Positions 1 to 64,000 of a DNA stretch of 64,000 bases are shown here, piece after piece (position 1 is the stretch's first letter; each line of letters begins with the position of its first letter). Position numbers and translations under genes: made by a program. Below the pieces are notes generated by a model. The model made no database searches. It was not told the DNA's origin and worked only from the letters and a program-made list of their open reading frames with translations. Source of the stretch: Ilumatobacteraceae bacterium (lineage in GTDB: Bacteria; Actinomycetota; Acidimicrobiia; Acidimicrobiales; Ilumatobacteraceae); contig JAWPMO010000001.1 in assembly GCA_033344875.1 (NCBI GenBank), positions 1,699,595-1,763,594 of the forward strand, read 5' to 3'.

Positions 1-1
1 A

Positions 2-361
2 GACGCCACGTTGGAGAACGGGTGCCTGTGGGCGGCCCCTGGCGGGCATCGTGCCGGCCTCCGTGAGGTGTTCAAGCGGGCCGGGGCCATGACCGACGAC
101 GACGGCACGGAGTTCGACGTGCTCGACCCGACTCCCCTGCCGACTCCACCCGACGAGCTGGTGCCGCTCGAGGTGCCGGCCGGGACCCTCGTCGTCCTCG
201 ACGGACAGCTGCCGCACTGGAGCGACGCCAACCGGTCGGACCGCAGCCGGCACGCCTACACCGTGCACTGCATCTCGGCGGCCGCCGAGTACCCGGCATG
301 GAACTGGCTCCAGCGACCGGCGGAACTTCCGCTGCGACGGCTCGATACGGTGGCGGCATGA
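2..361 (+). CDS. Phytanoyl-CoA dioxygenase (PhyH) family protein, C-terminal part
   Basis: This is the 3' end of a gene that begins left of the window. The frame is open from base 2 and reads [10 protein letters not shown], the conserved stretch before the PG(S/G)H loop of PhyH-type Fe(II)/2-oxoglutarate oxygenases. The 'APGGHRAGL' that follows supplies the distal metal-ligand histidine by family analogy. The end of the jelly-roll ('[20 protein letters not shown]') and 'RHAYTVHCI' also fit. PhyH enzymes hydroxylate a wide range of small molecules, so the substrate cannot be named. The stop overlaps the start of the adenosine deaminase gene (ATGA), so the two are probably co-translated. Confidence 0.8.
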
Positions 362-1437
362 TGAACGAGCTGATCCGGCGCGCCCCCAAGGTCCTGCTGC
401 ACGATCACCTCGACGGCGGCCTGCGACCGTCGTCGGTGGTCGAACTCGCCGCCGAGTACGGCTATGACGGGTTGCCGACGACCGACGTCGACGAACTGTC
501 GACCTGGTTCAACCGAGGCGCGAAGCGCAACGACCTCGTGCTGTACCTCGAGACGTTCGCCCACACCGTGGGCGTGATGCAGCACCGCGACGCGATCGAA
601 CGCGTGGCGTTCGAGTGCGCTCAGGATCTCGCCACCGACGGCGTCGTGTACGCCGAGGTCCGGTTCGCCCCCGAACTCCACATCGAAGCCGGCCTCACCT
701 TGCAGGAGGTGCTCGACGCCGTGCTCGCCGGGTTCGAGCGCGGGTCCGCCGGCACCGACCTCACGATCTACACGATCTGCTCGGCGATGCGCACCGCGGC
801 GCTGAGTCTGGAGATCGCGCAGCTCGCGATCACCAACCGTGACCGCGGCGTCGTCGGGTTCGACATCGCCGGCGCCGAGGCCGGCTACCCGCCGTCGCGC
901 CACCTCGACGCCTTCCAGTTCGTCATGCGTGAGAACTTCCACTCGACGATCCACGCGGGCGAGGCATTCGGCCTCCCGTCGATCTGGGAAGCCGTCCAGT
1001 ACTGCGGTGCCGCCCGCCTCGGACACGGCGTCCGGATCACCGACGACATCACGGGCGAGCCCGGCGACGAACAACTCGGCCGGCTGGCGTCGTTCGTCCG
1101 CGACCGTCGGATCTGCCTCGAGCTGTGCCCGACGTCCAACGTCAACACCGGCGTGTGCGCCTCGATCGGCGACCACCCGATCGGGTTGCTGCGCCGGCTG
1201 CGGTTCCGGGTCACCGTCAACACCGACAACCGTCTGATGAGCGACACGTCGATGACCAACGAGATGGCGCAGTTGCACGATGCGTTCGGTTGGGGTCTCC
1301 CCGACTTCGAGTGGTTGACGATCAACGCCATGAAGTCGGCCTTCGCACCCTTCCCCGAACGTCTGAAGATCATCAACGGGCTGATCAAGCCCCGATACGC
1401 CCTCTTGAACGCCGAACAATCGATGGGAGCACTCTGA
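358..1437 (+). CDS. add: Adenosine deaminase
   Basis: The 359-residue protein deaminates adenosine (and deoxyadenosine) to inosine in the cytosol, part of purine salvage. The amidohydrolase-fold zinc site is complete: H15 and H17 in '[11 protein letters not shown]', H199 and E202 in 'HAGE', H223 in 'LGHGVRI' and D290 in 'VTVNTDNR'. 'PTSNVNTG' is also typical of the family. Classical enzymes read NTDDP where this one reads NTDNR, a form I associate with actinobacterial members. The start is the first of two consecutive ATGs and overlaps the upstream stop. The stop overlaps the upp start by one base, giving a salvage pair add-upp. Confidence 0.9.
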
Positions 1438-2072
1438 TGGCCGTCGAGGTCACCTTGGTCGAACACCCCCTGGTCGCCGACTCGCTCGCGCGGATCCGCG
1501 ACCGCGACACCCCGAACCCGCTGTTCCGGACGAACCTCGAACGGATCGGCACGCTGCTGCTCGCCGAGGCGACCAAGGAACTCCCGACGGTCGAAGGCAC
1601 GGTCGAGACACCGATCACCACGGCCGTGGTCCACCGGCTGGCCGTCCAGCCGGTGATCGTCCCGGTGCTGCGGGCCGGGCTGGGCTTCGTCCACGCGGCC
1701 CAGGAGCTGATGCCGATCGCCGACGTCGGGTTCATCGGGATCGCCCGCGACGAAGAGACGTTCGAGCCCAAGCCGTACGTCAACAAGCTGCCCGAGTCGC
1801 TCGCCGGACGACCGGTCATCGTGATCGATCCGATGCTGGCGACGGGCGGCTCGCTCGTCCGCACGATCGAACTGCTGGTCGAGCGTGGTGCGCCGACACC
1901 GATCACCGTGGTGTGCGCGCTCGCCGCGCCCGAAGGTCTGCAGCGGCTGAGCGACGAGGGCCTCGACCTCCACGTGTACACCGGTGCGATCGACGACCAC
2001 CTCAACGAGAACGCCTACATCGTGCCCGGGTTGGGTGATGCAGGAGACCGCCAGTTCGGCAGCGGTGTCTGA
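1437..2072 (+). CDS. upp: Uracil phosphoribosyltransferase
   Basis: The 211-residue protein, the normal length for UPRTase, converts uracil plus PRPP to UMP and diphosphate in pyrimidine salvage. The PRPP loop is 'VIDPMLATGGS' (about residues 129-139). The uracil-binding C-terminal segment is 'AYIVPGLGDAGDRQFG' (about 193-208). The ATG overlaps the add stop (TGATG), so translation is probably coupled. The 3' end overlaps the next gene by 35 bases. Confidence 0.94.
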   Translation: MAVEVTLVEHPLVADSLARIRDRDTPNPLFRTNLERIGTLLLAEATKELPTVEGTVETPITTAVVHRLAVQPVIVPVLRAGLGFVHAAQELMPIADVGFIGIARDEETFEPKPYVNKLPESLAGRPVIVIDPMLATGGSLVRTIELLVERGAPTPITVVCALAAPEGLQRLSDEGLDLHVYTGAIDDHLNENAYIVPGLGDAGDRQFGSGV

Positions 2073-3663
2073 GTCGTCGGTCGCCGTCCGCGGCGACCGA
2101 GCATGGGTGTCGACGCTCACGTCGGCCGCGCTCGCGCTGACGCTCGGGGCCATGGCAGCTGCGATGTTCGCGTCGCATCGATCCGGGCACTGGTGGGGCG
2201 ACGACTGGGCGCTCTACATCCGCCAGGCGAAGGGGTTGCTCGACGGCGATGCCGGACGGGTCATCGACGAGAACCGGTTCACCGTCGAGATGTCGCGCGG
2301 CGCCGCGTTCAGCCCGCCGCTGTACCCGTGGGGGTTCCCGATCATCCTGGCGCCCTTCGTGGCGGTCGTGGGCGCCGACGTCGATCGCCTGGCGATCGTG
2401 CCCGTCCTCTGCTCCATGGTGTTCGCCGTCGGCTGGTACACGCTCGCGAAGCGACGCCTGGGTGCGCTGCCGGCGCTGGTCGGCGTCGTCGCCGTCACGC
2501 TGACGCCGCTGCTCGTCGGCTGGACCGAGTTGATCCAGTCCGAGTGGCCGTTCCTCGCGACCACGGCGGTCGTGTTGGTGGGGCTCGACCGGCTCGCCGA
2601 GGCGGGGGCGCTGACCGACCGGGCGGCGCCCCTCTGGCCCGTACTCCTCGTGGGGTTCGGCGCCGCGGCTGCGTTCTCGGTCCGGCGCGAGGGCCTCGCC
2701 GTGGTGGGCGCGATCGCCGTGGCCCAGTTCGTGGGTCTCGCCACCGATCGCGGTTGGTGGCACGATCGCTCGATGTGGACGACCCTGGCGGCGCGCCTGC
2801 TCGCCCCGCACACCATGGCCCTCGCCGTCGTCGGCGTCCTGCAGGTGGTGCTCCCCAGCACCCTGGTACCGCAGTACAGCGGCACGAGCGTCGCCAACGT
2901 GTGGAGGTTCCGACGCGACCACGTCGACCACCTGGCCGAGGTGTCGGGCCTCAAACGCTCCTGGCAGGACGCACCCGACGTGCTCGGCAGCACCACACTC
3001 GGGTGGGTCGCCGTCGTCGCCTACCTGACCGCTGCGACCGCCGGCATCGTCCTCGCCGCCGTCTGCTTCCGCCGTCGCGACCTCCACCTCGTCGCGTACG
3101 TGGTCGGTGCGCTCCTGATCGGCGGCAGCTTCCGCTCACCGATCAACCGGTACGTCTGCACGATCGCACCCATCCTGCTGCTGCTCGGTGCCGTAGCGGT
3201 CGTGTCGGCAGCCCGGTTCGTGCCGTGGCGACACGCCGGCACCGCCATCGTCACCGTCGTGCTCGCCCTCCCGGCCATCGGCAACGTCGTCCAGGCCGAC
3301 ACCCGGATCGACCAGGCCGAACGGGTCGCAGCCACCGGCGCGATCGAGTGGGGCCCGACCCACCCGCTCGCGATCGAGATGTTCGAGGAGGTGATCGAGC
3401 GCACCGATCCGGGCGCCGTCATCGCCGCCCCCAAGGCCCGGGCGATGACCTTGGAGACCGGACGCCTGTCGGTACAGGTCGACGACTACCGGCCGATCCC
3501 CGACACCCTGCCGCTCGATCTCGTGGTCGTCGAACACGACAGCGATCTCGCAGCCGAACTGGCCGCCGCCGACGTCGCCGACGCCGACGATCGGCCACGG
3601 TTCCACCGCGTCTGGACGAACGCGCGGTTCGCGATCTACGCGCCGGCGATCACCGCCGGCTGA
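2038..3663 (+). CDS. Polytopic membrane protein, GT-C-like glycosyltransferase candidate
   Basis: The protein has about 541 residues and roughly ten hydrophobic segments. The first loop after the N-terminal helix reads 'GHWWGDDWALYIRQAKGLL'. An acidic pair at this place followed by Y and A is the usual first-loop pattern of GT-C polyprenyl-phosphate sugar transferases (ArnT/PMT-like), where the acids serve catalysis or metal binding. The C-terminal 150 residues are soluble and probably extracytoplasmic. The start is taken as the ATG inside the end of upp; a GTG lies one codon earlier. The assignment rests on topology and one motif. Another large membrane family is possible. Confidence 0.55.
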   Translation: MQETASSAAVSESSVAVRGDRAWVSTLTSAALALTLGAMAAAMFASHRSGHWWGDDWALYIRQAKGLLDGDAGRVIDENRFTVEMSRGAAFSPPLYPWGFPIILAPFVAVVGADVDRLAIVPVLCSMVFAVGWYTLAKRRLGALPALVGVVAVTLTPLLVGWTELIQSEWPFLATTAVVLVGLDRLAEAGALTDRAAPLWPVLLVGFGAAAAFSVRREGLAVVGAIAVAQFVGLATDRGWWHDRSMWTTLAARLLAPHTMALAVVGVLQVVLPSTLVPQYSGTSVANVWRFRRDHVDHLAEVSGLKRSWQDAPDVLGSTTLGWVAVVAYLTAATAGIVLAAVCFRRRDLHLVAYVVGALLIGGSFRSPINRYVCTIAPILLLLGAVAVVSAARFVPWRHAGTAIVTVVLALPAIGNVVQADTRIDQAERVAATGAIEWGPTHPLAIEMFEEVIERTDPGAVIAAPKARAMTLETGRLSVQVDDYRPIPDTLPLDLVVVEHDSDLAAELAAADVADADDRPRFHRVWTNARFAIYAPAITAG

Positions 3664-4123
3664 GGTCGAGCGACATGCAGGTGCTGTACGCGTTGACCGT
3701 GTACGGGGCGAAGGGATCACAGGTCGCGAACCCGAAGCTCCGGTAGAGCGCCCTGGCCGCCTCGAACTCGGGCTGCGTGCCGGTCTCGAGACCCAGCCAC
3801 ACGATGCCGCGCTCCCGGGCGATCCCGATGATGTGATCGACCAGACCGCGCCCGACACCCCGGCCCCGGGCGATCGCCGCGGTGTGCATCGACTTGATCT
3901 CGGCACGTTCGCCGTCGAGTTGCTTGAGCGCACCGACACCGAGCAGGTCGCCGTCGGTGCGGGCCGTCAGGAACGTGACGTCGGGCGCCGTGAGGCCGTC
4001 GAGGTCGAGGGCGTGCACGTGGTCGGGCGGCGAGATGTGACGCATCGAGGTGAGATGCACCTGGAGCAAGGCGACCACGTCGCCGGCTCGCGGATCGCCT
4101 TCGGCGATCAGGACCTCGCTCAC
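3650..4123 (-). CDS. YsnE-like GNAT N-acetyltransferase
   Basis: The 157-residue GNAT protein resembles Bacillus YsnE. Shared features are 'HLTSMRHISPPDHVHALDL' near residue 23, 'TFLTA', 'GAL KQLD', 'EIKSMHT', the acetyl-CoA loop 'RGRGVGRG' (86-93), and 'LETG..FEAARALYRSFGF'. The family transfers acetyl from acetyl-CoA to a small amine or protein amine. YsnE has been linked genetically to indole-acetate production, but the substrate is not settled. The GTG start overlaps the stop of the phosphohexomutase (GTGA). The last 14 bases overlap tail-to-tail with the convergent membrane-protein gene. Confidence 0.8.
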   Translation of the reverse strand: MSEVLIAEGDPRAGDVVALLQVHLTSMRHISPPDHVHALDLDGLTAPDVTFLTARTDGDLLGVGALKQLDGERAEIKSMHTAAIARGRGVGRGLVDHIIGIARERGIVWLGLETGTQPEFEAARALYRSFGFATCDPFAPYTVNAYSTCMSLDLSRR

Positions 4124-5715
4124 GCCAGGAGTGAGGCCAAGGCGTCGACGAACGGCGCCGGGTCCTCGTCGACCGCCTCGCCGTAGAGCTTCACCTTGGG
4201 TTCGGTGCCGCTCGGACGGATCTGCACCCGCACGCCGCCCTCGAGCTCGAAGCGGAGCAGGTTCGCCTCGGGATACTCCTCGGTGCTCAGGACGTCGCGG
4301 CCGCCGATCGATGCCGGCGGGTCGGCGCGCAGGGCGGCGACCTTGGCCGCGGCCTCGTCGGGGGTCATCCGCACCGCTGCGTCGGCGAGCACGTGTCGGC
4401 CGAAACGCTCCGCGATGTCATCGAGCCACTGCTGCATCGTGCGGCCGTCGGCCGCCGCGGCCCCGGCCATCTCGGCGAACAGGACCGCCGCCGAGATGCC
4501 GTCCTTGTCGAGCGGCCGCTGGGCGACGAGGTAGCCGAGCGCCTGCTCGTACCCCAGCACGAAGCGCTGGTCGGGCCGGTCGAGCACCTCGCGGGCGATC
4601 CACTTGAAACCCGTGAACGTCTCGGCCGAGTGCACGCCGTGCGATGCCGCGATCTTGGCGAGGAGTGCCGACGACACGAGCGTGGTGATCACGAGTCGGT
4701 CGTCGCCGTCGCCGTGTTCGAGCAGGTAGTCGGCGAACAACCAGCCGATCTCGTCGCCGCCGAGGCGTCGCCACGAACCGTCGGGCTGCGGGATGGCCGC
4801 TGCCAGTCGGTCGGCGTCGGGATCGTTGGCGATCGCGACATCGGCGTTCGCGGCGCGCGCCGTCTCCATCAGCAGATCCATCGCGCCGGGCTCTTCGGGG
4901 TTCGGGAACGACACGGTCGGGAAGGTGCCGTCGGGCTCGAACTGGGCCTCGACCGGGACCGGTGCAGGGAGCCCGGCGGACTCGAACGCCCGCATGATCG
5001 TGGCGCCGCCGACACCGTGCATCGCCGAGTACGCGACCTTCGGTCCGGCGACGTCGGGGCGTCGACGAACGGCGGGGATCGCGGCGACGTAGCCGTCGAA
5101 CAGTTCGTCGCCGACCGTCGAGATCAGCTCGTGGCCATCTGCGGCGAGCGTGACATCGGTCGGGTCGACGGCGTCGATGCAGGCGGCGATGCCGGCGTCG
5201 TGCGGCGGCACGATCTGTGCACCGTCGCCGAGGTACACCTTGTACCCGTTGTCGGCCGGCGGGTTGTGCGACGCGGTCACGACCACGCCGGCGGCTGCGT
5301 CGAGTTCGGTGATCGACCATGCCAGTACCGGCGTGGGCACGTACTGGTCGAACAGCATCGACCGGATCCCGTACGCCGCCATGACGCGCGCCGTGTCCGA
5401 CGCGAAGACGTCGCTCTTGCGTCGGGCGTCGTAGCCGATCACGACGCCGCGCTCGGCAGCTCGGGGGTCGGTGTCGAGCAGGTACTGCGCGAGTCCGGCG
5501 GCCGCCTGCTGCACGACGAGGCGATTCATGCGGAGCGGTCCGGCGCCGACGGCGGCGCGGAGCCCCGCCGTGCCGAATTGCAGCCGCCCGTCGAACCGGT
5601 CGGCGAGCTCGGCCGGATCGCCGGCGATCAGCGCCTGGAGCTCGTCACGGATGTCGGCATCGGGTTCGGCCGCCAGCCAACGCTGTGCAGCCTCGAGGAG
5701 GTCGGTGTCGGTCAC
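4120..5715 (-). CDS. Phosphohexomutase (phosphoglucomutase/phosphomannomutase family)
   Basis: The 531-residue alpha-D-phosphohexomutase interconverts hexose 1- and 6-phosphates. The phosphoserine loop is 'VVVTASHNPP' with S149. The Mg loop is 'NDPDADR' (about 297-303). The sugar-binding loop is 'LGYEQALGYL', and the phosphate-binding C-terminus is 'QIRPSGTEPKVKLY'. The layout matches the longer PGM2/ManB-like 'phospho-sugar mutase' group; the preferred sugar cannot be read from sequence. The GTG start at 5715 was chosen because it overlaps the stop of the upstream kinase (GTGA); the frame stays open further upstream without a family match. It forms a three-gene operon with the kinase and the acetyltransferase. 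Confidence 0.88.
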   Translation of the reverse strand: MTDTDLLEAAQRWLAAEPDADIRDELQALIAGDPAELADRFDGRLQFGTAGLRAAVGAGPLRMNRLVVQQAAAGLAQYLLDTDPRAAERGVVIGYDARRKSDVFASDTARVMAAYGIRSMLFDQYVPTPVLAWSITELDAAAGVVVTASHNPPADNGYKVYLGDGAQIVPPHDAGIAACIDAVDPTDVTLAADGHELISTVGDELFDGYVAAIPAVRRRPDVAGPKVAYSAMHGVGGATIMRAFESAGLPAPVPVEAQFEPDGTFPTVSFPNPEEPGAMDLLMETARAANADVAIANDPDADRLAAAIPQPDGSWRRLGGDEIGWLFADYLLEHGDGDDRLVITTLVSSALLAKIAASHGVHSAETFTGFKWIAREVLDRPDQRFVLGYEQALGYLVAQRPLDKDGISAAVLFAEMAGAAAADGRTMQQWLDDIAERFGRHVLADAAVRMTPDEAAAKVAALRADPPASIGGRDVLSTEEYPEANLLRFELEGGVRVQIRPSGTEPKVKLYGEAVDEDPAPFVDALASLLA

Positions 5716-6713
5716 CCCACCAGGGTACGCAACTCGACGAGCGGCCGCGGGCCGACGTGCGAGATGACCTCGGAGGCGGCGATCGAACCCAAACGGCCGC
5801 ATTCGGGGAGCGACCGCCCTGACGTCACGCCGTACATGAACCCGGCTGCGTACAGGTCACCGGCACCGGTGGTGTCGACGACACGCCGGACCGGATGCGC
5901 CTGGACGCGGATGACCTCGTCGCCGGTGATGATCACCGACCCGTCGGCACCGGTCGTGATCGCCGCGAACTGGCAGTGGCGACGCAGTTCGGCGACCGCC
6001 TCGTCGAACGTGTCGGTCTCGTAGAGCGAGATCAGCTCGGCGTCGTTGCCGAACAGCAGATCGACCTCGTCGGACACGAGCGCCCGGAAGTCGTCACGGT
6101 GGCGGTCGACGCAGAACGAGTCGGACAGCGTCAGCGACACCATGCCGCCGACACCGTGTGCGACGCCGGCGGCGTGGCGGAAGGCCGACTTCGCCTCGTC
6201 GCGATCGAACAGGTAGCCCTCCATGTAGAGCAACTTGCCCGACGCGATGGCTGCGTCGTCGACGTCGCCGACACCGAGCAGGCTCGACGCTCCGAGGTAC
6301 GTGTTCATGGTCCGCTCGGCGTCGGGGGTGACCACGATGATGCAGCGTCCCGTCGGCACCTCGTTGCGGTGCCCACCCGGCCGGAACTGGACCCCGACCG
6401 CGAGGAGGTCGTGACCGAACACCTGGCCGAGATCGTCGTCGGTCACCTTGCCGATGTAGGCGGCTCGACCACCGAAGCTGGCCACGCCACACATCGTGTT
6501 GGCGGCCGATCCACCGCTCATCTCCACGGCAGAACCGAGCGCCTGGTAGAGCTCGACGGCGCGATCGGTGTCGACGAGGTTCATCGACCCCTTGGCGAGG
6601 CCGTGTGCGTCGACGAACGTGTCGGGTGCGTGCGCGATCACGTCGACGAGTGCATTGCCGATGCCGACGACGTCGTACTGGGCGTCGCGGGCCACCATCT
6701 GGTCGAGGTTCAC
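5712..6713 (-). CDS. PfkB-family carbohydrate/nucleoside kinase, adenosine-kinase-like
   Basis: The ribokinase-fold enzyme has about 333 residues. The N-terminal block is 'YDVVGIGNALVDVIA', followed by 'GGSAANTMCGVASFGGRAAYIGKV' (two adjoining segments) and the second PfkB signature 'DTTGAGDLYAAGFMYG', in which the D of GAGD is the catalytic base. This arrangement matches the bacterial adenosine kinase branch more than sugar kinases. It would phosphorylate adenosine (or a related nucleoside) to AMP. Start is GTG 6713 or ATG 6698; neither has a clear ribosome site. With Ada and Upp nearby it fits purine salvage. Substrate assignment is inference. Confidence 0.75.
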   Translation of the reverse strand: MNLDQMVARDAQYDVVGIGNALVDVIAHAPDTFVDAHGLAKGSMNLVDTDRAVELYQALGSAVEMSGGSAANTMCGVASFGGRAAYIGKVTDDDLGQVFGHDLLAVGVQFRPGGHRNEVPTGRCIIVVTPDAERTMNTYLGASSLLGVGDVDDAAIASGKLLYMEGYLFDRDEAKSAFRHAAGVAHGVGGMVSLTLSDSFCVDRHRDDFRALVSDEVDLLFGNDAELISLYETDTFDEAVAELRRHCQFAAITTGADGSVIITGDEVIRVQAHPVRRVVDTTGAGDLYAAGFMYGVTSGRSLPECGRLGSIAASEVISHVGPRPLVELRTLVG

Positions 6714-6799
6714 AGGTCGGCACGCTACCGGAGGGGGCTTCCGGTGGCTCGAACCCGGTTCGGCCGCGGAACCGGCGGCATGGCGGTGGCGATGCCCGG

Positions 6800-6812
6800 T
6801 ACCATCCGCGAG
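6800..6812 (+). promoter_or_regulatory. Leaderless -10 element of the aminopeptidase gene
   Basis: TACCAT at 6800-6805 stands seven bases before the GTG start at 6813. A -10 box at this distance puts the transcription start at, or within a base or two of, the start codon. No Shine-Dalgarno sequence is present. This favours the GTG over the two in-frame ATGs slightly upstream. Confidence 0.5.
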
Positions 6813-9344
6813 GTGACCGTCATCTCCAGCGACACCCTCGACCCCTACCGTCTGCCGCGCCACACGACGCCCGACCGGTACGACCTCACCCTCGAACCCG
6901 ACCTCGACGCCGGCACCTTCGCCGGATCGGTGTCGATCACCGTCACCTCGCACGAGGCCACCGACGAGCTGGTGCTGAATGCGATCGAGCTCGACATCGA
7001 CCGTTGCACGGTCGACGGCGAGCCGGCCGCCACCGAACTGGACGAATCCACCGAGCGACTGTTCGTGCGGCCGACGGACGGTGTCGCGGCCGGAGCCCAC
7101 ACGCTCGTGGTCGAGTTCCGCGGGATCCTCAACGACAAGCTCCGCGGCTTCTACCGCAGCACGTACCGTGACGACGAGGGCGTCGAGCGGGTGATCGCGA
7201 CCACCCAGATGCAGTCGACCGATTGCCGGCGGGCGTTCCCGTGCTGGGACGAGCCCGACTTCAAGGCGATCTTCGCGGTCACGCTCCGTGTCGAGCCGGA
7301 GATGATGGCGGTCTCCAACGGATCGATCCTCTCCGAGGAGGAGTCCGACGGCAAGCGAGTGGTCCGGTTCGCCGACACGATGGTGATGAGTTCCTACCTG
7401 GTGGCGTTCGTCGTCGGCCCGCTCGAGGCGACCGACTGGCACGACGCCGACGGCATCCCGGTTCGGATCGTGCACGTGCCCGGCAAGGGAGACCTGACGG
7501 CGTTCGGGCTCGACGTGGCCACGTTCTGCCTCGCGTGGTTCCAGGACTACTACGGCATCCCCTACCCCAGTGACAAGGTCGACCTGCTCGCGCTGCCCGA
7601 CTTCGCCGCCGGGGCGATGGAGAACCTCGGCTGCATCACGTTCCGGGAGAACCTGCTGCTGGTCCACCCGACCGCCGGCACGCAGAGCGAGCGGCAGCTC
7701 GTCGCCGACGTGGTCGCCCACGAGTTGGCCCACATGTGGTTCGGCGACCTCGTCACGATGTCGTGGTGGAACGGGATCTGGTTGAACGAGGCGTTCGCGA
7801 CGTTCATGGAGATCGCCGCCTGCGACGCGTTCCGACCCGAGTGGGAGCGCTGGACCTACTTCGGTCTCGAGCGCAGCGTGGCGTTCGAGACCGATGCACT
7901 GGGCTCGACCCGCTCGGTCGAGTTCAAGGTGCGGTCACCGGCCGACTGCGAGGGCATGTTCGACGTCCTCACGTACCAGAAGGGCGGTGCGCTCCTGCGC
8001 ATGCTCGAGCAGTACCTCGGCGCCGAGCGGTTCCGGGAGGGCGTGAGTCACTACCTCCGCACCCACTCGTACGCGAACACCGAGACGGGCGACCTGTGGG
8101 ACGCGATCGAGCACACCTCGGGAGAACCCGTCCGCCGCATCATGGACTCGTGGATCTGGCAGCCGGGATTCCCGCTGGTCGAGGTCACGGCCGCCGGCGA
8201 CGAGCTGGTGTTGACCCAGCGGCGGTTCTCGTTCGATCCCGACGATGCCTCCACGTCGCGCTGGGCGATCCCGGTCGCGGTGCAGCAGGGTGATCACGTC
8301 GACACGGTGCTGCTCGACGGCGACGAGCTGCGGTTGCCGCTCGGCGACGGCCCGGTCATCGTCAATGCGGGCGGTCACGGCTTCTTCCGGGTGTCGTACT
8401 CCGATGACCTGCGGGCGCGCCTGACCCCCGAGGTCGTCGCGTCGATGACCACGCTCGAGCGGTACAACCTGGTCGACGACGCCTGGAACGCCGTCACGGC
8501 GCAGACGCTCGACGCCGCCGACTTCCTCGACCTCGCCGAACTCTTCGGCGGCGAACGCGAGTACGGCGTGTGGCAGGTGATCGCGATCGGTCTGCGTGGT
8601 CTCCGACGCCTGATCGTCGACGACGCCGCGGCGCTCGCCGCGTTCGAACGCCGTGTCGTCGCGCTGTGCGCGCCGGCGCTCGACGACCTCGGCGAGCCGA
8701 CGGCCGAAGACACCGACCTCACCGCGAAGCTGCGTGGGCTGCTGCTCTCGGTGGTCGCGGTCACCGGTGGTGATGCCGATGCCCAGGCGCGAGCGCGACG
8801 GATCTACGACGACTGGTCGAGCGACCCCGACTCGGTCGATGCCGAACTCGCTGCGGCATCGACGGCTGTCGTGGCGGCGACCGGCGATGCCGCCGACTAC
8901 GACCGGATGCTCGAGCAATACCGGAGTGGGGCGACACCGCAGATTCAGCTCCGGCACCTGCACCTGTTGCCCGAGTTCCGGGGCGACGAGCTGATGGCCC
9001 GCACGCTCGGCCTCGCGATGAGCGACGAGGTGAAGACCCAGAACGCGCCCTTCGTGTTGCGGACGGCGATCGGCAACCTCCACCACGGTCGCACGGCGTG
9101 GGAGTTCGTCCGCCAGAATTGGGCCGACATCAACGACGCCTTCCCCCGCAACACGATCTCGCGCATCGTCGAGACCGTGAAGTCCCTCGACCGGCCCGCC
9201 GACGTGGCGCAGACCGCTGCGTTCTTCGCCGAACATCCGATCGAGCAAGCGGCCAAGACGCTCGATCAGATCCTCGAACGTCAACGCGTCAATGCCGAGG
9301 TCCGCGAGCGCAACGAGCAGCCGTTCCGCGACGCGCTGCGCTGA
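6813..9344 (+). CDS. pepN: M1 family aminopeptidase N
   Basis: The 843-residue zinc aminopeptidase removes N-terminal residues from peptides in the cytosol. The substrate-anchoring motif 'GAMEN' is at 267-271. The zinc motif is 'HELAH' at 303-307 with the third ligand E326 in 'WLNEAFA', giving the standard HExxH-x18-E. The catalytic tyrosine region and the helical C-terminal ERAP1-like domain follow. Length matches actinobacterial PepN. Start GTG 6813 is preferred because of the -10 box just upstream. Confidence 0.92.
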   Translation: MTVISSDTLDPYRLPRHTTPDRYDLTLEPDLDAGTFAGSVSITVTSHEATDELVLNAIELDIDRCTVDGEPAATELDESTERLFVRPTDGVAAGAHTLVVEFRGILNDKLRGFYRSTYRDDEGVERVIATTQMQSTDCRRAFPCWDEPDFKAIFAVTLRVEPEMMAVSNGSILSEEESDGKRVVRFADTMVMSSYLVAFVVGPLEATDWHDADGIPVRIVHVPGKGDLTAFGLDVATFCLAWFQDYYGIPYPSDKVDLLALPDFAAGAMENLGCITFRENLLLVHPTAGTQSERQLVADVVAHELAHMWFGDLVTMSWWNGIWLNEAFATFMEIAACDAFRPEWERWTYFGLERSVAFETDALGSTRSVEFKVRSPADCEGMFDVLTYQKGGALLRMLEQYLGAERFREGVSHYLRTHSYANTETGDLWDAIEHTSGEPVRRIMDSWIWQPGFPLVEVTAAGDELVLTQRRFSFDPDDASTSRWAIPVAVQQGDHVDTVLLDGDELRLPLGDGPVIVNAGGHGFFRVSYSDDLRARLTPEVVASMTTLERYNLVDDAWNAVTAQTLDAADFLDLAELFGGEREYGVWQVIAIGLRGLRRLIVDDAAALAAFERRVVALCAPALDDLGEPTAEDTDLTAKLRGLLLSVVAVTGGDADAQARARRIYDDWSSDPDSVDAELAAASTAVVAATGDAADYDRMLEQYRSGATPQIQLRHLHLLPEFRGDELMARTLGLAMSDEVKTQNAPFVLRTAIGNLHHGRTAWEFVRQNWADINDAFPRNTISRIVETVKSLDRPADVAQTAAFFAEHPIEQAAKTLDQILERQRVNAEVRERNEQPFRDALR

Positions 9345-9356
9345 CGGGATCCAGGT

Positions 9357-11708
9357 ATGACCGCCGACGCGCCTCAACTCGACCTCGAGCTGCTGCGGCA
9401 GATCGAGCGGCGTGTGCTGTGGCTCGCCGCCCGGATCATCGACCACGCCAACCGCCGCGGCACGACCGACGTCAAGGTCGGTGGCCACCAGGCGTCGAGC
9501 GCGTCGATGGCATCGATCATGACGGCGCTGTGGTTCGGCCACATCGGCGGCGAGGACAAGGTGGCCGTCAAGCCGCACGCCTCGCCGGTGTACCACGCGA
9601 TCAAGTACCTCACCGGCGAACTCGACCGCTCGTACCTCACCACGTTGCGGCAGCGTGGCGGGCTGCAGGCGTACCCGTCACGCACGAAGGACCCCGACGT
9701 GTCGGACTTCTCGACCGGTTCGGTGGGGCTGGGTGCCGTCGCTCCCCTGTTCTCGGCGCTGACCCGTCGGTACACCGACTCGCACTTCGGCGAGCAGCCA
9801 GCGGCGCGATTCGTCGCGCTGGTCGGGGATGCAGAACTCGACGAGGGCAACGTCTGGGAGGCGATCGCCGACCCGGCCACCCAGGAACTCGGCAACTTCA
9901 CGATGGTGGTCGACCTCAACCGACAGTCGCTCGACCGTGTGATCCCCGACATCGCCGCGGTACGGCTCAAGCGGTTCTTCGCCGACGCCGGATGGCACGT
10001 GGCAGAGGCCAAGTACGGGCGACGCCTGACCGCGGCGTTCGAGGAGCCCGGCGGCGATGCACTCGAGGCGCACATCGACACGATGTCGAACGAGGCGTAC
10101 CAGCACCTGTTCACGCTCGACGGCGCCGACTTCCGCCGCAAGTTCCTCACCGCCGCCGACCCGGAGGTACGCGCACACGTGGACGGTCTCGACGACGACG
10201 CCCTCAAGCATCTCGTGACCGATCTGGGTGGTCACGACCTCGGGTTGCTGCTCGACACGTTCCAGGCCTGTGACGCAGAACCCGAGCGCCCGTCGGTGGT
10301 GTTCGCCTACACGATCAAGGGGTTCGGGCTTCCGATGGCGGGCGACCCGATGAACCACGCAGCGCTGCTGTCGCCCGAGCAGATCGACGCCTTCCGCGAC
10401 GAGCTCGGACTCGACGAGACCACCGAGTGGGACCGCTTCGACCCCGACTCCGACGCGGGCCGCTGGTGTCGGCGTGTCGGTGGCGACATCAACAACGCTC
10501 CCCCGACGCCGCGACCCGTTCCGCCGGTACCGCGGGCAGCCCGGTCGCTGACCACCAACGGCTCGGTGTCGACCCAGGAGGCATTCGGGCGCGTGCTGGC
10601 CAGCCTCGCCGACGTCGACGGAGTCGGCGACCGCATCGTGACCACGGCACCCGACGTCTCGATCTCGACCAACCTCGGCGGCTTCATCAACAAGCGTGGC
10701 GTGTACGCGCACACCGAACGCGACGATCACGGCGGTGCCGAGCGGCTGCTCAAGTGGGCCCCGGGGCCGACGGGGCAGCACATCGAACTCGGCATCAGCG
10801 AGATGAACCTGTTCATGCTGCTCGGCCAGCTCGGTCTGGCTCACGAGCACCACGACCGCCACCTGCTCCCGGTCGGTACCGTCTACGACCCCTTTGTGCT
10901 GCGCGGCCTCGACGCACTCATCTACGGGGTCTACAACGCATCACGGTTCGTCGTGGCGGGCACGCCGGCGGGCGTGACGCTGGCGCCCGAGGGTGGTGCC
11001 CACCAGTCGACGATCACGGCGTCGGTCGGCGCCGAGCTCCCGAACCTCACCTACTCCGAGCCGGCCTTCGCGACCGAGGTCGACTGGTTGCTGTGCGACG
11101 CGCTCGATCAGCTGTCGCAGCCCGACGGCACCAGCAGCTACCTGCGATTGTCGACCCGACCGATCGACCAGGCTCCCTTCGCCGCCGCCGTCGAGCGGTA
11201 CGGCGAAGACCGACTGCGGGCCCAGGTGTTGGCCGGCGGGTACCGGCTGCACGACGCACCACCCGACGGCCGCCCAGGGGTCACGCTGGTCACCACCGGC
11301 GTCATGGCTCCCGAGGCACTCGCAGCTGCCGCCGAGCTCGACGACGAGGGTGTGCAGGCGTCGGTGGTCCATCTCACGAGCCCCGACCGTGTGTACCGCA
11401 GCTGGCGAGACGGGTTCACCCGCACCGCGGCAACGGCCCGGGTCGTGCGGGCGCCCAGCCAGCTGCACCGGATCGTGCCGGCCGCCGAGCGGCGACGCCC
11501 GATCGTGAGCGTGCACGATGCGGCCAGCCATAGCCTGGCGTGGATCGGATCGGCGCTCGGCACCCGCCAGTACACGCTGGGAGTCGACCGGTTCGGTGAG
11601 TCGGGCACGATCGCCGATCTCCACGAGATCACCGGCATCGACGCCGGCAGCATCGTCAACGCTGCGCTGATCGCCGTGAGCGAAGTCGACATCATCGACG
11701 ACGACTGA
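9357..11708 (+). CDS. Short AceE-like thiamine-diphosphate E1 / transketolase-like enzyme
   Basis: The 783-residue protein has the order of a homodimeric pyruvate dehydrogenase E1: a TPP-binding domain ('GGHQASSASM', 'VKPHASPVYH', 'STGSVGLGAV', 'VGDAELDEGN' at 157-165), a transketolase pyrimidine domain ('ELGISEMNLFML', 'PVGTVYDPFV', 'TLAPEGGAHQS'), and a transketolase C-terminal domain. It is about 100-130 residues shorter than canonical AceE (near 890-920), and no E2 or E3 gene is beside it. It could be a 2-oxoacid dehydrogenase E1 with an unusual acceptor, or a transketolase-like enzyme. The ATG lies 12 bases after the pepN stop, so the two genes may be co-transcribed. Confidence 0.72.
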   Translation: MTADAPQLDLELLRQIERRVLWLAARIIDHANRRGTTDVKVGGHQASSASMASIMTALWFGHIGGEDKVAVKPHASPVYHAIKYLTGELDRSYLTTLRQRGGLQAYPSRTKDPDVSDFSTGSVGLGAVAPLFSALTRRYTDSHFGEQPAARFVALVGDAELDEGNVWEAIADPATQELGNFTMVVDLNRQSLDRVIPDIAAVRLKRFFADAGWHVAEAKYGRRLTAAFEEPGGDALEAHIDTMSNEAYQHLFTLDGADFRRKFLTAADPEVRAHVDGLDDDALKHLVTDLGGHDLGLLLDTFQACDAEPERPSVVFAYTIKGFGLPMAGDPMNHAALLSPEQIDAFRDELGLDETTEWDRFDPDSDAGRWCRRVGGDINNAPPTPRPVPPVPRAARSLTTNGSVSTQEAFGRVLASLADVDGVGDRIVTTAPDVSISTNLGGFINKRGVYAHTERDDHGGAERLLKWAPGPTGQHIELGISEMNLFMLLGQLGLAHEHHDRHLLPVGTVYDPFVLRGLDALIYGVYNASRFVVAGTPAGVTLAPEGGAHQSTITASVGAELPNLTYSEPAFATEVDWLLCDALDQLSQPDGTSSYLRLSTRPIDQAPFAAAVERYGEDRLRAQVLAGGYRLHDAPPDGRPGVTLVTTGVMAPEALAAAAELDDEGVQASVVHLTSPDRVYRSWRDGFTRTAATARVVRAPSQLHRIVPAAERRRPIVSVHDAASHSLAWIGSALGTRQYTLGVDRFGESGTIADLHEITGIDAGSIVNAALIAVSEVDIIDDD

Positions 11709-11713
11709 TCCGC

Positions 11714-12238
11714 TCAGCCGGCCGGTTGGAGCGGCACCAGGTCAGCGACCAGCGCTCGTGCGATGCGGGTGAGTTCGTCGGAGGTGAGATCGGGCTCGCG
11801 TTCACCGACCGGCAGCACGATCGTGCCGTCGGGTCGGATCGAGGAGCTGCGGCCGTTCCGGTCACGTCGGGTTCGCCATCGTTGTCGGTGTTCGAACCGG
11901 TTGTGCCCACCGCATCGGACATCGGCGTTGTGCTGATCGGTCGCGCCGGAGCCACCTGCCCATTCGTCGATGTGATCGACCTCGGCGAACCGGGACGGCA
12001 CTCGACAATCCGGGTGCGTGCAGGTTCGGGTCAGCAGCTTCGCCGCTTCTCGGGCGCTGCCGGTGAACAACCGTTGCCGGCGTCCCAGATCGGTCGCCAC
12101 CCCCGCCGAATCGACGACCACCCGACGGACATGACCCGTCAGGAGGGCTCGCAACAACAACGTCGGATGGATCGGTGTGCTCGACGATTGGCAGACCCTG
12201 TCGCGTTCTTGAGCCTCCCAGCCCCGGAATCGCGACAC
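11714..12238 (-). pseudogene. Remnant of a DUF222/13E12-type HNH endonuclease gene
   Basis: The frame encodes the C-terminal HNH part of the actinobacterial DUF222-HNH family: 'DLGRRQRLFTGSAREA', 'CTHPDCRVPSRFAEVDHI' and 'GGHNRFEHRQ'. The usual N-terminal DUF222 domain of 250-300 residues is absent. Only about 70 bases separate the frame from the lrp gene, so it cannot lie upstream. The first 30 residues do not look like a natural N-terminus. Histidines and the HxxC/N positions of the HNH site are largely kept. These genes are multicopy and often decay. I read this as a 5'-truncated relic; a short expressed HNH protein is less likely. Confidence 0.65.
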
Positions 12239-12309
12239 CGCCCGTGGATACTGCTCACGTCGGAGGACCGTCCTGGATCCCCACGATTCGGCTGAGTGCT
12301 GGATGCGTC

Positions 12310-12765
12310 TCAGTCGAGCGCGCCGAGGACCTTCTTGGCTCGGTGTTCGAACACGATGGAGGTCTGTTCGTCGCTGACGTGCGGGGCGTTGGCGACGGCG
12401 GTCAACACGGTCTCGCTCAGCGCCTTCACGTCACGCACGCTGACGTGCACCAGCACGTCATAGGCGCCCGTCAGCATCGTGACCGCAATCGTCTCGTCGA
12501 GCGACCAGATCGCATCCATGAACTCCTCGACGGCGGCCGGCGTCTTCGGCTGGAGCCGCACCGACACCAACGCCTCCACATGTCGCCCGAGCGCCTCGGG
12601 AGCGATGTCGGCGTGATACCCACGGATCACCCCGTCGGCCTCGAGCGCCCGCATTCGGTGCAGCATCGTCGACGGTGAGACCCCACACGCCAGAGCGAGG
12701 TCCTTGTTCGAGCGCCGCGCGTCGATCTGCAATTCGGCGAGAATCCGGCGATCGATGTCGTTCAT
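12310..12765 (-). CDS. Lrp/AsnC-family transcriptional regulator
   Basis: The 151-residue regulator has an N-terminal winged helix ('MNDIDRRILAELQIDAR', then 'DLALACGVSPSTMLHRMRAL') and a C-terminal RAM ligand-binding/oligomerisation domain ('VEALVSVRL', 'VTMLTGAYDVLVHVSV'). Lrp proteins sense amino acids or related acids. It is divergent from the indolepyruvate oxidoreductase gene with 100 bases between start codons, so control of aromatic amino-acid breakdown is a reasonable inference. ATG 12765 was chosen because a -10 box (TAATCT) lies seven bases upstream. Confidence 0.88.
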   Translation of the reverse strand: MNDIDRRILAELQIDARRSNKDLALACGVSPSTMLHRMRALEADGVIRGYHADIAPEALGRHVEALVSVRLQPKTPAAVEEFMDAIWSLDETIAVTMLTGAYDVLVHVSVRDVKALSETVLTAVANAPHVSDEQTSIVFEHRAKKVLGALD

Positions 12766-12865
12766 GTTCGGCAGATTACCCAATTGCGTCGCAGATATTT
12801 CGGTCCGATACGGATGCTTGCCACATCAGCGCAGCTCTGGTGAGATGGATCGCCAGGAGGCCACC
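12766..12865. promoter_or_regulatory. Divergent promoter region between lrp and the indolepyruvate oxidoreductase gene
   Basis: The minus-strand -10 box TAATCT (complement of 12773-12778) is seven bases before the lrp ATG. On the plus strand the oxidoreductase has a ribosome site AGGAGG (12855-12860) five bases before its GTG, so its message has a leader. An AT-rich patch near 12791-12800 is the natural place to look for an Lrp operator. No exact operator can be named by eye. Confidence 0.5.
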
Positions 12866-15800
12866 GTGACCGACACCCCGATCCATCATCCGCCGACCGA
12901 GAGCTACACGCTCGCCGACCGGTACCGGCGCGAGCGGGGCGAGGTGTTCCTGACCGGTATCCAGGCGCTCGCCCGCATCCCGGTCGAGCAGCTGCGACGC
13001 GACCGAGCTGCTGGGTTGAACACTGCGGCGTTCCTGTCCGGCTACCCAGGCTCGCCGCTCGGCGGCTTCGACCTCGAGATCGCCCGCGTCCGCAAGCTCG
13101 TCCCCGACCTCCCGATCGTCCACCAACCAGCGGTCAACGAAGAGTTGGGCGCCACCTCGGTGATGGGGTCGCAGCTCGCCCAGGGCCGGCCCGACGCCAC
13201 CCGCGACGGCGTCGTCGGGTTCTGGTACGGCAAGGCACCCGGTCTCGACCGCGCCGGCGACGCACTGCGCCACGGCGTGTTCGCCGGGTCGAGCTCGAAC
13301 GGCGGCGCCGTCGTGCTGGTCGGCGACGACCCCGCCTGCAAGTCGTCGACGATGCCGTCGTCGTCCGACGCGTCGCTCGTCGACCTCCACATGCCGATCC
13401 TCTATCCGGGCACGATGAGCGAGTGCATCGAACTCGGCCTGCACGCGGTCGCGATGTCCCGGGCGTCGGGTCTGTGGTCGTCGATGAAGATCGTCACCCC
13501 GGTCGCCGACGGGTCGGGCACCGTCACGCTGCCGGTGCTCGACACCGATCCGATCATCCCCACGATCGAGATCGACGGCGAACGGTGGGTGAGCCACCCG
13601 ACCGCCAAGTTCCTCGGCCGGCGGATGCTCGACGTCGAGCGCGAGTTCCGCGAGGTGCGTCTGCCCCTCGCCCAGCGCTACGGCGTCGACAACGGTCTCA
13701 ACCGCATCAGCATCGACCCGCCCGACGCGTGGATCGGGTTGGTCGCCACCGGTTTCACCTACCACGAGATGCTCGACGCCCTCCGCCGGCTCGGCCTCGA
13801 CGGCCCCGAGCAGTTGGCCGCCGCCGGCGTGCGCGTGCTCCAGCTCCGGATGCCGGTGCCGTTCGACGCCGACCTGGTGCGCACGTTCGCCCGCGGGCTC
13901 GATGAGATCGTCGTGGTCGAGGAGAAGAACCCGACGCTCGAATGGCTGATCAAGGACGCGCTGTACGGGCGAGGGCCCCAGCCGCTGGTCGTCGGCAAGA
14001 CGCACGAGGACGGGCGCACCCTGATGCAGTCCTGGGGTCGACTCGACGCCGATGCGATGATGCCCGGTCTCCGCGAACGCCTCGCTCCCCGCCTGGCCGA
14101 CCGCCTCGCGCCACCGCCACAACCCGCCCGCGAGCGCGCCCTGATCCCACTCGCCGTCAACCGGACCCCGTTCTTCTGCTCGGGGTGCCCCCACAACTGG
14201 GGCACCAAGGTGCCCGACGGCGCACTCGTCGGAGCCGGTACCGGCTGCCACGGCATGTCGCTCCTGATGGACGAGGATCGGGTCGGCGAGACGATCGGCA
14301 TCACGGCGATGGGCAACGAGGGCGCCCAGTGGGTCGGCATGGCCCCCTTCGTGGAGACCGACCACATCTTCCAGAACTACGGCGACGGCACGTTCTTCCA
14401 CTCGGCACAGCTCGCACTGCAGTACTGCATCGGTGCCGGCATGAACATCACGTTCAAGATCCTCTACAACGGCACCGTCGCGATGACCGGCGGCCAGGAC
14501 TCCACCTCACCGATCGCAGTGCCCGAGTTGGTGACCATCCTCCTGGCACACGGCGTCAGCAAGGTGGCCGTCACCGCCGACGACACCGCCCGCTACGACG
14601 ACATCACCCTGCCACGGGGCGTCGAGGTGCACGACCGCACCGACATCGTGGCCGTCCAGGCCGAACTCGCCGCCACCCCCGGCGTGACCGTCCTGATCCA
14701 CGACCAGTTCTGCGCCGCCGAACTCCGCCGCGACCGCAAGCGCGGCAGGCTCGAGATGCCGACCCGGCGGGTCGTGATCAACCACCGGATCTGCGAGGGG
14801 TGCGGCGACTGTGGCGACGTCAGCAACTGTCTGTCGGTGCAGCCGATCGACACACCGCTCGGCCGGAAGACCACGATCGACCAGGCGTCGTGCAACTTCG
14901 ACGAGAGCTGCCTCCAGGGCGACTGTCCTGCGTTCATGACCGTCGAGGTCGGCCCGGGCCCCGACGCGCCAGGCCATTCGACGCCGGCCGGCGACGTGCC
15001 CGACCCGGAGTTCGACACCGAGACCGACCTCGTGCGGATACGACTGGCCGGCATCGGTGGCACCGGTGTCGTCACCGTCGCCCAGGTCCTGTCCACCGCC
15101 GCCATGTTCGACGGTTGGGAGGTGCGTGGGCTCGACCAGACCGGCCTCAGTCAGAAGGCCGGGCCGGTCATCAGCGACGTCGTGCTGGCCCACGACCACC
15201 ACGGTTCCTCGAACCTGGTCGGCGACGGCCAAGCCGAACTGATCCTCGCGTTCGACGCGATGGTCGCCGCCGACGACGGCGCCCTCGCCGCCGCCGACCC
15301 CGACCGCACCGTCGTGATCGCCTCGACCGCCGAGACACCGACCGGTCGCATGATCTCGCACCCCGACATCCCCTATCCGATCGAGTCGATCACCGATCGA
15401 CTCACGGCGAGCACCCGATCGCACCAACTCCTCGATGCGACACGCCTGTCGGCTGCGTTGACGGGCAACGAGGCCCAAGCCAACGTGCTCCTGCTCGGCG
15501 TCGCCGTGCAGCTGGGCCACGTGCCGGTCTCGGTGACGTCGATCGAGACCGCGATCGAGCTCAACGGCGTCGCGGTCGACGCCAACCTCGCCGCGTTCGA
15601 CTGGGGACGCCGCTGGGCACACGACCACACGGCGGTCGAGTCGCTGGTTCCCCGGCACACCGGTCACACCACGACGATCACGGTCCCCGATCTCCCCGAC
15701 CGTCTCGGGGCCCGGATGGCGGCGATCACGCCGGCGGGCGCCTTCCGCGACCTCGTGACCATGCTCGCCGCCGACCTCGTCGCCTACCAGGACGAGGCGT

Positions 15801-16360
15801 ACGCCGACCGATTCCTCGATGCCGTGACCGCCGCCGCCGAGCACGAGCGTGCAGCGGTGCCGAACTCGTCACGATTGACCGAAGCCGTCGCCCGCAGCCT
15901 CCACAAACTGATGGCGTACAAGGACGAGTACGAGGTCGCCCGCCTCATGCTGCTGCCCGAGGGCGAAGAGGCGGCTCAGGCCGTCGGGGGCCCCGGTGCC
16001 GCGGTCACCTGGCGGCTCCACCCACCGATGCTGAAGGCGTTCGGTATGGAGTCGAAGCTGTCGATCGGCACCTGGGCCAAGCCGGTGTTCGGCGCGCTCC
16101 GACGCGGCAAACGACTGCGGAGCACCCGACTCGACCCGTTCGGCCGCACCGAGATGCGACGCACCGAAGCCGCGCTCCCCGACGAGTACCTCGCCACGAT
16201 GTCCGTCGTCTACGCGTCGCTCACCCCCGACCGGCTCGACCGCGCCGTCGACATCGCCGGTCTCCCCGACATGATCCGCGGCTACGAAGACCTCAAGCTG
16301 CGCCGCGTCGCCGAGTACCGCTCCGCCGTCGAGGCAGCGCTCACGGAGTACCGCGCCTGA
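12866..16360 (+). CDS. Indolepyruvate:ferredoxin oxidoreductase, fused alpha-beta form
   Basis: The 1164-residue fused enzyme converts indolepyruvate and other aryl-pyruvates to aryl-acyl-CoA with reduction of ferredoxin, the second step of oxidative aromatic amino-acid breakdown. The N-terminal pyrimidine-binding domain has 'FLSGYPGSPLGGFD'. The TPP-binding domain has 'FFCSGCPHNWGTKVP' and 'QNYGDGTFFHSAQLAL'. An iron-sulfur segment near residues 643-690 has 'CEGCGDCGDVSNC' and 'CNFDESCLQGDCPAF'. The gamma-type domain begins near 'IAGIGGTGVVTVAQVL'. Start GTG 12866 follows AGGAGG; an ATG seven codons upstream lacks such a site. Confidence 0.9.
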   Translation: MTDTPIHHPPTESYTLADRYRRERGEVFLTGIQALARIPVEQLRRDRAAGLNTAAFLSGYPGSPLGGFDLEIARVRKLVPDLPIVHQPAVNEELGATSVMGSQLAQGRPDATRDGVVGFWYGKAPGLDRAGDALRHGVFAGSSSNGGAVVLVGDDPACKSSTMPSSSDASLVDLHMPILYPGTMSECIELGLHAVAMSRASGLWSSMKIVTPVADGSGTVTLPVLDTDPIIPTIEIDGERWVSHPTAKFLGRRMLDVEREFREVRLPLAQRYGVDNGLNRISIDPPDAWIGLVATGFTYHEMLDALRRLGLDGPEQLAAAGVRVLQLRMPVPFDADLVRTFARGLDEIVVVEEKNPTLEWLIKDALYGRGPQPLVVGKTHEDGRTLMQSWGRLDADAMMPGLRERLAPRLADRLAPPPQPARERALIPLAVNRTPFFCSGCPHNWGTKVPDGALVGAGTGCHGMSLLMDEDRVGETIGITAMGNEGAQWVGMAPFVETDHIFQNYGDGTFFHSAQLALQYCIGAGMNITFKILYNGTVAMTGGQDSTSPIAVPELVTILLAHGVSKVAVTADDTARYDDITLPRGVEVHDRTDIVAVQAELAATPGVTVLIHDQFCAAELRRDRKRGRLEMPTRRVVINHRICEGCGDCGDVSNCLSVQPIDTPLGRKTTIDQASCNFDESCLQGDCPAFMTVEVGPGPDAPGHSTPAGDVPDPEFDTETDLVRIRLAGIGGTGVVTVAQVLSTAAMFDGWEVRGLDQTGLSQKAGPVISDVVLAHDHHGSSNLVGDGQAELILAFDAMVAADDGALAAADPDRTVVIASTAETPTGRMISHPDIPYPIESITDRLTASTRSHQLLDATRLSAALTGNEAQANVLLLGVAVQLGHVPVSVTSIETAIELNGVAVDANLAAFDWGRRWAHDHTAVESLVPRHTGHTTTITVPDLPDRLGARMAAITPAGAFRDLVTMLAADLVAYQDEAYADRFLDAVTAAAEHERAAVPNSSRLTEAVARSLHKLMAYKDEYEVARLMLLPEGEEAAQAVGGPGAAVTWRLHPPMLKAFGMESKLSIGTWAKPVFGALRRGKRLRSTRLDPFGRTEMRRTEAALPDEYLATMSVVYASLTPDRLDRAVDIAGLPDMIRGYEDLKLRRVAEYRSAVEAALTEYRA

Positions 16361-16375
16361 GATCCACCAGGACGG

Positions 16376-16942
16376 TCAGGAGACGGTCGCAAGCAGCATG
16401 AGCGTGCGGTCGATGATCTGCTCGGCGATGTCGGCGTCGTAGTCGTCGACGCTCGAGTCGGCGACGAGGTGACGCGCCGTGTCGTACCGGAACAGCTCGG
16501 CGCCCGGTACCGCCGCGGCCAGGGCCTGCGCCTCGTCGAGGTCGCCCCACGAGTCGTCGGGTGCGTTGTGCAACTGGAGCGCCACACCCTCGGGCCAGTC
16601 GTCGGCGAACGTGCCGAGCGGGATCGCGGCATGGCACAGCACCGCGCCGACCGCCCGCCGGTGCGTCTGCGCGAGGCTCTGCGCCGGGAGCACCCCGAGC
16701 GAGAACCCGATCGTCACGAACGGTTCGTCGGTCGCCGTGACGACCGCCACGCCCCGGTCGATGATCGTGTCGAATCCGATCGCCTCCGCGTGGCCGACAC
16801 CGGCTTCGATGGTGTCCAACGTCTCGCCGTCGTAGAGGTCGGGCACCATCACCCGATGACCGGCGGCCATCAGGCGGTCGGCGAACGCGCGCACACCCGC
16901 CGTCACCCCCAGGGCGTGGTGGAACACGATGACGTCCACCAT
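16376..16942 (-). CDS. Dienelactone-hydrolase-family alpha/beta hydrolase with Ser nucleophile
   Basis: The 188-residue alpha/beta hydrolase resembles dienelactone hydrolases: 'VDVIVFHHALGVTAGVRAFAD', 'VMVPDLYDGET', the nucleophile elbow 'TIGFSLGVLPA', and a late 'RHLVADSS' histidine. In classical enzymes the elbow is GxCxGG with a cysteine; here serine takes that place and the final glycine is lost. It is also shorter than usual (about 230). The ATG overlaps the stop of the SRPBCC gene by one base, so the two are a pair. The substrate is unknown. Confidence 0.7.
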   Translation of the reverse strand: MVDVIVFHHALGVTAGVRAFADRLMAAGHRVMVPDLYDGETLDTIEAGVGHAEAIGFDTIIDRGVAVVTATDEPFVTIGFSLGVLPAQSLAQTHRRAVGAVLCHAAIPLGTFADDWPEGVALQLHNAPDDSWGDLDEAQALAAAVPGAELFRYDTARHLVADSSVDDYDADIAEQIIDRTLMLLATVS

Positions 16943-17412
16943 CAGGCCTCCGCCATGGTCTTCAGGTTCGCGAGCGTGGTGGCGCAGGCTCGTTCGAGGT
17001 GGTCGCGCCGTCCCTCGATCTTGCCCGGATACACCTCGGGCAGCGCCAGCATCGGCGCCTCGAACGACTCGGTCACGATGCAGCCGTCGCCGTGCGACTC
17101 GACGACGTACCGCCACGTGGTGGCGTGTTCGAACTGCGGCGGGACCTCGTAGGCGAACGACCGACCCGGCTCGAGTTCGGTGACGACGCAGTCGGCGTGC
17201 CACTCGTAGTCGCGGACCCGGTTGTAGCCACGGAACCTCGCTCCGATCTCCACGATGGTCGAGTCGCCGAGGAACTCACACCGCTCGTTCTCCGGGCTCA
17301 GTAGGGGGAGCCGGTCGAGGTCGGTCAGGATCGCGAAGACCGCCTCGGGGCAAGCCGAGATCTCGATCGTGGCGGAACCGCTCGTGGGGCTCGTGCTCGA
17401 CGTGTCGCTCAT
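16942..17412 (-). CDS. SRPBCC (START-like) superfamily protein
   Basis: The 156-residue protein has the helix-grip pattern of polyketide cyclase/dehydrase and lipid-transport proteins. It opens with a Ser/Thr-rich tail, then 'ATIEISACPEAVFAILTDLDRLPLLSPENERCEFL' (split across a turn), and ends with a long amphipathic C-terminal helix ('RRDHLERACATTLANLKTM'). Such proteins bind hydrophobic ligands in a cavity. Nothing shows which one. It is upstream of, and overlaps by one base, the DLH-like gene. Confidence 0.75.
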   Translation of the reverse strand: MSDTSSTSPTSGSATIEISACPEAVFAILTDLDRLPLLSPENERCEFLGDSTIVEIGARFRGYNRVRDYEWHADCVVTELEPGRSFAYEVPPQFEHATTWRYVVESHGDGCIVTESFEAPMLALPEVYPGKIEGRRDHLERACATTLANLKTMAEA

Positions 17413-17455
17413 CCGCCCACGATGTCACAGCGCACGAGCGGGGCCCGAACGCGAA

Positions 17456-17483
17456 GAAACCCCAGGCCGGAGCCTGGGGTTTC
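17456..17483 (-). terminator. Rho-independent terminator after tRNA-Ala
   Basis: A perfect 12-bp stem (17456-17467 with 17472-17483) closes on a 4-base loop CGGA. Read on the minus strand it follows the tRNA by three bases and runs into GTTTCTTCG, a modest U-containing tail. It is placed to end tRNA-Ala transcription and would also insulate the convergent SRPBCC region. Confidence 0.75.
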
Positions 17484-17486
17484 GTG

Positions 17487-17559
<73 letters not shown>

Positions 17560-17573
17560 GTAGTGCGGACGGC

Positions 17574-17579
17574 AGTGTA
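17574..17579 (-). promoter_or_regulatory. Candidate -10 box of tRNA-Ala
   Basis: On the minus strand TACACT is 14 bases before the mature 5' end of the tRNA. I see no convincing -35 box at the right distance, so the call rests on position and the hexamer alone. Confidence 0.4.
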
Positions 17580-17608
17580 TCGGCCGGTTCCGCGAGCAGC
17601 GACCCGAC

Positions 17609-18247
17609 TCAGTGCTGCATCCAGTCGTTCGGCCAATTGCCGGTCTCACGCTGACGGAGCTGGGCGAGCATGTACATGTAGCCGCACAGACCGAGGAAGG
17701 CGATGGCGAACAGGTACAGCATCACCGTCTCCTTGGTGGTCGCGGCGAGGAACAGCGTGCTGCCGGCGGCGAGCACCAACATGAACAGCACGTTCGAGCG
17801 ACGGCGGCGCACCTGGTCGGCAGCCGAGGTGGCGTGACGGGCGGGCGCCTGACGCTGCTGCTCTGCCCGGCTCGGACGAGGCTGACCACCGGTGGGATCG
17901 CCGTGGCTGCGGCGTCGCGGTGCGGCCTCACGAACCGGTGCGGCGGCCGCGGCCGTCGCCCGTCCGCCGTGGGCACGGGTGCCGCCACGACGCAGCTGCG
18001 CCGCCTGCACACCCGGGCGGCCGGCGGCTGCGGGACGGTGCAGCGGGCTCTGCGCCAACGGGCGAGCCATGCCGCCACGCATCGGACCTGCAGCTCGGTT
18101 GGGCACCGTGCTCTGCAGCCGGTTGAGCTGGCGACGGAAATCGGTCACCGACGAGTTCGGACGGTTTTCGATCCGGGAACGGAGCAGTGGTGGAATCAGC
18201 ACGGCTGCCCAAGCAGCTGCGACGACCAGGAGGACGAGTTCGCCCAT
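17609..18247 (-). CDS. GlpR-like membrane protein (candidate receptor of the gephyrin-like protein Glp)
   Basis: The protein has about 212 residues. The N-terminal membrane helix is 'ELVLLVVAAAWAAVLIPPLL', followed at once by 'RSRIENRPNSSVTDFRRQLN', a basic Ala/Arg/Gln-rich cytoplasmic stretch of about 100 residues, and two closely spaced C-terminal helices around 'NVLFMLVLAAGSTLFLAATT' and 'VMLYLFAIAFLGLCGYMYML'. This topology, and the N-terminal helix followed by an 'xPPLLR' turn, match actinobacterial GlpR, the membrane partner of Glp in cell division. The similarity is recognised by eye and is low outside the helices. ATG 18247 sits 11 bases after AAAGGA; a GTG lies three codons earlier. 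Confidence 0.55.
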   Translation of the reverse strand: MGELVLLVVAAAWAAVLIPPLLRSRIENRPNSSVTDFRRQLNRLQSTVPNRAAGPMRGGMARPLAQSPLHRPAAAGRPGVQAAQLRRGGTRAHGGRATAAAAAPVREAAPRRRSHGDPTGGQPRPSRAEQQRQAPARHATSAADQVRRRRSNVLFMLVLAAGSTLFLAATTKETVMLYLFAIAFLGLCGYMYMLAQLRQRETGNWPNDWMQH

Positions 18248-18346
18248 GTGTGACACGTTCCTTTGTGATGAGGATTCGAGACTTGTCGCCGAGATCGGAG
18301 CGGCCCCGCCGCAGCAGGATCGGTCAGGTCCGACGTTTCATTACGA

Positions 18347-18375
18347 TTCTACGACATTCGTAACACACACGGCAA
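18347..18375 (-). promoter_or_regulatory. Candidate promoter of the GlpR-like gene
   Basis: On the minus strand, TTGCCG (complement of 18370-18375) and TAGAAT (complement of 18347-18352) are separated by about 17 bases, the best sigma-70-like pair seen in the window. The -10 is flanked by an inverted repeat TTACGA/TCGTAA (18341-18363). This implies a leader of about 90 bases before ATG 18247. Confidence 0.5.
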
Positions 18376-18406
18376 CGTCAGGGGCCGATGGGGCGATCGT
18401 GCCGAC

Positions 18407-18889
18407 TCACTCCTCGGGCCGCCGATAGGTGCCGGAACGACCACCGGTCTTCTCCCACAGGGCCAGATCGCCGATGGTCATGCCACGATCGGCCGACTTG
18501 CACATGTCGTAGATCGTGAGTGCCGCGGTCGAGCACGCGTGCAATGCCTCCATCTCGACACCCGTGCGGTCGACGGTGTCGACGAACGCCTCGACCGCCA
18601 CGTGATCGTCGCCGATGTCGAAGCTGATCGACACCGCACCGACCAGGAGCGGGTGGCAGAGCGGGATCAGGTCGGACGTGCGCTTGGCCGCCTGGATGCC
18701 GGCGACCCGGGCCACGGCGAGCACGTCGCCCTTCTTGACCTCACGGTTGGCGATCGCCGCGGTCGTCTCGGGCTTCATGAACACCTTGCACCGGGCGACC
18801 GCTCGGCGGTGCGTCGGCTCTTTCGGGGTCACGTCGACCATACGGGCGTGACCCATCGGATCCAGGTGGGTGAATTCGAGATCGCTCAT
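18407..18889 (-). CDS. moaC: Cyclic pyranopterin monophosphate synthase
   Basis: The 160-residue MoaC carries out the second half of the first step of molybdenum-cofactor synthesis, turning the MoaA product into cyclic pyranopterin monophosphate. Conserved blocks are 'HLDPMGHARMVDV', 'VARVAGIQAAKRTSDLIPL' with 'CHPL', 'GVEMEALHACSTAALTIYD' and 'SADRGMTIGDL'. Length is normal. ATG 18889 has a TACGGT box nine bases upstream, so it may be leaderless. moaA lies 5.8 kb upstream, separated by two secreted-protein genes on the same strand. Confidence 0.95.
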   Translation of the reverse strand: MSDLEFTHLDPMGHARMVDVTPKEPTHRRAVARCKVFMKPETTAAIANREVKKGDVLAVARVAGIQAAKRTSDLIPLCHPLLVGAVSISFDIGDDHVAVEAFVDTVDRTGVEMEALHACSTAALTIYDMCKSADRGMTIGDLALWEKTGGRSGTYRRPEE

Positions 18890-18936
18890 GCCCCGCCCAC
18901 CGTAACCCGTGGCCGACGGTCGACGAGCCCTCGCGG

Positions 18937-21900
18937 TCAGGCTGCGACGACGGTCACGGTCCGCGTGACGGTCGCAGCCTTGCCCCACCCGTCGGTGGTC
19001 GTCAGCGTCACCGTGTACGTACCCGGCGCCGGGAAGGTCCGAGCCGGCGCCGTCGACGACGACGTCGAACCGCCGTCGCCGAAGTCCCAGCGGTACGAGA
19101 ACGTGTCACCGGGGTTCGGGTCGGCCGAACCCACACCCGAGAAGTTGCAGACCAGCCCGACACACGACGGGGTGCCGATCGTGGGGACGGGCGGCAGGTT
19201 GCCGGTCGGCTCGGTGATCGGCGGCAACGTGAGCGAGAAGGTCGCCGTGGCGTTGTACTCGTCGCGCACCGTCAGGACGGCCGTGTACGTCCCTGGCGCC
19301 GTGTACGTGCGCGTCGGCACCGGACCACTGGCAGACCCCTGGCCGAACGACCACGAGTAGACGAGGGTCGTGACGTTCTCGTCGGTCGAACTCCGCCCGT
19401 CGAAGGAGCACACGTTCTCGGTGCAGCTGTACGTGAAGTTCGCGACCGGCGGCTGGTTCGCCGGCGCCGCCACCGTGATCCCGGTGCGCTGGTACGACGG
19501 TGAGGTCATGAACCCGTGCTGGTCGACGCCTCGAGCGAGCACCGTGTACACCCCGGCCGGGATGACCGGCGACGTGTACGAGAAGTTCGATCCGGGCGAC
19601 CCCGGGCTGTTGAGGAACGCGCTGCGGTAGCTCGCGGTCGTGCTCGTGAACGCCCCGCTGCTGTTCATGTAGCGGCCGGCGCCGTCGACGATCGCGATCT
19701 GCACCTGGGCGATCTGCTGGTCGTCCTCGACCCGACCGCTCACAACGATCTTGCCGTCGTCGAACGAGGCGCCGTCGCTCGGCGAGAACAACGTCTCGTT
19801 GAAGACCGGTGGCTGGTCGCCCGGGTAGAAGCGGTAGCGAGCCGTCGCGCCGGACGTCGACGGGTCCTGCTGTCCACTCGTGTCGAACGCGAACGCAGTC
19901 ACGTCGTAGTCACCCTGTGCGAGCAGCGTGGTCGAGTACGACCAGGTCGTGCTCGTCGCACCGGGGTTCGCCAGCACCGTCGGCAGCAGGTGGAACGCAG
20001 CAGACAGCGAGCCGTTCGCCTGCACGTACCGGCCGCTCTCGCGTTCACGAAGCGTGACCATCACCGACGCCACCCCGATGTCGTCCGTCGCCGTACCCGT
20101 GAGATCGAGCTGCAGCGACGGCTGGTTGGGTTGGGTGCCGGTGATGTCGAGGCGGCCGTCGGGCGGGAGGTCGTCGGGCACCTGCACGTTGATCGTGAGG
20201 TTGCCGCGGTTGGCCGACGTGGTCGTGAGGTCGAGATCGTCCGTGGCCCGCACCGAGAAGACATAACTCCCGGGCGCCAGGTCGAACGGGGTGGTGTACG
20301 ACCAGTTGTAGGTCGTGCCCGACAGGTTGAGCGGCGAAATCCGGAACACGCCGGCCAACGAGTCGACGCCCCAGCTGCCATCGTTGGCGAGGTTCTCGCG
20401 GGTCACCGTGTTCCGAAGGGTGATCTCCACGTTCTTGAGTCCCTCGTCATCGATCGCGGTCCCGGAGAACGTCACCGCGGCACCGGGCAGCATCGTGATC
20501 GGTGCCGTCGCCGTCGGCGGGTTCACAGCCGCCGGGGCGGTGATCGTGACCGTCGGCGCGATGGCCGTTGCACTCACGATCCACGTGCGAGCGGCGCCGC
20601 GGAGGTCGGCCTGGCCGGCGGTGTCGACGGCGATCGCCTCCACGCTCCACTGGCTCTCGTAGGGCACCGTGACCTCGGCGGACCACGTCGCGCTCGTCGC
20701 CCCGATCACATCCGGTTGGACTCGGAACGTGTTGTAGGTCCCGCTCACGCTGCCGTCGTCCTGGAGATACCGGTTCTGGACGTCGCGGACCGAGTAGTTG
20801 ATCGCGTTGACCCCGAAGTCGTCGCCCGCGGTTCCGGTCAACGTGAAGACCAACGTCGGAATGACGGATCCCGACGGGCCGTTGATCGACGTCGCCGGCG
20901 TCTCGTCGGCGAGACCGAACGTCTCGAACGTCTTGATCGCCTTCGACGCATCCTGACTGTTGTTGAGTCCGACCGTTCGCGCTCGCAGGATGATCCGGCG
21001 GTTCCCCGAGAGCGTGACGGGCTGCGACCACGTCGTCGACGTGGCGTTCGGCGACGCGAGCGGCACGTAGATCGTGTTGAACGCACCCCAGGTGGTGAGA
21101 TCGTCCTGCAGATACAGGTTGCGGTCGCGGTCCTGGATCTCGAGCTGCACCCGCCGAACCCCACTGGTCGCGGTCGCCGTGCCTTCGATCACGAACTCCT
21201 CGTCGGCTCGGGCGACACGCCCCTCGATCGGCAGTGTGATCGCCGTCTCGTTCTGGCCGACCGCCGGCACCGCGGCGAAGTCGTACACCGCGATTCGACC
21301 GACGTTCGCCGACCCCTGCGTCAACGCGTCGCCGCCGGTGATGACGCCGCGGGGATGCACGAGCATCGCCTTGTTCCCCTCGAACGAGTTCGATCCGGGG
21401 TTCCACTCGAGCGACTTGCCGTCGGCCGGGTCGAGGGCGCCGATGTGGTTCCGGATGACGATGTCGTCGCCGAGGCCGTAGCCGGCGAGCCCCTGCCCGC
21501 GGCCGTAGCCGACGTTGGTGAGCCCGGGCCACGGGTCGGGTGCCGATGGGGATTCGGCGTAGTTGAAGTGTCCGCCGACGTAGACGGCATCGGCGCTGAT
21601 CGCGACGGAATACACGCTGTCGAACAACCGCGAGATCCACAGCGGTTCGGCGAAGTCTCCGCCGGTCAGCGAGAACGCGATGGCCGTGTCGTTGATCGGC
21701 GGGCGGTCGCCGCCCGACCCGCTGGTCACCACGAAGTACTGACCGTCCGGGGAGATCGCGCCCGCGTACGCACGCTGGATGCCGCCGACGAACTGCAGGT
21801 TGTCCTCCCAGAGCCGGGTGCGCCACGGCAGCAGTTGGTTGCTCCGGGTGTCGATGAGGCCGACGCCGTAGCGGTCCTGCCCTGCGATCCGGCGACCGGT

Positions 21901-23475
21901 GTGGACGACCAGCAACGTGTTCAGGTCGGGCGAGAGCACGAGCGCCTGGACGGTCAACAATCCGTTGACGCCGATGCCACCGGACAGGTCGTTGGCAAAA
22001 CCGTTGACGACCGCTCCGGTCGTGGCGTCGAGCGCCGCCAGCCCGGTCCGGGGCGTTCCGTTGACCGCCGAGAACTGGCCGCCCACGTACACCGTCGAGT
22101 TCGTGGCCTCGACCGCCGTACCGGCGGCGTTGGCGTGGGCGGTGAATCCGGGGATGACCGCACCGGTCACCGGATCGAGCGCCGCGATCTTGCGCTTCGT
22201 CACGCCGTTCACCGTGTTGAAGCGACCGACCACGTAGAGACGTCTGCCGTCGGGCGACGCCTCGATCTCCTGGACCGTGGAGTCGAATGTCGGGCGGAAG
22301 CCGGCATCGACCAAACCGGTGTCGAGGTTGAACGAAGCAAGATAGCGCTGGTTGTACGAGGTCGTGTTGCCACCTCGATTGTTGGCGATCGACGAGAAGG
22401 TCCCGGCGATGAAGACCCGGTTGCCGATGTACTCCAGGTCGGTGATCTCACCGGTGGTGATCCGTGGCATGTCGGTGCGTGTGGTCGACGGCGGCAGGGC
22501 TCCCCCACCCATCGGTGGGGCGGTCGTCGTGACCGACCGGGTGGCGACGCCGATGCCCCCACGATCGTCGGTGACCGCGAGCGCCACCGTGTCGGTCCCG
22601 GCGGCGCTGTACGTCTTGCTCACGTTGAGGCCGCTCGCCGACGACCCGTCCCCGAAGTTCCAGGTGTACGCGACGATCGAGCCGTCGGGGTCGGTCGAGC
22701 CCGACGCATCGAAGCTGCAGGTGAGGTGGACGCACGACGACGTGAACGTCGCCGTCGGCAGCTGGTTCGTGGGAACACTCGACGCGGGGATGACGACGGT
22801 CCAGCCGATCCCCTTGCCGCTGGTGACGCTCGATGTGGCAGTGGCCCCCGGCCAGTTGCCCGCGCCGACGACGGCGTCGCCGATCGCTGCGGTGATCCGA
22901 CCGGATCCGCTGCCGAGGGAACTCGCCCGGTTGGTGACACCGGCCGGCAACACCCATCCGGTGTTGCCCGAGGTCTTGTTGGCCCAGTAGCTGACGACCA
23001 CCGTGTCGGCAGCGGCGATCGATGCCGCAGGTGTCGTGAGCGCCACCGTATTCCCGGGGATCACCGACGACGTGGCGGTCACCGTCGGTGCGCCACCCGC
23101 GTAGGCGAGGAGCATCCGCGAGGACTTCGCCGAACCGCCGAGCGGCGTCACGACCGTGGTGCCGGCGGTGTTGGCCGCCGCGGTGCGGGCGAAGACCCAC
23201 GACGTGACATCGGGGCCGCCGTCCTGGCGAGTGCCGAGCAGCGTCCAGCCGGCAGGCGTGCCGGCCGTGGTCGACGTGTTCGCGGTGACGATCAGCAACA
23301 GTTGGTCACCGCCCTGCACCGTCGCAGGTACGACGATCGCCGGGTTCGCACCACTGGAGTTCGCGGTGACCGATGCTCGGAACATCGGCGGGACCGCCAG
23401 TGCGGTGGACGCCGGAATGGTTCCGACTCCGACCACGAACGAGAACAACACGAACAGGGCAATCTTCCGCCACAT
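18937..23475 (-). CDS. Large secreted PKD / beta-propeller / Ig-repeat protein
   Basis: The 1512-residue protein begins with a signal peptide (K4, hydrophobic 5-25, cleavage near A27). Domains in order are an N-terminal beta domain (30-235); PKD 1 (about 238-318, 'WNFGDGSSASG'); a propeller of repeats like 'RVFIAGTFSSIAN' and 'VYVGGQFSAVNG', each followed by an 'LAALDATTGAV' strand (about 335-745); five Ig-like repeats (about 747-1335), four of them with a 'RYLQDDGS'-like loop and most ending 'ATSTTWS'; and PKD 2 and PKD 3 (about 1338-1512). Each PKD domain carries a CxxxxC pair. There is no sortase, PEP-CTERM or TM anchor. AAGGCGGA precedes the ATG. Adhesion or matrix function is plausible but unproven. 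Confidence 0.8.
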   Translation of the reverse strand: MWRKIALFVLFSFVVGVGTIPASTALAVPPMFRASVTANSSGANPAIVVPATVQGGDQLLLIVTANTSTTAGTPAGWTLLGTRQDGGPDVTSWVFARTAAANTAGTTVVTPLGGSAKSSRMLLAYAGGAPTVTATSSVIPGNTVALTTPAASIAAADTVVVSYWANKTSGNTGWVLPAGVTNRASSLGSGSGRITAAIGDAVVGAGNWPGATATSSVTSGKGIGWTVVIPASSVPTNQLPTATFTSSCVHLTCSFDASGSTDPDGSIVAYTWNFGDGSSASGLNVSKTYSAAGTDTVALAVTDDRGGIGVATRSVTTTAPPMGGGALPPSTTRTDMPRITTGEITDLEYIGNRVFIAGTFSSIANNRGGNTTSYNQRYLASFNLDTGLVDAGFRPTFDSTVQEIEASPDGRRLYVVGRFNTVNGVTKRKIAALDPVTGAVIPGFTAHANAAGTAVEATNSTVYVGGQFSAVNGTPRTGLAALDATTGAVVNGFANDLSGGIGVNGLLTVQALVLSPDLNTLLVVHTGRRIAGQDRYGVGLIDTRSNQLLPWRTRLWEDNLQFVGGIQRAYAGAISPDGQYFVVTSGSGGDRPPINDTAIAFSLTGGDFAEPLWISRLFDSVYSVAISADAVYVGGHFNYAESPSAPDPWPGLTNVGYGRGQGLAGYGLGDDIVIRNHIGALDPADGKSLEWNPGSNSFEGNKAMLVHPRGVITGGDALTQGSANVGRIAVYDFAAVPAVGQNETAITLPIEGRVARADEEFVIEGTATATSGVRRVQLEIQDRDRNLYLQDDLTTWGAFNTIYVPLASPNATSTTWSQPVTLSGNRRIILRARTVGLNNSQDASKAIKTFETFGLADETPATSINGPSGSVIPTLVFTLTGTAGDDFGVNAINYSVRDVQNRYLQDDGSVSGTYNTFRVQPDVIGATSATWSAEVTVPYESQWSVEAIAVDTAGQADLRGAARTWIVSATAIAPTVTITAPAAVNPPTATAPITMLPGAAVTFSGTAIDDEGLKNVEITLRNTVTRENLANDGSWGVDSLAGVFRISPLNLSGTTYNWSYTTPFDLAPGSYVFSVRATDDLDLTTTSANRGNLTINVQVPDDLPPDGRLDITGTQPNQPSLQLDLTGTATDDIGVASVMVTLRERESGRYVQANGSLSAAFHLLPTVLANPGATSTTWSYSTTLLAQGDYDVTAFAFDTSGQQDPSTSGATARYRFYPGDQPPVFNETLFSPSDGASFDDGKIVVSGRVEDDQQIAQVQIAIVDGAGRYMNSSGAFTSTTASYRSAFLNSPGSPGSNFSYTSPVIPAGVYTVLARGVDQHGFMTSPSYQRTGITVAAPANQPPVANFTYSCTENVCSFDGRSSTDENVTTLVYSWSFGQGSASGPVPTRTYTAPGTYTAVLTVRDEYNATATFSLTLPPITEPTGNLPPVPTIGTPSCVGLVCNFSGVGSADPNPGDTFSYRWDFGDGGSTSSSTAPARTFPAPGTYTVTLTTTDGWGKAATVTRTVTVVAA

Positions 23476-23683
23476 TTTCGATTCCGCCTTGGAACTCGAC
23501 CGCCTAGGGTGGCGATAAGAATCGTCACTCTACGCGTTCAGCTCTCGAAAAGTCGAGCAGTATCTGACGTTCTTGACCGAATGTTTCCCCAGCGTTCGAC
23601 GGATTTCCACGGCAGCGTTCGCGTGAACACAGAGAGTGCCCAAACTGGGTCGGGCGCCGGATTCGGCAGCGCCGAGCGGTTCT

Positions 23684-24661
23684 TCAGCGCCGGATCGGCC
23701 CGGTGTCGACCACCTCGAACCAGTCGCCGCTGACCCCTGTGAGCCGGCCGAGATCGTCGTCGTCCCACGTGGGACTCGGCGCGCCCTGGAAGAACCAGTT
23801 GGATCCGTTGTCGGCGACGATCACCCCGTATCGCTGCATCGCCACGGCGATCACCTTCGCCTGGCCGGTCAGCGAGTCGACGTCGAACTCGGCCTTCAGG
23901 CGGAGGCGCAGACCCATCGGCGGCAACGTGGGATCGGACCGGTTCGACGCCGCATGGGTCGCCGGCAGGATGTAGCCGTCCTGCGTGCGAGCGAACGTGA
24001 TGCGGATCGCGTGGTCGATCGAACCGGCGGCGACCTCGTCGTACCGCACGAGCCCGGGGAGGATGGGCAGGCCTGCGGCGTCGGCGCTGGTCCAACCGAG
24101 CGGGCGCAGGTCGTTCGACCCCAGATCGAAGCGGGCCCCACTGTCGGCCGCCCAGCCCGCACCCGAACGGAACGCCCGATACAACTCGAACAACTCGCAG
24201 GTGCCCGACCGGACCACCAGCACGTGGCGGTCGCCCGTCGCACCGCTGCCACCCTCGACCGGTGCGTCGAGCGGCACGGGGAACGGGCCGGGGTCGCTCT
24301 CGTCGCCGTACGCCCGATACTCGATCGGGACCTCCGCCTGATCGGCACCCACGACGACGTACGGGATGCCGTAGTCGGGGTTCTCGCCGAAGTCGGGGTG
24401 CAGCCGCGTCCCACCGTTGGCCTGGATCGTGGCGATGATCGCGTCGGAATCAGCGCGGAGCGGGTCGGTGTCGACCCGACGATTCCAGGCGTTGTCGGCC
24501 GGGAACACGTGGCAGCCGCCGACCGACGGACGGGCATCGCGGATGCGTTCGGCCTGCTCGCCGACGGTCGCCGCCTCGTCGATACGAGTGATCGCGGCCA
24601 GCGCGACGCCACCGATCGAGGCGGCGGCGACGGCGATCCACAGCGCGGCGCTGCGGCGCAC
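23684..24661 (-). CDS. Secreted or membrane-anchored protein of unknown function
   Basis: The 325-residue protein has an N-terminal signal or anchor ('AALWIAVAAASIGGVALAA'). The mature part has two cysteines, C50 in 'GGCHVFPADNAWNRRVD' and one in 'VVRSGTCELFELYRAF', and several conserved-looking blocks: 'LHPDFGENPDYGIPYVVV', 'ESDPGPFPVPLDAPVEGG', 'GWTSADAAGLPILPGLVRYD', 'YILPATHAAS' and 'VADNGSNWFFQG'. I recognise it as a widespread uncharacterised extracellular family but know no function. Its GTG start is four bases after the moaA stop, so it is translated from the moaA message. The 208 bases between it and the PKD gene hold no gene, only a small CTCGA/TCGAG hairpin near 23543. Confidence 0.75.
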   Translation of the reverse strand: MRRSAALWIAVAAASIGGVALAAITRIDEAATVGEQAERIRDARPSVGGCHVFPADNAWNRRVDTDPLRADSDAIIATIQANGGTRLHPDFGENPDYGIPYVVVGADQAEVPIEYRAYGDESDPGPFPVPLDAPVEGGSGATGDRHVLVVRSGTCELFELYRAFRSGAGWAADSGARFDLGSNDLRPLGWTSADAAGLPILPGLVRYDEVAAGSIDHAIRITFARTQDGYILPATHAASNRSDPTLPPMGLRLRLKAEFDVDSLTGQAKVIAVAMQRYGVIVADNGSNWFFQGAPSPTWDDDDLGRLTGVSGDWFEVVDTGPIRR

Positions 24662-24665
24662 GCGT

Positions 24666-25664
<999 letters not shown>

Positions 25665-25707
25665 GGGTCCAGCCTACGTGCCGAGCGGTCGTGTCGCTGT
25701 TCGTAGC

Positions 25708-26925
25708 TCAGGCGCCGAGCGCTGAGCCCTGGAGCAGCACGACGGCCACCTCGGCGCCCGGGGCGAGCCCGTCGCCGTCGGGGACGACCGCGATCGCATT
25801 GGCGAGTGCCGTCGCGGCGAGTTGGTGGCTGCCCTGGGCCCGCGCCGACCGCACGTGGCATCGGCCGTCGTCGCGGAACGTTGCGAGCACACGCATCAGG
25901 TGCACCTTGCCATCGGGTCGACGTTCGAGCCCGTCGTCGGTGATCGCGACGAGGCTCTGACGTGCCAGCTTGCCGTGTCCCATCATCCGGCGCAGCGCCG
26001 GGCGTGCGAGCATCTCGAAGCTCACGATCGAACTGACCGGATTGCCGGGGAGCCCGAAGATCGGCGTGCCGTCGAGTGTGCCGAAGGCGAACGGCTTGGC
26101 CGGCTTGATCGCGATCTGCATCCAGTTCATGTCGGCGATACGACCGAGCACGGCCTTGACGACGTCGTAGTCGCCCATGCTCACGCCGCCGCTGCTGACG
26201 ATCGCGTCGCACCTCCCCGCAGCGTCACGCAGCACGGACTCGAGCGCAGCCTCGTCATCGAGCACGTTGCCCAGGTCGACGACCTCGCAGCCCGACTCGC
26301 GGAGCATGCCGGCGAGCATCTTGCGGTTGCTCTCGCGGATCTGCCCCGGGGCGAGCGGACCGCCGTCTTCGACCAGTTCGTCGCCGGTCGACAGCACGGC
26401 GACCGTGGCGCGTGGCACCACGGACACGGTGCGCGCGTTGATGCTCGCGAGCACGCCGACGATCGCCGGCGTCACGACCGTGCCCGCCGGGAACAACCGA
26501 TCGCCGGGACGCACGTCGTCGCCCGCCCGTCGGACGGCGGCTCCGGCGGTGACCGCGGTGTTGATCCGAACCCGTTCGCCGTCGAGCCGCTCGGTCTCCT
26601 CGACCATCACGACCGCGTCGGCCCCTGCCGGCATCGGCGCACCGGTCATGATCCGGATCGCCTCACCGGGTGCGAGTTCGCGATCGGTCGCGGCGCCGGC
26701 CGCGACCTCGTCGACCACGGGCAGTTCGATCGGGGCCGCAGCGGTGTCGGCAGCCTGTACCGCGTAGCCGTCGACGGCGGTGTTGTCGAACGGAGGCACC
26801 TCCTCGGCCGCGACGACGTCGTCGGCCAACACACAGCCCTCGGCCTCGACGAACGACACGGTGACCGGGGCGAGCCTGGGGCAGGCTCCGATCACGAACG
26901 ACTGGGCATCCTCGAGCGGGGTCAC
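25708..26925 (-). CDS. moeA: Molybdopterin molybdotransferase MoeA / gephyrin-like Glp
   Basis: The 405-residue MoeA-fold protein inserts molybdate into adenylated molybdopterin. Domain blocks are 'VPPFDNTAVDGYAV', 'IMTGAPMPAGADAVVMVEE', 'GDDVRPGD', 'VSSGGVSMGDYDVVKAVL' and 'FGLPGNPVSSIVSFEM'; domain IV forms the C-terminus. In Corynebacteriales the moeA-like protein next to galU is Glp, which binds FtsZ and the membrane protein GlpR. Here galU is the next same-strand gene upstream and a GlpR-like gene is 7.5 kb away, so a dual role is possible. GTG 26925 has TACCGT seven bases upstream. Confidence 0.9.
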   Translation of the reverse strand: MTPLEDAQSFVIGACPRLAPVTVSFVEAEGCVLADDVVAAEEVPPFDNTAVDGYAVQAADTAAAPIELPVVDEVAAGAATDRELAPGEAIRIMTGAPMPAGADAVVMVEETERLDGERVRINTAVTAGAAVRRAGDDVRPGDRLFPAGTVVTPAIVGVLASINARTVSVVPRATVAVLSTGDELVEDGGPLAPGQIRESNRKMLAGMLRESGCEVVDLGNVLDDEAALESVLRDAAGRCDAIVSSGGVSMGDYDVVKAVLGRIADMNWMQIAIKPAKPFAFGTLDGTPIFGLPGNPVSSIVSFEMLARPALRRMMGHGKLARQSLVAITDDGLERRPDGKVHLMRVLATFRDDGRCHVRSARAQGSHQLAATALANAIAVVPDGDGLAPGAEVAVVLLQGSALGA

Positions 26926-26971
26926 ATCGGGCACGGTACCGCTCCCCAGGGTGGCACGGCAGACTGGACCG
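26926..26971. promoter_or_regulatory. Compact divergent promoter, moeA / glycolipid-binding gene
   Basis: Only 46 bases separate the two start codons. The minus-strand -10 TACCGT (complement of 26933-26938) is seven bases before GTG 26925. On the plus strand, CAGACT six bases before ATG 26972 is a weaker -10 candidate. Both -35 regions must lie at or within the opposite gene. Confidence 0.45.
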
Positions 26972-27529
26972 ATGAGCAGCGACGTCACCGGCCACCTCGC
27001 ACTGCCCGCCGACGGACTCGCAGCACGCTGGGAATCCGCAGAGCACGGCCATGACGTCTCCCTGCGATGGGAGAACGAGGGGTGGACCGCCACGGGGCAC
27101 GACGCGGCTCACCAGGTCGACTACGTGGTGCGTCTCACCGCGCAGTGGCAGGTCAGCCAGTTCCTGCTGTTCCGCGACCTGGAGGAGGCCGACCTCTGGC
27201 TGGGCACCGACGGGCACGGCCGGTGGGGCGAGGTCAACGGGGCACATCGTCCCGACCTCGACGGTGCCACCGATCTCGCGCTCGCCTCCTCGCCGTTCAT
27301 GCACACGATCCCGATCCGGCGGCTCCCGCTGCTCGTCGGGCACACCGCCGAGATCTCGGTCCTGCACGTCGACGTCGAGACGCTGGGTGTGGTCCCCTCG
27401 CTCGTCCGCTACGAACGGCTCACCGAGCGCGGCTGGCGTCACACCCACGCCGGTGCGGTCGCCGAGTTCGACGTCGACGAGTACGGGCTACCGCACGACG
27501 TCGGCGACCGCTTCCGCCGTATCCGCTGA
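26972..27529 (+). CDS. Putative glycolipid-binding domain protein (DUF1089 family)
   Basis: The 185-residue protein matches the 'putative glycolipid-binding' family whose solved member has a spiral beta-roll. The hallmark segments are 'VDYVVRLTAQWQVSQFLLF', 'DLALASSPFMHTIPIRRLPL' (family consensus D-x-x-x-T-P-F-T-N-T-L-P-I-R-R-L), 'SLVRYERL' and the C-terminal 'FDVDEYGLPHDVGDRF'. The ligand is unknown; the name comes from structural resemblance to lipoprotein carriers. No signal peptide is seen, so it is cytosolic. It is divergent from moeA and convergent with galU. Confidence 0.8.
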   Translation: MSSDVTGHLALPADGLAARWESAEHGHDVSLRWENEGWTATGHDAAHQVDYVVRLTAQWQVSQFLLFRDLEEADLWLGTDGHGRWGEVNGAHRPDLDGATDLALASSPFMHTIPIRRLPLLVGHTAEISVLHVDVETLGVVPSLVRYERLTERGWRHTHAGAVAEFDVDEYGLPHDVGDRFRRIR

Positions 27530-27552
27530 CGGTCGCTCACCCGGCGACGTCG

Positions 27553-28413
27553 TCAGAGCGTGGCGAGGTGCGTGCGGATCGGCTCGGACATCTCCGGGTT
27601 CTTGAGTGCGAATGCGATCGCCGCCTCGAGGAACCCGACCGGGTTGCCGGTGTCGTAGCGGTCGACGTCGGAGAGCACGCCGGAGAACGGCGAGCGGGCA
27701 GCCTGCGCCCGGAGCGCGTCGGTCAGTTGGAGTTCGCCACCGCTGCCGGGGGTCAGCTGCTCGATCTCGTCGAACACGTCGGGCGTCAACACGTAGCGGC
27801 CGATGATGATGTACTCGCTCGGCGCCTCGTCGACCGGCGGCTTCTCCACCAGGTCGCGCACCGGGATCACGCCGTCGTCGTCGATCGGCCCCGATGGAGC
27901 GAGCACGCCGTACGAGCTGACCTGCTCGCGCGGCACCTGTTTCACACCCACGACGCTGCCACCGGTGCTCGCACACACGCCGTTCATCTGCGCGAGCAGC
28001 GACGAGTCGCCCATCAGCTCGTCGGGGAGCAGCACCGCGAACGGTTCGTCGCCCACCGCCTCGCGGGCACACCCGACCGCGTGGCCGAGCCCTCGCGGAT
28101 CGTCCTGATAGGCGATCGTCACGCGCCAGTCGCGACCGATGCTCGCGAGACGTTCGGCGACGTCGTCCTTCCCCTTCTCCTTGAGCGCCTCGATCAGCGC
28201 GTCGTCCGGGGCGAAGTACGCCTCGATCGCCGGCTTGCTCCGACTGCTGACGGCGACGATGTGGTCGATCCCGGCACCGAGCGCCTCGTCGATGATGATC
28301 TGGATCGCGGGCGTGTCGCCGATCGGCATCAGTTCCTTCGGCACGGCCTTGGTGGCCGGCAGGAACCTGGTTCCCATTCCGGCGGCGGGGATCACGGCAC
28401 TACGGACCTGCAT
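27553..28413 (-). CDS. galU: UTP-glucose-1-phosphate uridylyltransferase
   Basis: The 286-residue enzyme makes UDP-glucose from UTP and glucose 1-phosphate for envelope and polysaccharide synthesis. Key blocks are the nucleotide loop 'IPAAGMGTRFLPATKAVPKE', 'QDDPRGLGHAVGCA', 'FAVLLPDELM', 'DLVEKPPVDEAPSEYIIIGR' and 'GGELQLTDAL'. ATG 28413 has TAATGT seven bases upstream, so the transcript is probably leaderless. The galU-moeA neighbourhood is shared with other Actinobacteria. Confidence 0.95.
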   Translation of the reverse strand: MQVRSAVIPAAGMGTRFLPATKAVPKELMPIGDTPAIQIIIDEALGAGIDHIVAVSSRSKPAIEAYFAPDDALIEALKEKGKDDVAERLASIGRDWRVTIAYQDDPRGLGHAVGCAREAVGDEPFAVLLPDELMGDSSLLAQMNGVCASTGGSVVGVKQVPREQVSSYGVLAPSGPIDDDGVIPVRDLVEKPPVDEAPSEYIIIGRYVLTPDVFDEIEQLTPGSGGELQLTDALRAQAARSPFSGVLSDVDRYDTGNPVGFLEAAIAFALKNPEMSEPIRTHLATL

Positions 28414-28517
28414 GGCCCGGACATTACCGGCACTCGTCACAGGAGACGGGGAGCCTCACGGCGATCACCCGTTCGGGCGTGATGTCGGGCCGACCGGCCG
28501 ATATCTTGTCCCTCGCC

Positions 28518-28895
28518 ATGCCGACCTACGTGTACAAGTTCATCGACACCGACGAGACCGTCGAGATCCAGCAGTCGTTCACCGACGACACCCTGACCGA
28601 ATACGCACACCCGGAGACCGGCGAGACCATGCCGGTCAAGAAGGTCTTCCTCCCGGTCGGCGTCACGTTCAAGGGCGACGGTTTCTACAAGACCGACAAC
28701 CGGTCCGGCGCGAAGAAGTCGGACGGCGCCACCGGCGGCGACAGCGGCTCGAGTTCCTCCGACTCGTCGAAGGGTTCCGACTCCTCGACCTCGTCCGATT
28801 CGTCCAAGTCGTCGGATTCCTCCTCGTCGTCGACGTCGTCCGAGTCCACGAAGTCGACCAAGTCGACGAGTTCGTCGAGCACCTCGAGCGACTGA
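28518..28895 (+). CDS. FmdB-like small protein without zinc cysteines, with Ser/Lys-rich tail
   Basis: The 125-residue protein starts 'MPTYVYKFIDTDETVEIQQS', the same fold signature as FmdB-family zinc ribbons (MPTYxYxCxxCG). All four cysteines are missing: the protein contains none. Residues 1-68 end with 'LPVGVTFKGDGFYKTDNRS', which is typical of FmdB proteins. The remaining 55 residues are almost only S, K, T, D and E. ATG 28518 has TATCTT ten bases upstream. Function is unknown, and the loss of metal ligands argues against zinc binding. The MTA phosphorylase gene follows after three bases. Confidence 0.7.
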   Translation: MPTYVYKFIDTDETVEIQQSFTDDTLTEYAHPETGETMPVKKVFLPVGVTFKGDGFYKTDNRSGAKKSDGATGGDSGSSSSDSSKGSDSSTSSDSSKSSDSSSSSTSSESTKSTKSTSSSSTSSD

Positions 28896-28898
28896 CAC

Positions 28899-29699
28899 GT
28901 GCTCATCCCACTCAGCGATCGGGCGTCCGAGCTGGGTGCGGAGATCGGGATCATCGGCGGCTCGGGGTTCTACGACTTCGTCGACGACGCCGTCGACGTC
29001 ACGATCGAGACACCGTTCGGCGACACCGCGGCCCCGATCCGGGTCGGTGACGTCGCAGGACGCCGCGTGGCGTTCCTCCCCCGGCACGGGCGACGACACG
29101 AGTTCGCGGCCCACCGGGTGCCCTACCGGGCAAACGTGTGGGCGATGGCCTCGCTCGGGGTCCGCTCGCTGATCGGCCCGTGCTCGTGCGGGTCGCTGCA
29201 ACCCGATCTGCACCCCGGCGATTTCGTCGTCGTCGACCAACTCGTCGACCGCACATACGGGCGCGCCGACACGTTCCACGACGTCGGTGCGCCGGCGGGG
29301 ACACCGGGGTCGGAGGGTGCCGTCCACCACCAGGCGTTCGCCGAACCGTACGACGCAGACCTGCGCGCCCACCTGGTCCGGGCTGCCCGCACCACCGGCC
29401 GGTCGGTGCACGACGGCGGCACGATGGTGATCATCAACGGTCCCCGCTTCTCGACCCGTGCCGAGAGCAGCTGGTTCCGGCAGATGGGGTGGTCGGTGGT
29501 CAACATGACCGGATACCCCGAATCGGTGCTCGCCGCCGAGGCGGGCCTGCCCTACGCCACCGTGGCGCTCGTCACCGACTACGACGCCGGCGTCGACGGC
29601 CACGAACCCGTCACGATGTCCGCGGTGTTGCGGGTCATGAACTCCAACATCGAGCGGCTCGGTGCGCTCCTCCACACCGCGATCCCAGCGATCGACTGA
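28899..29699 (+). CDS. S-methyl-5'-thioadenosine phosphorylase (or related purine nucleoside phosphorylase)
   Basis: The 266-residue MTAP/PNP-family enzyme cleaves methylthioadenosine (or a purine nucleoside) with phosphate. Motifs are 'EIGIIGGSGFYDF', the phosphate and ribose blocks 'LPRHGRRHEFAAHRVPYRAN', 'GGTMVIINGPRFSTRAES', 'VVNMTGYPE' and 'VALVTDYDAG'. The NMTxxPE and late D residues decide purine choice; the exact nucleoside cannot be fixed by eye. The GTG start lies three bases after the FmdB-like gene. Confidence 0.87.
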   Translation: MLIPLSDRASELGAEIGIIGGSGFYDFVDDAVDVTIETPFGDTAAPIRVGDVAGRRVAFLPRHGRRHEFAAHRVPYRANVWAMASLGVRSLIGPCSCGSLQPDLHPGDFVVVDQLVDRTYGRADTFHDVGAPAGTPGSEGAVHHQAFAEPYDADLRAHLVRAARTTGRSVHDGGTMVIINGPRFSTRAESSWFRQMGWSVVNMTGYPESVLAAEAGLPYATVALVTDYDAGVDGHEPVTMSAVLRVMNSNIERLGALLHTAIPAID

Positions 29700-29778
29700 G
29701 CCGCGGAACCGGCGGGGTGCCGGATAGCGTTCCGGTACCGACTTCCCCTGCTGCATCTCACCGATCAGGAGGGTTCGA

Positions 29779-30369
29779 ATGTCTTCTCCCGCTGTCGTGT
29801 CGGCCGCCGCGGTGACGCTGCGCCGACTCCTCGTCAAACACCCGTGGATCTATTGGGCGGTGGTCGGCCTGGCTGCGCTCGGCGCCGGGGCCTCCATGCT
29901 CGAACGATCCGATCGCGTCGACGACCGTCGGGCGGCCTGGGGCGAGACCCGGAGCGTCTGGGTGGCGACCGCCGACCTCGCACCCGGCGACCCCGTGTCG
30001 GCCGAGCGTCGCGATCTCCCCCGTGCCATGGTGCCCGACGGCGCGACCTCCGACGTCGACGGGCTCACCGCCCGACAGCACGTGGCGGTCGGCGAGATCG
30101 TGCACACGGTCGACGTCGTCGCTCCCTCCGGCCCGCAGGCGCTGACGCCCCGTGGGTGGGTGGCGGTTCCGGTCAACGAGTCACCCGTGTCGGGTGCGGC
30201 GGTCGGCGACCGGGTGCGCGTGGCGGGTGACGGCGTGGTGCTGAGCACCGACGCCATCGTCGTCGGCCACCACGACGGATCGTCGCTGGTCGCCGTGCCG
30301 ACCGACGAGGCAGCGGCGATCGCTGCGCTCGCCGACCACGTCGGCGTCACGTTGCTCCTGGTCCCCTGA
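29779..30369 (+). CDS. SAF-domain membrane protein (CpaB/FlgA-like)
   Basis: The 196-residue protein has one N-terminal membrane helix ('IYWAVVGLAALGAGA', about 23-38), then a SAF domain: 'VWVATADLAPGDPVSAERRD', 'LTARQHVAVGEIVHTVDV'. A second beta domain follows ('GWVAVPVNESPVSGAAVGDR'). This order is that of CpaB/RcpC proteins of Flp pilus machines, but no pilus genes are near. AGGAGG (29767-29772) sits six bases before the ATG, and TAGCGT at 29726-29731 could be its -10, giving a leader of about 45 bases. Its stop abuts the stop of uppP. Confidence 0.75.
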   Translation: MSSPAVVSAAAVTLRRLLVKHPWIYWAVVGLAALGAGASMLERSDRVDDRRAAWGETRSVWVATADLAPGDPVSAERRDLPRAMVPDGATSDVDGLTARQHVAVGEIVHTVDVVAPSGPQALTPRGWVAVPVNESPVSGAAVGDRVRVAGDGVVLSTDAIVVGHHDGSSLVAVPTDEAAAIAALADHVGVTLLLVP

Positions 30370-31197
30370 TCAGCGCCAGCCGGCGGCGGCGACGCCGAGC
30401 ACGACGACGCCGAGGGCGACGCGATACACCACGAACGGCGTGAAACTCCGGGTGCGCACGAGCCGGAGCGTGCCCCACACCGCGGCCAGGCCGGCCACGA
30501 AACTCGTCACCACGCCGACGATCATCGGCGTGACCAAACCCTCGGGCACACCGTCGACGATCAGGCCGCCGACCTTCAGCACGACGGCACCGGCGATCAC
30601 CGGGAGACTCATCAGGAAGCTGATCCGAACCGCCGCGTCGCGATCGAACCCGATCTGCCGGGCGGCCGTCATCGTGATGCCCGAGCGCGACGTGCCGGGA
30701 TTCAGCGCGAGCGCCTGCGCCGCGCCGACGAGCAGCGCATCCCGGGTGTGGAACTCGTCGACCGGCCGTCGACCGGCGGCACGGTCGGCCCACCAGAGCA
30801 GCAGGCCGAAGACGATCAGCGAGATCGCGATGATGTTCGGCGTGCCGAACCGCTCGTCGATCCAGTCCTCGAACAGCGCGCCGACCAACGCGGCCGGGAT
30901 CGTGGCGACCACCAGCAACCAGGCGATCCGACCGTCGGCATCGACCGGACGTTCCCGGCTCCAGATCAGGCGCACGCCCTCCCGCACGTAGCGGACGAGG
31001 TCGTGTCGGAAGTAGAGGACCACGGCGACGAACGTGCCGAAGTGGAGGGCGACGTCGAAGGCCTTGGTGACATCGTCGGGTTGCTCGTCCCACCCGAAGA
31101 ACCAGCGCGTGAGCACGAGATGACCGCTGGACGAGATCGGGAGGAACTCCGAGAGACCCTGGACGAGCCCGAGGACGATGGCGTGGAGGATCGGCAT
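30370..31197 (-). CDS. uppP: Undecaprenyl-diphosphatase
   Basis: The 275-residue integral membrane enzyme recycles undecaprenyl diphosphate for peptidoglycan synthesis; overexpression gives bacitracin resistance in studied bacteria. Signature motifs are 'LVQGLSEFLPISSSGHL' and 'ALNPGTSRSGITMTAAR'. About eight membrane helices are visible. ATG 31197 was chosen because the family starts at this point; TACGGT lies nine bases upstream. Confidence 0.94.
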   Translation of the reverse strand: MPILHAIVLGLVQGLSEFLPISSSGHLVLTRWFFGWDEQPDDVTKAFDVALHFGTFVAVVLYFRHDLVRYVREGVRLIWSRERPVDADGRIAWLLVVATIPAALVGALFEDWIDERFGTPNIIAISLIVFGLLLWWADRAAGRRPVDEFHTRDALLVGAAQALALNPGTSRSGITMTAARQIGFDRDAAVRISFLMSLPVIAGAVVLKVGGLIVDGVPEGLVTPMIVGVVTSFVAGLAAVWGTLRLVRTRSFTPFVVYRVALGVVVLGVAAAGWR

Positions 31198-31231
31198 CGC
31201 CGCAGGACCGTATCGTCCTACGATCCCGAAC
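31198..31231. promoter_or_regulatory. Divergent leaderless promoters of uppP and the RmlD-like gene
   Basis: Start codons are 34 bases apart. Plus strand: TACGAT (31219-31224) is seven bases before ATG 31232. Minus strand: TACGGT (complement of 31207-31212) is nine bases before ATG 31197. The two -10 boxes are only six bases apart. Confidence 0.55.
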
Positions 31232-32041
31232 ATGACGATCCGACCACGACGCACCCGTCGCATGTTCGTCACCGGCGGCTCGGGGTTCCTCGGTCGCCAC
31301 ATCGTCAACGGACCGGCGAGCCAGTCGTGGGAGGTGATCGCCCCCGGCTCCGGATCGGCCGATCTCCGACATCGCGACACGATCCACGCGTTGATGCGCG
31401 ACTGGAAGCCGGCCGTGGTCGTCCACACCGCCTACCGCAAGGGGGATCGGGCGACGATCGTCGACGCGTCGGCGAACGTCGCCTGGGCCGCGCGCTCGGT
31501 CGGCGCCCGACTGGTCCACGTGTCGAGCGATGCCGTCTTCGCCGGGCAGATCGCCGCGTACACCGAACTCGATCCGCCGGACCCGGTCACCGACTACGGG
31601 GCCGACAAGGCCGACGCCGAATCCGCCGTCGCCCAGATCGACCCCGGCGCGGTGCTCGTCCGGACCTCGCTGATCTGCGGGAACGACGAGCTGTCGGTGC
31701 ACGAACGCGCAGTCCACGATGCGATCGCCGGACGCACGTCACCGGCGTTCTTCATCGACGAGATCCGCAGCCCGGTGATGGTCGGCGACCTCGCAGCGTC
31801 GCTCGTCGACCTGGCGACGATGCCCGAGTTGTGCGGTCCGCTGCACCTCGGCGGCCCCGACCCGCTCAGCCGTGCCGAGCTCGCGGTGATGGCGGCCCGA
31901 CGACACGGCTGGGACGAGTCGCGCCTGCGGTTCTCGACGATCGCCGAGTCGGGCCTCACCAGGTCGTCGAGGGTGGTGTTGGACTCGAGCCGGGCGGCGT
32001 CGCACGGCATCGCCGTGCGCGGCCCCGCCGACGTGTGGTGA
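31232..32041 (+). CDS. RmlD-like NAD(P)-dependent sugar/epimerase-family reductase
   Basis: The 269-residue extended short-chain dehydrogenase has the dinucleotide loop 'MFVTGGSGFLGRHIV', 'VVHTAYRKGD', 'LVHVSSDAVFAG' and the catalytic Y-x-x-x-K in 'DYGADKADAE'. The 'VVHTA...VSSDxVFxG' pattern and 'IRSPVMVGDLA' are closest to RmlD (dTDP-4-dehydrorhamnose reductase), but no other rhamnose genes are nearby. A different substrate is possible. ATG 32.. start follows a leaderless -10 box. Confidence 0.75.
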   Translation: MTIRPRRTRRMFVTGGSGFLGRHIVNGPASQSWEVIAPGSGSADLRHRDTIHALMRDWKPAVVVHTAYRKGDRATIVDASANVAWAARSVGARLVHVSSDAVFAGQIAAYTELDPPDPVTDYGADKADAESAVAQIDPGAVLVRTSLICGNDELSVHERAVHDAIAGRTSPAFFIDEIRSPVMVGDLAASLVDLATMPELCGPLHLGGPDPLSRAELAVMAARRHGWDESRLRFSTIAESGLTRSSRVVLDSSRAASHGIAVRGPADVW

Positions 32042-32071
32042 ACACGGCCGATCGAGGCGGAGCGGCCGGAC

Positions 32072-33415
32072 TCAGGCGCCCGACATGGTCACGTCGCCGA
32101 TCACGAGGCTCACGCCGGCGGCCCGCATCGGCAACCAGTCGATGTCGCCACCGACCTCGACGATGTCGAGCAGCATGCGCTGCAACGTGGACGCGATCGT
32201 GAACTCACGAACGGGCTCGGCGACCTCGCCGTTCCGGATCATCAGCCCGGCGGCTCCGGTCGAGAAGTCGCCGCTGATCGGGTTGACGCCCGAGTGGATG
32301 CCGGTCACGCTCTGCACCAGCAGCCCGTGGTCGATGCCCGCGACGATCTCGGCCTGCGAGCGGGAGCCCGGCTCGAGCGAGAGCGCCAGGGCACCGACGC
32401 CCGGCGTCCCACCGAAGCCGCCCCGCGTCGCATTCCCGGTCGACACGGTGCCGGCCCGGCGGGCCGAATACGAGTTGTGCGTGAACATCTCGAGTCGCCC
32501 GTCGGAGATCAGCGCGTTGCGGCGTGCCGCGAGCCCCTCGCCGTCGACGTCGGTCGCCGTGTAGGCGAGCGGGTTCGTCGGGTCGTCGACCAGGTGCACG
32601 AACGAGGGGGCGACCTCGTCGCCGAGCCGGTCCTTGAAGAGGCTCCGACCCTTGACCACGGCCTCGCCGTTGAGCGTCGACGAGATGATGCCCAGGAACT
32701 GCGCCGTGACGAAGGGATCGAGCACGACCGTGATGCGCTCCGATGCGGGCTTGGTCGCACCGAGCAGCCGGGTCGCCCGCTCGGCCGCCTCGGCGGCGGC
32801 CCGATCGAGGTCGAGCGCGGTCGGTGCGCGACCGACGCTGAACCCGAACCCGGTCTGGGTCTCGTCGCCGTCGTCGGCGAGCGTGGAGATGCTGACGTAG
32901 CAGCCGTTCTCGCGACCCCACTGCCGGATCCCGGTCGTGGTCGCGACCGCGGTCTCGCCGTAGGCATCGGCGTAGTTGGAGTCATCGATGCGGACCCGGG
33001 TGTCGGCTCCGGTGGTCAGGCGCTCGAGTTCCTTGGCGAGCTCGATCTTGCGATCGGTCGGGTAGTCGGCGAGCTCGTCGTTCCAGAGCGGCTGATCGGT
33101 GACGGCGACGCCATCGGGCTCGGCGAGTCCGGCCCACTCGTCGACCGTGCCGAACTGCACGTTGTCGCGGGCCTCGGCCAACACCTCGGCGACGGCGGCC
33201 GGCTCGAGCGTGCCGGCGTACGCGAAGCCGGTCCGGCCCTCGCTGATGACCCGGACGCCGATGCCTTCGGCCTGGGCGGCCACGAAGTGTTCGACCTCGC
33301 CCTCGTACACCCGCACCTCGGTCTCGCCGCCTCGCGACACGAACGCCTCGACGTGTTCGTTCGGGCCGGCCTGGGCGACGACACCGTCGACGATGTCGAG
33401 CAGATCGTTCCGCAT
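32072..33415 (-). CDS. pmbA: PmbA/TldE family metalloprotease subunit
   Basis: The 447-residue TldE/PmbA partner forms a heterodimer with TldD that degrades unfolded peptides and matures some modified peptides. The N-terminal domain has 'VRVYEGEVEHFVAAQAEGIG'. The C-terminal beta domain has 'VVLDPFVTAQFLGI', 'DDPTNPLAY', 'GGTPGVGALALSLEPG' and 'GDFSTGAAGLMIRNGE'. As expected for TldE it lacks the HExxxH zinc site. The ATG overlaps the tldD stop (TGATG), so the complex is co-translated. Confidence 0.92.
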   Translation of the reverse strand: MRNDLLDIVDGVVAQAGPNEHVEAFVSRGGETEVRVYEGEVEHFVAAQAEGIGVRVISEGRTGFAYAGTLEPAAVAEVLAEARDNVQFGTVDEWAGLAEPDGVAVTDQPLWNDELADYPTDRKIELAKELERLTTGADTRVRIDDSNYADAYGETAVATTTGIRQWGRENGCYVSISTLADDGDETQTGFGFSVGRAPTALDLDRAAAEAAERATRLLGATKPASERITVVLDPFVTAQFLGIISSTLNGEAVVKGRSLFKDRLGDEVAPSFVHLVDDPTNPLAYTATDVDGEGLAARRNALISDGRLEMFTHNSYSARRAGTVSTGNATRGGFGGTPGVGALALSLEPGSRSQAEIVAGIDHGLLVQSVTGIHSGVNPISGDFSTGAAGLMIRNGEVAEPVREFTIASTLQRMLLDIVEVGGDIDWLPMRAAGVSLVIGDVTMSGA

Positions 33416-34821
33416 CACGCTGCCGTCCCGCCGATGGTGAGCGACTTGACCCGCAGCGTCGGTTGGCCGTCGCCGACCGGCACACCCTGGCCGTCCTTGC
33501 CGCACGTGCCGGGGTTCCCCATGGCGAAGTCATTCGCGAGCATGTCGATGTCGCGCAGCACCTGCGGACCGTTGCCGATCAGGTTGCCCTCACGCAGCGG
33601 CTCGGTGATCTCGCCGTTCTCGATGAGATACGCCTCGTTCATGCCGAACACGAAGTCGCCGGTCGCGGTGTTGACGCTGCCACCGCCCAGGTGGCTCACG
33701 TACACGCCCTGCTCGGTCGAGGCGACGATCTCGTCGGGGTCGTCGGGGCCGTCCATCACGAACGTGTTGGTCATCCGCACCATCGGCAGGTGCATGTAAC
33801 TCTGCCGTCGGCCGTTGCCCGACGGGCCGCGACCGGCCTTGCGCGACCGGATGTGGTCCCACATGTAGTCGGTCAGCACGCCGTCTTCGATCAGCACGTT
33901 GCGTCGGGTCGCGTGGCCCTCGTCGTCGACGGCGAGCGTGCCCCACTCCCCCGCCATCGTGCCGTCGTCGACCAGCGTGACGAGCGGTGACGCGACCAGT
34001 TCGCCGACCTTGCCGGCGTAGACCGATGCGCCCTTCTGGATGTGGTCGGCTTCGAGGCCGTGGCCGCACGCCTCGTGGAAGAGCACGCCACCCGTGCCGT
34101 TCTTGATGACGACGGGCATCGCACCCGACGGAGCGGGTCGGGCATTCAGCTTGACGATCGCCTGGCGGGCGGCGTCGCGGGCGAGCGCGTCGAGGTCGAC
34201 GTACATCTCGTGCTCGGGGTCGAAGACCTCCCACCCGATCGTGTGGCCCATCGATTGGAAGCCGGTCTGCATGCCGGCGTCGCCGTCGGCGACCGCGCTG
34301 ATCCGGGCGAGGACCCGGACGATGTCGTCGGTGACGAACACGCCGTCGCTGTTCGCGATCAGTACCCGCTTCCGGCTGTCGCCGTAGCCGGCCGACACCT
34401 GCACGATCTCGCCGCCTGCGCTGCGGGCCGCGTCGTCGAGGCGCTGCACCATGGCGACCTTGGTGGCCTTGGGGATCGACTCGGGGTACTGGTCGACGAC
34501 GTTGACCGGCGTCGGAGCGCTCGGGCTGAGCGCCACCGTGCGCGTCCCGCCGTCGCCGACGCTCGCTGCGGCCGCAGCGGCCCGCGCTGCTTCGGCGAGA
34601 CCTTGCTCGCTCAGGTCGCTGGAGTGTGCGAACCCCGTGGTCTCGCCCTTGATCACCCGGATCCCGGCCCCACGATCGCGACCGGAGGTGACCTGTTCGA
34701 TGCGCCCGTCGTCGAGCGACACGGAGGTGTTGCGTTTGTCCTCGGCGTAGATCTCGGCGAAGTCGGCACCCGTCCGGAGTGCGACCCCCAGCGTGCGTTC
34801 AATGACGTCCTGATCGATCAC
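33415..34821 (-). CDS. tldD: TldD family metalloprotease catalytic subunit
   Basis: The 468-residue zinc protease subunit carries the H249-E-A-C-G-H254 motif (HExxxH). Other TldD blocks are 'GIRVIKGETTGFAHS' near residue 53, 'PVVIKNGTGGVLFHEACGHG', 'LVTLVDDGTMAGEWGT', 'VLIEDGVLTDYMWD' and 'YMHLPMVRMTNTFVMDG'. The GTG start has TAGGCT eight bases upstream, consistent with a leaderless transcript. No ribosomal peptide precursor is recognisable beside the pair, so a general peptide-clearing role is most likely. Confidence 0.94.
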   Translation of the reverse strand: MIDQDVIERTLGVALRTGADFAEIYAEDKRNTSVSLDDGRIEQVTSGRDRGAGIRVIKGETTGFAHSSDLSEQGLAEAARAAAAAASVGDGGTRTVALSPSAPTPVNVVDQYPESIPKATKVAMVQRLDDAARSAGGEIVQVSAGYGDSRKRVLIANSDGVFVTDDIVRVLARISAVADGDAGMQTGFQSMGHTIGWEVFDPEHEMYVDLDALARDAARQAIVKLNARPAPSGAMPVVIKNGTGGVLFHEACGHGLEADHIQKGASVYAGKVGELVASPLVTLVDDGTMAGEWGTLAVDDEGHATRRNVLIEDGVLTDYMWDHIRSRKAGRGPSGNGRRQSYMHLPMVRMTNTFVMDGPDDPDEIVASTEQGVYVSHLGGGSVNTATGDFVFGMNEAYLIENGEITEPLREGNLIGNGPQVLRDIDMLANDFAMGNPGTCGKDGQGVPVGDGQPTLRVKSLTIGGTAA

Positions 34822-34920
34822 GACGATGAAGCCTACGGGCCGTCGGCCGGGTGAACGTCACACGACCGTCACCTGTCCTGTTCGTGTCTCGCAGCCGACC
34901 GGGCGTTAACGTGGCGATCC
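34822..34920. promoter_or_regulatory. Divergent promoter region tldD / thioesterase
   Basis: Minus strand: TAGGCT (complement of 34830-34835), eight bases before GTG 34821. Plus strand: TAACGT (34907-34912), eight bases before GTG 34921. Both genes lack ribosome sites, so both messages are probably leaderless. No clear -35 boxes are seen. Confidence 0.5.
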
Positions 34921-35307
34921 GTGAATGCAGCGGTCGGACTCAAAGGCGAGGCACGCCTGGTCGTCGGTGACACCGACACGGCCATCGCGCTGGGCTCGGG
35001 CGACGTGGAGGTGCTCGGCACCCCTCGTCTCGTGGCGCTGTTCGAGCAGGCCACGATCGACGCCCTGCGCGGCGTCCTCGACGACGGGCAGTCCTCGGTC
35101 GGCATGCGCGTCCAGGTCGATCACCTGCAGCCGACCCCGGTCGGCGCGGAGATCGTCGTGGAAGCCTCACTCGACAAGATCGAGGGTCGTCGCATCACCT
35201 TCACGGTGACGGCGTCCGATTCCGGCGGCCTCGTCGCCGCCGGCAAGGTGACCCGCGTCATGATCGACGTCGACAAGTTCATGTCGAAGTGCTGCAGCGC
35301 CGACTGA
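34921..35307 (+). CDS. Hotdog-fold thioesterase, FlK-like
   Basis: The 128-residue hotdog protein resembles the fluoroacetyl-CoA-thioesterase-like group: 'LGSGDVEVLGTPRLVALFEQA', 'VGMRVQVDHLQPTPVGAEI' and 'AAGKVTRVMIDVDKF'. The glutamate in 'ALFEQATI' and the H in 'VDHLQPTPVG' correspond to active-site positions in that group. It would hydrolyse an acyl-CoA of unknown identity; many bacteria carry such housekeeping members. Its last 19 bases overlap the lipoprotein gene. Confidence 0.78.
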   Translation: MNAAVGLKGEARLVVGDTDTAIALGSGDVEVLGTPRLVALFEQATIDALRGVLDDGQSSVGMRVQVDHLQPTPVGAEIVVEASLDKIEGRRITFTVTASDSGGLVAAGKVTRVMIDVDKFMSKCCSAD

Positions 35308-36356
35308 TCACCGGCCTGCTGGCCGCTGCCGCCGTCGTCAGCGGATGCGCGCAGGCCGACGGCACCGAGAACGGTGCCATCCGCGAGAACGTCATCGAAC
35401 CGGGCCTCGATGCGATCGACGAGTCCCGAATGCTGGCGTGCGGTTCGGAGGCATCGAGCTTCCGCACCGTGCTGGAGGTCTACGAAGTCCGAGAGGGCGA
35501 GCCCGCGCCCGACGAGGCAGCCCTGATCGCGGGCGACTACGTGCGCGCCGAGTCCGAGTTGTGGGACGTGGTCGACGGTGAACTGGTGCCCCAGGACCCC
35601 GCGTGCGGCGACGTCCCGACCACGATTCCCGCCGCCGAGATCGTGACCGACGCCGGGGCCGGCGAGGCGCTCACCGTCGACAGCGTGTTGGCCGACTTCA
35701 CCGACGACGACATCGCATCGTTCGGCGGGCCCGACTGCGCACGCCAGCTCGCCGTCGTCTTCGCCGGCGCCTCGCAGTACGCCGCGATCGAGGGCGTCGA
35801 GCCCGACACGATCGCCCAGGTCGAAGCCGCCGGCCTCTTCGCCGAACCCGTCACGATGTGGGAGGTCGTCGACGACACGCTCCGCCCCACGGCCGACTCG
35901 GCGTGCCTCGACTTCGTCGCCGCGGACGTCGACGAGCTGCAGGCGCAGCGGTGTCGGGTCGAGGCGAAGACGCTGACGGTCGCCCGCGAGGCCTATGTCG
36001 CCCAGTTCGGCACCGAGCCGACCTGGCAGGACCTCGTCGACGAGTCGCTCGTGCGCGAGCCGGACCCCGGGGCGGAGCTCGCCGTCGAACTGGTCGACGG
36101 CATGGTCCGCCCGGTCGCCGGTGGTTCGTGCGACGGCATCGACCTCACCGCCCCTCCTCCGCCGAGCGCGGACGATTGTGCGACACAGCGACGCACGCTG
36201 GAGGTCGCGATCGAGGCGTTCTTCGCCCAGAACGGCGTGCTGCCCGCGACCCAGGGCGATCTCGTGACGAGCGGGCTGCTCCGCATCGAGTTCGAGCAGT
36301 TCGACCTGGGCGACGGCGCCGAGGTCGTCGCCGTGCCCGACGGCGTCTGCGGCTGA
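35289..36356 (+). CDS. Lipoprotein made of four tandem pseudopilin-like, cysteine-paired repeats
   Basis: The 355-residue protein has lipobox V-S-G-C with C20 as the lipidated residue. Four repeats follow, each bounded by one cysteine pair: C51-C106, C150-C206, C222-C281 and C297-C354, spaced 55-59 residues. Within a repeat the order is C-x(3-6)-T/V-L-x-x-A-x-E-A-Y/F-x-A-x-x-G-x-x-P-x-x-x-D-L-V-x-x-x-L, then 'WDVVDGELVP' or a variant, then C. The helix-then-loop pattern resembles the heads of type IV pilins and pseudopilins. The last repeat ('TLEVAIEAFFAQNGVLP') is the best preserved and repeat 1 the weakest. The product is probably anchored outside the membrane. I do not know a named family for this arrangement. 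Confidence 0.7.
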   Translation: MLQRRLITGLLAAAAVVSGCAQADGTENGAIRENVIEPGLDAIDESRMLACGSEASSFRTVLEVYEVREGEPAPDEAALIAGDYVRAESELWDVVDGELVPQDPACGDVPTTIPAAEIVTDAGAGEALTVDSVLADFTDDDIASFGGPDCARQLAVVFAGASQYAAIEGVEPDTIAQVEAAGLFAEPVTMWEVVDDTLRPTADSACLDFVAADVDELQAQRCRVEAKTLTVAREAYVAQFGTEPTWQDLVDESLVREPDPGAELAVELVDGMVRPVAGGSCDGIDLTAPPPPSADDCATQRRTLEVAIEAFFAQNGVLPATQGDLVTSGLLRIEFEQFDLGDGAEVVAVPDGVCG

Positions 36357-36407
36357 CCCCGACCCGACTACCGGAGGCCCTGCCACCGGCGGTAGCGTCG
36401 ACCCGAG

Positions 36408-38351
36408 ATGTATCTCGAACACATCAACGAGCCGGCAGACCTGCGCGGCCTGTCGATCGACGAGCTGGGCGCGCTCGCCGGGGAGATCCGCGACTTCGTC
36501 GTCGAGGCCGTCTCCAAGACCAGTGGCCACCTCGGCTCGAACCTCGGAGCGGTCGAGCTCTCGCTGGCGCTGCACCGGGTGTTCGACTCGCCGACCGACG
36601 CGATCCTCTGGGACACCGGGCATCAGGCGTACGTCCACAAGATCGTGACCGGACGTCGCCATCGGTTCGAGTCGCTCCGCCAGGGCGATGGCCTGTCCGG
36701 CTACCCGAGCCGCGAAGAGAGCCGGCACGACCACATCGAGAACAGCCACGCCTCCACGGTGCTGAGCTACGCGTACGGCATGGCCGTCGCCCGCGACGCC
36801 GGGGTCGACGACCACCGTCACATCGTCGCCGTGATCGGTGACGGCGCCATGACCGGCGGCATGGCCTACGAGGCCATCAACAACCTCGGTCACAGCAAGC
36901 GGCGCGTCATCATCGTGCTCAACGACAACGGCCGGAGCTACGCACCGACCGTGTCGAACCTCTCGGCGAACAGCCAGGGCACCGACGCCCGCTCGAACCA
37001 TCCGAGCATCCCGGCCAAGCTGACCGACAAGCTCGCTCACGCACTCACCGACATCCGCCTCAACCCGGTGTACGTCCGCCGGCAACGCCGGATCGAGGAC
37101 TTCCTCGCCAACCTGCCGGCGATCGGCCCGCAGGCCGAGAAGGCGATGGAGGGCTTCAAGGCCGGCGTTCGAGAGTTCCTGCAACCGCCGGCCTTCTTCG
37201 AGTCGCTCGGGGTGCGGTACGTCGGCCCGTTCAACGGTCACGACATCGCCGAGATGGAGGCCGCGTTCCGCAACGCCGAGCAACTGTCCGAAGAGGGCCC
37301 CATCGTCGTCCACGTTCTCACGCAGAAGGGTCGCGGTTACTCGCCGGCCGAGGACGACGACGAGAAACACCTCCACGACGCACCGGTGTTCGACCCGGTC
37401 GTCGGGCCGCCCAAAGCCGTGCCGACCGGCTACACGCAGGCTTTCGCCGAGGGGGTGATCAAGGTCGCCGAGCGTGATCCGCGCATCGTCGCGATCACGG
37501 CAGCGATGCCGGGTCCGACCGGCCTCATTCCGTTCCAGGAGCACTTCCCCGACCGGTTCTTCGACGTCGGCATCGCCGAGCAGCACGCCGTCGCCGGTGC
37601 CGCCGGCATGGCCATGTCCGGCCTGCGACCGGTCGTCGCGATCTACTCCACGTTCCTGTCGCGGGCCTGGGATCAGGTCGTCTACGACGTGTCGATGCAT
37701 CGCCTGCCGGTCATCTTCTGCCTCGACCGTGCGGGCATCACCGGACCCGACGGCGCCAGCCATCACGGGTTGTACGACATGGCACTGCTCTCCAAGGTGC
37801 CGGGCATGCGCGTGCTGGCCCCGTCGAGCGCGCAAGAGCTCCAGCAGATGCTCGACGACGCCGCCGGTCTGGCCGACGCCGGTCCGGTCATGATCCGGTA
37901 CCCGCGAGGCGCCGCGCGGCAGGTCCCCGAGCACGAGGTCGGCACCGGCCTCCACGCCCGCCGCAACCGTCAGGGCACCGACGTCTGCATCCTGGCCGTC
38001 GGCCGCATGCTCGAGCACAGCCTCAAGGCGGCCGAAGCGCTCGCCGCCGACGGCATCGACGCCACCGTCTGGGACGTCCGCTCGTGCGCACCGCTCGACC
38101 CCGACATGATCGCCGACGCCGCCTCCCACCCTGCTGTCGTCACCGTCGAAGACGGGATCCGCGCCGGCGGTATCGGCATGGCGATGCTCGACCAGATCGG
38201 CACGATCGCCGCGGCGGTGCCGGTCACCGTGCTCGGCGTGCCGACCCAGTTCGTGAACCACGGCGACCCCAAGCAGATCATGGCTCGACTCGGGCTCGAC
38301 GCCGCCGGCATCGCCGGCGCGGCTCGCGACCTGCTCGACCGGTCGGCATGA
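36408..38351 (+). CDS. dxs: 1-deoxy-D-xylulose-5-phosphate synthase
   Basis: The 647-residue thiamine-diphosphate enzyme condenses pyruvate and glyceraldehyde 3-phosphate, the first step of the MEP isoprenoid pathway. Motifs are 'SGHLGSNLGAVELSLALH', 'WDTGHQAYVHK', 'VIGDGAMTGGMAYEAIN' (TPP), 'LNDNGRSYAPTVSNLS', 'VHVLTQKGRGY', 'FDVGIAEQHAV' and 'PRGAARQVP'. Length is normal. TAGCGT stands nine bases before the ATG. The stop overlaps the phosphatase start (ATGA). Confidence 0.96.
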   Translation: MYLEHINEPADLRGLSIDELGALAGEIRDFVVEAVSKTSGHLGSNLGAVELSLALHRVFDSPTDAILWDTGHQAYVHKIVTGRRHRFESLRQGDGLSGYPSREESRHDHIENSHASTVLSYAYGMAVARDAGVDDHRHIVAVIGDGAMTGGMAYEAINNLGHSKRRVIIVLNDNGRSYAPTVSNLSANSQGTDARSNHPSIPAKLTDKLAHALTDIRLNPVYVRRQRRIEDFLANLPAIGPQAEKAMEGFKAGVREFLQPPAFFESLGVRYVGPFNGHDIAEMEAAFRNAEQLSEEGPIVVHVLTQKGRGYSPAEDDDEKHLHDAPVFDPVVGPPKAVPTGYTQAFAEGVIKVAERDPRIVAITAAMPGPTGLIPFQEHFPDRFFDVGIAEQHAVAGAAGMAMSGLRPVVAIYSTFLSRAWDQVVYDVSMHRLPVIFCLDRAGITGPDGASHHGLYDMALLSKVPGMRVLAPSSAQELQQMLDDAAGLADAGPVMIRYPRGAARQVPEHEVGTGLHARRNRQGTDVCILAVGRMLEHSLKAAEALAADGIDATVWDVRSCAPLDPDMIADAASHPAVVTVEDGIRAGGIGMAMLDQIGTIAAAVPVTVLGVPTQFVNHGDPKQIMARLGLDAAGIAGAARDLLDRSA

Positions 38352-39130
38352 CCGACGGCATCGCCGCCGAACTCGGCTTCGCGCTCTCGCTCGCCGACAC
38401 CGCCGACGCGTTCACGCTCCCGCGTTTCGAGCAGGCCGACTTCACCCTCGGCTGGAAGGACGACCGGTCGGAGGTCACCGAGGCCGACCGTGGCGCCGAG
38501 GCGCTGCTGGCCGAGCGTGTCCTGGCCGAACGGCCCGACCACGGGTTCTTCGGCGAAGAGCATGGCGCCCAGGGCTCCGCCGAGTCGCCGTGGCGATGGG
38601 TCGTCGACCCGATCGACGGCACGTCCGGGTTCGTCCGCGGTCTCCCCGTCTGGGCCACGCTGATCGCCCTCACGCACGCCGAACGAGGCGTGGTCGTCGG
38701 TGTCGTGTCGGCGCCGGCCCTCGGACACCGCTGGTGGGCCGGCCTCGGCCTCGGAGCGTTCGCCGATGGCTCGCGGTGCCACGTGTCCGACGTCGCCGAC
38801 CTGGCGGACGCACAGGTCAGCGTGACGTTCAACGACGGGTGGGACGATCTCGGGCTCAGCGGTGAACTCGTCGCGATCGCTCGGGCAGCGCGACGAGCGC
38901 GCGGGTTCGGTGACTTCTGGCAGCACTGCCTCGTCGCCGAAGGCGCCCTCGACCTCGGGATCGATGCGGTGGGTGTCGCCCCCTACGACATCGCCGCCGT
39001 GCGGATCATCGTCGAAGAAGCCGGTGGCGTGCTCACCGACCGGTTCGGCAACGCGACCCACGAGCACCCGACGGCGATCAGCAGCAACGGCCGATTGCAC
39101 GAGCAGGTCGTCGCCCGCCTGAACCGCTGA
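38348..39130 (+). CDS. Inositol-monophosphatase-family phosphatase, HisN-like
   Basis: The 260-residue Mg-dependent phosphatase of the IMPase fold has metal sites 'GEEHG', 'WVVDPIDGTSGFVRGLPVWA' (D-P-I-D-G-T) and the late 'GVAPYDIAAVRIIVEEAGG'. The early 'DDRSEVTEADRGAE' fits histidinol-phosphatase HisN of Actinobacteria (about 260 residues) better than inositol phosphatases, so histidine biosynthesis is likely. The IMPase family is promiscuous, so other sugar phosphates remain possible. Translation is coupled to dxs. Confidence 0.8.
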   Translation: MTDGIAAELGFALSLADTADAFTLPRFEQADFTLGWKDDRSEVTEADRGAEALLAERVLAERPDHGFFGEEHGAQGSAESPWRWVVDPIDGTSGFVRGLPVWATLIALTHAERGVVVGVVSAPALGHRWWAGLGLGAFADGSRCHVSDVADLADAQVSVTFNDGWDDLGLSGELVAIARAARRARGFGDFWQHCLVAEGALDLGIDAVGVAPYDIAAVRIIVEEAGGVLTDRFGNATHEHPTAISSNGRLHEQVVARLNR

Positions 39131-39139
39131 TCGCGCCGC

Positions 39140-39628
39140 TCACCCGTCGTCGATCGACACGACCGTGGTCGTCGTGATCACCTCGTCGGCCGCAGCGGTC
39201 ATCACCACGGGCATGCCCGGGTGTTCGACCGCGAACCAGCAGGTCATCGCCTCGGTGTCATAGCGGAGGCACTCGAGCTCACCGAGCGGTGTCTCGATGG
39301 TCTCCCACGAGCGCTCCGCGGCCGCAACGGGGAACGAGGCGTGCGACTGCAGGTCGACCCATGCGGTGCGGAACGTCATGGGCTCGCCGGCGGCGTTGCC
39401 GTCGGCGTCGAACGTGTCGAGCCGCATGGTCACGCCGGCCTCGTCGCCGTCGAGGAACGTGGTCCGCCGGCGTGACGTGACGGCGTCGTCGTCGGTGGTG
39501 GTGGTGGTCACGGTCTCGACGGTGTGACCGTCGGGTGTTGCGTCGCGGATCTCGTCGGCGCTGAACGGCGTCGGCAGGTCGGTGTCGGCGAGGCGGCGGG
39601 CGTCGTCGCCCGGTCGTCGGAGCGTCAC
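39140..39628 (-). CDS. Hypothetical protein, translation-coupled to a VOC protein
   Basis: The 162-residue acidic protein has no signal peptide, membrane helix or motif I recognise. It reads as alternating beta strands ('TVETVTTTTTDDDAVTSRRR', 'MTFRTAWVDLQSHASFP', 'LECLRYDTEAMTCWFAVEH'). Two cysteines are ten residues apart. The GTG start overlaps the stop of the VOC gene (GTGA), so the two products are probably made together. Function unknown. Confidence 0.6.
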   Translation of the reverse strand: MTLRRPGDDARRLADTDLPTPFSADEIRDATPDGHTVETVTTTTTDDDAVTSRRRTTFLDGDEAGVTMRLDTFDADGNAAGEPMTFRTAWVDLQSHASFPVAAAERSWETIETPLGELECLRYDTEAMTCWFAVEHPGMPVVMTAAADEVITTTTVVSIDDG

Positions 39629-39975
39629 GACAAGATGAAGCAGAACTCGTTGCCGCCCGGGTCGGCCATCACCTGGAACGACCCGTCGCCTTCGTCGACC
39701 ACGGGTCCGATCTTGCGGGCGCCGAGCTGCTCGGCCTCGTCGACCGCCGTGGTGAGATCGTCGACCTCGACGTCGATGTGGATGCGGTTCTTGCCCGACT
39801 TCGGTTCCGGCACACGCTGGAACCCGAAGTAGAACCCCTCGTCGTCGCCGTCGAGCACGACCCAGTCCCGGCTCTCGATCTCGACCTCACCCCCGATGAG
39901 CGCCTGCCAGAACCGCGCGAGCGCCTCCGGGTTGGAGCAATCGATGACGATCTCGTGCAGCGAGCCGATGGCCAT
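39625..39975 (-). CDS. Glyoxalase/VOC family protein
   Basis: The 116-residue single VOC module has 'LHEIVIDCSNPEALARFWQA', 'RIHIDVEVDDLTTAV' and 'VMADPGGNEFCFIL', the two paired beta-alpha-beta-beta-beta units. Metal-ligand positions (H7 and the final E) are kept. The reaction cannot be inferred. It is divergent from another VOC gene with only 18 bases between start codons; the two products share the 'GNEFC' ending and 'VPEPK..KNR' segment, so they are paralogues. Confidence 0.82.
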   Translation of the reverse strand: MAIGSLHEIVIDCSNPEALARFWQALIGGEVEIESRDWVVLDGDDEGFYFGFQRVPEPKSGKNRIHIDVEVDDLTTAVDEAEQLGARKIGPVVDEGDGSFQVMADPGGNEFCFILS

Positions 39976-39993
39976 GGCGGTACCGTACGCCGG
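39976..39993. promoter_or_regulatory. Eighteen-base divergent promoter between two VOC genes
   Basis: Plus strand: TACCGT (39981-39986) then seven bases to ATG 39994. Minus strand: TACGGT (complement of 39982-39987) then six bases to ATG 39975. The two -10 boxes overlap by five bases, so both cannot be used at the same moment, and each -35 lies inside the other gene. Confidence 0.6.
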
Positions 39994-40404
39994 ATGGGCA
40001 CGCCGTTCCAGGTCACGATCGATTGTGCCGACGCCGATGCCATGAGTCGGTTCTGGTCGATCGCGCTCGACTACGTCGAGGAGCCACCGCCCGCCGGCTA
40101 CCTGTCATGGGAGGATTTCCTGCGCGCGAGCGGGATCCCGACGCCGGCGGCCGGTTCGATCAGCGCGATCGTCGACCCCGACGACATCGGTCCTCGCATC
40201 CTGTTCCTGCGGGTGCCCGAACCGAAGACCGTGAAGAACCGTGTCCACCTCGACATCCGCGCCGGTCGCAGCGACGACGCCAAGCACACCAAGATCGAGC
40301 AACTCGTCGAGGCCGGCGCCACGGCCGTGCGCCGCGTCGACGAGCACGGCGGATGGTGGATGGTGATGACCGACCCCGAAGGCAACGAGTTCTGTGTCAC
40401 CTGA
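39994..40404 (+). CDS. Glyoxalase/VOC family protein
   Basis: The 136-residue VOC protein has 'FQVTIDCADADAMSRFWSIA', 'ILFLRVPEPKTVKNRVHLDI' and 'WWMVMTDPEGNEFCVT'. It belongs to the actinobacterial group of two-strand VOC domains annotated as glyoxalase-like, without a known reaction. The start is ATG 39994, with the leaderless box described in the intergenic entry. Its 3' end overlaps the next gene by 11 bases. Confidence 0.82.
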   Translation: MGTPFQVTIDCADADAMSRFWSIALDYVEEPPPAGYLSWEDFLRASGIPTPAAGSISAIVDPDDIGPRILFLRVPEPKTVKNRVHLDIRAGRSDDAKHTKIEQLVEAGATAVRRVDEHGGWWMVMTDPEGNEFCVT

Positions 40405-41560
40405 TCGCGATCTCCGACCGGCCAGTCGCGCCATCCGGTCCGGCCGTGGGGCCAGCGGGGCGTCGCTCGCTCCGGCACTGTGGGCGTCGAGCGTCTGGGA
40501 GTCGTCGTGCCTCGACGACGCCAACCGACGCGCCGTCGCCACCCGCGCCGACGAGTTCTACGGCCGCTACGGCAACCCGACCGTGCGGTCGTTCGAGCAG
40601 GCGATCGCCGAACTCGAAGCCGCGGAGGACGCGCTCGCCTTCGCGAGCGGGATGGGCGCCATCGCGTCGACCGTGCTCGCGCTCTGCTCCTCCGGCGATC
40701 ACATCGTCGCCGCGAAACAGTTGTATGCCGGGACACTCGCCTTCCTCCAGGGCCCGTGCGCTCGCTTCGGCATCGAGACCACCCTGGTCGACGGCACCGA
40801 ACCCGGAGCCTTCGCCGCTGCCGTGCAACCCGGCCGCACGACGATGGTGATCGCCGAGACACCGTCGAATCCACGGCTCGAGCTGTGCGATCTCGACGAG
40901 CTCGGCTCGATCATGGGCCCGTTCACCGTGGTCGACTCCACGTTCGGCACACCGCTCGGTCAGCAGCCGCTGGCTCACGGCATCGACCTCGTCCTGCACT
41001 CGGCGACCAAGGGCATCGCCGGGCACAACGACGCGACGTTGGGGGTGATCGCCGGCGAACGCGAACTCGTCGATGCCGTCTGGGCCTACGCGGTGCTGCA
41101 CGGCGCGATGGCGTCGCCGTTCGACTCGCTCAACGCACTGCGCGGCGTTCGGACGTTGGCGGTACGCACCGCACACCAGTCGGCGTCGGCGGGCCGTCTC
41201 GCCGCGTGGCTCGAAACCCACACCGACGTCGCTGCGGTCCACTATCCGGGCCTGGCGTCGCACCCGCAGCACGAGCTCGCGGCTCGACAGATGCGCCAGT
41301 TCGGCACCGTGCTCGCGTTCGAGCACGCCGGCGGGCGCGATGCCGTCTCCAAACTATTCGACGGGCTCGAACTCGCGCGCTGTGCCACATCGCTCGGTGG
41401 GCCGGAAACGCTCGTGTGCCATCCGATGACCACCACCCACGCCAGCCTCTCGCTCGACGAGCAGCGGTCGATGGGCATCACCGACGGGCTGGTGCGGGTC
41501 AGCGTCGGCCTCGAAGACACCGACGATCTGCTCGCCGACTTCGAACGCTCGCTGGTCTGA
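40394..41560 (+). CDS. Cys/Met-metabolism PLP enzyme (cystathionine gamma-synthase/lyase type)
   Basis: The 388-residue fold-type I PLP enzyme has 'FYGRYGNPTVRSFEQAIAEL' near residue 55, 'FASGMGAIAS', 'ETPSNP', 'VVDSTFGTP' and the Schiff-base lysine K206 in 'LVLHSATKGIAGHNDATLG'. The C-terminal 'MTTTHASLSLDEQRSMGITD' with 'LVRVSVGLEDTDDLLADF' closes the domain. The family covers cystathionine synthase, gamma-lyase and O-acyl-homoserine sulfhydrylase; the exact reaction is open. GTG start within the end of the VOC gene. Confidence 0.85.
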   Translation: MSPDRDLRPASRAIRSGRGASGASLAPALWASSVWESSCLDDANRRAVATRADEFYGRYGNPTVRSFEQAIAELEAAEDALAFASGMGAIASTVLALCSSGDHIVAAKQLYAGTLAFLQGPCARFGIETTLVDGTEPGAFAAAVQPGRTTMVIAETPSNPRLELCDLDELGSIMGPFTVVDSTFGTPLGQQPLAHGIDLVLHSATKGIAGHNDATLGVIAGERELVDAVWAYAVLHGAMASPFDSLNALRGVRTLAVRTAHQSASAGRLAAWLETHTDVAAVHYPGLASHPQHELAARQMRQFGTVLAFEHAGGRDAVSKLFDGLELARCATSLGGPETLVCHPMTTTHASLSLDEQRSMGITDGLVRVSVGLEDTDDLLADFERSLV

Positions 41561-41565
41561 TTCCG

Positions 41566-42162
41566 ATGTGGAGTCTGGTGGTTGCCGTCGCGTCCGCGTT
41601 CGGGGTCGTGTTCATCGCCGAACTCGGCGACAAGACCCAGCTCCTCGCGCTCGGGTACGGCGCACGCCACGGCCTTCGCACCGTGGCGCTCGGACTCACG
41701 CTCGGATACGCGGCAGCAGGGGCGATCGCCGCGCTCGTGGGCGGGCTGCTGGGGGCCACTTTGCCGGAGCGCCCGGTCGGTCTGGCGGCCGGCGCCCTGT
41801 TCCTGGTCTTCGCGGTCTTGGCATGGCGTGATCTCGACCACGACGACGAGGAATCGGGCGGCGAGGACGACGGGCAGCCGACCCGGCGGCTCGGTGCCCG
41901 CAGCGTCGTCGCTTCGATCGCCCTCACGATCGCGATCGCGGAGTTCGGTGACAAGACGCAGCTCGCGACCGCCGCCCTCGCCGCTCAGGCCAACCCGTTC
42001 GCGACGTGGCTCGGCGCCACCGGGGGCGTGGTCACCGCCGGGATGCTGGGAGCGGTCGCCGGGAGCCGGATCGGTCAGCGGATCGAACCGCGCAAGATCC
42101 AGATCGCTTCCGCGGTGCTGTTCGCCGGATTCGGCGTGGCGTTGATCGCTGCCGCCTGGTGA
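41566..42162 (+). CDS. GDT1/TMEM165 (UPF0016) family cation exporter
   Basis: The 198-residue membrane protein has two homologous halves of three helices, each with the family signature E-x-G-D-K-T: 'AELGDKTQLLAL' near residue 19 and 'AEFGDKTQLATA' near 126. The charged linker between halves is 'DDEESGGEDDGQPTRR'. Characterised members move Mn2+ or Ca2+ out of the cytosol in exchange for protons. It begins five bases after the stop of the PLP enzyme and is probably in the same operon. Confidence 0.88.
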   Translation: MWSLVVAVASAFGVVFIAELGDKTQLLALGYGARHGLRTVALGLTLGYAAAGAIAALVGGLLGATLPERPVGLAAGALFLVFAVLAWRDLDHDDEESGGEDDGQPTRRLGARSVVASIALTIAIAEFGDKTQLATAALAAQANPFATWLGATGGVVTAGMLGAVAGSRIGQRIEPRKIQIASAVLFAGFGVALIAAAW

Positions 42163-42180
42163 CGCCGATCAGCGGGCGCG

Positions 42181-42843
42181 TCAGCTGTAGAAGGGGTTCT
42201 CGCCGGTCGAGTGGTCGGTGAGGTCCTTGACCCGCTCGATCGCCGGGATCTGCTCGCTGAGCATCGTCTGGACACCCTCGAGCATGGTCATCTTGCTCAT
42301 CGAGCAACCGTGGCACCCGCCGCCCATGGTCATGAACGCGGTGCCCTCGCCGTCGTGCCCCATGTAGGTGACGAACCCGCCGTGCGCGGCGAGCGCCGGG
42401 TTGACCTCGGAGGACACCAACGCCTCGATCTCGGCCGAGAGTTCGTCATCGCGGGTCAGGCCCTCGATCGACGGCGCCTGCGGTCGGTTGGGGTTGCGGA
42501 TGACGAGACCCTGCGTGTCGGTGTAGTCGAGCGTGGCATCTTGCAGCAGCTCGACGTCGTCGCCCGGCACGATGATCTTGATCGATTCGTCGTTGGCACC
42601 TTCGTGCGTGCGGACCTCGTCGGTGAAGGCTGCCTTGAGGTACTCGTCGAAGCTCAGGTCGTAGCGAAAATCCTCGCCGGGCTCGGACGCGATCGAGAGC
42701 CGGAGGCCGAGCTGGTCGGCGTCGGATTCGTCGGCCCGGAGCTCGATCAGTTTGCCGAGGGCGGCCTCGGTGATCGAGATGATCGGGCGGCTGGCCGTCT
42801 GGCCGTCGCCGCCACCGGACGCCAATGCTTCGAGCGGACTCAT
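42181..42843 (-). CDS. NfuA-like Fe-S carrier protein
   Basis: The 220-residue protein has an A-type-carrier-like N-terminal domain (about 20-118: 'ISITEAALGKLIELRADES', 'LGLRLSIASEP') and a NifU-like C-terminal domain ('VNPALAAHGGFVTYMGHDGE', 'MGGGCHGCSMSKMTMLEGV'). C177 and C180 form the CxxC that binds a cluster at the dimer interface. The N-terminal domain lacks the three cysteines of true IscA, as in E. coli NfuA. It delivers [4Fe-4S] clusters. The window's radical-SAM and Ior enzymes are possible clients. Confidence 0.88.
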   Translation of the reverse strand: MSPLEALASGGGDGQTASRPIISITEAALGKLIELRADESDADQLGLRLSIASEPGEDFRYDLSFDEYLKAAFTDEVRTHEGANDESIKIIVPGDDVELLQDATLDYTDTQGLVIRNPNRPQAPSIEGLTRDDELSAEIEALVSSEVNPALAAHGGFVTYMGHDGEGTAFMTMGGGCHGCSMSKMTMLEGVQTMLSEQIPAIERVKDLTDHSTGENPFYS

Positions 42844-42868
42844 GTGGTTGAGGCTACCGTCGGACCTG
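42844..42868. promoter_or_regulatory. Twenty-five-base divergent promoter nfuA-like / MDMPI gene
   Basis: Plus strand: TACCGT (42855-42860), eight bases before ATG 42869. Minus strand: TAGCCT (complement of 42851-42856), seven bases before ATG 42843. The -10 boxes overlap by two bases. Confidence 0.6.
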
Positions 42869-43624
42869 ATGAACGCCGAGCCGACCCGCACCACCGACTG
42901 GTACCTCGACCACCTCGCCGCCGACACCGAACGGTTCGCAGCGCTGTTGGAGACCGCATCGACCGATGTGCCGATCGCGGCGTGTCCGGGCTGGGACGTC
43001 CTCCGCCTGGCCGAGCACGTGGGGCAGATCCATCGCTGGGCCGAGTTCTGTGCGACCAACGGCCGACCACCGACCGCCGACGATCCGCCGCTCGAGGCGT
43101 TCGAACCCGAGCGCGCCGCCGGCTGGCTGCGTGACGGGGCGGCCGGACTCGCCGCGACCCTGCGCGGCCTCGACCCGGCGGGCCCGACCTGGCATCCGTT
43201 CCCGACCGACCAGGTCGGGGCGGTGTGGCCACGCCGCCAGGCCCACGAGACGGCCGTCCACCGCTGGGACGCCGAGCGCGCGGTCGGTCTCGACGCCGAG
43301 TTCGACGCCGATCTGGCGAGCGATGGCATCGACGAGTACTTCGAGCTGGCGATCCCGCGGCTGATCACCGGACGCGGCATCACGGTGCCGGCCGGCTCGT
43401 TGCACGTCCACTGCACCGATGTCGACGGTGAATGGCTCGTGTGGTCGGAAGCCGGCGACTACCACATGATCCGAGCCCATCAGAAGGGCGATGCAGCGCT
43501 CCGTGGACCGGCCGCACCGATCCTGCTGCGGTTGTGGGGTCGCGAGAGCGGGCGCGACGACGAACTCAGTCCGGTGGGCGATGAGTCGGTACTGGCCGAC
43601 TGGCTCGCCATCGCCGGCATGTGA
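42869..43624 (+). CDS. Maleylpyruvate isomerase (MDMPI)-family, DinB-like metal protein
   Basis: The 251-residue protein has an N-terminal four-helix MDMPI/DinB domain and a C-terminal SCP2-like beta domain. Metal-ligand candidates are the histidines in 'LRLAEHVGQIHRWAEF' and 'RRQAHETAVHRWDAERAVG', the usual three-histidine pattern. 'IAACPGWDVLRLAEH' is highly characteristic. Related enzymes use mycothiol or other thiols for isomerisation or transfer. The substrate is unknown. Start ATG 42869 follows a -10 box at eight bases. Confidence 0.85.
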   Translation: MNAEPTRTTDWYLDHLAADTERFAALLETASTDVPIAACPGWDVLRLAEHVGQIHRWAEFCATNGRPPTADDPPLEAFEPERAAGWLRDGAAGLAATLRGLDPAGPTWHPFPTDQVGAVWPRRQAHETAVHRWDAERAVGLDAEFDADLASDGIDEYFELAIPRLITGRGITVPAGSLHVHCTDVDGEWLVWSEAGDYHMIRAHQKGDAALRGPAAPILLRLWGRESGRDDELSPVGDESVLADWLAIAGM

Positions 43625-43684
43625 CCCACGGGAAACAGCCCAGCGCCGGCTCGCATCACCGAACGCGCCGATACATTCCCGGGC

Positions 43685-44458
43685 GTGAGTGTCTGGGACG
43701 AATCTCCGTTGCCGCCGCCACTCGCCGGAACCCCTGCCGAACCGCCACCGGAAGGGCCCCCTCCGACGCTCCCCGATCGCGACCCGGGCGACGAGCCGAC
43801 CTCGCGGCGCATCCTGGGGTTGCCCTGGGGCGTCGCGGCCGTGTTCGGTGTGGTGATCTGCCTCCTGATCGGTGGCGTCATCGCGTTGACGGGCGGCTCG
43901 ACACCCGACGATGTCACCCCGGCCGGCGCCCCGTCCACCATCGGGATCGCCGACGACACCTCGACCACGGCGGCGCCGAACACCGCGGCCCCGGTCACCG
44001 CGGCCCCGGTCACCACGGCACCGGTCACCACGGCTCCGGTGGCAGCGGCGACGACGGTCGCGCCGAGTACCACCGCAGCCTCCACCAGCTCGACGACCAG
44101 CACCAGCACCACAACCAGCACCAGCACCACGACGGTCCCGCCGACGTCCGTCGCCACCACCGACCCGTCGGGCCTCGATCCGGTCACGGTCACCGCGGCC
44201 GATGGACGGTCGCTGACGGTGACACCGAGGCTCGACTCGTGCAGCGGCGGCGACGAGTGCCTGGTGGTGGCATTCGCCATCGAGGGCTTCGCCACCCGTC
44301 CCCGGATCTTCGTGTGCGAGTTCGCCAGCGGCAACCGCTATGAGTTCCGGTTCGACAGCGACCGCGTCGGCACCGCGTGCTCGACCGGCGACGTCCCCGA
44401 TTCGATCGTGGTCGAGGTCGACGGCCTGCGGAGCGACCCGATCACGATCTCCGACTGA
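43685..44458 (+). CDS. Single-pass membrane protein with Thr/Ala/Pro-rich stalk
   Basis: The 257-residue protein has a Pro-rich cytoplasmic N-terminus (1-40), one membrane helix ('GVAAVFGVVICLLIGGVIAL', about 49-68), a low-complexity Thr/Ala/Pro/Ser stalk (about 75-160), and an extracellular beta domain with four cysteines ('LDSCSGGDECLVVAF', 'RIFVCEFASG', 'VGTACSTGD'). The domain is unrecognised; the cysteines would form two disulfides. GTG 43685 has TACATT seven bases upstream, so it is probably leaderless. Confidence 0.7.
   Translation: MSVWDESPLPPPLAGTPAEPPPEGPPPTLPDRDPGDEPTSRRILGLPWGVAAVFGVVICLLIGGVIALTGGSTPDDVTPAGAPSTIGIADDTSTTAAPNTAAPVTAAPVTTAPVTTAPVAAATTVAPSTTAASTSSTTSTSTTTSTSTTTVPPTSVATTDPSGLDPVTVTAADGRSLTVTPRLDSCSGGDECLVVAFAIEGFATRPRIFVCEFASGNRYEFRFDSDRVGTACSTGDVPDSIVVEVDGLRSDPITISD
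43991..44050 (+). repeat. Four 15-base tandem repeats in the stalk of the membrane protein
   Basis: The unit CCGGTCACCRCGGCN occurs three times with one or two changes and a fourth time in degraded form, encoding P-V-T-(A/T)-A units. A Ser/Thr tract follows (about 44090-44145) with an imperfect AGCACCACC-type repeat. Slippage between the units could change stalk length among strains. Confidence 0.7.
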
Positions 44459-44464
44459 TCGCGC

Positions 44465-45262
44465 TCAGCGGGTCCGCATGCTGTCGGCGCCCCCGTCGAC
44501 GACGATCCGCTGTCCGGTGAGGTACCCGGCACCGTCGCTGCACAGGTACGACACCACGTCGGCGACATCCGACGGTTGGCACACCCGGCCGAACGGGAAG
44601 CTGGAGTCCAGCTCACGCAGATCGTCCATCTCCCGCTTCGCGTAGATCGCGCGAGCGAGCCGGACGCCCATGTCGGTCTCGACCAGTCCGGGAGCGACGA
44701 TGTTCACGTGGATGCCGTGCGCGAGTTCCTCCTTGGCGAGCGTGAACGCCAGCGACTCGATCGCGGCCTTCCCCATGCTGTACGGCGCCCCGTTGGCGCC
44801 GTGGCTGTGGGCGGCGACCGACGAGATCATCACGATGTCGCCCCGGTCGCCCTCACGCATCCCGGGCAGCACGAGCCGGCACGCGTGGTGCGCCCCCACC
44901 GCGTGGGTGTGCAGCACCCGAAGCAGTTCGTCCGGGTCGGTGTCGGCGACCGATCGGCCCCGTGAGGCGATCCCGGCGTTACAGACGAGCAGGTCCACCG
45001 GTCCCAGGTCGGCGGTGATCTGCCCGATCATCGTCGACATCGCATCCGCATCGTCGACCGAGGCGCCATAGGCGCGAGCCACACCGCCGGACGACTCGAT
45101 CGCCCCGACCGTGGTCGCAGCGGCTTCGGCGTCACGTCGATAGTTCACCGCGACGGCGGCCCCCTCGGCCGCGAGTCGTTCGCTGATCGCGCGTCCGATG
45201 CCCCGACCTCCGCCGGTCACGAGGGCGATCCTGTCGGAGAGGGGTCTGTCGCGGCCGGCCAT
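44465..45262 (-). CDS. Short-chain dehydrogenase/reductase
   Basis: The 265-residue classical SDR has the cofactor loop 'TGGGRGIG' (16-23), 'CNAGIAS', catalytic S147/S148, Y161 and K165 in 'YSMGK', and 'VAPGLVETDM'. The C-terminal 'YLTGQRIVVDGG' is standard. Sequence is closest in style to FabG-like 3-oxoacyl reductases, but the substrate is open. Its 3' end abuts that of the stalk protein; its start is 128 bases from the divergent amidohydrolase gene. Confidence 0.85.
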   Translation of the reverse strand: MAGRDRPLSDRIALVTGGGRGIGRAISERLAAEGAAVAVNYRRDAEAAATTVGAIESSGGVARAYGASVDDADAMSTMIGQITADLGPVDLLVCNAGIASRGRSVADTDPDELLRVLHTHAVGAHHACRLVLPGMREGDRGDIVMISSVAAHSHGANGAPYSMGKAAIESLAFTLAKEELAHGIHVNIVAPGLVETDMGVRLARAIYAKREMDDLRELDSSFPFGRVCQPSDVADVVSYLCSDGAGYLTGQRIVVDGGADSMRTR

Positions 45263-45390
45263 GTGACCACCTTGTCAGGTGATCGACGACCGGAGGAAGG
45301 CGGCCGTCACTGGTTTCGACGAGCCGCCGACACCCGGCGCGACCGAGCACTGACCAGGCCATGCAGGCACCGACGACGTACGGTTCAGCC

Positions 45391-46758
45391 GTGAGCGAAT
45401 CCGTTGACCTGATCATCCTGGGCGACGTCGTCGTGACGATGGCGACCGACGGCGACGATGTTCGAGATGGTGCCGTCGCCGTCCGGGGCGGGCGGATCGT
45501 CGCCGTCACCACCGCCGCCGAGGCCGCCGAACGCTTCGTGGCCGCCGACACGATCGGCGGACCCGGCACGGTCGTGCTGCCCGGACTCGTCAACGCTCAT
45601 CAGCATCTGACGGGCGACCGGTTGATCAGCTCGACGATCCCCGACGACCTCGGTCTCGGCGATGCGCTCGAACAGTGGGCACTTCCCTCCCACGAAGCGC
45701 ACACCGGTGATCTCGACCAGATGTCGGCGACGCTGTCGCTCATCGAGTCCGTGACGAACGGCATCACGTTCACCGTCGAAGCCGGAACGGTCGCACATCC
45801 CGGCCGTGTGCTCGCCGCGTTCGACGCCGTCGGTGTCGGCGGGACCCTGGGCTCGTGGGGGTGGGACGTCGAGGGCGGCACCCACGCCGGCTCGGTCGAC
45901 CAGGTCCTCGACCGCCAGCGGCACGTGATCGACCTCACCGCCGGCCACCCCAGGGTCGATGGTTGGGTCACGCTGGTCGGACACGACCTGATGAGCGACG
46001 ATCTGGTCAGCGCAGCGGGCGAACTCGCCCGTTCGAGCGGCACGGGCTTCACGTTCCACATGTCGCCGAGCGGCTCCGACGCGATCGCCTACCGCAAGCG
46101 CGTCCACCGCCGCCCGCTCCAACACCTCGCCGACCTCGGTGTCCTCGGCGATCATCTGCTCGTCGCCCACGCGGTCCACATCGACGACGCCGAACTCGAC
46201 CTCGTCCTCGACCACGACGTCGCCGTCGCATCGTGCCCGTGGGCCTATCTCCGACTCGGGCAGGGCATCAGTGGCTCGTTCCACCACCCCCGCCTCATCC
46301 ACCACGGCGGCCGCGTCGCGCTCGGTTGCGACAGCGAGAACGCCGGCGACGCGATCGACATCTTCGCCGCGGCACGCCTGTTCGCAGGGCTCGCCAAGGA
46401 CACGCGCGGCGAGCCGACCGCCTTCTCGGCCCGACAGGCCCTGCGCCTGGCGACGATCGACGGCGCCCGTGCGCTCCACCTCGACCACGAACTGGGATCG
46501 CTCGAGGCAGGCAAGCGGGCCGACGTGGTCGTCGTCGACACCACCGGACCGGCGTGGACGCCGCACGCCGACGATCCGACGCTGGCCGTGGTGTGGGGCA
46601 GCGACGGACGAGCGGTCCGCGATGTGGTCGCGTCGGGCCGGGTCGTCGTTCGGGACGGGGCCTGCGTGACGGTCGATCACCGTTCGCTGGCCGCCGAAGC
46701 GCAAGAAATGCACCGGCTGCTGGTATCCAAGTGTGGTGCGCATCCTCGTAACGAATGA
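45391..46758 (+). CDS. Amidohydrolase-superfamily deaminase (TrzN/ATZ type), paralogue of the 57.5-kb gene
   Basis: The 455-residue protein has a metal site H70/H72 in 'LVNAHQHLTGD', 'VTLVGHDLMSDDL', 'FTFHMSPSGSD', 'LLVAHAVHIDDAEL' and the late D in 'VALGCDSENAGD'. The family hydrolyses ring amino, halide or amide groups (S-adenosylhomocysteine or guanine deaminase, triazine hydrolases). It shares long identical stretches with the amidohydrolase at 57535-58953 ('CPWAYLRLGQG', 'WVTLVGHDL'), so the two are paralogues. GTG start has TACGGT six bases upstream. The 3' end overlaps surE by 26 bases. Confidence 0.8.
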   Translation: MSESVDLIILGDVVVTMATDGDDVRDGAVAVRGGRIVAVTTAAEAAERFVAADTIGGPGTVVLPGLVNAHQHLTGDRLISSTIPDDLGLGDALEQWALPSHEAHTGDLDQMSATLSLIESVTNGITFTVEAGTVAHPGRVLAAFDAVGVGGTLGSWGWDVEGGTHAGSVDQVLDRQRHVIDLTAGHPRVDGWVTLVGHDLMSDDLVSAAGELARSSGTGFTFHMSPSGSDAIAYRKRVHRRPLQHLADLGVLGDHLLVAHAVHIDDAELDLVLDHDVAVASCPWAYLRLGQGISGSFHHPRLIHHGGRVALGCDSENAGDAIDIFAAARLFAGLAKDTRGEPTAFSARQALRLATIDGARALHLDHELGSLEAGKRADVVVVDTTGPAWTPHADDPTLAVVWGSDGRAVRDVVASGRVVVRDGACVTVDHRSLAAEAQEMHRLLVSKCGAHPRNE

Positions 46759-47551
46759 CGACGGCGTCCTCGCGCCGGGCATCCTCCCCCTCGCCCAGGC
46801 GATGACCGAACACGGTGACGTCACCGTCGTTGCCCCCGACTCGGAATACTCGGGTGCCGGGGCCGCGATCGGCGCGATCTGGGAGCGGGTGCCACACGTC
46901 ACCCGCCACCGACTCGACGGGGTTCCGGCAGCGTGGGCGGTCAACGGCCCGCCGGCCCTCGCCGTCATGTACGCCCGGCTGGGTGCGTTCGGCGGCCAGT
47001 TCGACCTCGTGGTCTCGGGCATCAACCCGGGAGCGAACGTGGGCCGGTCGGTGTACCACTCCGGCACCGTCGGCGCGTGCCTGTCAGGCCGCAACGGCGG
47101 CTGGTCGGGCATCGCCGTGAGCCAGGCGTCGACCGGTTGGGGTGTCGAGGGTCAGGCCTGGGACGCGTCGCACCAGAAGTGGGAGACGGCGGCGACCGTC
47201 GCCTCCGAGTTCGTACGCGGCTACCTGGAGGAACCACCGACCGACGTGGTGATCGCGAACATCAACGTGCCGAACCTCGAACTGTCGGAGATCGACGGCT
47301 GGGCGATGACCGAGGTCGGTGGTCTGCCACCCCGGTCCATGTCGCAGGCCACGCTGGTCCCCCGCGAGGGTCAGCCCGACGAGTTCGACGTCGATGTCAG
47401 TTGGGGTGAGCCGGTCGAGCTGCCCGAGCACACCGACGGCGGCACGATCGAACGCGGCAAGGTGTCGGTGACGTACCTGACCCGGCTCCAGGCCGAACCC
47501 CGGAGCGATCTCGGCTCGGCCGAGGCGGCGCTCGACCAGCTCCTGAACTGA
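46733..47551 (+). CDS. surE: 5'/3'-nucleotidase SurE
   Basis: The 272-residue SurE dephosphorylates nucleoside monophosphates and some polyphosphates. The metal site is D9-D10 in 'RILVTNDDG', with the serine in 'EYSGAGAAIG', 'AVNGPPALAVMYARLG', 'LVVSGINPGANVGRSVYHSG' and 'GTVGACLSGRNGG'. A GTG at 46736 is an alternative start. It overlaps the amidohydrolase gene by 26 bases, suggesting a co-transcribed nucleotide-breakdown pair. Confidence 0.9.
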   Translation: MVRILVTNDDGVLAPGILPLAQAMTEHGDVTVVAPDSEYSGAGAAIGAIWERVPHVTRHRLDGVPAAWAVNGPPALAVMYARLGAFGGQFDLVVSGINPGANVGRSVYHSGTVGACLSGRNGGWSGIAVSQASTGWGVEGQAWDASHQKWETAATVASEFVRGYLEEPPTDVVIANINVPNLELSEIDGWAMTEVGGLPPRSMSQATLVPREGQPDEFDVDVSWGEPVELPEHTDGGTIERGKVSVTYLTRLQAEPRSDLGSAEAALDQLLN

Positions 47552-47568
47552 ACCTTCGACCGAGCCCC

Positions 47569-49461
47569 TTACCCGACCGGGACGGGTTCGATCTCGTCGG
47601 CCGGTTCGAAGCCGAGCACGTGGCCGTAGAACCACAGTTCGGCTTCGACCGATCGCACGATGTTCTCCGCCCGTCGGAAGCCGTGCCCTTCGCCGTCGAA
47701 CACGATCGATCCGACCGGGATGCCATTCCGCTGCATCGCCTCGACGATCTTCTCCGAATGGGCGGGTGGAACCACCGGATCCTCCGAACCCTGCAGCACG
47801 AGCAGCGGCCGGGAGATGGCGTCGACGTGGTTGATCGGTGACCGCTCGGCGTAGACGTCGGCAGCCTCCGGCCACGGTCCGACGAGCGACACGGCGTACT
47901 GCGACTCGAACTTGTGGTCGTCGGTCAGGAGCGCTTCGAGGTCGGCCACGCCGAACAGGTTGGTCCCGGTCGCGAACACGTCATGGTGCGCCAACGCCAG
48001 CAGCGTCGTCGTCCCCCCGGCGCTGCCGCCACGGATCACGAGGCGACCACCGTCGACGTCGCCGCGATCGGCCAGGTACCGGGCGGCCGCCACGGCGTCG
48101 TCGACGTCGGTCTTGCACCAGTTGCCACGGAGGAGGTTGCGGTAGCGGCGGCCGTAGCTCGTGCTGCCGCGGTAGTCGACGTCGACGACCGCGAATCCAC
48201 GGCTCGTCCAGAAGCGCTGTCCGAGCCGGAGCGCTCGGTCGGCCGACGATGTGGGCCCGCCGTGGATGAACACGACCAGCGGCGGACGCTCACCGGCCGG
48301 GAGTTCGTGATCGGGGTGCGCCGGCGCCGAGAACAGGCCGTATGCCGTGCCGCCATCGGTCGTCGGGTACTCGATGAACTCGGGGGTCGGGAAGAAGACG
48401 TCGTCGAGGCCCAGGTCGCGAGCCGGTCGCAGCACCTCGACCTCGGCACCGACGAGTCGCACGACCTCGGACTCGTGGGAGAACGAGGCCCCGACGAACA
48501 CGAGGGCATCACCCGAGCGGCGGAGCGAGGTGATCGACGAGTACGGCACCTCGACGCCGTTGCTCAACCGGTCGCCGGTCGGGCCGGCGATGACGTGGAT
48601 GTCGCCCACGTACCTGGAACCGCCGAACACCCAGTGCGGTTCGACGATGTCGTACTCGCCACCGGCCCGGTGCGTGAGCTCACCGGATTCGAGATCGACG
48701 GAGTACAGATTCCACCAGTCGGTGCGATCGGTCGCGACCGTCAGCGAGCCGTCGGCCCCCCAGTTCGGCTCCTGGAGCGCCTCGTCGCCGTTGCCGGCGA
48801 GTCGGCGATGGTTCGTCGCCTCGCCGTCGACGAGGTCGGCGATCCAGAGTTCGGTCGCGTCCCACGGCATGTTCGGGTGCATCCACTGGATCCACACCAG
48901 GCGAGTTCCGTCGGGCGACACCCGGGGGGCGGCGTAGAAGTCGGCGCCGGTGGCCAGGGTCACAATGCGCTGCGAGCCATCGGTCGCGACCGCCACCAGT
49001 TCGTTCACGGCTTCGCGACGATCGACGTGTTCGAGATCGCCGTGGCGTTCGTGGACGCACCCGTACCAGGCACCGTCGGGCGTCACGCGTCCGTCGGCGT
49101 ACCGCAGGGCACGGGGCGCCGCTGGCTCGGGCGAGAGCATCTCGGGCTCGCCGCCCGGCTCGATCCGACGCAGGCGCTGATCGTCGAACTCGACGTAGTA
49201 CGCAGCGCCGCGATCGACCCACCAGGCACCACCGCCGTACTCGTGCACACGGGTGCGGACGTTCGCCCCCGGCGGGGTGACCTCGATCGTCTCGCCGGCG
49301 CGCCACCGGACGAGCGCGGTGCGGCCTGCCTCCTCGGGGCGCTGTTCGGCCCACCAGACGTCGTCGCCGTCGGCCACGACTTCGCCGATCCCGATCGCAC
49401 CCCCCACCAGGGTGGCAGCGGTGATCGGTGACGGCCAGGTTCCGGCGGGCAGCGGTTGCAT
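47569..49461 (-). CDS. S9-family prolyl-oligopeptidase-like peptidase
   Basis: The roughly 630-residue protein has an N-terminal beta-propeller (to about 370) and a C-terminal alpha/beta-hydrolase domain. The nucleophile is S480 in 'VIRGGSAGGTTTL', the acid is in 'VLQGSEDPVVPP', and the histidine is in 'FDGEGHGFRR'. 'PPLVVFIHGGPTSSADRAL' and 'DVDYRGSTSYGRRYR' are the oxyanion and loop segments of acylaminoacyl peptidases. No signal peptide is seen, so it is cytosolic. Start is ATG 49461 (AGGA upstream) or 49470. Confidence 0.87.
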   Translation of the reverse strand: MQPLPAGTWPSPITAATLVGGAIGIGEVVADGDDVWWAEQRPEEAGRTALVRWRAGETIEVTPPGANVRTRVHEYGGGAWWVDRGAAYYVEFDDQRLRRIEPGGEPEMLSPEPAAPRALRYADGRVTPDGAWYGCVHERHGDLEHVDRREAVNELVAVATDGSQRIVTLATGADFYAAPRVSPDGTRLVWIQWMHPNMPWDATELWIADLVDGEATNHRRLAGNGDEALQEPNWGADGSLTVATDRTDWWNLYSVDLESGELTHRAGGEYDIVEPHWVFGGSRYVGDIHVIAGPTGDRLSNGVEVPYSSITSLRRSGDALVFVGASFSHESEVVRLVGAEVEVLRPARDLGLDDVFFPTPEFIEYPTTDGGTAYGLFSAPAHPDHELPAGERPPLVVFIHGGPTSSADRALRLGQRFWTSRGFAVVDVDYRGSTSYGRRYRNLLRGNWCKTDVDDAVAAARYLADRGDVDGGRLVIRGGSAGGTTTLLALAHHDVFATGTNLFGVADLEALLTDDHKFESQYAVSLVGPWPEAADVYAERSPINHVDAISRPLLVLQGSEDPVVPPAHSEKIVEAMQRNGIPVGSIVFDGEGHGFRRAENIVRSVEAELWFYGHVLGFEPADEIEPVPVG

Positions 49462-49518
49462 GTCCGCCATCCTCGCAGGCGGACCGCCGGCACGTGTCGC
49501 TGGTTCGTTCGCCGCGGA

Positions 49519-49548
49519 TGGTCTGACCAGCAGACCAAGTGCTACGGT
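49519..49548. promoter_or_regulatory. Candidate operator overlapping the promoter of the VOC gene at 49.6 kb
   Basis: A perfect inverted repeat with 7-base arms and a 5-base spacer (49519-49525 and 49531-49537) ends five bases before the -10 box TACGGT (49543-49548). The left half also contains TGGTCTGACCA, itself palindromic and of the TGGT-N3-ACCA form bound by FadR/GntR-type repressors. A ribosome site AGGAGGA (49564-49570) follows, then ATG 49579. The site lies between two divergent starts, so it could control the peptidase gene as well. Confidence 0.5.
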
Positions 49549-49578
49549 ATCGGCGACCAGCTCAGGAGGACCCTCACC

Positions 49579-50109
49579 ATGAACTACCCCAACATTCTCG
49601 TCTTCGTGGACTTCCCCGTCGGCGATGTCGACGAAGCCAACCGCTTCTACACCGAGGTGTTCGGGTGGGAGATCGAGGAGCGCATCCCCGGTGTGTTCCA
49701 CCGGATCATCCCCGGCCAGAACTTCAAGATCGACGACGGCTCGCAGGGCCCGACCGGCAATCTCCACATGGGGCTGTCGTACGCCGGCGACCCCCGCCCC
49801 GATCCGCGACCCGAGGCCGAACGCGGCGAGCGTCGGATGTTCTCCGGTGGCCGCACGACCAGGGCATGGATCCTGGTCTCCGACGACGACGACATGGACG
49901 CGATCATGGATCGTGCGGTCGCGAACGGCGGCACCGAGCAGTGGCGCCACCACTTCTGGACCGAGTTCGGCGGCGCCAACGCCTCCTTCGTCGACCCGTG
50001 GGGCAACGTGATCATGCTCTGGGAACACCTCGACGGCATCGAGCAGGACCCCGATACCCACGAACTCGTCGGCGACGCCAAGCTCCCCGACGGCTGGACC
50101 ATCGAGTAA
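49579..50109 (+). CDS. VOC family protein, two-module form
   Basis: The 176-residue VOC protein has 'ILVFVDFPVGDVDEANRFYT' with 'EVFGWEIEERIPGVFHRIIP', 'AWILVSDDDDMDAIMDRAVA' and 'ASFVDPWGNVIMLWEH'. The pattern is that of the 'glyoxalase/bleomycin-resistance-like' proteins of actinobacteria; no reaction is known. It has a strong ribosome site and a candidate operator upstream. Confidence 0.82.
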   Translation: MNYPNILVFVDFPVGDVDEANRFYTEVFGWEIEERIPGVFHRIIPGQNFKIDDGSQGPTGNLHMGLSYAGDPRPDPRPEAERGERRMFSGGRTTRAWILVSDDDDMDAIMDRAVANGGTEQWRHHFWTEFGGANASFVDPWGNVIMLWEHLDGIEQDPDTHELVGDAKLPDGWTIE

Positions 50110-50182
50110 CACCGCCCGGGATCAACACGTGTGCGAGCCGTCGAGCTGCATCCGCCAGGCGCGGGTCGGCCACGGTGATCAA

Positions 50183-50210
50183 GCCGCGGCGATCAGGCCG
50201 CGGCGATCAG
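50183..50210. repeat. Perfect 14-base tandem duplication
   Basis: The unit GCCGCGGCGATCAG occurs twice in direct succession between the VOC stop and the lipoprotein stop. It contains the palindrome GCCGCGGC. It may be a simple slippage product in the 3' intergenic space; no coding role. Confidence 0.75.
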
Positions 50211-50219
50211 CGCGTCTCG

Positions 50220-50825
50220 TCAGCCACAGTCGATCTCGAAGTCGACGACGGTGGGCTCCTGGCTCGAGTTCTTCATCACGATCGTTCCGGTGACGCGACT
50301 GCCGTCGATCTGGTACGCGGTCTGGCCGCTGTCGTCGCCCCGGTATCGGGTGTCGATCCCCATCGGCCCGTAGTCGAACGAGCCGTCGACATCCATCAAT
50401 TCGGTGTCGTCCATGTCGTTGGGCAGCTGGAGGTCGACGATGCCGTCGATGTCACCGTTCTCGGCGAGCACCAGGTCGCCGTTGTCGTCGACCGGATACC
50501 CGATGACACGAAACCCTGCACCGAAGAAGCTCGGATCACAATCCTCGAGGGTGATGTCGTCGACGCCCTCGATCTGCGAGTACTCGAGGCCCGACATCGC
50601 GTATCTCAGCTCCTCGCCATCGACCGTGAAGATGCCGAACGCGTCGCCACCGCCACCATCGCCATCGCCATCGGCGTCACCATCGCCGTCGGCGTCACCG
50701 TCACCGCCGTCGGGTGCTGCGACGTCCTCGCCTGCGTCCCCGGGCGTCGCGTCGTCGTCACCCCCGCAGGCAGCGAACACCAGCGCCATTCCCGCCGCTA
50801 CGCACATGATCTGCTTCACTCGCAT
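50220..50825 (-). CDS. Lipoprotein with Gly/Asp-rich linker
   Basis: The 201-residue protein has a lipoprotein signal ending 'LVFAACGGDDD' (lipobox A-A-C or F-A-A-C with C20), a linker of Asp, Gly and Ala (about 24-62), then a beta-rich domain with three more cysteines in 'LEDCDPSFFG' and the C-terminal 'VDFEIDCG'. GGAGG stands five bases before the ATG. No family recognised. The acid-rich linker resembles those of exported actinobacterial lipoproteins. The 254 bases upstream, up to the MarR gene, contain no gene. Confidence 0.7.
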   Translation of the reverse strand: MRVKQIMCVAAGMALVFAACGGDDDATPGDAGEDVAAPDGGDGDADGDGDADGDGDGGGGDAFGIFTVDGEELRYAMSGLEYSQIEGVDDITLEDCDPSFFGAGFRVIGYPVDDNGDLVLAENGDIDGIVDLQLPNDMDDTELMDVDGSFDYGPMGIDTRYRGDDSGQTAYQIDGSRVTGTIVMKNSSQEPTVVDFEIDCG

Positions 50826-51079
50826 GTCGACCTCCGATCGGATCGGTAGCCCACTGTACGACAGCACGACGACCACGTCGGACGATTTTCCGCTGGGCCG
50901 GACCCTGCCGCCGGCGCCGCCGCCCCGTGAACCACCTCGTCGGCCGGGCGCCGAGACCGGCTCGCGCTCCTCGCCGAGCGATCGCCCCGGGGTGACACGA
51001 GTCGATCAGCCTGACCTCGTTCTCGGGGCGCAGCCATCGGCACCTCCGGCCGACCAGGGCCTCGTTAGCATCGTCGATC

Positions 51080-51586
51080 GTGGATGACGACGCCGTTCGC
51101 TGGCTCACCGACGACGAGGAGCTGGCATGGCTCTCACTGATCAGCGTCCTGATGCAGCTGCAACCCGCACTCGACGCTCAACTCCAGCGAGACTCCGGGC
51201 TGTCGTTCTACGAGTACGGCGTGTTGGCCTCGCTCTCCCAGGTGGACGACACCGTCGGGCTGCGGATGAGCGACCTCGCGGCCGTGACGAACGGACAGCT
51301 CCCCCGCCTCTCACAGGTGATCACGCGCATGGAGAAGCGAGCGTGGGTCGAGCGCTGCGCCGACCCCGACGACGGACGCGCGACCAGGGTGGTGCTGCTG
51401 CCGGCCGGCACCGAGGTACTCGACGCTGCTGCACCGGGCCACGTCGACCAGGTGCGCGAGCTGGTGTTCGACCAGCTCACCGAGACGCAGGTCCGCCGGC
51501 TCCACGGCATCTGTCGAACGATCTCCCAGGCACTCGGCACACCGCCACTCCTGCTCGATATCGAACGGCAGCGATCGAGCGACTGA
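51080..51586 (+). CDS. MarR-family transcriptional regulator
   Basis: The 168-residue winged-helix protein has an N-terminal dimerisation helix ('WLSLISVLMQLQPALDAQLQ'), the helix-turn-helix 'LRMSDLAAVTNGQLPRLSQV' and wing 'RMEKRAWVERCADPDDGRAT', then C-terminal helices. MarR proteins repress genes near them until a small aromatic or oxidant ligand binds. The target is not evident; it sits upstream of the sigma-factor pair. GTG 51080 has TAGCAT eight bases upstream, so it is probably leaderless. Confidence 0.87.
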   Translation: MDDDAVRWLTDDEELAWLSLISVLMQLQPALDAQLQRDSGLSFYEYGVLASLSQVDDTVGLRMSDLAAVTNGQLPRLSQVITRMEKRAWVERCADPDDGRATRVVLLPAGTEVLDAAAPGHVDQVRELVFDQLTETQVRRLHGICRTISQALGTPPLLLDIERQRSSD

Positions 51587-51629
51587 ACTTCGGTGACAGG
51601 ATGCGGTCGGTGCCGGACAGGAACCGGGA

Positions 51630-52235
51630 ATGAGCACGCGCGCAGCCCCGAGCGATGCTGATCGGCGCGCCCGCTTCGAGGTCGTCGCAGCCGAGATCTA
51701 CGAGCCACTGCAGCGATACCTGCGGCGTCGCGCCCGCTCCGACGACGCCGCCGACGTGCTCGCGGACACGTTGCTCGTGGTCTGGCGGCGCCTCGACGAC
51801 GTGCCGCCAGAACCGCTCCCCTGGTGCATCGGAGTAGCGCTGCGCAACCTCGCCAACCACCGGCGTGGCGACGATCGACGTCTGCGGCTCGTCGAACGGA
51901 CCGCCGCCCAGCCGCGCCCCGAGACGAACGACGATCCCCAACTCGCGATCGAGCGGGGCGACCCCGAACTCGCCGCAGCGATCGGAACGCTGTCGGAGAG
52001 CGAGGCCGAGATCGTGCGGCTCTGGGCCTGGGAACGGCTCGAACCGAGAGAGATCGCCACCGCACTCGACGTGACCCCGAACGCCGTCAGCGTGGCGCTC
52101 AGCCGAGCGAAGCGCAAGCTCGGCTCGCAGCTGGGCGACCACCGCGCGACCGACAGGATCGGTCGGCAGGCGGACACTCCAGGAGCAGAGGTGCCGCCGG
52201 GACCGACGAGCCGGCGAGGAGGAGCCGAACGATGA
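51630..52235 (+). CDS. ECF-type RNA polymerase sigma factor
   Basis: The 201-residue sigma factor has region 2 from about residue 14 ('RFEVVAAEIYEPLQRYLRRR', 'DDAADVLADTLLVVWRRL') and region 4 ('GTLSESEAEIVRLWAWERLE' then 'PREIATALDVTPNAVSVALS'). Region 3 is missing, as in ECF factors. The C-terminal 35 residues are polar and basic. Its stop overlaps the ATG of the anti-sigma-like gene (ATGA), so the two are made together. Confidence 0.88.
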   Translation: MSTRAAPSDADRRARFEVVAAEIYEPLQRYLRRRARSDDAADVLADTLLVVWRRLDDVPPEPLPWCIGVALRNLANHRRGDDRRLRLVERTAAQPRPETNDDPQLAIERGDPELAAAIGTLSESEAEIVRLWAWERLEPREIATALDVTPNAVSVALSRAKRKLGSQLGDHRATDRIGRQADTPGAEVPPGPTSRRGGAER

Positions 52236-52909
52236 ACGACGATCAGCTGCGCGATCGCATCGGACGGACCGACCCGCTCGCCCACTCCGACCCCGGCGGC
52301 ACCTCCATCGATCCGATCACGAGCCACGAGGCTCGCTCACTCCTGGAGGCCGTCATGAACACGCCGTTGACCGAAGACACCACCGAACGTCCCGTCGCAC
52401 CCGTCGACGACGCTCGTGCGACCGCGTCGGGCTCCCGACGCTGGCTCGCTCTCGCTGGGGCAGCCGCTGCGGTCGCCGTGCTCGCCGTCGGTGCCGTCGC
52501 GATGACGGGCGGCGACGACGAACCCGAGGTGGCCGACCCGGTGCCGACGCAGCCCGACGAGTCGAGCGTGCTCGAACTGTCGAGCGGCAACGACGACAGC
52601 ATGGCGAGTTGCATGGTGGTCGACGCCACGATGATCGCCCAGAACCCGATCGCCTTCAAGGGCACGGTCACCATGGCCGACGCCGGCGTCGTGCGATTGA
52701 CGGTCGACGAGGCCTACGCGGGCGTCACCGAGCAGGCGGTCACCCTCAACGCCCCCGAGGGCATGGAAGCCCTGATCGGAGGCGTCGCCTGGGAAATCGG
52801 TGCCCAGTACCTCGTCAGTGCGTGGGACGGCACCGTCAACTACTGCGGCCAGACCGGCCCGGCGACCCCGGAGCTCCAGGCGATCTACGACGACGCCTTC
52901 GGCCGCTGA
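52232..52909 (+). CDS. Membrane partner protein of the ECF sigma factor (anti-sigma-like)
   Basis: The 225-residue protein has a cytoplasmic N-terminus of about 68 residues, a membrane helix ('LALAGAAAAVAVLAVGAVAM', about 72-92) and an extracellular domain with two cysteines ('SMASCMVVDAT', 'VNYCGQTG'). The first 30 residues lack the zinc HxxxCxxC of ZAS anti-sigma factors, so it would be a non-zinc type if it is one. GAGGAGG precedes the ATG. Pairing with sigma is inferred from overlap and topology. Confidence 0.72.
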   Translation: MNDDQLRDRIGRTDPLAHSDPGGTSIDPITSHEARSLLEAVMNTPLTEDTTERPVAPVDDARATASGSRRWLALAGAAAAVAVLAVGAVAMTGGDDEPEVADPVPTQPDESSVLELSSGNDDSMASCMVVDATMIAQNPIAFKGTVTMADAGVVRLTVDEAYAGVTEQAVTLNAPEGMEALIGGVAWEIGAQYLVSAWDGTVNYCGQTGPATPELQAIYDDAFGR

Positions 52910-52919
52910 CCGCGAGTGA

Positions 52920-54308
52920 TCAGCGCATCGGGTACTTGGCCTTGTCGGGCAGACCCGACCGGGCCGTGATCATCTCGCCGGCGATCTGGGACGCGGCGTA
53001 CAGCTCGGACTCGTCGAGCGTGGTCATCGAGTAGTTCTCGACGACCACGTCGCCGCCGACGAGCACGGTGTGGACGCCGCGGCCGTCGGCCGACCACACG
53101 AGCTGGTTCATCACGTTGAGGAGCGGCCGCCACTCGGGTCGATCGGTGTCGTGCAACACGATGTCGGCGTGCTTGCCGACATCGAGCGACCCGATGTGGT
53201 CGGTGAGCCGCATCGCCTCGGCCCCGCCGAGCGTCGCCATCTCGTACGCCTTCTCGGCCGGGAACATCTGCGGGTCCTGGCGGGCGTCCTTGAACAGGCC
53301 GGCGACCAGGTAGGCGGCCCGCATCATGTCGGAGTAGTTGGCGGCGTTGTTGCCGTCGGTGCCGATCGCCAGGTTGATCCCAGCCATCGCCATCTCGGGC
53401 ATCTTGCCGACCTGCGTGACGCCGTAGCTCACCTTGAGCGCAGTGGTCGGGCAGTGAGCGACCTGGGCGCCGGTCTCTGCGATGATCGCCACCTCCCGGT
53501 CGTCGACCTGCACGCAATGCGTCATCACCACGTCGGGGCCGAGCACGCCGAGTTCGGCGAGATGGACCATCGGTCGGTGCCCGAACTCCTCGATGAACCC
53601 GTCGGGGTCGAGCATCGCCGGCGACATGTGGAAGCTCATGCCCGTGCCGTGCTTCGTCGCCAGTTCGCGGGCGGCGAGCCAGAGCGGGTCGGAACACGTC
53701 GTGTGTCCGACCAGGGTCGACCAGGCCCCGATGCGATCGTCCGGCCCGGCCGGGTACCGGTCGAGCTGGTGCTCGAGGTGGGCGATCGCCTCGTCGGTGG
53801 CCTGCCGGTACACCGACGGCTCCGGCGGCAGGTCCCACACCCAGCGACCGACGCGGCCACGGATACCGACCTCGGTGAGGCCGTCGACGACCTCGTCGAG
53901 GAACCGCGTCGTGCCGGCCTCGAGGAACGACGTGGTGCCCGACTTCAGCATCTCGACCGACGCCAACTGCGCCGACAGGCGTTCCTCCTCGGCGGTGAAC
54001 ACCGAGTACAGCGGGCACAACCACATGAACACGTTCTCGACGAACGGGGTGTCGTCGGGGACGTAGCCCCTGGTCAGCGGCTCGCCGGTGATGTGGATGT
54101 GGCTGTTCACGAGGCCGGGTGTCACCACGAATCGGTCGCCGCCGATTATGCGGTCGGCCTCGTAGTCGGCATCGATGATGCTGGCTTTGTCGACCGCGAC
54201 GATGCGACCGTCGCGCACGGCGACCGCGCCGTCGCGGATGATGTCGCGGGTCGCGTTCATGGTCACGACCTGCCAACCGCGGATGATGGTGTCGACGCGT
54301 TCAGGCAT
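52920..54308 (-). CDS. Amidohydrolase-superfamily deaminase (TrzN/ATZ type)
   Basis: The 462-residue protein has metal ligands H70/H72 in 'LVNSHIHITGEP', 'VGHTTCSDPLW', 'SFHMSPAML', 'VVMTHCVQVDDREV' and the late D in 'LAIGTDGNNAAN'. It is distant from the two other amidohydrolases of the window (different active-site loops), so it probably takes another substrate. It is the last gene of the eleven-gene run; its ATG overlaps the methyltransferase stop by one base. The cysteine in 'AQVAHCPTTAL' fits the family. Confidence 0.8.
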   Translation of the reverse strand: MPERVDTIIRGWQVVTMNATRDIIRDGAVAVRDGRIVAVDKASIIDADYEADRIIGGDRFVVTPGLVNSHIHITGEPLTRGYVPDDTPFVENVFMWLCPLYSVFTAEEERLSAQLASVEMLKSGTTSFLEAGTTRFLDEVVDGLTEVGIRGRVGRWVWDLPPEPSVYRQATDEAIAHLEHQLDRYPAGPDDRIGAWSTLVGHTTCSDPLWLAARELATKHGTGMSFHMSPAMLDPDGFIEEFGHRPMVHLAELGVLGPDVVMTHCVQVDDREVAIIAETGAQVAHCPTTALKVSYGVTQVGKMPEMAMAGINLAIGTDGNNAANYSDMMRAAYLVAGLFKDARQDPQMFPAEKAYEMATLGGAEAMRLTDHIGSLDVGKHADIVLHDTDRPEWRPLLNVMNQLVWSADGRGVHTVLVGGDVVVENYSMTTLDESELYAASQIAGEMITARSGLPDKAKYPMR

Positions 54309-55402
54309 CAGGTGTCCTCTCGTCGTCGTGGTTTCGTGGCCACGAACTGCTGTTGGAATCCGATCGGCTCGATCAGGCGGATCGACTCGAAGCGGGCGGC
54401 ACGGATCCACTCCGAGTACTGCTGGGCGGTGAAGGCGTTGCCGTGGAGCGTGCTCGCCATCATCGTCGCACCCATCAGCACCCCGTGCGGGTTGAGCTTG
54501 CGGTCGATGTCGCAGAAGTAGTCGGCCAGGATCAGGGTTCCCTCGGGCCGCAGCGACGCCATCGCACGATCGATCAGCCGCTTCGTGCCGGCCTCGCCCT
54601 CGGTCCGGCAGATGTGGCCGAGCACGACGATGTCGTAGCCCTCGTCGTCGATCGGCACCGTGTGGAAATCGCCGGGCAGCCACTCGACACGATCGCCGAC
54701 CTCGAACTCAGCGGCCTTCGTTTCGGCCACCGGCAGCACACCGGGCAGGTCGTTCACGGTGGCGGTCGCACCGGGATTGCCGGCCAGGATGGCGATCGCC
54801 CAGGGTGCGCCGCCGGCGCCGAGATCGAGCACCCGTGGCGAACGCAGCGCCGAGTAGCGGAGTTTGAGGTCAGCGCGCGTCGCGCAGCGGAACATCGTGG
54901 TGAACGTGCCCTCGACGAGCGGCACGTAGAACGCCGCCGGGTCGTCCTCGATCGGGGACGAGGGACGGCCGTGGCGAACGGTGTCGGCCAGCCGGGTCCA
55001 GTTGTCGTGCGGGCCCGGCGCCACGGGGATCAGCGCCGCCATCGTCGCCGGGCCGTCGGAGACCAGGTATCGCTTCGCCGTGTCGTTGAGTTCGTACACG
55101 CCGTCGACCTGGTCGAGCATGCCGAGCACGACGACGGAGTCGAGCAGCGTGCGGAGATGTTCGAGCGATGCTCGGACCTCGGCGTTGATCGCCTCGATCC
55201 GTGCCGGCCCGAGCCGCTGCATCGTGTCGAAGAGATCGAGCTCCAGCGCGGCGACGAGCACGTGGTAGCGGGCAAGCCCCTCGATCGCGGCCCAGACGGG
55301 GGCGGCTGCCGGCGGCTTGTAGTCGGTGTACGGGCGCCCGACGTGCGCCATCGTGTGCGTCTTCTTCAGCTCCGGATACGGCGCGTCGCGTGGCTCGAAC
55401 AC
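54308..55402 (-). CDS. Class I SAM-dependent O-methyltransferase-like protein
   Basis: The 364-residue protein has an N-terminal winged-helix dimerisation domain ('YHVLVAALELDLFDTMQ', 'LDQVDGVYELNDTAKRYLV') and a C-terminal Rossmann domain with 'RVLDLGAGGAPWAIAILAGN', 'ATVNDLPGVLPVAE', 'VEWLPGDFHT' and 'GTLILADYFC'. This order is that of plant-type O-methyltransferases (Methyltransf_2). The usual catalytic histidine is not obvious ('LGHICRTEGE' may supply it). The GTG start is preceded by a 23-base perfect palindrome. It would methylate a hydroxyl of the pathway intermediate, or act as a paralogue with altered function. Confidence 0.78.
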   Translation of the reverse strand: MFEPRDAPYPELKKTHTMAHVGRPYTDYKPPAAAPVWAAIEGLARYHVLVAALELDLFDTMQRLGPARIEAINAEVRASLEHLRTLLDSVVVLGMLDQVDGVYELNDTAKRYLVSDGPATMAALIPVAPGPHDNWTRLADTVRHGRPSSPIEDDPAAFYVPLVEGTFTTMFRCATRADLKLRYSALRSPRVLDLGAGGAPWAIAILAGNPGATATVNDLPGVLPVAETKAAEFEVGDRVEWLPGDFHTVPIDDEGYDIVVLGHICRTEGEAGTKRLIDRAMASLRPEGTLILADYFCDIDRKLNPHGVLMGATMMASTLHGNAFTAQQYSEWIRAARFESIRLIEPIGFQQQFVATKPRRREDT

Positions 55403-55420
55403 GTCAGTTCACCGCGTGCG

Positions 55421-55443
55421 CGAGTTGTGCCTGGCACAACTCG
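55421..55443. promoter_or_regulatory. Perfect 23-base palindrome upstream of the methyltransferase gene
   Basis: Arms of 11 bases (55421-55431 and 55433-55443) are exact complements around a single T. The site lies in the 50-base gap between the MDR oxidoreductase stop and the methyltransferase GTG. No U-rich tail follows on the minus strand, so a terminator is unlikely. A dimeric repressor operator is the best guess. Confidence 0.55.
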
Positions 55444-55452
55444 TGATGGTGG

Positions 55453-56487
55453 TCATGGCCGGAGGATGATCTTGCCGAAGACGTCGTTGCTCAGCAGCTT
55501 GTGTTGGGCGTCCGCTGCAGCTTCGAGCGGGAAGACCGAGTCGACCACGACCTGGAAGTCGCCGTCGCAGAACCGCTGCCAGACCGGACCGAACTCCTCG
55601 GGCCGGTACGGGTCGGAGCCGAGGATCTTGATCCCGGAGTGGAACAGGTAACCGAGCGACGGGATCGTCGCCTCGTCACCCGACGAGTTGCCACAGTTGA
55701 CGAGCCGTCCGTGGACACCGAGCGCGAACAGCGAGGGGCCGAACAGTGCGGTGCCGACATGGTCGAACACCATGTTGACGCCCGCGCCGGCCGTCAGCTC
55801 GCGAGCCCACGCGGCGACGTCGCCGGTGCGATTGTTGAGCGTCGCCGCGGCGCCGAGTTCGAGCGCCCGCGCGCACTTGTCGTCGGTACCGGCCGTCGCA
55901 TAGACCGTCGCGCCGGCGGCGACGGCGAGTTGGATCGCCGCCGTCGAGACACCCGAACCGGCGGCGTGGATCAGCACCGTCTCCCCCGCCGTCAGATCGC
56001 CGACGTCGAACAGCGCATGCGCTGCGGTGAGGAAGCACGTGGGGAAGGTGGCCGCATGCTCGAACGTCATCCCGTCGGGGATCGCATACACGTGCGAGGC
56101 GGGCACGAGGCACCGCTCGGCGTAGCCGCCGTCGACGTTCGCACCGATGATCCCCAGTTCACCGAACAGGTCGCCCATGCCACCGAGCTTCGACCGGTCG
56201 TCGACGCCGGCGAGCGAGGGGTCGACCACGACACGGTCGCCGACCGCGACATCGGTCACCTCCGAGCCGACGGCCGCCACCGTTCCGGCGACGTCCATGC
56301 CGGCGATGTGCGGTAACCGGAAGCCGTCCATCTGGAACCACCCGTTGCGCTGGATGACGTCGAGCCGGTTCAGCGCGGCGGCGGCCACGTCGACGACGAC
56401 GTCGACCGGACCGGGTTCGGGGTCGGGCACCTCGACGTACTCGAGCACCTCGGGCCCACCGGGCCGTTCGTAGCGGACTGCTTTCAT
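55453..56487 (-). CDS. MDR-superfamily quinone-oxidoreductase-like dehydrogenase
   Basis: The 344-residue medium-chain reductase has an N-terminal GroES-like domain ('VVVDVAAAALNRLDVIQRNG', 'LPHIAGMDVAGTVAAVGSEV') and a Rossmann domain with 'ETVLIHAAGSGVSTAAIQLA'. The catalytic zinc cysteine and histidine are missing, and the four structural zinc cysteines are absent, so it belongs to the zinc-free quinone oxidoreductase/crotonyl reductase branch. AAGGAG stands six bases before the ATG. Start overlaps the aldo/keto reductase stop. Confidence 0.83.
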   Translation of the reverse strand: MKAVRYERPGGPEVLEYVEVPDPEPGPVDVVVDVAAAALNRLDVIQRNGWFQMDGFRLPHIAGMDVAGTVAAVGSEVTDVAVGDRVVVDPSLAGVDDRSKLGGMGDLFGELGIIGANVDGGYAERCLVPASHVYAIPDGMTFEHAATFPTCFLTAAHALFDVGDLTAGETVLIHAAGSGVSTAAIQLAVAAGATVYATAGTDDKCARALELGAAATLNNRTGDVAAWARELTAGAGVNMVFDHVGTALFGPSLFALGVHGRLVNCGNSSGDEATIPSLGYLFHSGIKILGSDPYRPEEFGPVWQRFCDGDFQVVVDSVFPLEAAADAQHKLLSNDVFGKIILRP

Positions 56488-57512
56488 CGGGCTCTCCTTC
56501 GCTGCGAGACGTCGAGCCCGTCGGGCGTCCAACCGGCGTCGGCGGCGTTCAGGTTGCGTCCCGGCGCGACGACCTGGTCGATCGCGTCGAGGGTCGACGC
56601 ATCGAGCCGGAGATCGATGGCACCGAGCAGATCGTGCAACTGCGCCGGAGTGCGCGGACCGATCAGTGCCGCCGTCACCGCCGGGTGCTCGACCACCCAC
56701 GCCAGCGCAAGATGCGTGAGGCTGACTCCGGCCTCGGCCGCGATCGCCGCCAGCCGTTCGGCCGCGTCGAACTTGGCCTCGTTGCCCACGTCGAAGTGAT
56801 CGGGGTTCGTCTCGGCTCGGCTCCCCGCGGGCGCCGACTCGCCACGGCGGTACTTGCCGGTCAGCCAGCCACCGGCGAGCGGGCTCCACACCACGACGCC
56901 CATGCCGTGCCGGCGGGCGGTCGGCAGCACGGCGTTCTCGATGCCGCGACCGAAGATCGAGTAGGGCGGCTGCTCGGTGTGCGGGCCGGCGAGCCCGCGT
57001 CGTTCGGCCGCCCAGTGGGCTTCGACGATCTGCTCGGCCGGGAACGTGGAGGTGCCCCACGCCCGGATCTTGCCCGCCGTCACCAGGTCGTTCAGCGCCG
57101 CCACGGTCTCCTCGATCGCGGTGTCGGGGTCGGGGCGGTGCACCTGGTACAGGTCGATGTGATCGACGCCGAGCCGGCGCAGGCTGTCGTCGATCGCCCT
57201 CATGATCCAGCGGCGCGAGTTGCCGCGCCGGTTCGGGTCGTCGTGGTCGCCGACCGGGTGGTGGAACTTGGTGCACAGCACGATGTCGTCACGGCGGGAT
57301 GCGATCGCCTCGCCGACGATCTGTTCGTTCTCGCCGTCGGCGTACATGTCGGCAGTGTCGACCAGGTTGATGCCCGCGTCGAGCGCCTCGTCGATGATTC
57401 GGCGGCACTCGTCTCGGTCGGTGTTGCCCCACGCGCCCAGCACCATCGTGCCGAGCCCGAAGCGGCTGACGTGCATGCCGGTGCGGCCGAGGGTCCTGTG
57501 TTCCAACTTCAT
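56484..57512 (-). CDS. Aldo/keto reductase
   Basis: The 342-residue NADPH-dependent TIM-barrel enzyme has the catalytic tetrad D52 ('LVDTADMYADG'), Y57, K82 ('VLCTKFHH') and H125 ('DLYQVHRPDPD'). 'HRTLGRTGMHVSRFGLG' is the family N-terminus. Cofactor-binding 'SPLAGGWLTGKYRRG' and 'ALIGPRTPAQLHDLL' are present. It reduces an aldehyde or ketone, or oxidises an alcohol. ATG 57512 starts at the family N-terminus; an in-frame ATG at 57545 would overlap the upstream stop. Confidence 0.85.
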   Translation of the reverse strand: MKLEHRTLGRTGMHVSRFGLGTMVLGAWGNTDRDECRRIIDEALDAGINLVDTADMYADGENEQIVGEAIASRRDDIVLCTKFHHPVGDHDDPNRRGNSRRWIMRAIDDSLRRLGVDHIDLYQVHRPDPDTAIEETVAALNDLVTAGKIRAWGTSTFPAEQIVEAHWAAERRGLAGPHTEQPPYSIFGRGIENAVLPTARRHGMGVVVWSPLAGGWLTGKYRRGESAPAGSRAETNPDHFDVGNEAKFDAAERLAAIAAEAGVSLTHLALAWVVEHPAVTAALIGPRTPAQLHDLLGAIDLRLDASTLDAIDQVVAPGRNLNAADAGWTPDGLDVSQRRRAR

Positions 57513-57534
57513 CGTCCTTTCGAGCGGGTCGTCA

Positions 57535-58953
57535 TCAGCCGGCATCGATGTGGGGCCACGCGTGGGGCACGGTCAGGCCGGCACGCTCGAGCACGCGGGC
57601 CTGGTGGTGCTGCGCCATCGCGGCGAGCTCGTCCCGATCCACCGCGGTCGGACAGCCGTCCGCCACCACTTGGCGACCGGCGACCCAGACGTCACGGACG
57701 CTTCGGCCATCGGTACCCCAGACGAGCTGCAGGGCGACGTCGCCGCGCGGCGTCCAGCCGGGAGTGTCGGTGCGGTGCACCACGAGGTCGGCCTGCTTGC
57801 CCGGCTCGAGGGAACCGACGCGGTCGTCCATCCCGATCGCGGCGGCACCGTCGATCGTCGCGAGCGCGAACGCATCATGTGCTCCGAATCGGGTCGGGTC
57901 GATGCGCGTGTCGCGTGCGAGTCCGGCAGCGACCGCCGCGGTACGGAGGATGTCGATCGAATCCCCGGCGTTCGTCGCGTCACATCCCAGAGCGACACGG
58001 CCACCGCGCTCCATGATCTCGGCGTGTCGTCCGTGTGCGCACACTCCCTGCCCGAGACGTAGGTAGGCCCACGGGCAGTATGCGATCGCGGTCCGGCTCC
58101 GGAGCACGAGCTCGATCTCCGCATCGTCGAGCCAGACGCCGTGCCCGATGAGCAGGTGCTCACCGAGTACGTCGAGCGCATCGAGGTGCGCCACCGGTCG
58201 CCGTCCGGTGCGGGCGAGGTACCGCTCGGGATCGGACGACGTGGGCGACAGGTGCATCGTCATGTTGGTGCCCCGCTGCCGGGCGAGGTCGGCCGCGCCT
58301 GCGAGCAACTCGTCGGAGGCAAGGTCGTGGCCGACCAACGTCACCCAACCCTCGACCAGACCGCCGGCCGGGAACGCGTCGACGACCGCCGCCTGACGCT
58401 CGAGCACCTCGTCGGCGGGCGCCGCGAACGGTCCCTCCTCGATATCCCATCCCCACACGCCCAGCGTGGCGCGGAGCCCGATCCGGGTCAGGCCCGCCGC
58501 GACCCGGTCGGCGTGTGCGACGGTGCCGGCCTCCACGACGGTGGTCACACCCGCACAGAGTGCTTCGACGGCGGAGAGCACGGCGGAAGCCTCGTCGTCG
58601 TCGGGCTGGTGCGCAGCGTGTACGGGGACCGACCACTCGAAGATGGAGGCTCCGGGCGGGAGGAGATCAGGAATGCAGCTGCGGATCAGCGGGTCTCCGG
58701 TCAGGTGTTGGTGGGCGTCGATCATGCCCGGCGTGAGCACACAACCCCGCAGGTCGATCTCGCGCGCGTCCGGATGGTCGGCGCGCAGCTGTGACGTTGC
58801 CCCGACGGCGACGATCCGATCACCAGCGATCGCGACCGCGCCGCTGACGAGTACCTCGCGTCGCGGGTTCATGGTCACGACGTCGGCTTCGACGAGCAAC
58901 GTGATCTCGTCGGATCGCGCCGAGGCGGAGGACGAGGCGGTCGGAGTGGTCAC
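57535..58953 (-). CDS. Amidohydrolase-superfamily deaminase, paralogue of the 45.4-kb gene
   Basis: The 472-residue protein has metal ligands H81/H83 in 'MIDAHQHLTGDPLIRS', 'VTLVGHDLASDEL', 'NMTMHLSPTSSDP', 'LLIGHGVWLDDAEIELVL' and the late D in 'VALGCDATNAGD'. Compared with the 45391 gene, the middle and C-terminal sections align throughout without large gaps ('CPWAYLRLGQGV', 'GSLEPGKQADLVV'). Both carry the same long insertion near 'GVWGWDIEEGPF'. GTG start lies two bases after the HD gene stop. Confidence 0.82.
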   Translation of the reverse strand: MTTPTASSSASARSDEITLLVEADVVTMNPRREVLVSGAVAIAGDRIVAVGATSQLRADHPDAREIDLRGCVLTPGMIDAHQHLTGDPLIRSCIPDLLPPGASIFEWSVPVHAAHQPDDDEASAVLSAVEALCAGVTTVVEAGTVAHADRVAAGLTRIGLRATLGVWGWDIEEGPFAAPADEVLERQAAVVDAFPAGGLVEGWVTLVGHDLASDELLAGAADLARQRGTNMTMHLSPTSSDPERYLARTGRRPVAHLDALDVLGEHLLIGHGVWLDDAEIELVLRSRTAIAYCPWAYLRLGQGVCAHGRHAEIMERGGRVALGCDATNAGDSIDILRTAAVAAGLARDTRIDPTRFGAHDAFALATIDGAAAIGMDDRVGSLEPGKQADLVVHRTDTPGWTPRGDVALQLVWGTDGRSVRDVWVAGRQVVADGCPTAVDRDELAAMAQHHQARVLERAGLTVPHAWPHIDAG

Positions 58954-58955
58954 GG

Positions 58956-59600
58956 TCAGCCGCGGCGGGGTGGGCGAGAGAAGACCTTGCGCACGAGCGG
59001 CTCGAAGTGGTCGAGGGATTCGGAGGGGTACTTCGGGTCGAACGCCGTCTGGTCCCAGACATCGGCGAACCGTTCGGCCATCTCGTAGTGCTCGTGACCG
59101 AGGTGCTTGCGACGCATCTCGGGGTCCATCCCGATGCGGGCGTAATAGTGGCGACCCTGGAAGTCCTGGTGGTACTTGACCACCCAGTACGCCTCGTCGC
59201 TGACCCACGGCCGGAGCATCTCGGCTGCGATCGCGGGGTGGTTCATGTTCGAGAATGTCTTGCCGATGTCGTGGCACAACGAGGCGATGACCATGTCCTC
59301 GTCGGCACCGTCGCGCTCGGCCCGCGTCGCGGTCTGGAGCGCGTGATCGAGTTGGCTGACCGCGAACCCCTGATGCAGTTCGTCCATCGACCGGAGCATG
59401 TCCATCACCCGGTCGGCCACGAGTACCAGGTCGGCATCGAGGTAGTCCTCGATGTAGGTCATGTACTCGCCGGAGAACTCGGCCATGCTGCCGCCGATCT
59501 CCCCATCGAATCCGGGCGAGCCGGGCTGGGCCACACGCTCGCGAGCAGCTGTGACGCGGTCGGCCGAGGTGCTCGTGCTGGTGTTGTCGGTGTCGGTCAT
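58956..59600 (-). CDS. HD-domain protein with full PhnZ/MIOX-type diiron ligand set
   Basis: The 214-residue protein aligns with PhnZ-type oxygenases. Ligand positions are H86 ('SQLDHALQTA'), H110-D111 ('ASLCHDIGKTF'), H121 ('NMNHPAI'), H144 ('VVKYHQDFQG') and D183 ('ADVWDQTAF'), matching PhnZ H34, H58-D59, H80, H104 and D161 in order and context. Such enzymes use a mixed-valent diiron site and O2 to cleave a C-P, C-C or similar bond. HD hydrolases also bind two metals, so phosphohydrolase activity remains possible. No other phosphonate genes are near. GGAGG precedes the ATG. Confidence 0.75.
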   Translation of the reverse strand: MTDTDNTSTSTSADRVTAARERVAQPGSPGFDGEIGGSMAEFSGEYMTYIEDYLDADLVLVADRVMDMLRSMDELHQGFAVSQLDHALQTATRAERDGADEDMVIASLCHDIGKTFSNMNHPAIAAEMLRPWVSDEAYWVVKYHQDFQGRHYYARIGMDPEMRRKHLGHEHYEMAERFADVWDQTAFDPKYPSESLDHFEPLVRKVFSRPPRRG

Positions 59601-59633
59601 GTCATCCTCCGGGTGGTTGGTTGGTGCTCGGCG

Positions 59634-60824
59634 TCAACGGTCGCCGACGAAACGATCGGGGAGGCCGGTGGTCGTGCCGGCGACGCGGGCGCCGGGTGCC
59701 TCGTACGGATGTGCTGCGCAGGCATCTTCGTCGATCGCCACGCCGAGGCCCGGCGCGTCGGGTATGGGCAGATGGCCGTCGTCGATGGCGTCGAGGCCGA
59801 GCGCTGCGCCGGTACCGAACGTCTTCCAGACGGGCAGCAGGGTGGGCGGGTACTCGACGAGACGAATCCCGGGCACGCTCGCCGCGAGATGGAGATTCGC
59901 AGCCAGGGCTACGGGTCCGGAACACACGTGCGGCACGACCCGAACGCCGAACGCCGGAGCGGCCATCGCCATCTTGCGGGCCTCGCTGATACCGCCTGCG
60001 GTGGCGGCGTCGGGCTGCAGCACGTCGAGCTGGCGGCGGCGGAGCGCATCGAGTGCATCGTCGAGACCGAAGAGGTGCTCGCCGTACGCCACGGGTATCG
60101 GCGAGTGGCCGACGAGGGCCTCGATGCCGGCCTTCTCCGACTGTGGAAGCGGCTCCTCGATCCAACGCACGTCGAACTCGGTGAGCGCTTCGGCGAGCGC
60201 GCGTGCCGTCGGCAGGGTGTACGTCTCGCTGGCGTCGACCATCAACTCGACGTCGGCGCCGAGCATCGGCCGCAGCTTGCGCAGGGTGTCGAGGTCGGAC
60301 CGCCATTCGGGTCCGGTACGCACCTTGATCTTGCGGACACCACGTTCGAGCAGTGGGCGCAGCCCATCGAAGTGGTGTTCGGCCGACCCTTCTTCCAGGA
60401 ATCCGGACGAGGCGTACACCTCGACGCGGTCGGCTGTGCGACCGAGCACGCTCGAGATCGACCGGCCCGTCGCCTGGCCGACCAGATCCCAGAGCGCGAT
60501 CTCGATGCCGGAGCGGGCCTGGGGTGCGATCCAGGTGTCACCGAGCCGGCGGCGGGTGAACAGTCGCATCCGGTCGGCGAGCAGGTCGACCGACGTCAGC
60601 GGTTGGTCGATGATCAGGGGGGCGAACACCTCGTCGATCAAGTGGGCGAGCACGCCGGCATACGAGCACCCGTAACTGTCGCACGCTTCTCCCCATCCGA
60701 CGGTGCCGTCGGAGGCGGTGACGCGGACGTACAGGAACGACATCCGTTCGCGGTCGGTGCCGTACGTGCACGGGAAGGTGTCGATCCGCTCGATCGTCAG
60801 GGACGGCGCAGCCACATCGATCAC
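59634..60824 (-). CDS. Enolase-superfamily enzyme, mandelate-racemase subgroup
   Basis: The 396-residue enzyme has an N-terminal capping domain and a beta-barrel. Metal ligands are D197 ('LMVDASETY'), E223 or E224 ('RWIEEPL') and E249 ('AYGEH'). The bases are K167 in K165-I-K167 ('VRKIKVRTG') and the dyad D272 ('LQPDAATAGG') with H299 ('VVPHVCSG'). The 27-residue D-H spacing equals that of mandelate racemase. Members are acid-sugar dehydratases or racemases; substrate unknown. The GTG start overlaps the stop of the VOC gene. Confidence 0.86.
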   Translation of the reverse strand: MIDVAAPSLTIERIDTFPCTYGTDRERMSFLYVRVTASDGTVGWGEACDSYGCSYAGVLAHLIDEVFAPLIIDQPLTSVDLLADRMRLFTRRRLGDTWIAPQARSGIEIALWDLVGQATGRSISSVLGRTADRVEVYASSGFLEEGSAEHHFDGLRPLLERGVRKIKVRTGPEWRSDLDTLRKLRPMLGADVELMVDASETYTLPTARALAEALTEFDVRWIEEPLPQSEKAGIEALVGHSPIPVAYGEHLFGLDDALDALRRRQLDVLQPDAATAGGISEARKMAMAAPAFGVRVVPHVCSGPVALAANLHLAASVPGIRLVEYPPTLLPVWKTFGTGAALGLDAIDDGHLPIPDAPGLGVAIDEDACAAHPYEAPGARVAGTTTGLPDRFVGDR

Positions 60825-61297
60825 CCGAGCACCTGCTCGACGGAGAACTCGAGGTTGTTGCCGTCAGGGTCGGTGACGATGCAGATGTAACCGACGACCT
60901 CGTTGCGGTACATCGGGCCGAGCAGCAGGCAGCCGTCCTCACGGGCCATCTCGGCGATCCGGTCGACCTCCTCACGACGCTCGAGCGAGAGTCCGAGGTG
61001 GCTGATCGAGGTGAGGAACCCGTACTGCTCCTGGATGTCACCCGTGATCTTGGTGGGCAGCTTGCCCTCGATCAACACGATCACGAACCGTGCCGCCTCG
61101 TCGGTGGTGCGGTCGCGTTCGTTGGCGAGCCACGCCGTGCGCAGATCGGTTTCGGGGTCGTGCCGCTGGTGGATCACTGCCAGGTCGGTGTACTTGTCGT
61201 AGAACGCGAGTGTCGCGGCGAGGTTGCGCACGGGCAACGCGATGTGCGTGAGCAGCGTGGTCGTCTTGGCACCGGTGGGCGTGTCGATATCGGTCAT
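60821..61297 (-). CDS. Glyoxalase/VOC-family protein in the transport-catabolism operon
   Basis: The 158-residue VOC protein has 'LLTHIALPVRNLAATLAFYD', 'SISHLGLSLERREEVDRIA' and 'VGYICIVTDPDGNNLEFSVE'. Metal ligand candidates are H18, H in 'SISHLG', and E in 'NNLEFS', which is the three-residue facial set of lactoylglutathione-lyase-like and extradiol-type VOC enzymes. It may be an epimerase, lyase or dioxygenase. AGGAGG stands six bases before its ATG; it is the first enzyme gene after the permeases. Confidence 0.82.
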   Translation of the reverse strand: MTDIDTPTGAKTTTLLTHIALPVRNLAATLAFYDKYTDLAVIHQRHDPETDLRTAWLANERDRTTDEAARFVIVLIEGKLPTKITGDIQEQYGFLTSISHLGLSLERREEVDRIAEMAREDGCLLLGPMYRNEVVGYICIVTDPDGNNLEFSVEQVLG

Positions 61298-61307
61298 GGA
61301 AACCCTC

Positions 61308-62243
61308 CTACTTGAGTCCGCGGATGAACGGTTGCGCCAACGCCACGGGCGGCCGCACGCGGCCGGCGAACAGCGACATGGCGACGATGGTGACCACGAA
61401 CGGCAGCGACGTCAGCAGGTCACCGTTCAGTTCGTAGCCCAGCGCCGGGAGCGACAACCGGAACGACAGGACCGCGCCGAACAGGAGACAACCCGCGAGA
61501 GTGCCGCGCAGTGTCCAGCCACCGAAGATCACGGCGATCAGGGCGATGAAGCCGCGTCCTCCGACGATCGAGTCCTCGAACTGGCCGACGGCTCCGAGCA
61601 TCAGGTATGCCCCACCGATGCCCGAGGTGACGCCGGTGACATAGATGCCTTGGCGGCGCCGCTTGTTGACGTCGATACCGCTCACGTCGGCGGATTGCGG
61701 GTTCTCGCCGGTCGCCCGCAGTTCGAGGCCCCAGCGCGTGCGGAACACGATCCACCAGCAGATCGGCACGACCGCGTAGATGAGATAGAACATCCACGTC
61801 CGGTCGAAGAGCGCCTGGCCCACGAGCGGGATGTCGGCCAGCAGCGGGATCCGTTGGGTTCCGGCCTTGCGCGTGACGGGGTCGAGGACCGACGCGAGAT
61901 AGCTGGTCAGCCCCAGCACCAGAATGTTGAGCGTCAGACCCACGACGAACTGGTTGGCGACGAGGCGATGGCTCATGTTGGCCTGGACCGAAGCGACCAG
62001 GACACCGGCCAGAATCGCGCATCCCACGGCGGCGAGCTCGCTGCCGGTCCGGTCCATGCCGATCGCGGCCGCGAAGGCGCCGCCGAGGAACATCGCCTCG
62101 ATCGAGATGTTGAGGGTGCCCGATCGCTCGGCGACCCACTCGCCCGTGGCGCCGAAGGCGAGGAACACGGCGAACGTGAAGGCGTTGATGTAGGCGGCTT
62201 CCGACGTCAGGACGTCGCCGATCGCGGTGAGGACGTCGATCAT
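61308..62243 (-). CDS. BMP-family nucleoside-type ABC transporter permease (NupQ/YufQ-like)
   Basis: The 311-residue membrane protein has nine or ten helices and the BPD_transp_2 signature 'GLELRATGENPQSADVSGID' (cytoplasmic coupling loop), 'NISIEAMFLGGAFAAAIGM' and 'FIALIAVIFGGWTLRGTLAG'. It pairs with the next permease as a heterodimer. Characterised systems of this class import nucleosides using a BMP lipoprotein; none lies inside the window. The ATG overlaps the other permease stop (ATGA). Confidence 0.85.
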   Translation of the reverse strand: MIDVLTAIGDVLTSEAAYINAFTFAVFLAFGATGEWVAERSGTLNISIEAMFLGGAFAAAIGMDRTGSELAAVGCAILAGVLVASVQANMSHRLVANQFVVGLTLNILVLGLTSYLASVLDPVTRKAGTQRIPLLADIPLVGQALFDRTWMFYLIYAVVPICWWIVFRTRWGLELRATGENPQSADVSGIDVNKRRRQGIYVTGVTSGIGGAYLMLGAVGQFEDSIVGGRGFIALIAVIFGGWTLRGTLAGCLLFGAVLSFRLSLPALGYELNGDLLTSLPFVVTIVAMSLFAGRVRPPVALAQPFIRGLK

Positions 62244-63490
62244 GTGCGGTCACCCCCACTGTTCATGGCCCGACGTCGCTGTCGCAGGAACAGCAATGCC
62301 GGCGGGATCAGGAGTGCCAGCACCAGGAGACCCTGCACGACGTCGGTGATCCGACGCTCGACGCCGGTGGCGGCGAGGAAGCCCGACCCGGTGCGGAGGG
62401 CGGCGAACACGAACGCGATGACGATCGCGACCGATGCCCGCTGTCTCGACACGAGAGCGACGAGGAGGCCCGTCCAACCGATCGTGGCCGGGAAGCCCGG
62501 GACGAGGGTGTAGTTGCCGAAGTCGCCGCCGGCGAGCATCATGCCGCCGGCGAGGCCGGCGAACCCGCCGGAGACGAGGAGTGCGCCACCACCGTAGCGG
62601 GACGCCGCGACCCCGGCTCGCTGGGCGGTGCGCGGGTTGTGGCCCAGCATCCGGAGCCGCAGGCCCCAGACGGTGCGGGCGAGCGCGGCGGCGATCAGGA
62701 ACGCCAGCAGGATCGCGGCGAAGGCCGAGATCGGGAACTCGTTGCCGAACCAGGTGATCCGCGGAATGCGCGTCTCGTCGGGCAACTGTCGGCTGATCTG
62801 CTGGCGGCTGGCGCGACCCTCGGCAGGGGCGAGCAGCAGCCATTGGTTCTTGAGTCCGAAACCGACCAGTTGGGCGGCGACCGTGACCAGCAACAAGGTG
62901 GTCAGGACCTCGGGCACGTTGCGCGTGTAGCGCAGCACCGCGGCGATGCCGGCCCACAGTGCTCCCCCGAGCACGCTGGCCGCGAGGAGGAGGAGCACGA
63001 CCCACGGCCCGGACCAGCCGAGCTTGGTGCCGAAGTAGGCGCCGAACGCGGCGCCGAGGTAGAGCTGGCCCTCCTGCCCGATGTTGACCAGTCCGGCTCG
63101 GTTCGACGCGATCGTGCCGATGGCGACGAGCAGGAGCGGAATAGCGACGCCGATGGTGGCTCCGATCCGACCCGGACCTCGGATGCTGCCGTCGAGGAGC
63201 GCGGCGAACACTTCCGACGACGACCCGCCGGTGAGCTCGACGAGCAGCGCCGACAAACCGAGTGCCGCGGCGATGCAGATCGCGTACAGCCCGGCCACCT
63301 CGGCGATCGCCTTGACCCGGTCGACGTGCGGCGTCGAGGGATTGGGGTGCTGGGGCTCCTCGGTCAGCGTGCCGTCGGTCCCCATCTCGGGCTTGAAGTC
63401 GTCGGCGTCGTGACCGTGGTGCTGTTCGCGAGAGCCTGTTGTGTTGTCGGCCGCGTGCTGCGACGTGAGATGTCCTGGTTCGACCGTCAC
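62240..63490 (-). CDS. BMP-family nucleoside-type ABC transporter permease (NupP/YufP-like)
   Basis: The 416-residue permease has a soluble N-terminus of about 60 residues, then ten helices. Key segments are 'LVNIGQEGQLYLGAAFGAYF', 'GLRLRMLGHNPRTAQRAGVA' (coupling loop), 'GGFAGLAGGMMLAGGDF' and 'LVALVSRQRASVAIVIAFVF'. It is the partner of the 311-residue permease. The GTG start overlaps the ATPase stop (GTGA). The long N-terminal tail is unusual; a later start is possible. Confidence 0.82.
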   Translation of the reverse strand: MTVEPGHLTSQHAADNTTGSREQHHGHDADDFKPEMGTDGTLTEEPQHPNPSTPHVDRVKAIAEVAGLYAICIAAALGLSALLVELTGGSSSEVFAALLDGSIRGPGRIGATIGVAIPLLLVAIGTIASNRAGLVNIGQEGQLYLGAAFGAYFGTKLGWSGPWVVLLLLAASVLGGALWAGIAAVLRYTRNVPEVLTTLLLVTVAAQLVGFGLKNQWLLLAPAEGRASRQQISRQLPDETRIPRITWFGNEFPISAFAAILLAFLIAAALARTVWGLRLRMLGHNPRTAQRAGVAASRYGGGALLVSGGFAGLAGGMMLAGGDFGNYTLVPGFPATIGWTGLLVALVSRQRASVAIVIAFVFAALRTGSGFLAATGVERRITDVVQGLLVLALLIPPALLFLRQRRRAMNSGGDRT

Positions 63491-64000
63491 GCGACCTGCC
63501 CTCCCATCATGAGACCGATCCGCTCCAGGTCGGCGTCGTTCCGGTCCATCTCGCCGATGATGCGCCCGTCGGAGATGACGATGATCCGGTGAGCGAGATC
63601 GAGGATTTCTTCGAGTTCGCTCGAGATCAGCAGGACGCCGACCCCGTCTTCGGCGGCGCGGCGGATTCGGTCGGTCATGTACTCGATCGCGCCGACATCG
63701 AGCCCGCGGGTGGGCTGGGCAGCGACGAGCACCTTGGGCTGGATCGAGAGTTCGCGCGCCAACACGACTCGCTGTTGGTTGCCGCCCGACAGTGAGAACA
63801 GCGGGGCGTCGGGGCCGGAGCAACTGATCTCGAACTCGTCGATCAGCTGGGCGGCGGTTCGTCTCATGTGGCGGTGGTCGAGCACGCCGGCGTGCGACAC
63901 GGTGCTGGTGTCGACGAGCCAGAGGTTCTCGGCAACCGACATTTCGAGGACCACGCCGGAGTCGTGGCGATCTTCGGGGATGACCCCCACCCCGGCTCGG
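63487..64000 (-). CDS. ABC transporter ATP-binding protein, second cassette, partial
   Basis: The coding region continues to the right edge and the beginning is outside the window. The visible part is the second nucleotide-binding cassette of a sugar/nucleoside-type ATPase: 'VGVIPEDRHDSGVVLEMSVA', signature 'FSLSGGNQQRVVLARE', Walker B 'VLVAAQPTRGLDVGA' and switch 'LLISSELEEILDLAHRI'. The Walker B glutamate position reads Q ('AAQPTRG'), as often seen in such cassettes. It powers the two downstream permeases and is part of the same operon. Confidence 0.85.
   Translation of the reverse strand, partial: RAGVGVIPEDRHDSGVVLEMSVAENLWLVDTSTVSHAGVLDHRHMRRTAAQLIDEFEISCSGPDAPLFSLSGGNQQRVVLARELSIQPKVLVAAQPTRGLDVGAIEYMTDRIRRAAEDGVGVLLISSELEEILDLAHRIIVISDGRIIGEMDRNDADLERIGLMMGGQVA

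Follow-up and report, generated by a model that had tools for sequence, protein, structure and literature searches.

A 214-residue HD-domain protein encoded in an Ilumatobacteraceae genome has the iron-binding site and the predicted fold of a rare group of oxygenases without their grip on phosphonates, and it probably oxidises some other substrate. We consider it likely that this HD protein is a diiron oxygenase, as yet uncharacterised, that acts on a substrate other than a phosphonate and probably cleaves a C-C bond. Three HD oxygenases, MIOX, PhnZ and TmpB, are named in a published account that expects more of them (PMC8177086), and the phosphonate versions GmPhnZ and PhoF were added later (PMC10574752). 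Among openly licensed PMC papers, we found no description or biochemistry of any member of the family studied here.

The HD gene lies on the minus strand and runs from position 59600 down to 58956 of the window, i.e., the whole stretch of 64,000 nucleotides that was analysed, in a host genome of 4.97 Mb. GGAGG precedes its ATG, and a GTG 2 bases past its TGA is the inferred start of a downstream amidohydrolase gene, which makes the HD gene a member of a compact same-strand cluster. In the window, the following genes surround it:

63487..64000, minus strand: ABC ATPase, truncated at the edge of the window
62240..63361, minus strand: second ABC permease, start approximate (NF047929, 103 bits, under the cut-off of 400)
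61308..62243, minus strand: ABC importer permease (PF02653)
60821..61297, minus strand: VOC/glyoxalase-fold protein (PF00903)
59634..60824, minus strand: enolase-superfamily protein of the mandelate racemase/muconate lactonizing type, acid-sugar dehydratase-like (PF13378, 194 bits)
58956..59600, minus strand: HD-domain oxygenase-like protein, 214 residues, ATG at 59600 and TGA at 58958-58956 (PF01966, 25.4 bits; TIGR03276, 46.3 bits)
57535..58953, minus strand: amidohydrolase (TRZ/ATZ, 5'-deoxyadenosine-deaminase-like), GTG start inferred (PF01979, 140 bits)
56484..57545, minus strand: aldo/keto reductase (PF00248)
55453..56487, minus strand: zinc-type quinone oxidoreductase (PF00107/PF08240)
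54308..55402, minus strand: O-methyltransferase-like protein (PF00891)
52920..54308, minus strand: second amidohydrolase, start approximate (PF01979, 152 bits)

A promoter and terminator scan gave no promoter-like site, and terminator-like sites occur at chance level. Upstream, the same strand continues beyond the window, so that the minus-strand order begins with a GntR regulator, a VanA-type Rieske oxygenase, hydantoinases A and B, a CoA ligase, a Rieske oxygenase and a Bmp-type binding protein (all beyond the window), followed by the ABC ATPase, the two permeases, the VOC protein, the enolase, the HD protein, the amidohydrolase, the aldo/keto reductase, the quinone oxidoreductase, the methyltransferase and the second amidohydrolase. 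Several of these resemble named enzymes at scores under the respective cut-offs: the hydantoinases are caprolactamase-like, both amidohydrolases are nearest to 5'-deoxyadenosine deaminase (for 57535..58953, the best NCBIfam model is NF005557 with 227 bits vs a cut-off of 522), and the NCBIfam dehydratase models all stay under cut-off for the enolase-superfamily protein. As the cluster genes scanned with NCBIfam thus fall under the cut-offs of named enzymes, we assign no pathway.

The setting itself is a conserved catabolic gene cluster. An enolase gene adjoins the HD gene in nine of ten subclade loci (the window, L044, L048-L053 and L057, not L047), and at L057 it does so though none of the other genes searched for was found; L042/L048 and L043/L049 are the same contigs and were each counted once. 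Among named loci, the nearest belong to Ilumatobacter and Acidimicrobiaceae MAGs and have 85-87% identity, and a contig search with the single HD protein gave 6 loci.

The argument for an oxygenase starts from the metal site. The preliminary description had lined up H86, H110-D111, H121, H144 and D183 with the six diiron ligands of PhnZ. All of these residues are present in the HD protein and correctly numbered, and the match to PhnZ held up in a profile alignment, where H86, H110 and D111 pair with H34, H58 and D59, and D183 pairs with D161 in a weak segment. In a profile-profile alignment, all six pair with equivalents in a set of seven Phn-HD/TmpB sequences that includes a genuine TmpB. The codons of these residues, and of one further residue of interest, lie at the following positions (invariance refers to the 68-sequence alignment described below):

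59343..59345, minus strand: H86 (PhnZ H34), aligned to H34, invariant in 68/68
59268..59273, minus strand: H110-D111 (PhnZ H58-D59), aligned, invariant in 68/68
59259..59261, minus strand: K114 (PhnZ H62 position; Lys in the HDLGK of MIOX), K in 25/25 rows of the protein's own clade
59238..59240, minus strand: H121 (PhnZ H80 position), paired with H86 of the TmpB row, invariant in 68/68
59169..59171, minus strand: H144 (PhnZ H104 position), paired with H109 of the TmpB row, invariant in 68/68
59052..59054, minus strand: D183 (PhnZ D161, in the weak second segment), paired with D166 of the TmpB row, invariant in 68/68

An alignment of 68 sequences, i.e., the window's own and 67 homologues, was obtained from 82 family rows by omitting 11 plasmid rows, the second L067 copy, the short L084 and L094_2565. 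It has 15 invariant columns, which include all six ligands, a coincidence with a chance of about 4e-8 if invariant columns were placed at random. Only 4 of the 10 histidines of the HD protein are invariant, and these are exactly the four named as ligands. Exceptions appear in the 82-row table: D183 is replaced by Pro in one own-clade row (L094_2565, probably frameshifted and absent from the 68), and H86 and D183 each fail in one Phn-type row. Four of the six ligands are expected in almost any HD enzyme, and H121 and H144 are the informative ones. Extra histidines occur in HD-GYP phosphodiesterases and in the phosphatase YqeK, too (PMC8177086), so that the ligand set by itself is no proof of an oxygenase.

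The residue that follows the HDxG motif divides the family further. It is K in 25/25 rows of the protein's own clade, as in MIOX, D in 42/42 rows of a sister clade and H in 14/15 Phn-HD/TmpB rows, a signature that cleanly separates the wider family from the phosphonate enzymes at the level of the alignment. The lysine of the MIOX motif HDLGK is presumably residue number 127.

Structure prediction, which the preliminary description had proposed with two irons in place, points the same way. An AlphaFold2 model of the HD protein, built from 10 sequences and without irons, reached a mean pLDDT of 84.8 and a pTM of 0.78, and a Foldseek search with it returned 10 chains at E <= 0.001, every one of them PhnZ or TmpB. 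With VIA-align, the model is nearest to PhnZ (Z 18.8, 155 residues aligned, 2.7 Å, 23% identity) and TmpB (Z 17.9), then to MIOX (Z 11.8), after which the best chains are GlyRS (9.1) and a tRNA processing enzyme (9.0). Among hydrolases, the scores were 8.4 for exopolyphosphatase, 8.1 and 7.9 (3ccg) for predicted HD hydrolases, 7.2 for HD-GYP and 7.1 for YqeK, with SAMHD1 near 7. Since helical folds may reach a Z of about 13 in this method without kinship, the likeness to MIOX is suggestive and that to PhnZ/TmpB clear. The predicted fold thus clearly places the HD protein with PhnZ/TmpB, though a common fold does not establish function.

Profile searches gave the same ranking. Against the PDB, the family profile found PhnZ at 4.4e-13 and TmpB at 9.9e-10, with dGTPase-like chains at 0.018, and a profile-profile comparison with the seven Phn-HD/TmpB sequences gave a probability figure of 98.9% and an E-value of 2e-17. 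With a profile of the protein's own clade, MIOX ranks next after TmpB at an E-value of 0.11, which alone is not significant; a significant link to MIOX from sequence comparison was considered and rejected (E 0.11-0.64).

We think it unlikely that the HD protein is instead a dinuclear HD phosphohydrolase of YqeK type, whose substrate would be a nucleotide or another phosphate ester from the operon. Its sole Pfam match over cut-off is the HD superfamily model PF01966 (25.4 vs 22 bits), YqeK is a dinuclear iron phosphatase (PMC8177086), and YqeK and the HD-GYP hydrolases share the HD scaffold and include dinuclear ligand sets; the amidohydrolases nearest to 5'-deoxyadenosine deaminase (under cut-off) and the Bmp type of the importer would also suit such a substrate. 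However, no hydrolase exceeds a Z of 8.4 against 18.8 for PhnZ (7.9 or lower for YqeK/HD-GYP among the rows seen), and none came under an E-value of 0.01 in the profile searches. HD phosphohydrolases are described as typically carrying an Arg three residues ahead of the first His (PMC8177086), and this position is Gln (Q83) in 25/25 own-clade rows. In the sister clade, the residue equivalent to position 83 is Arg in 42/42 rows, each also with the Asp after HDxG, a combination found in 0/15 Phn-HD/TmpB rows; with this phosphatase-like Arg, not every part of the wider family resembles the oxygenases.

The trees bear on the same question. A first tree omitted Phn row L114, whose extraction was poor, and 18 near-copies out of 112 rows; for a more careful one, we kept 51 of 94 rows, and the deliberate omissions include three long hydrolase rows and one Phn row. 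The 15 Phn rows comprise three with a TmpB-like gene context (L142, L144 and L147, the first of which exceeded the TmpB cut-off when tested), three annotated phosphonate HD oxygenases (L141, L143 and L146), one Rhodococcus plasmid row (L145) and eight from a genome search with 95-213 bits, short of the 214.6 that the Phn-HD model requires; they do not include PhnZ itself. None of 149 genomes from the phylum gave a MIOX match above cut-off, and the trees therefore contain no MIOX row. The N-terminus of L047 in the second alignment (A2) probably includes non-coding residues. In the careful tree, the HDxGK (K), HDxGD (D) and Phn groups each fall on one side of a branch, with supports of 92/94, 85/88 and 99/95, while very long branches lead to the hydrolases, and one such hydrolase row joins the Phn group. 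The HD protein is found in no hydrolase group, i.e., not in the placement that had been named beforehand as speaking against an oxygenase. An exclusive kinship with the Phn enzymes is neither supported nor rejected: constraining K, D and Phn together against the hydrolases costs 1.38 log units (p-AU 0.196, with 51 rows and long hydrolase branches). Taken with the fold and the sequence profiles, the missing phosphatase Arg supports the proposed kinship with the HD oxygenases.

PhnZ and TmpB are the nearest characterised relatives of the HD protein, and it could in principle be a PhnZ-type oxygenase that cleaves the C-P bond of an unusual phosphonate, which we regard as very unlikely. PhnZ (4mlm, 4n6w, 4n71), the oxygenase of 2-amino-1-hydroxyethylphosphonate, shares its fold and ligand positions with the HD protein, and TmpB (6npa) shares the fold and the order H..HD..H..H..D. 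In PhnZ, Y24 and E27 form the substrate loop, H62 contacts the substrate hydroxyl, and D161, R158 and E162 form a proton chain (PMC7916636, PMC8177086). Direct profile alignment pairs E27 and H62 with F79 and K114 of the HD protein and Y24 with a gap, and its weak second segment, with which the profile-profile alignment to the TmpB set agrees, pairs R158, D161 and E162 with D180, D183 and Q184; PhnZ K108 aligns with Q148. The YxxE substrate loop shared by PhnZ and TmpB is thus missing from the HD protein, and E27, H62, R158 and E162 are all substituted.

The own-clade rows repeat the pattern at three of these positions. In the multiple alignment, their residue at the Y24 position is Asp, Gln or Gly, never Tyr; the E27 position is F in 25/25 own-clade rows and F or Y in 41/42 sister-clade rows, against E in 13/15 Phn rows; and the R158 position is D in 24/25 own-clade rows and R in 15/15 Phn rows. 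The stretch between HD and H121 is also shorter by 11 residues than in PhnZ, and next to the HD gene in the window there is no gene for a hydroxylase resembling PhnY or TmpA. With MIOX (2huo, 2ibn), the HD protein has in common the HDxGK motif, the string H-A-x-Q-T-A and the fold, though the MIOX target chains are longer (241-258 residues). The HD protein as PhnZ, TmpB or MIOX proper was also considered and rejected, as all scores are under cut-off: 46.3 vs 214.6 bits for Phn-HD (TIGR03276), 30.6 vs 300 for PhnZ1 (NF052439), 29.1 vs 300 for TmpB (NF049941) and 22.4 vs 25 for MIOX (PF05153, covering residues 71-117 only). A TmpA/TmpB control pair passes both of its cut-offs, with 357.6 bits for the control TmpB.

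The genome scans also count against C-P cleavage. The preliminary description had found no phosphonate genes in the window, and this extends to the whole genome for the models tested: PhnJ had no match, with a control genome over cut-off, and PhnX, PhnW, Phn-HD, TmpA and TmpB had none over cut-off, with no control genome over cut-off for these. The TmpA model has three matches of 218-293 of 400 bits, the nearest about 43 kb beyond the window, and two PF12974 binding proteins are encoded in the genome, both outside the window. Elsewhere, TmpA-like partners stand at some sister-clade loci, and three clade relatives adjoin a binding-protein gene that is of the phosphonate type PF12974 in the one scanned; however, these relatives also carry urocanase, and the binding protein need not carry phosphonates. 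The suggestion of a non-phosphonate substrate is therefore supported by the loss of the YxxE loop, E27, H62 and R158, and likewise because none of the phosphonate-breakdown models tested exceeds its cut-off in the genome.

Least probable of all is that the HD scaffold serves here as a metal-dependent lyase or hydratase, or that it binds metal without being an enzyme. One HD lyase is known as a precedent, the cyanamide hydratase Ddi2, whose terminal Asp is Thr (PMC8177086), whereas the HD protein has D183, invariant in 68/68.

Relatives of the HD protein are common, with 64/100 relatives having a match when weak matches are counted, and not all of them sit in catabolic clusters. The window's own genome holds two more copies, L087 (C1:2625027-2626693) and L082 (C1:4274610), both of the HDxGD clade, and 15 proteobacterial plasmids have a family match, of which the 11 that were read belong to the HDxGD clade as well. 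A TmpA-like gene, encoding a 2-oxoglutarate oxygenase, stands directly upstream in 7/51 HDxGD loci, several of the 51 having short flanks. These seven (L034, L067, L071, L076, L087, L094 and L096) include some near-copies and the L087 locus of the window's own genome, and the four partners scored reach 234-348 bits vs a cut-off of 400. The pairing mirrors PhnY-PhnZ and TmpA-TmpB, and only through this analogy does it speak for oxygenase chemistry in the HDxGD part of the family. A TmpA-HD fusion at L087 was considered and rejected, as nothing but the HD gene was recognised in its 909-residue open frame, with the TmpA-like gene alongside in another frame.

At L034, on a Pseudomonas aeruginosa plasmid, a choline dehydrogenase and a choline-transport binding protein also adjoin. 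Three plasmid HDxGD genes (L031, L032 and L035) lie near class II aldolase/adducin genes, one of them on a 12.9-kb mobilizable Sphingobium plasmid, and a Phaeobacter plasmid relative is annotated as "inositol oxygenase family protein", i.e., automatic annotation had already noticed the resemblance to inositol oxygenase. Two contigs from a viral collection (L148 and L149) encode HDxGK-clade proteins with all six ligands.

Among 19 genomic non-operon copies of clade relatives, nine (L046, L054, L055, L056, L061, L062, L064, L069 and L070) have ispH (LytB) upstream on the same strand at 0.1-1.4 kb, and acyltransferase, cytidylate kinase and EPSP synthase genes are close by at several of these loci, a housekeeping-like setting for which there is no evident reason. 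Three more of the 19 (L058, L060 and L065) are those with the binding-protein gene, and they adjoin urocanase and amidohydrolase genes. As nine clade relatives adjoin ispH and not catabolic clusters, the clade need not have a single function.

What the analysis shows directly is the set of six ligands with its invariance, the predicted fold and the loss of the phosphonate-recognition residues, and by analogy with PhnZ and MIOX we infer the iron, the use of O2, the reaction and the substrate. On these grounds, the HD protein is most likely a mixed-valent diiron oxygenase that would cleave a C-C bond as MIOX does. One iron would bind the substrate through neighbouring oxygens, with K114 in place of PhnZ H62 and matching the MIOX lysine, and O2 would bind the other iron, with no capping tyrosine in the HD protein. 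A superoxo species could then abstract a hydrogen from the carbinol carbon, and the adjacent bond would be broken in a four-electron oxidation that needs no external reductant. As substrate, a hydroxylated, phosphorus-free C-C compound seems likely, and an acid product would suit the neighbouring enolase that resembles acid-sugar dehydratases. To judge from the amidohydrolases, hydantoinase A/B and the Rieske oxygenases, the parent compound may be a nitrogen heterocycle, a lactam or a nucleoside-like molecule imported by the ABC system.

More tentatively, the HDxGK clade as a whole may form a branch of HD diiron oxygenases separate from MIOX and the PhnZ/TmpB kin, characterised by reductant-free C-C cleavage of a hydroxylated, phosphorus-free substrate, with the HDxGD clade as another branch that sometimes works with TmpA-like hydroxylases. 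The HD protein lets the question be put whether mixed-valent diiron chemistry occurs outside inositol and phosphonates, and its clean active-site signature and conserved gene cluster make the reach of this chemistry beyond these compounds directly testable.
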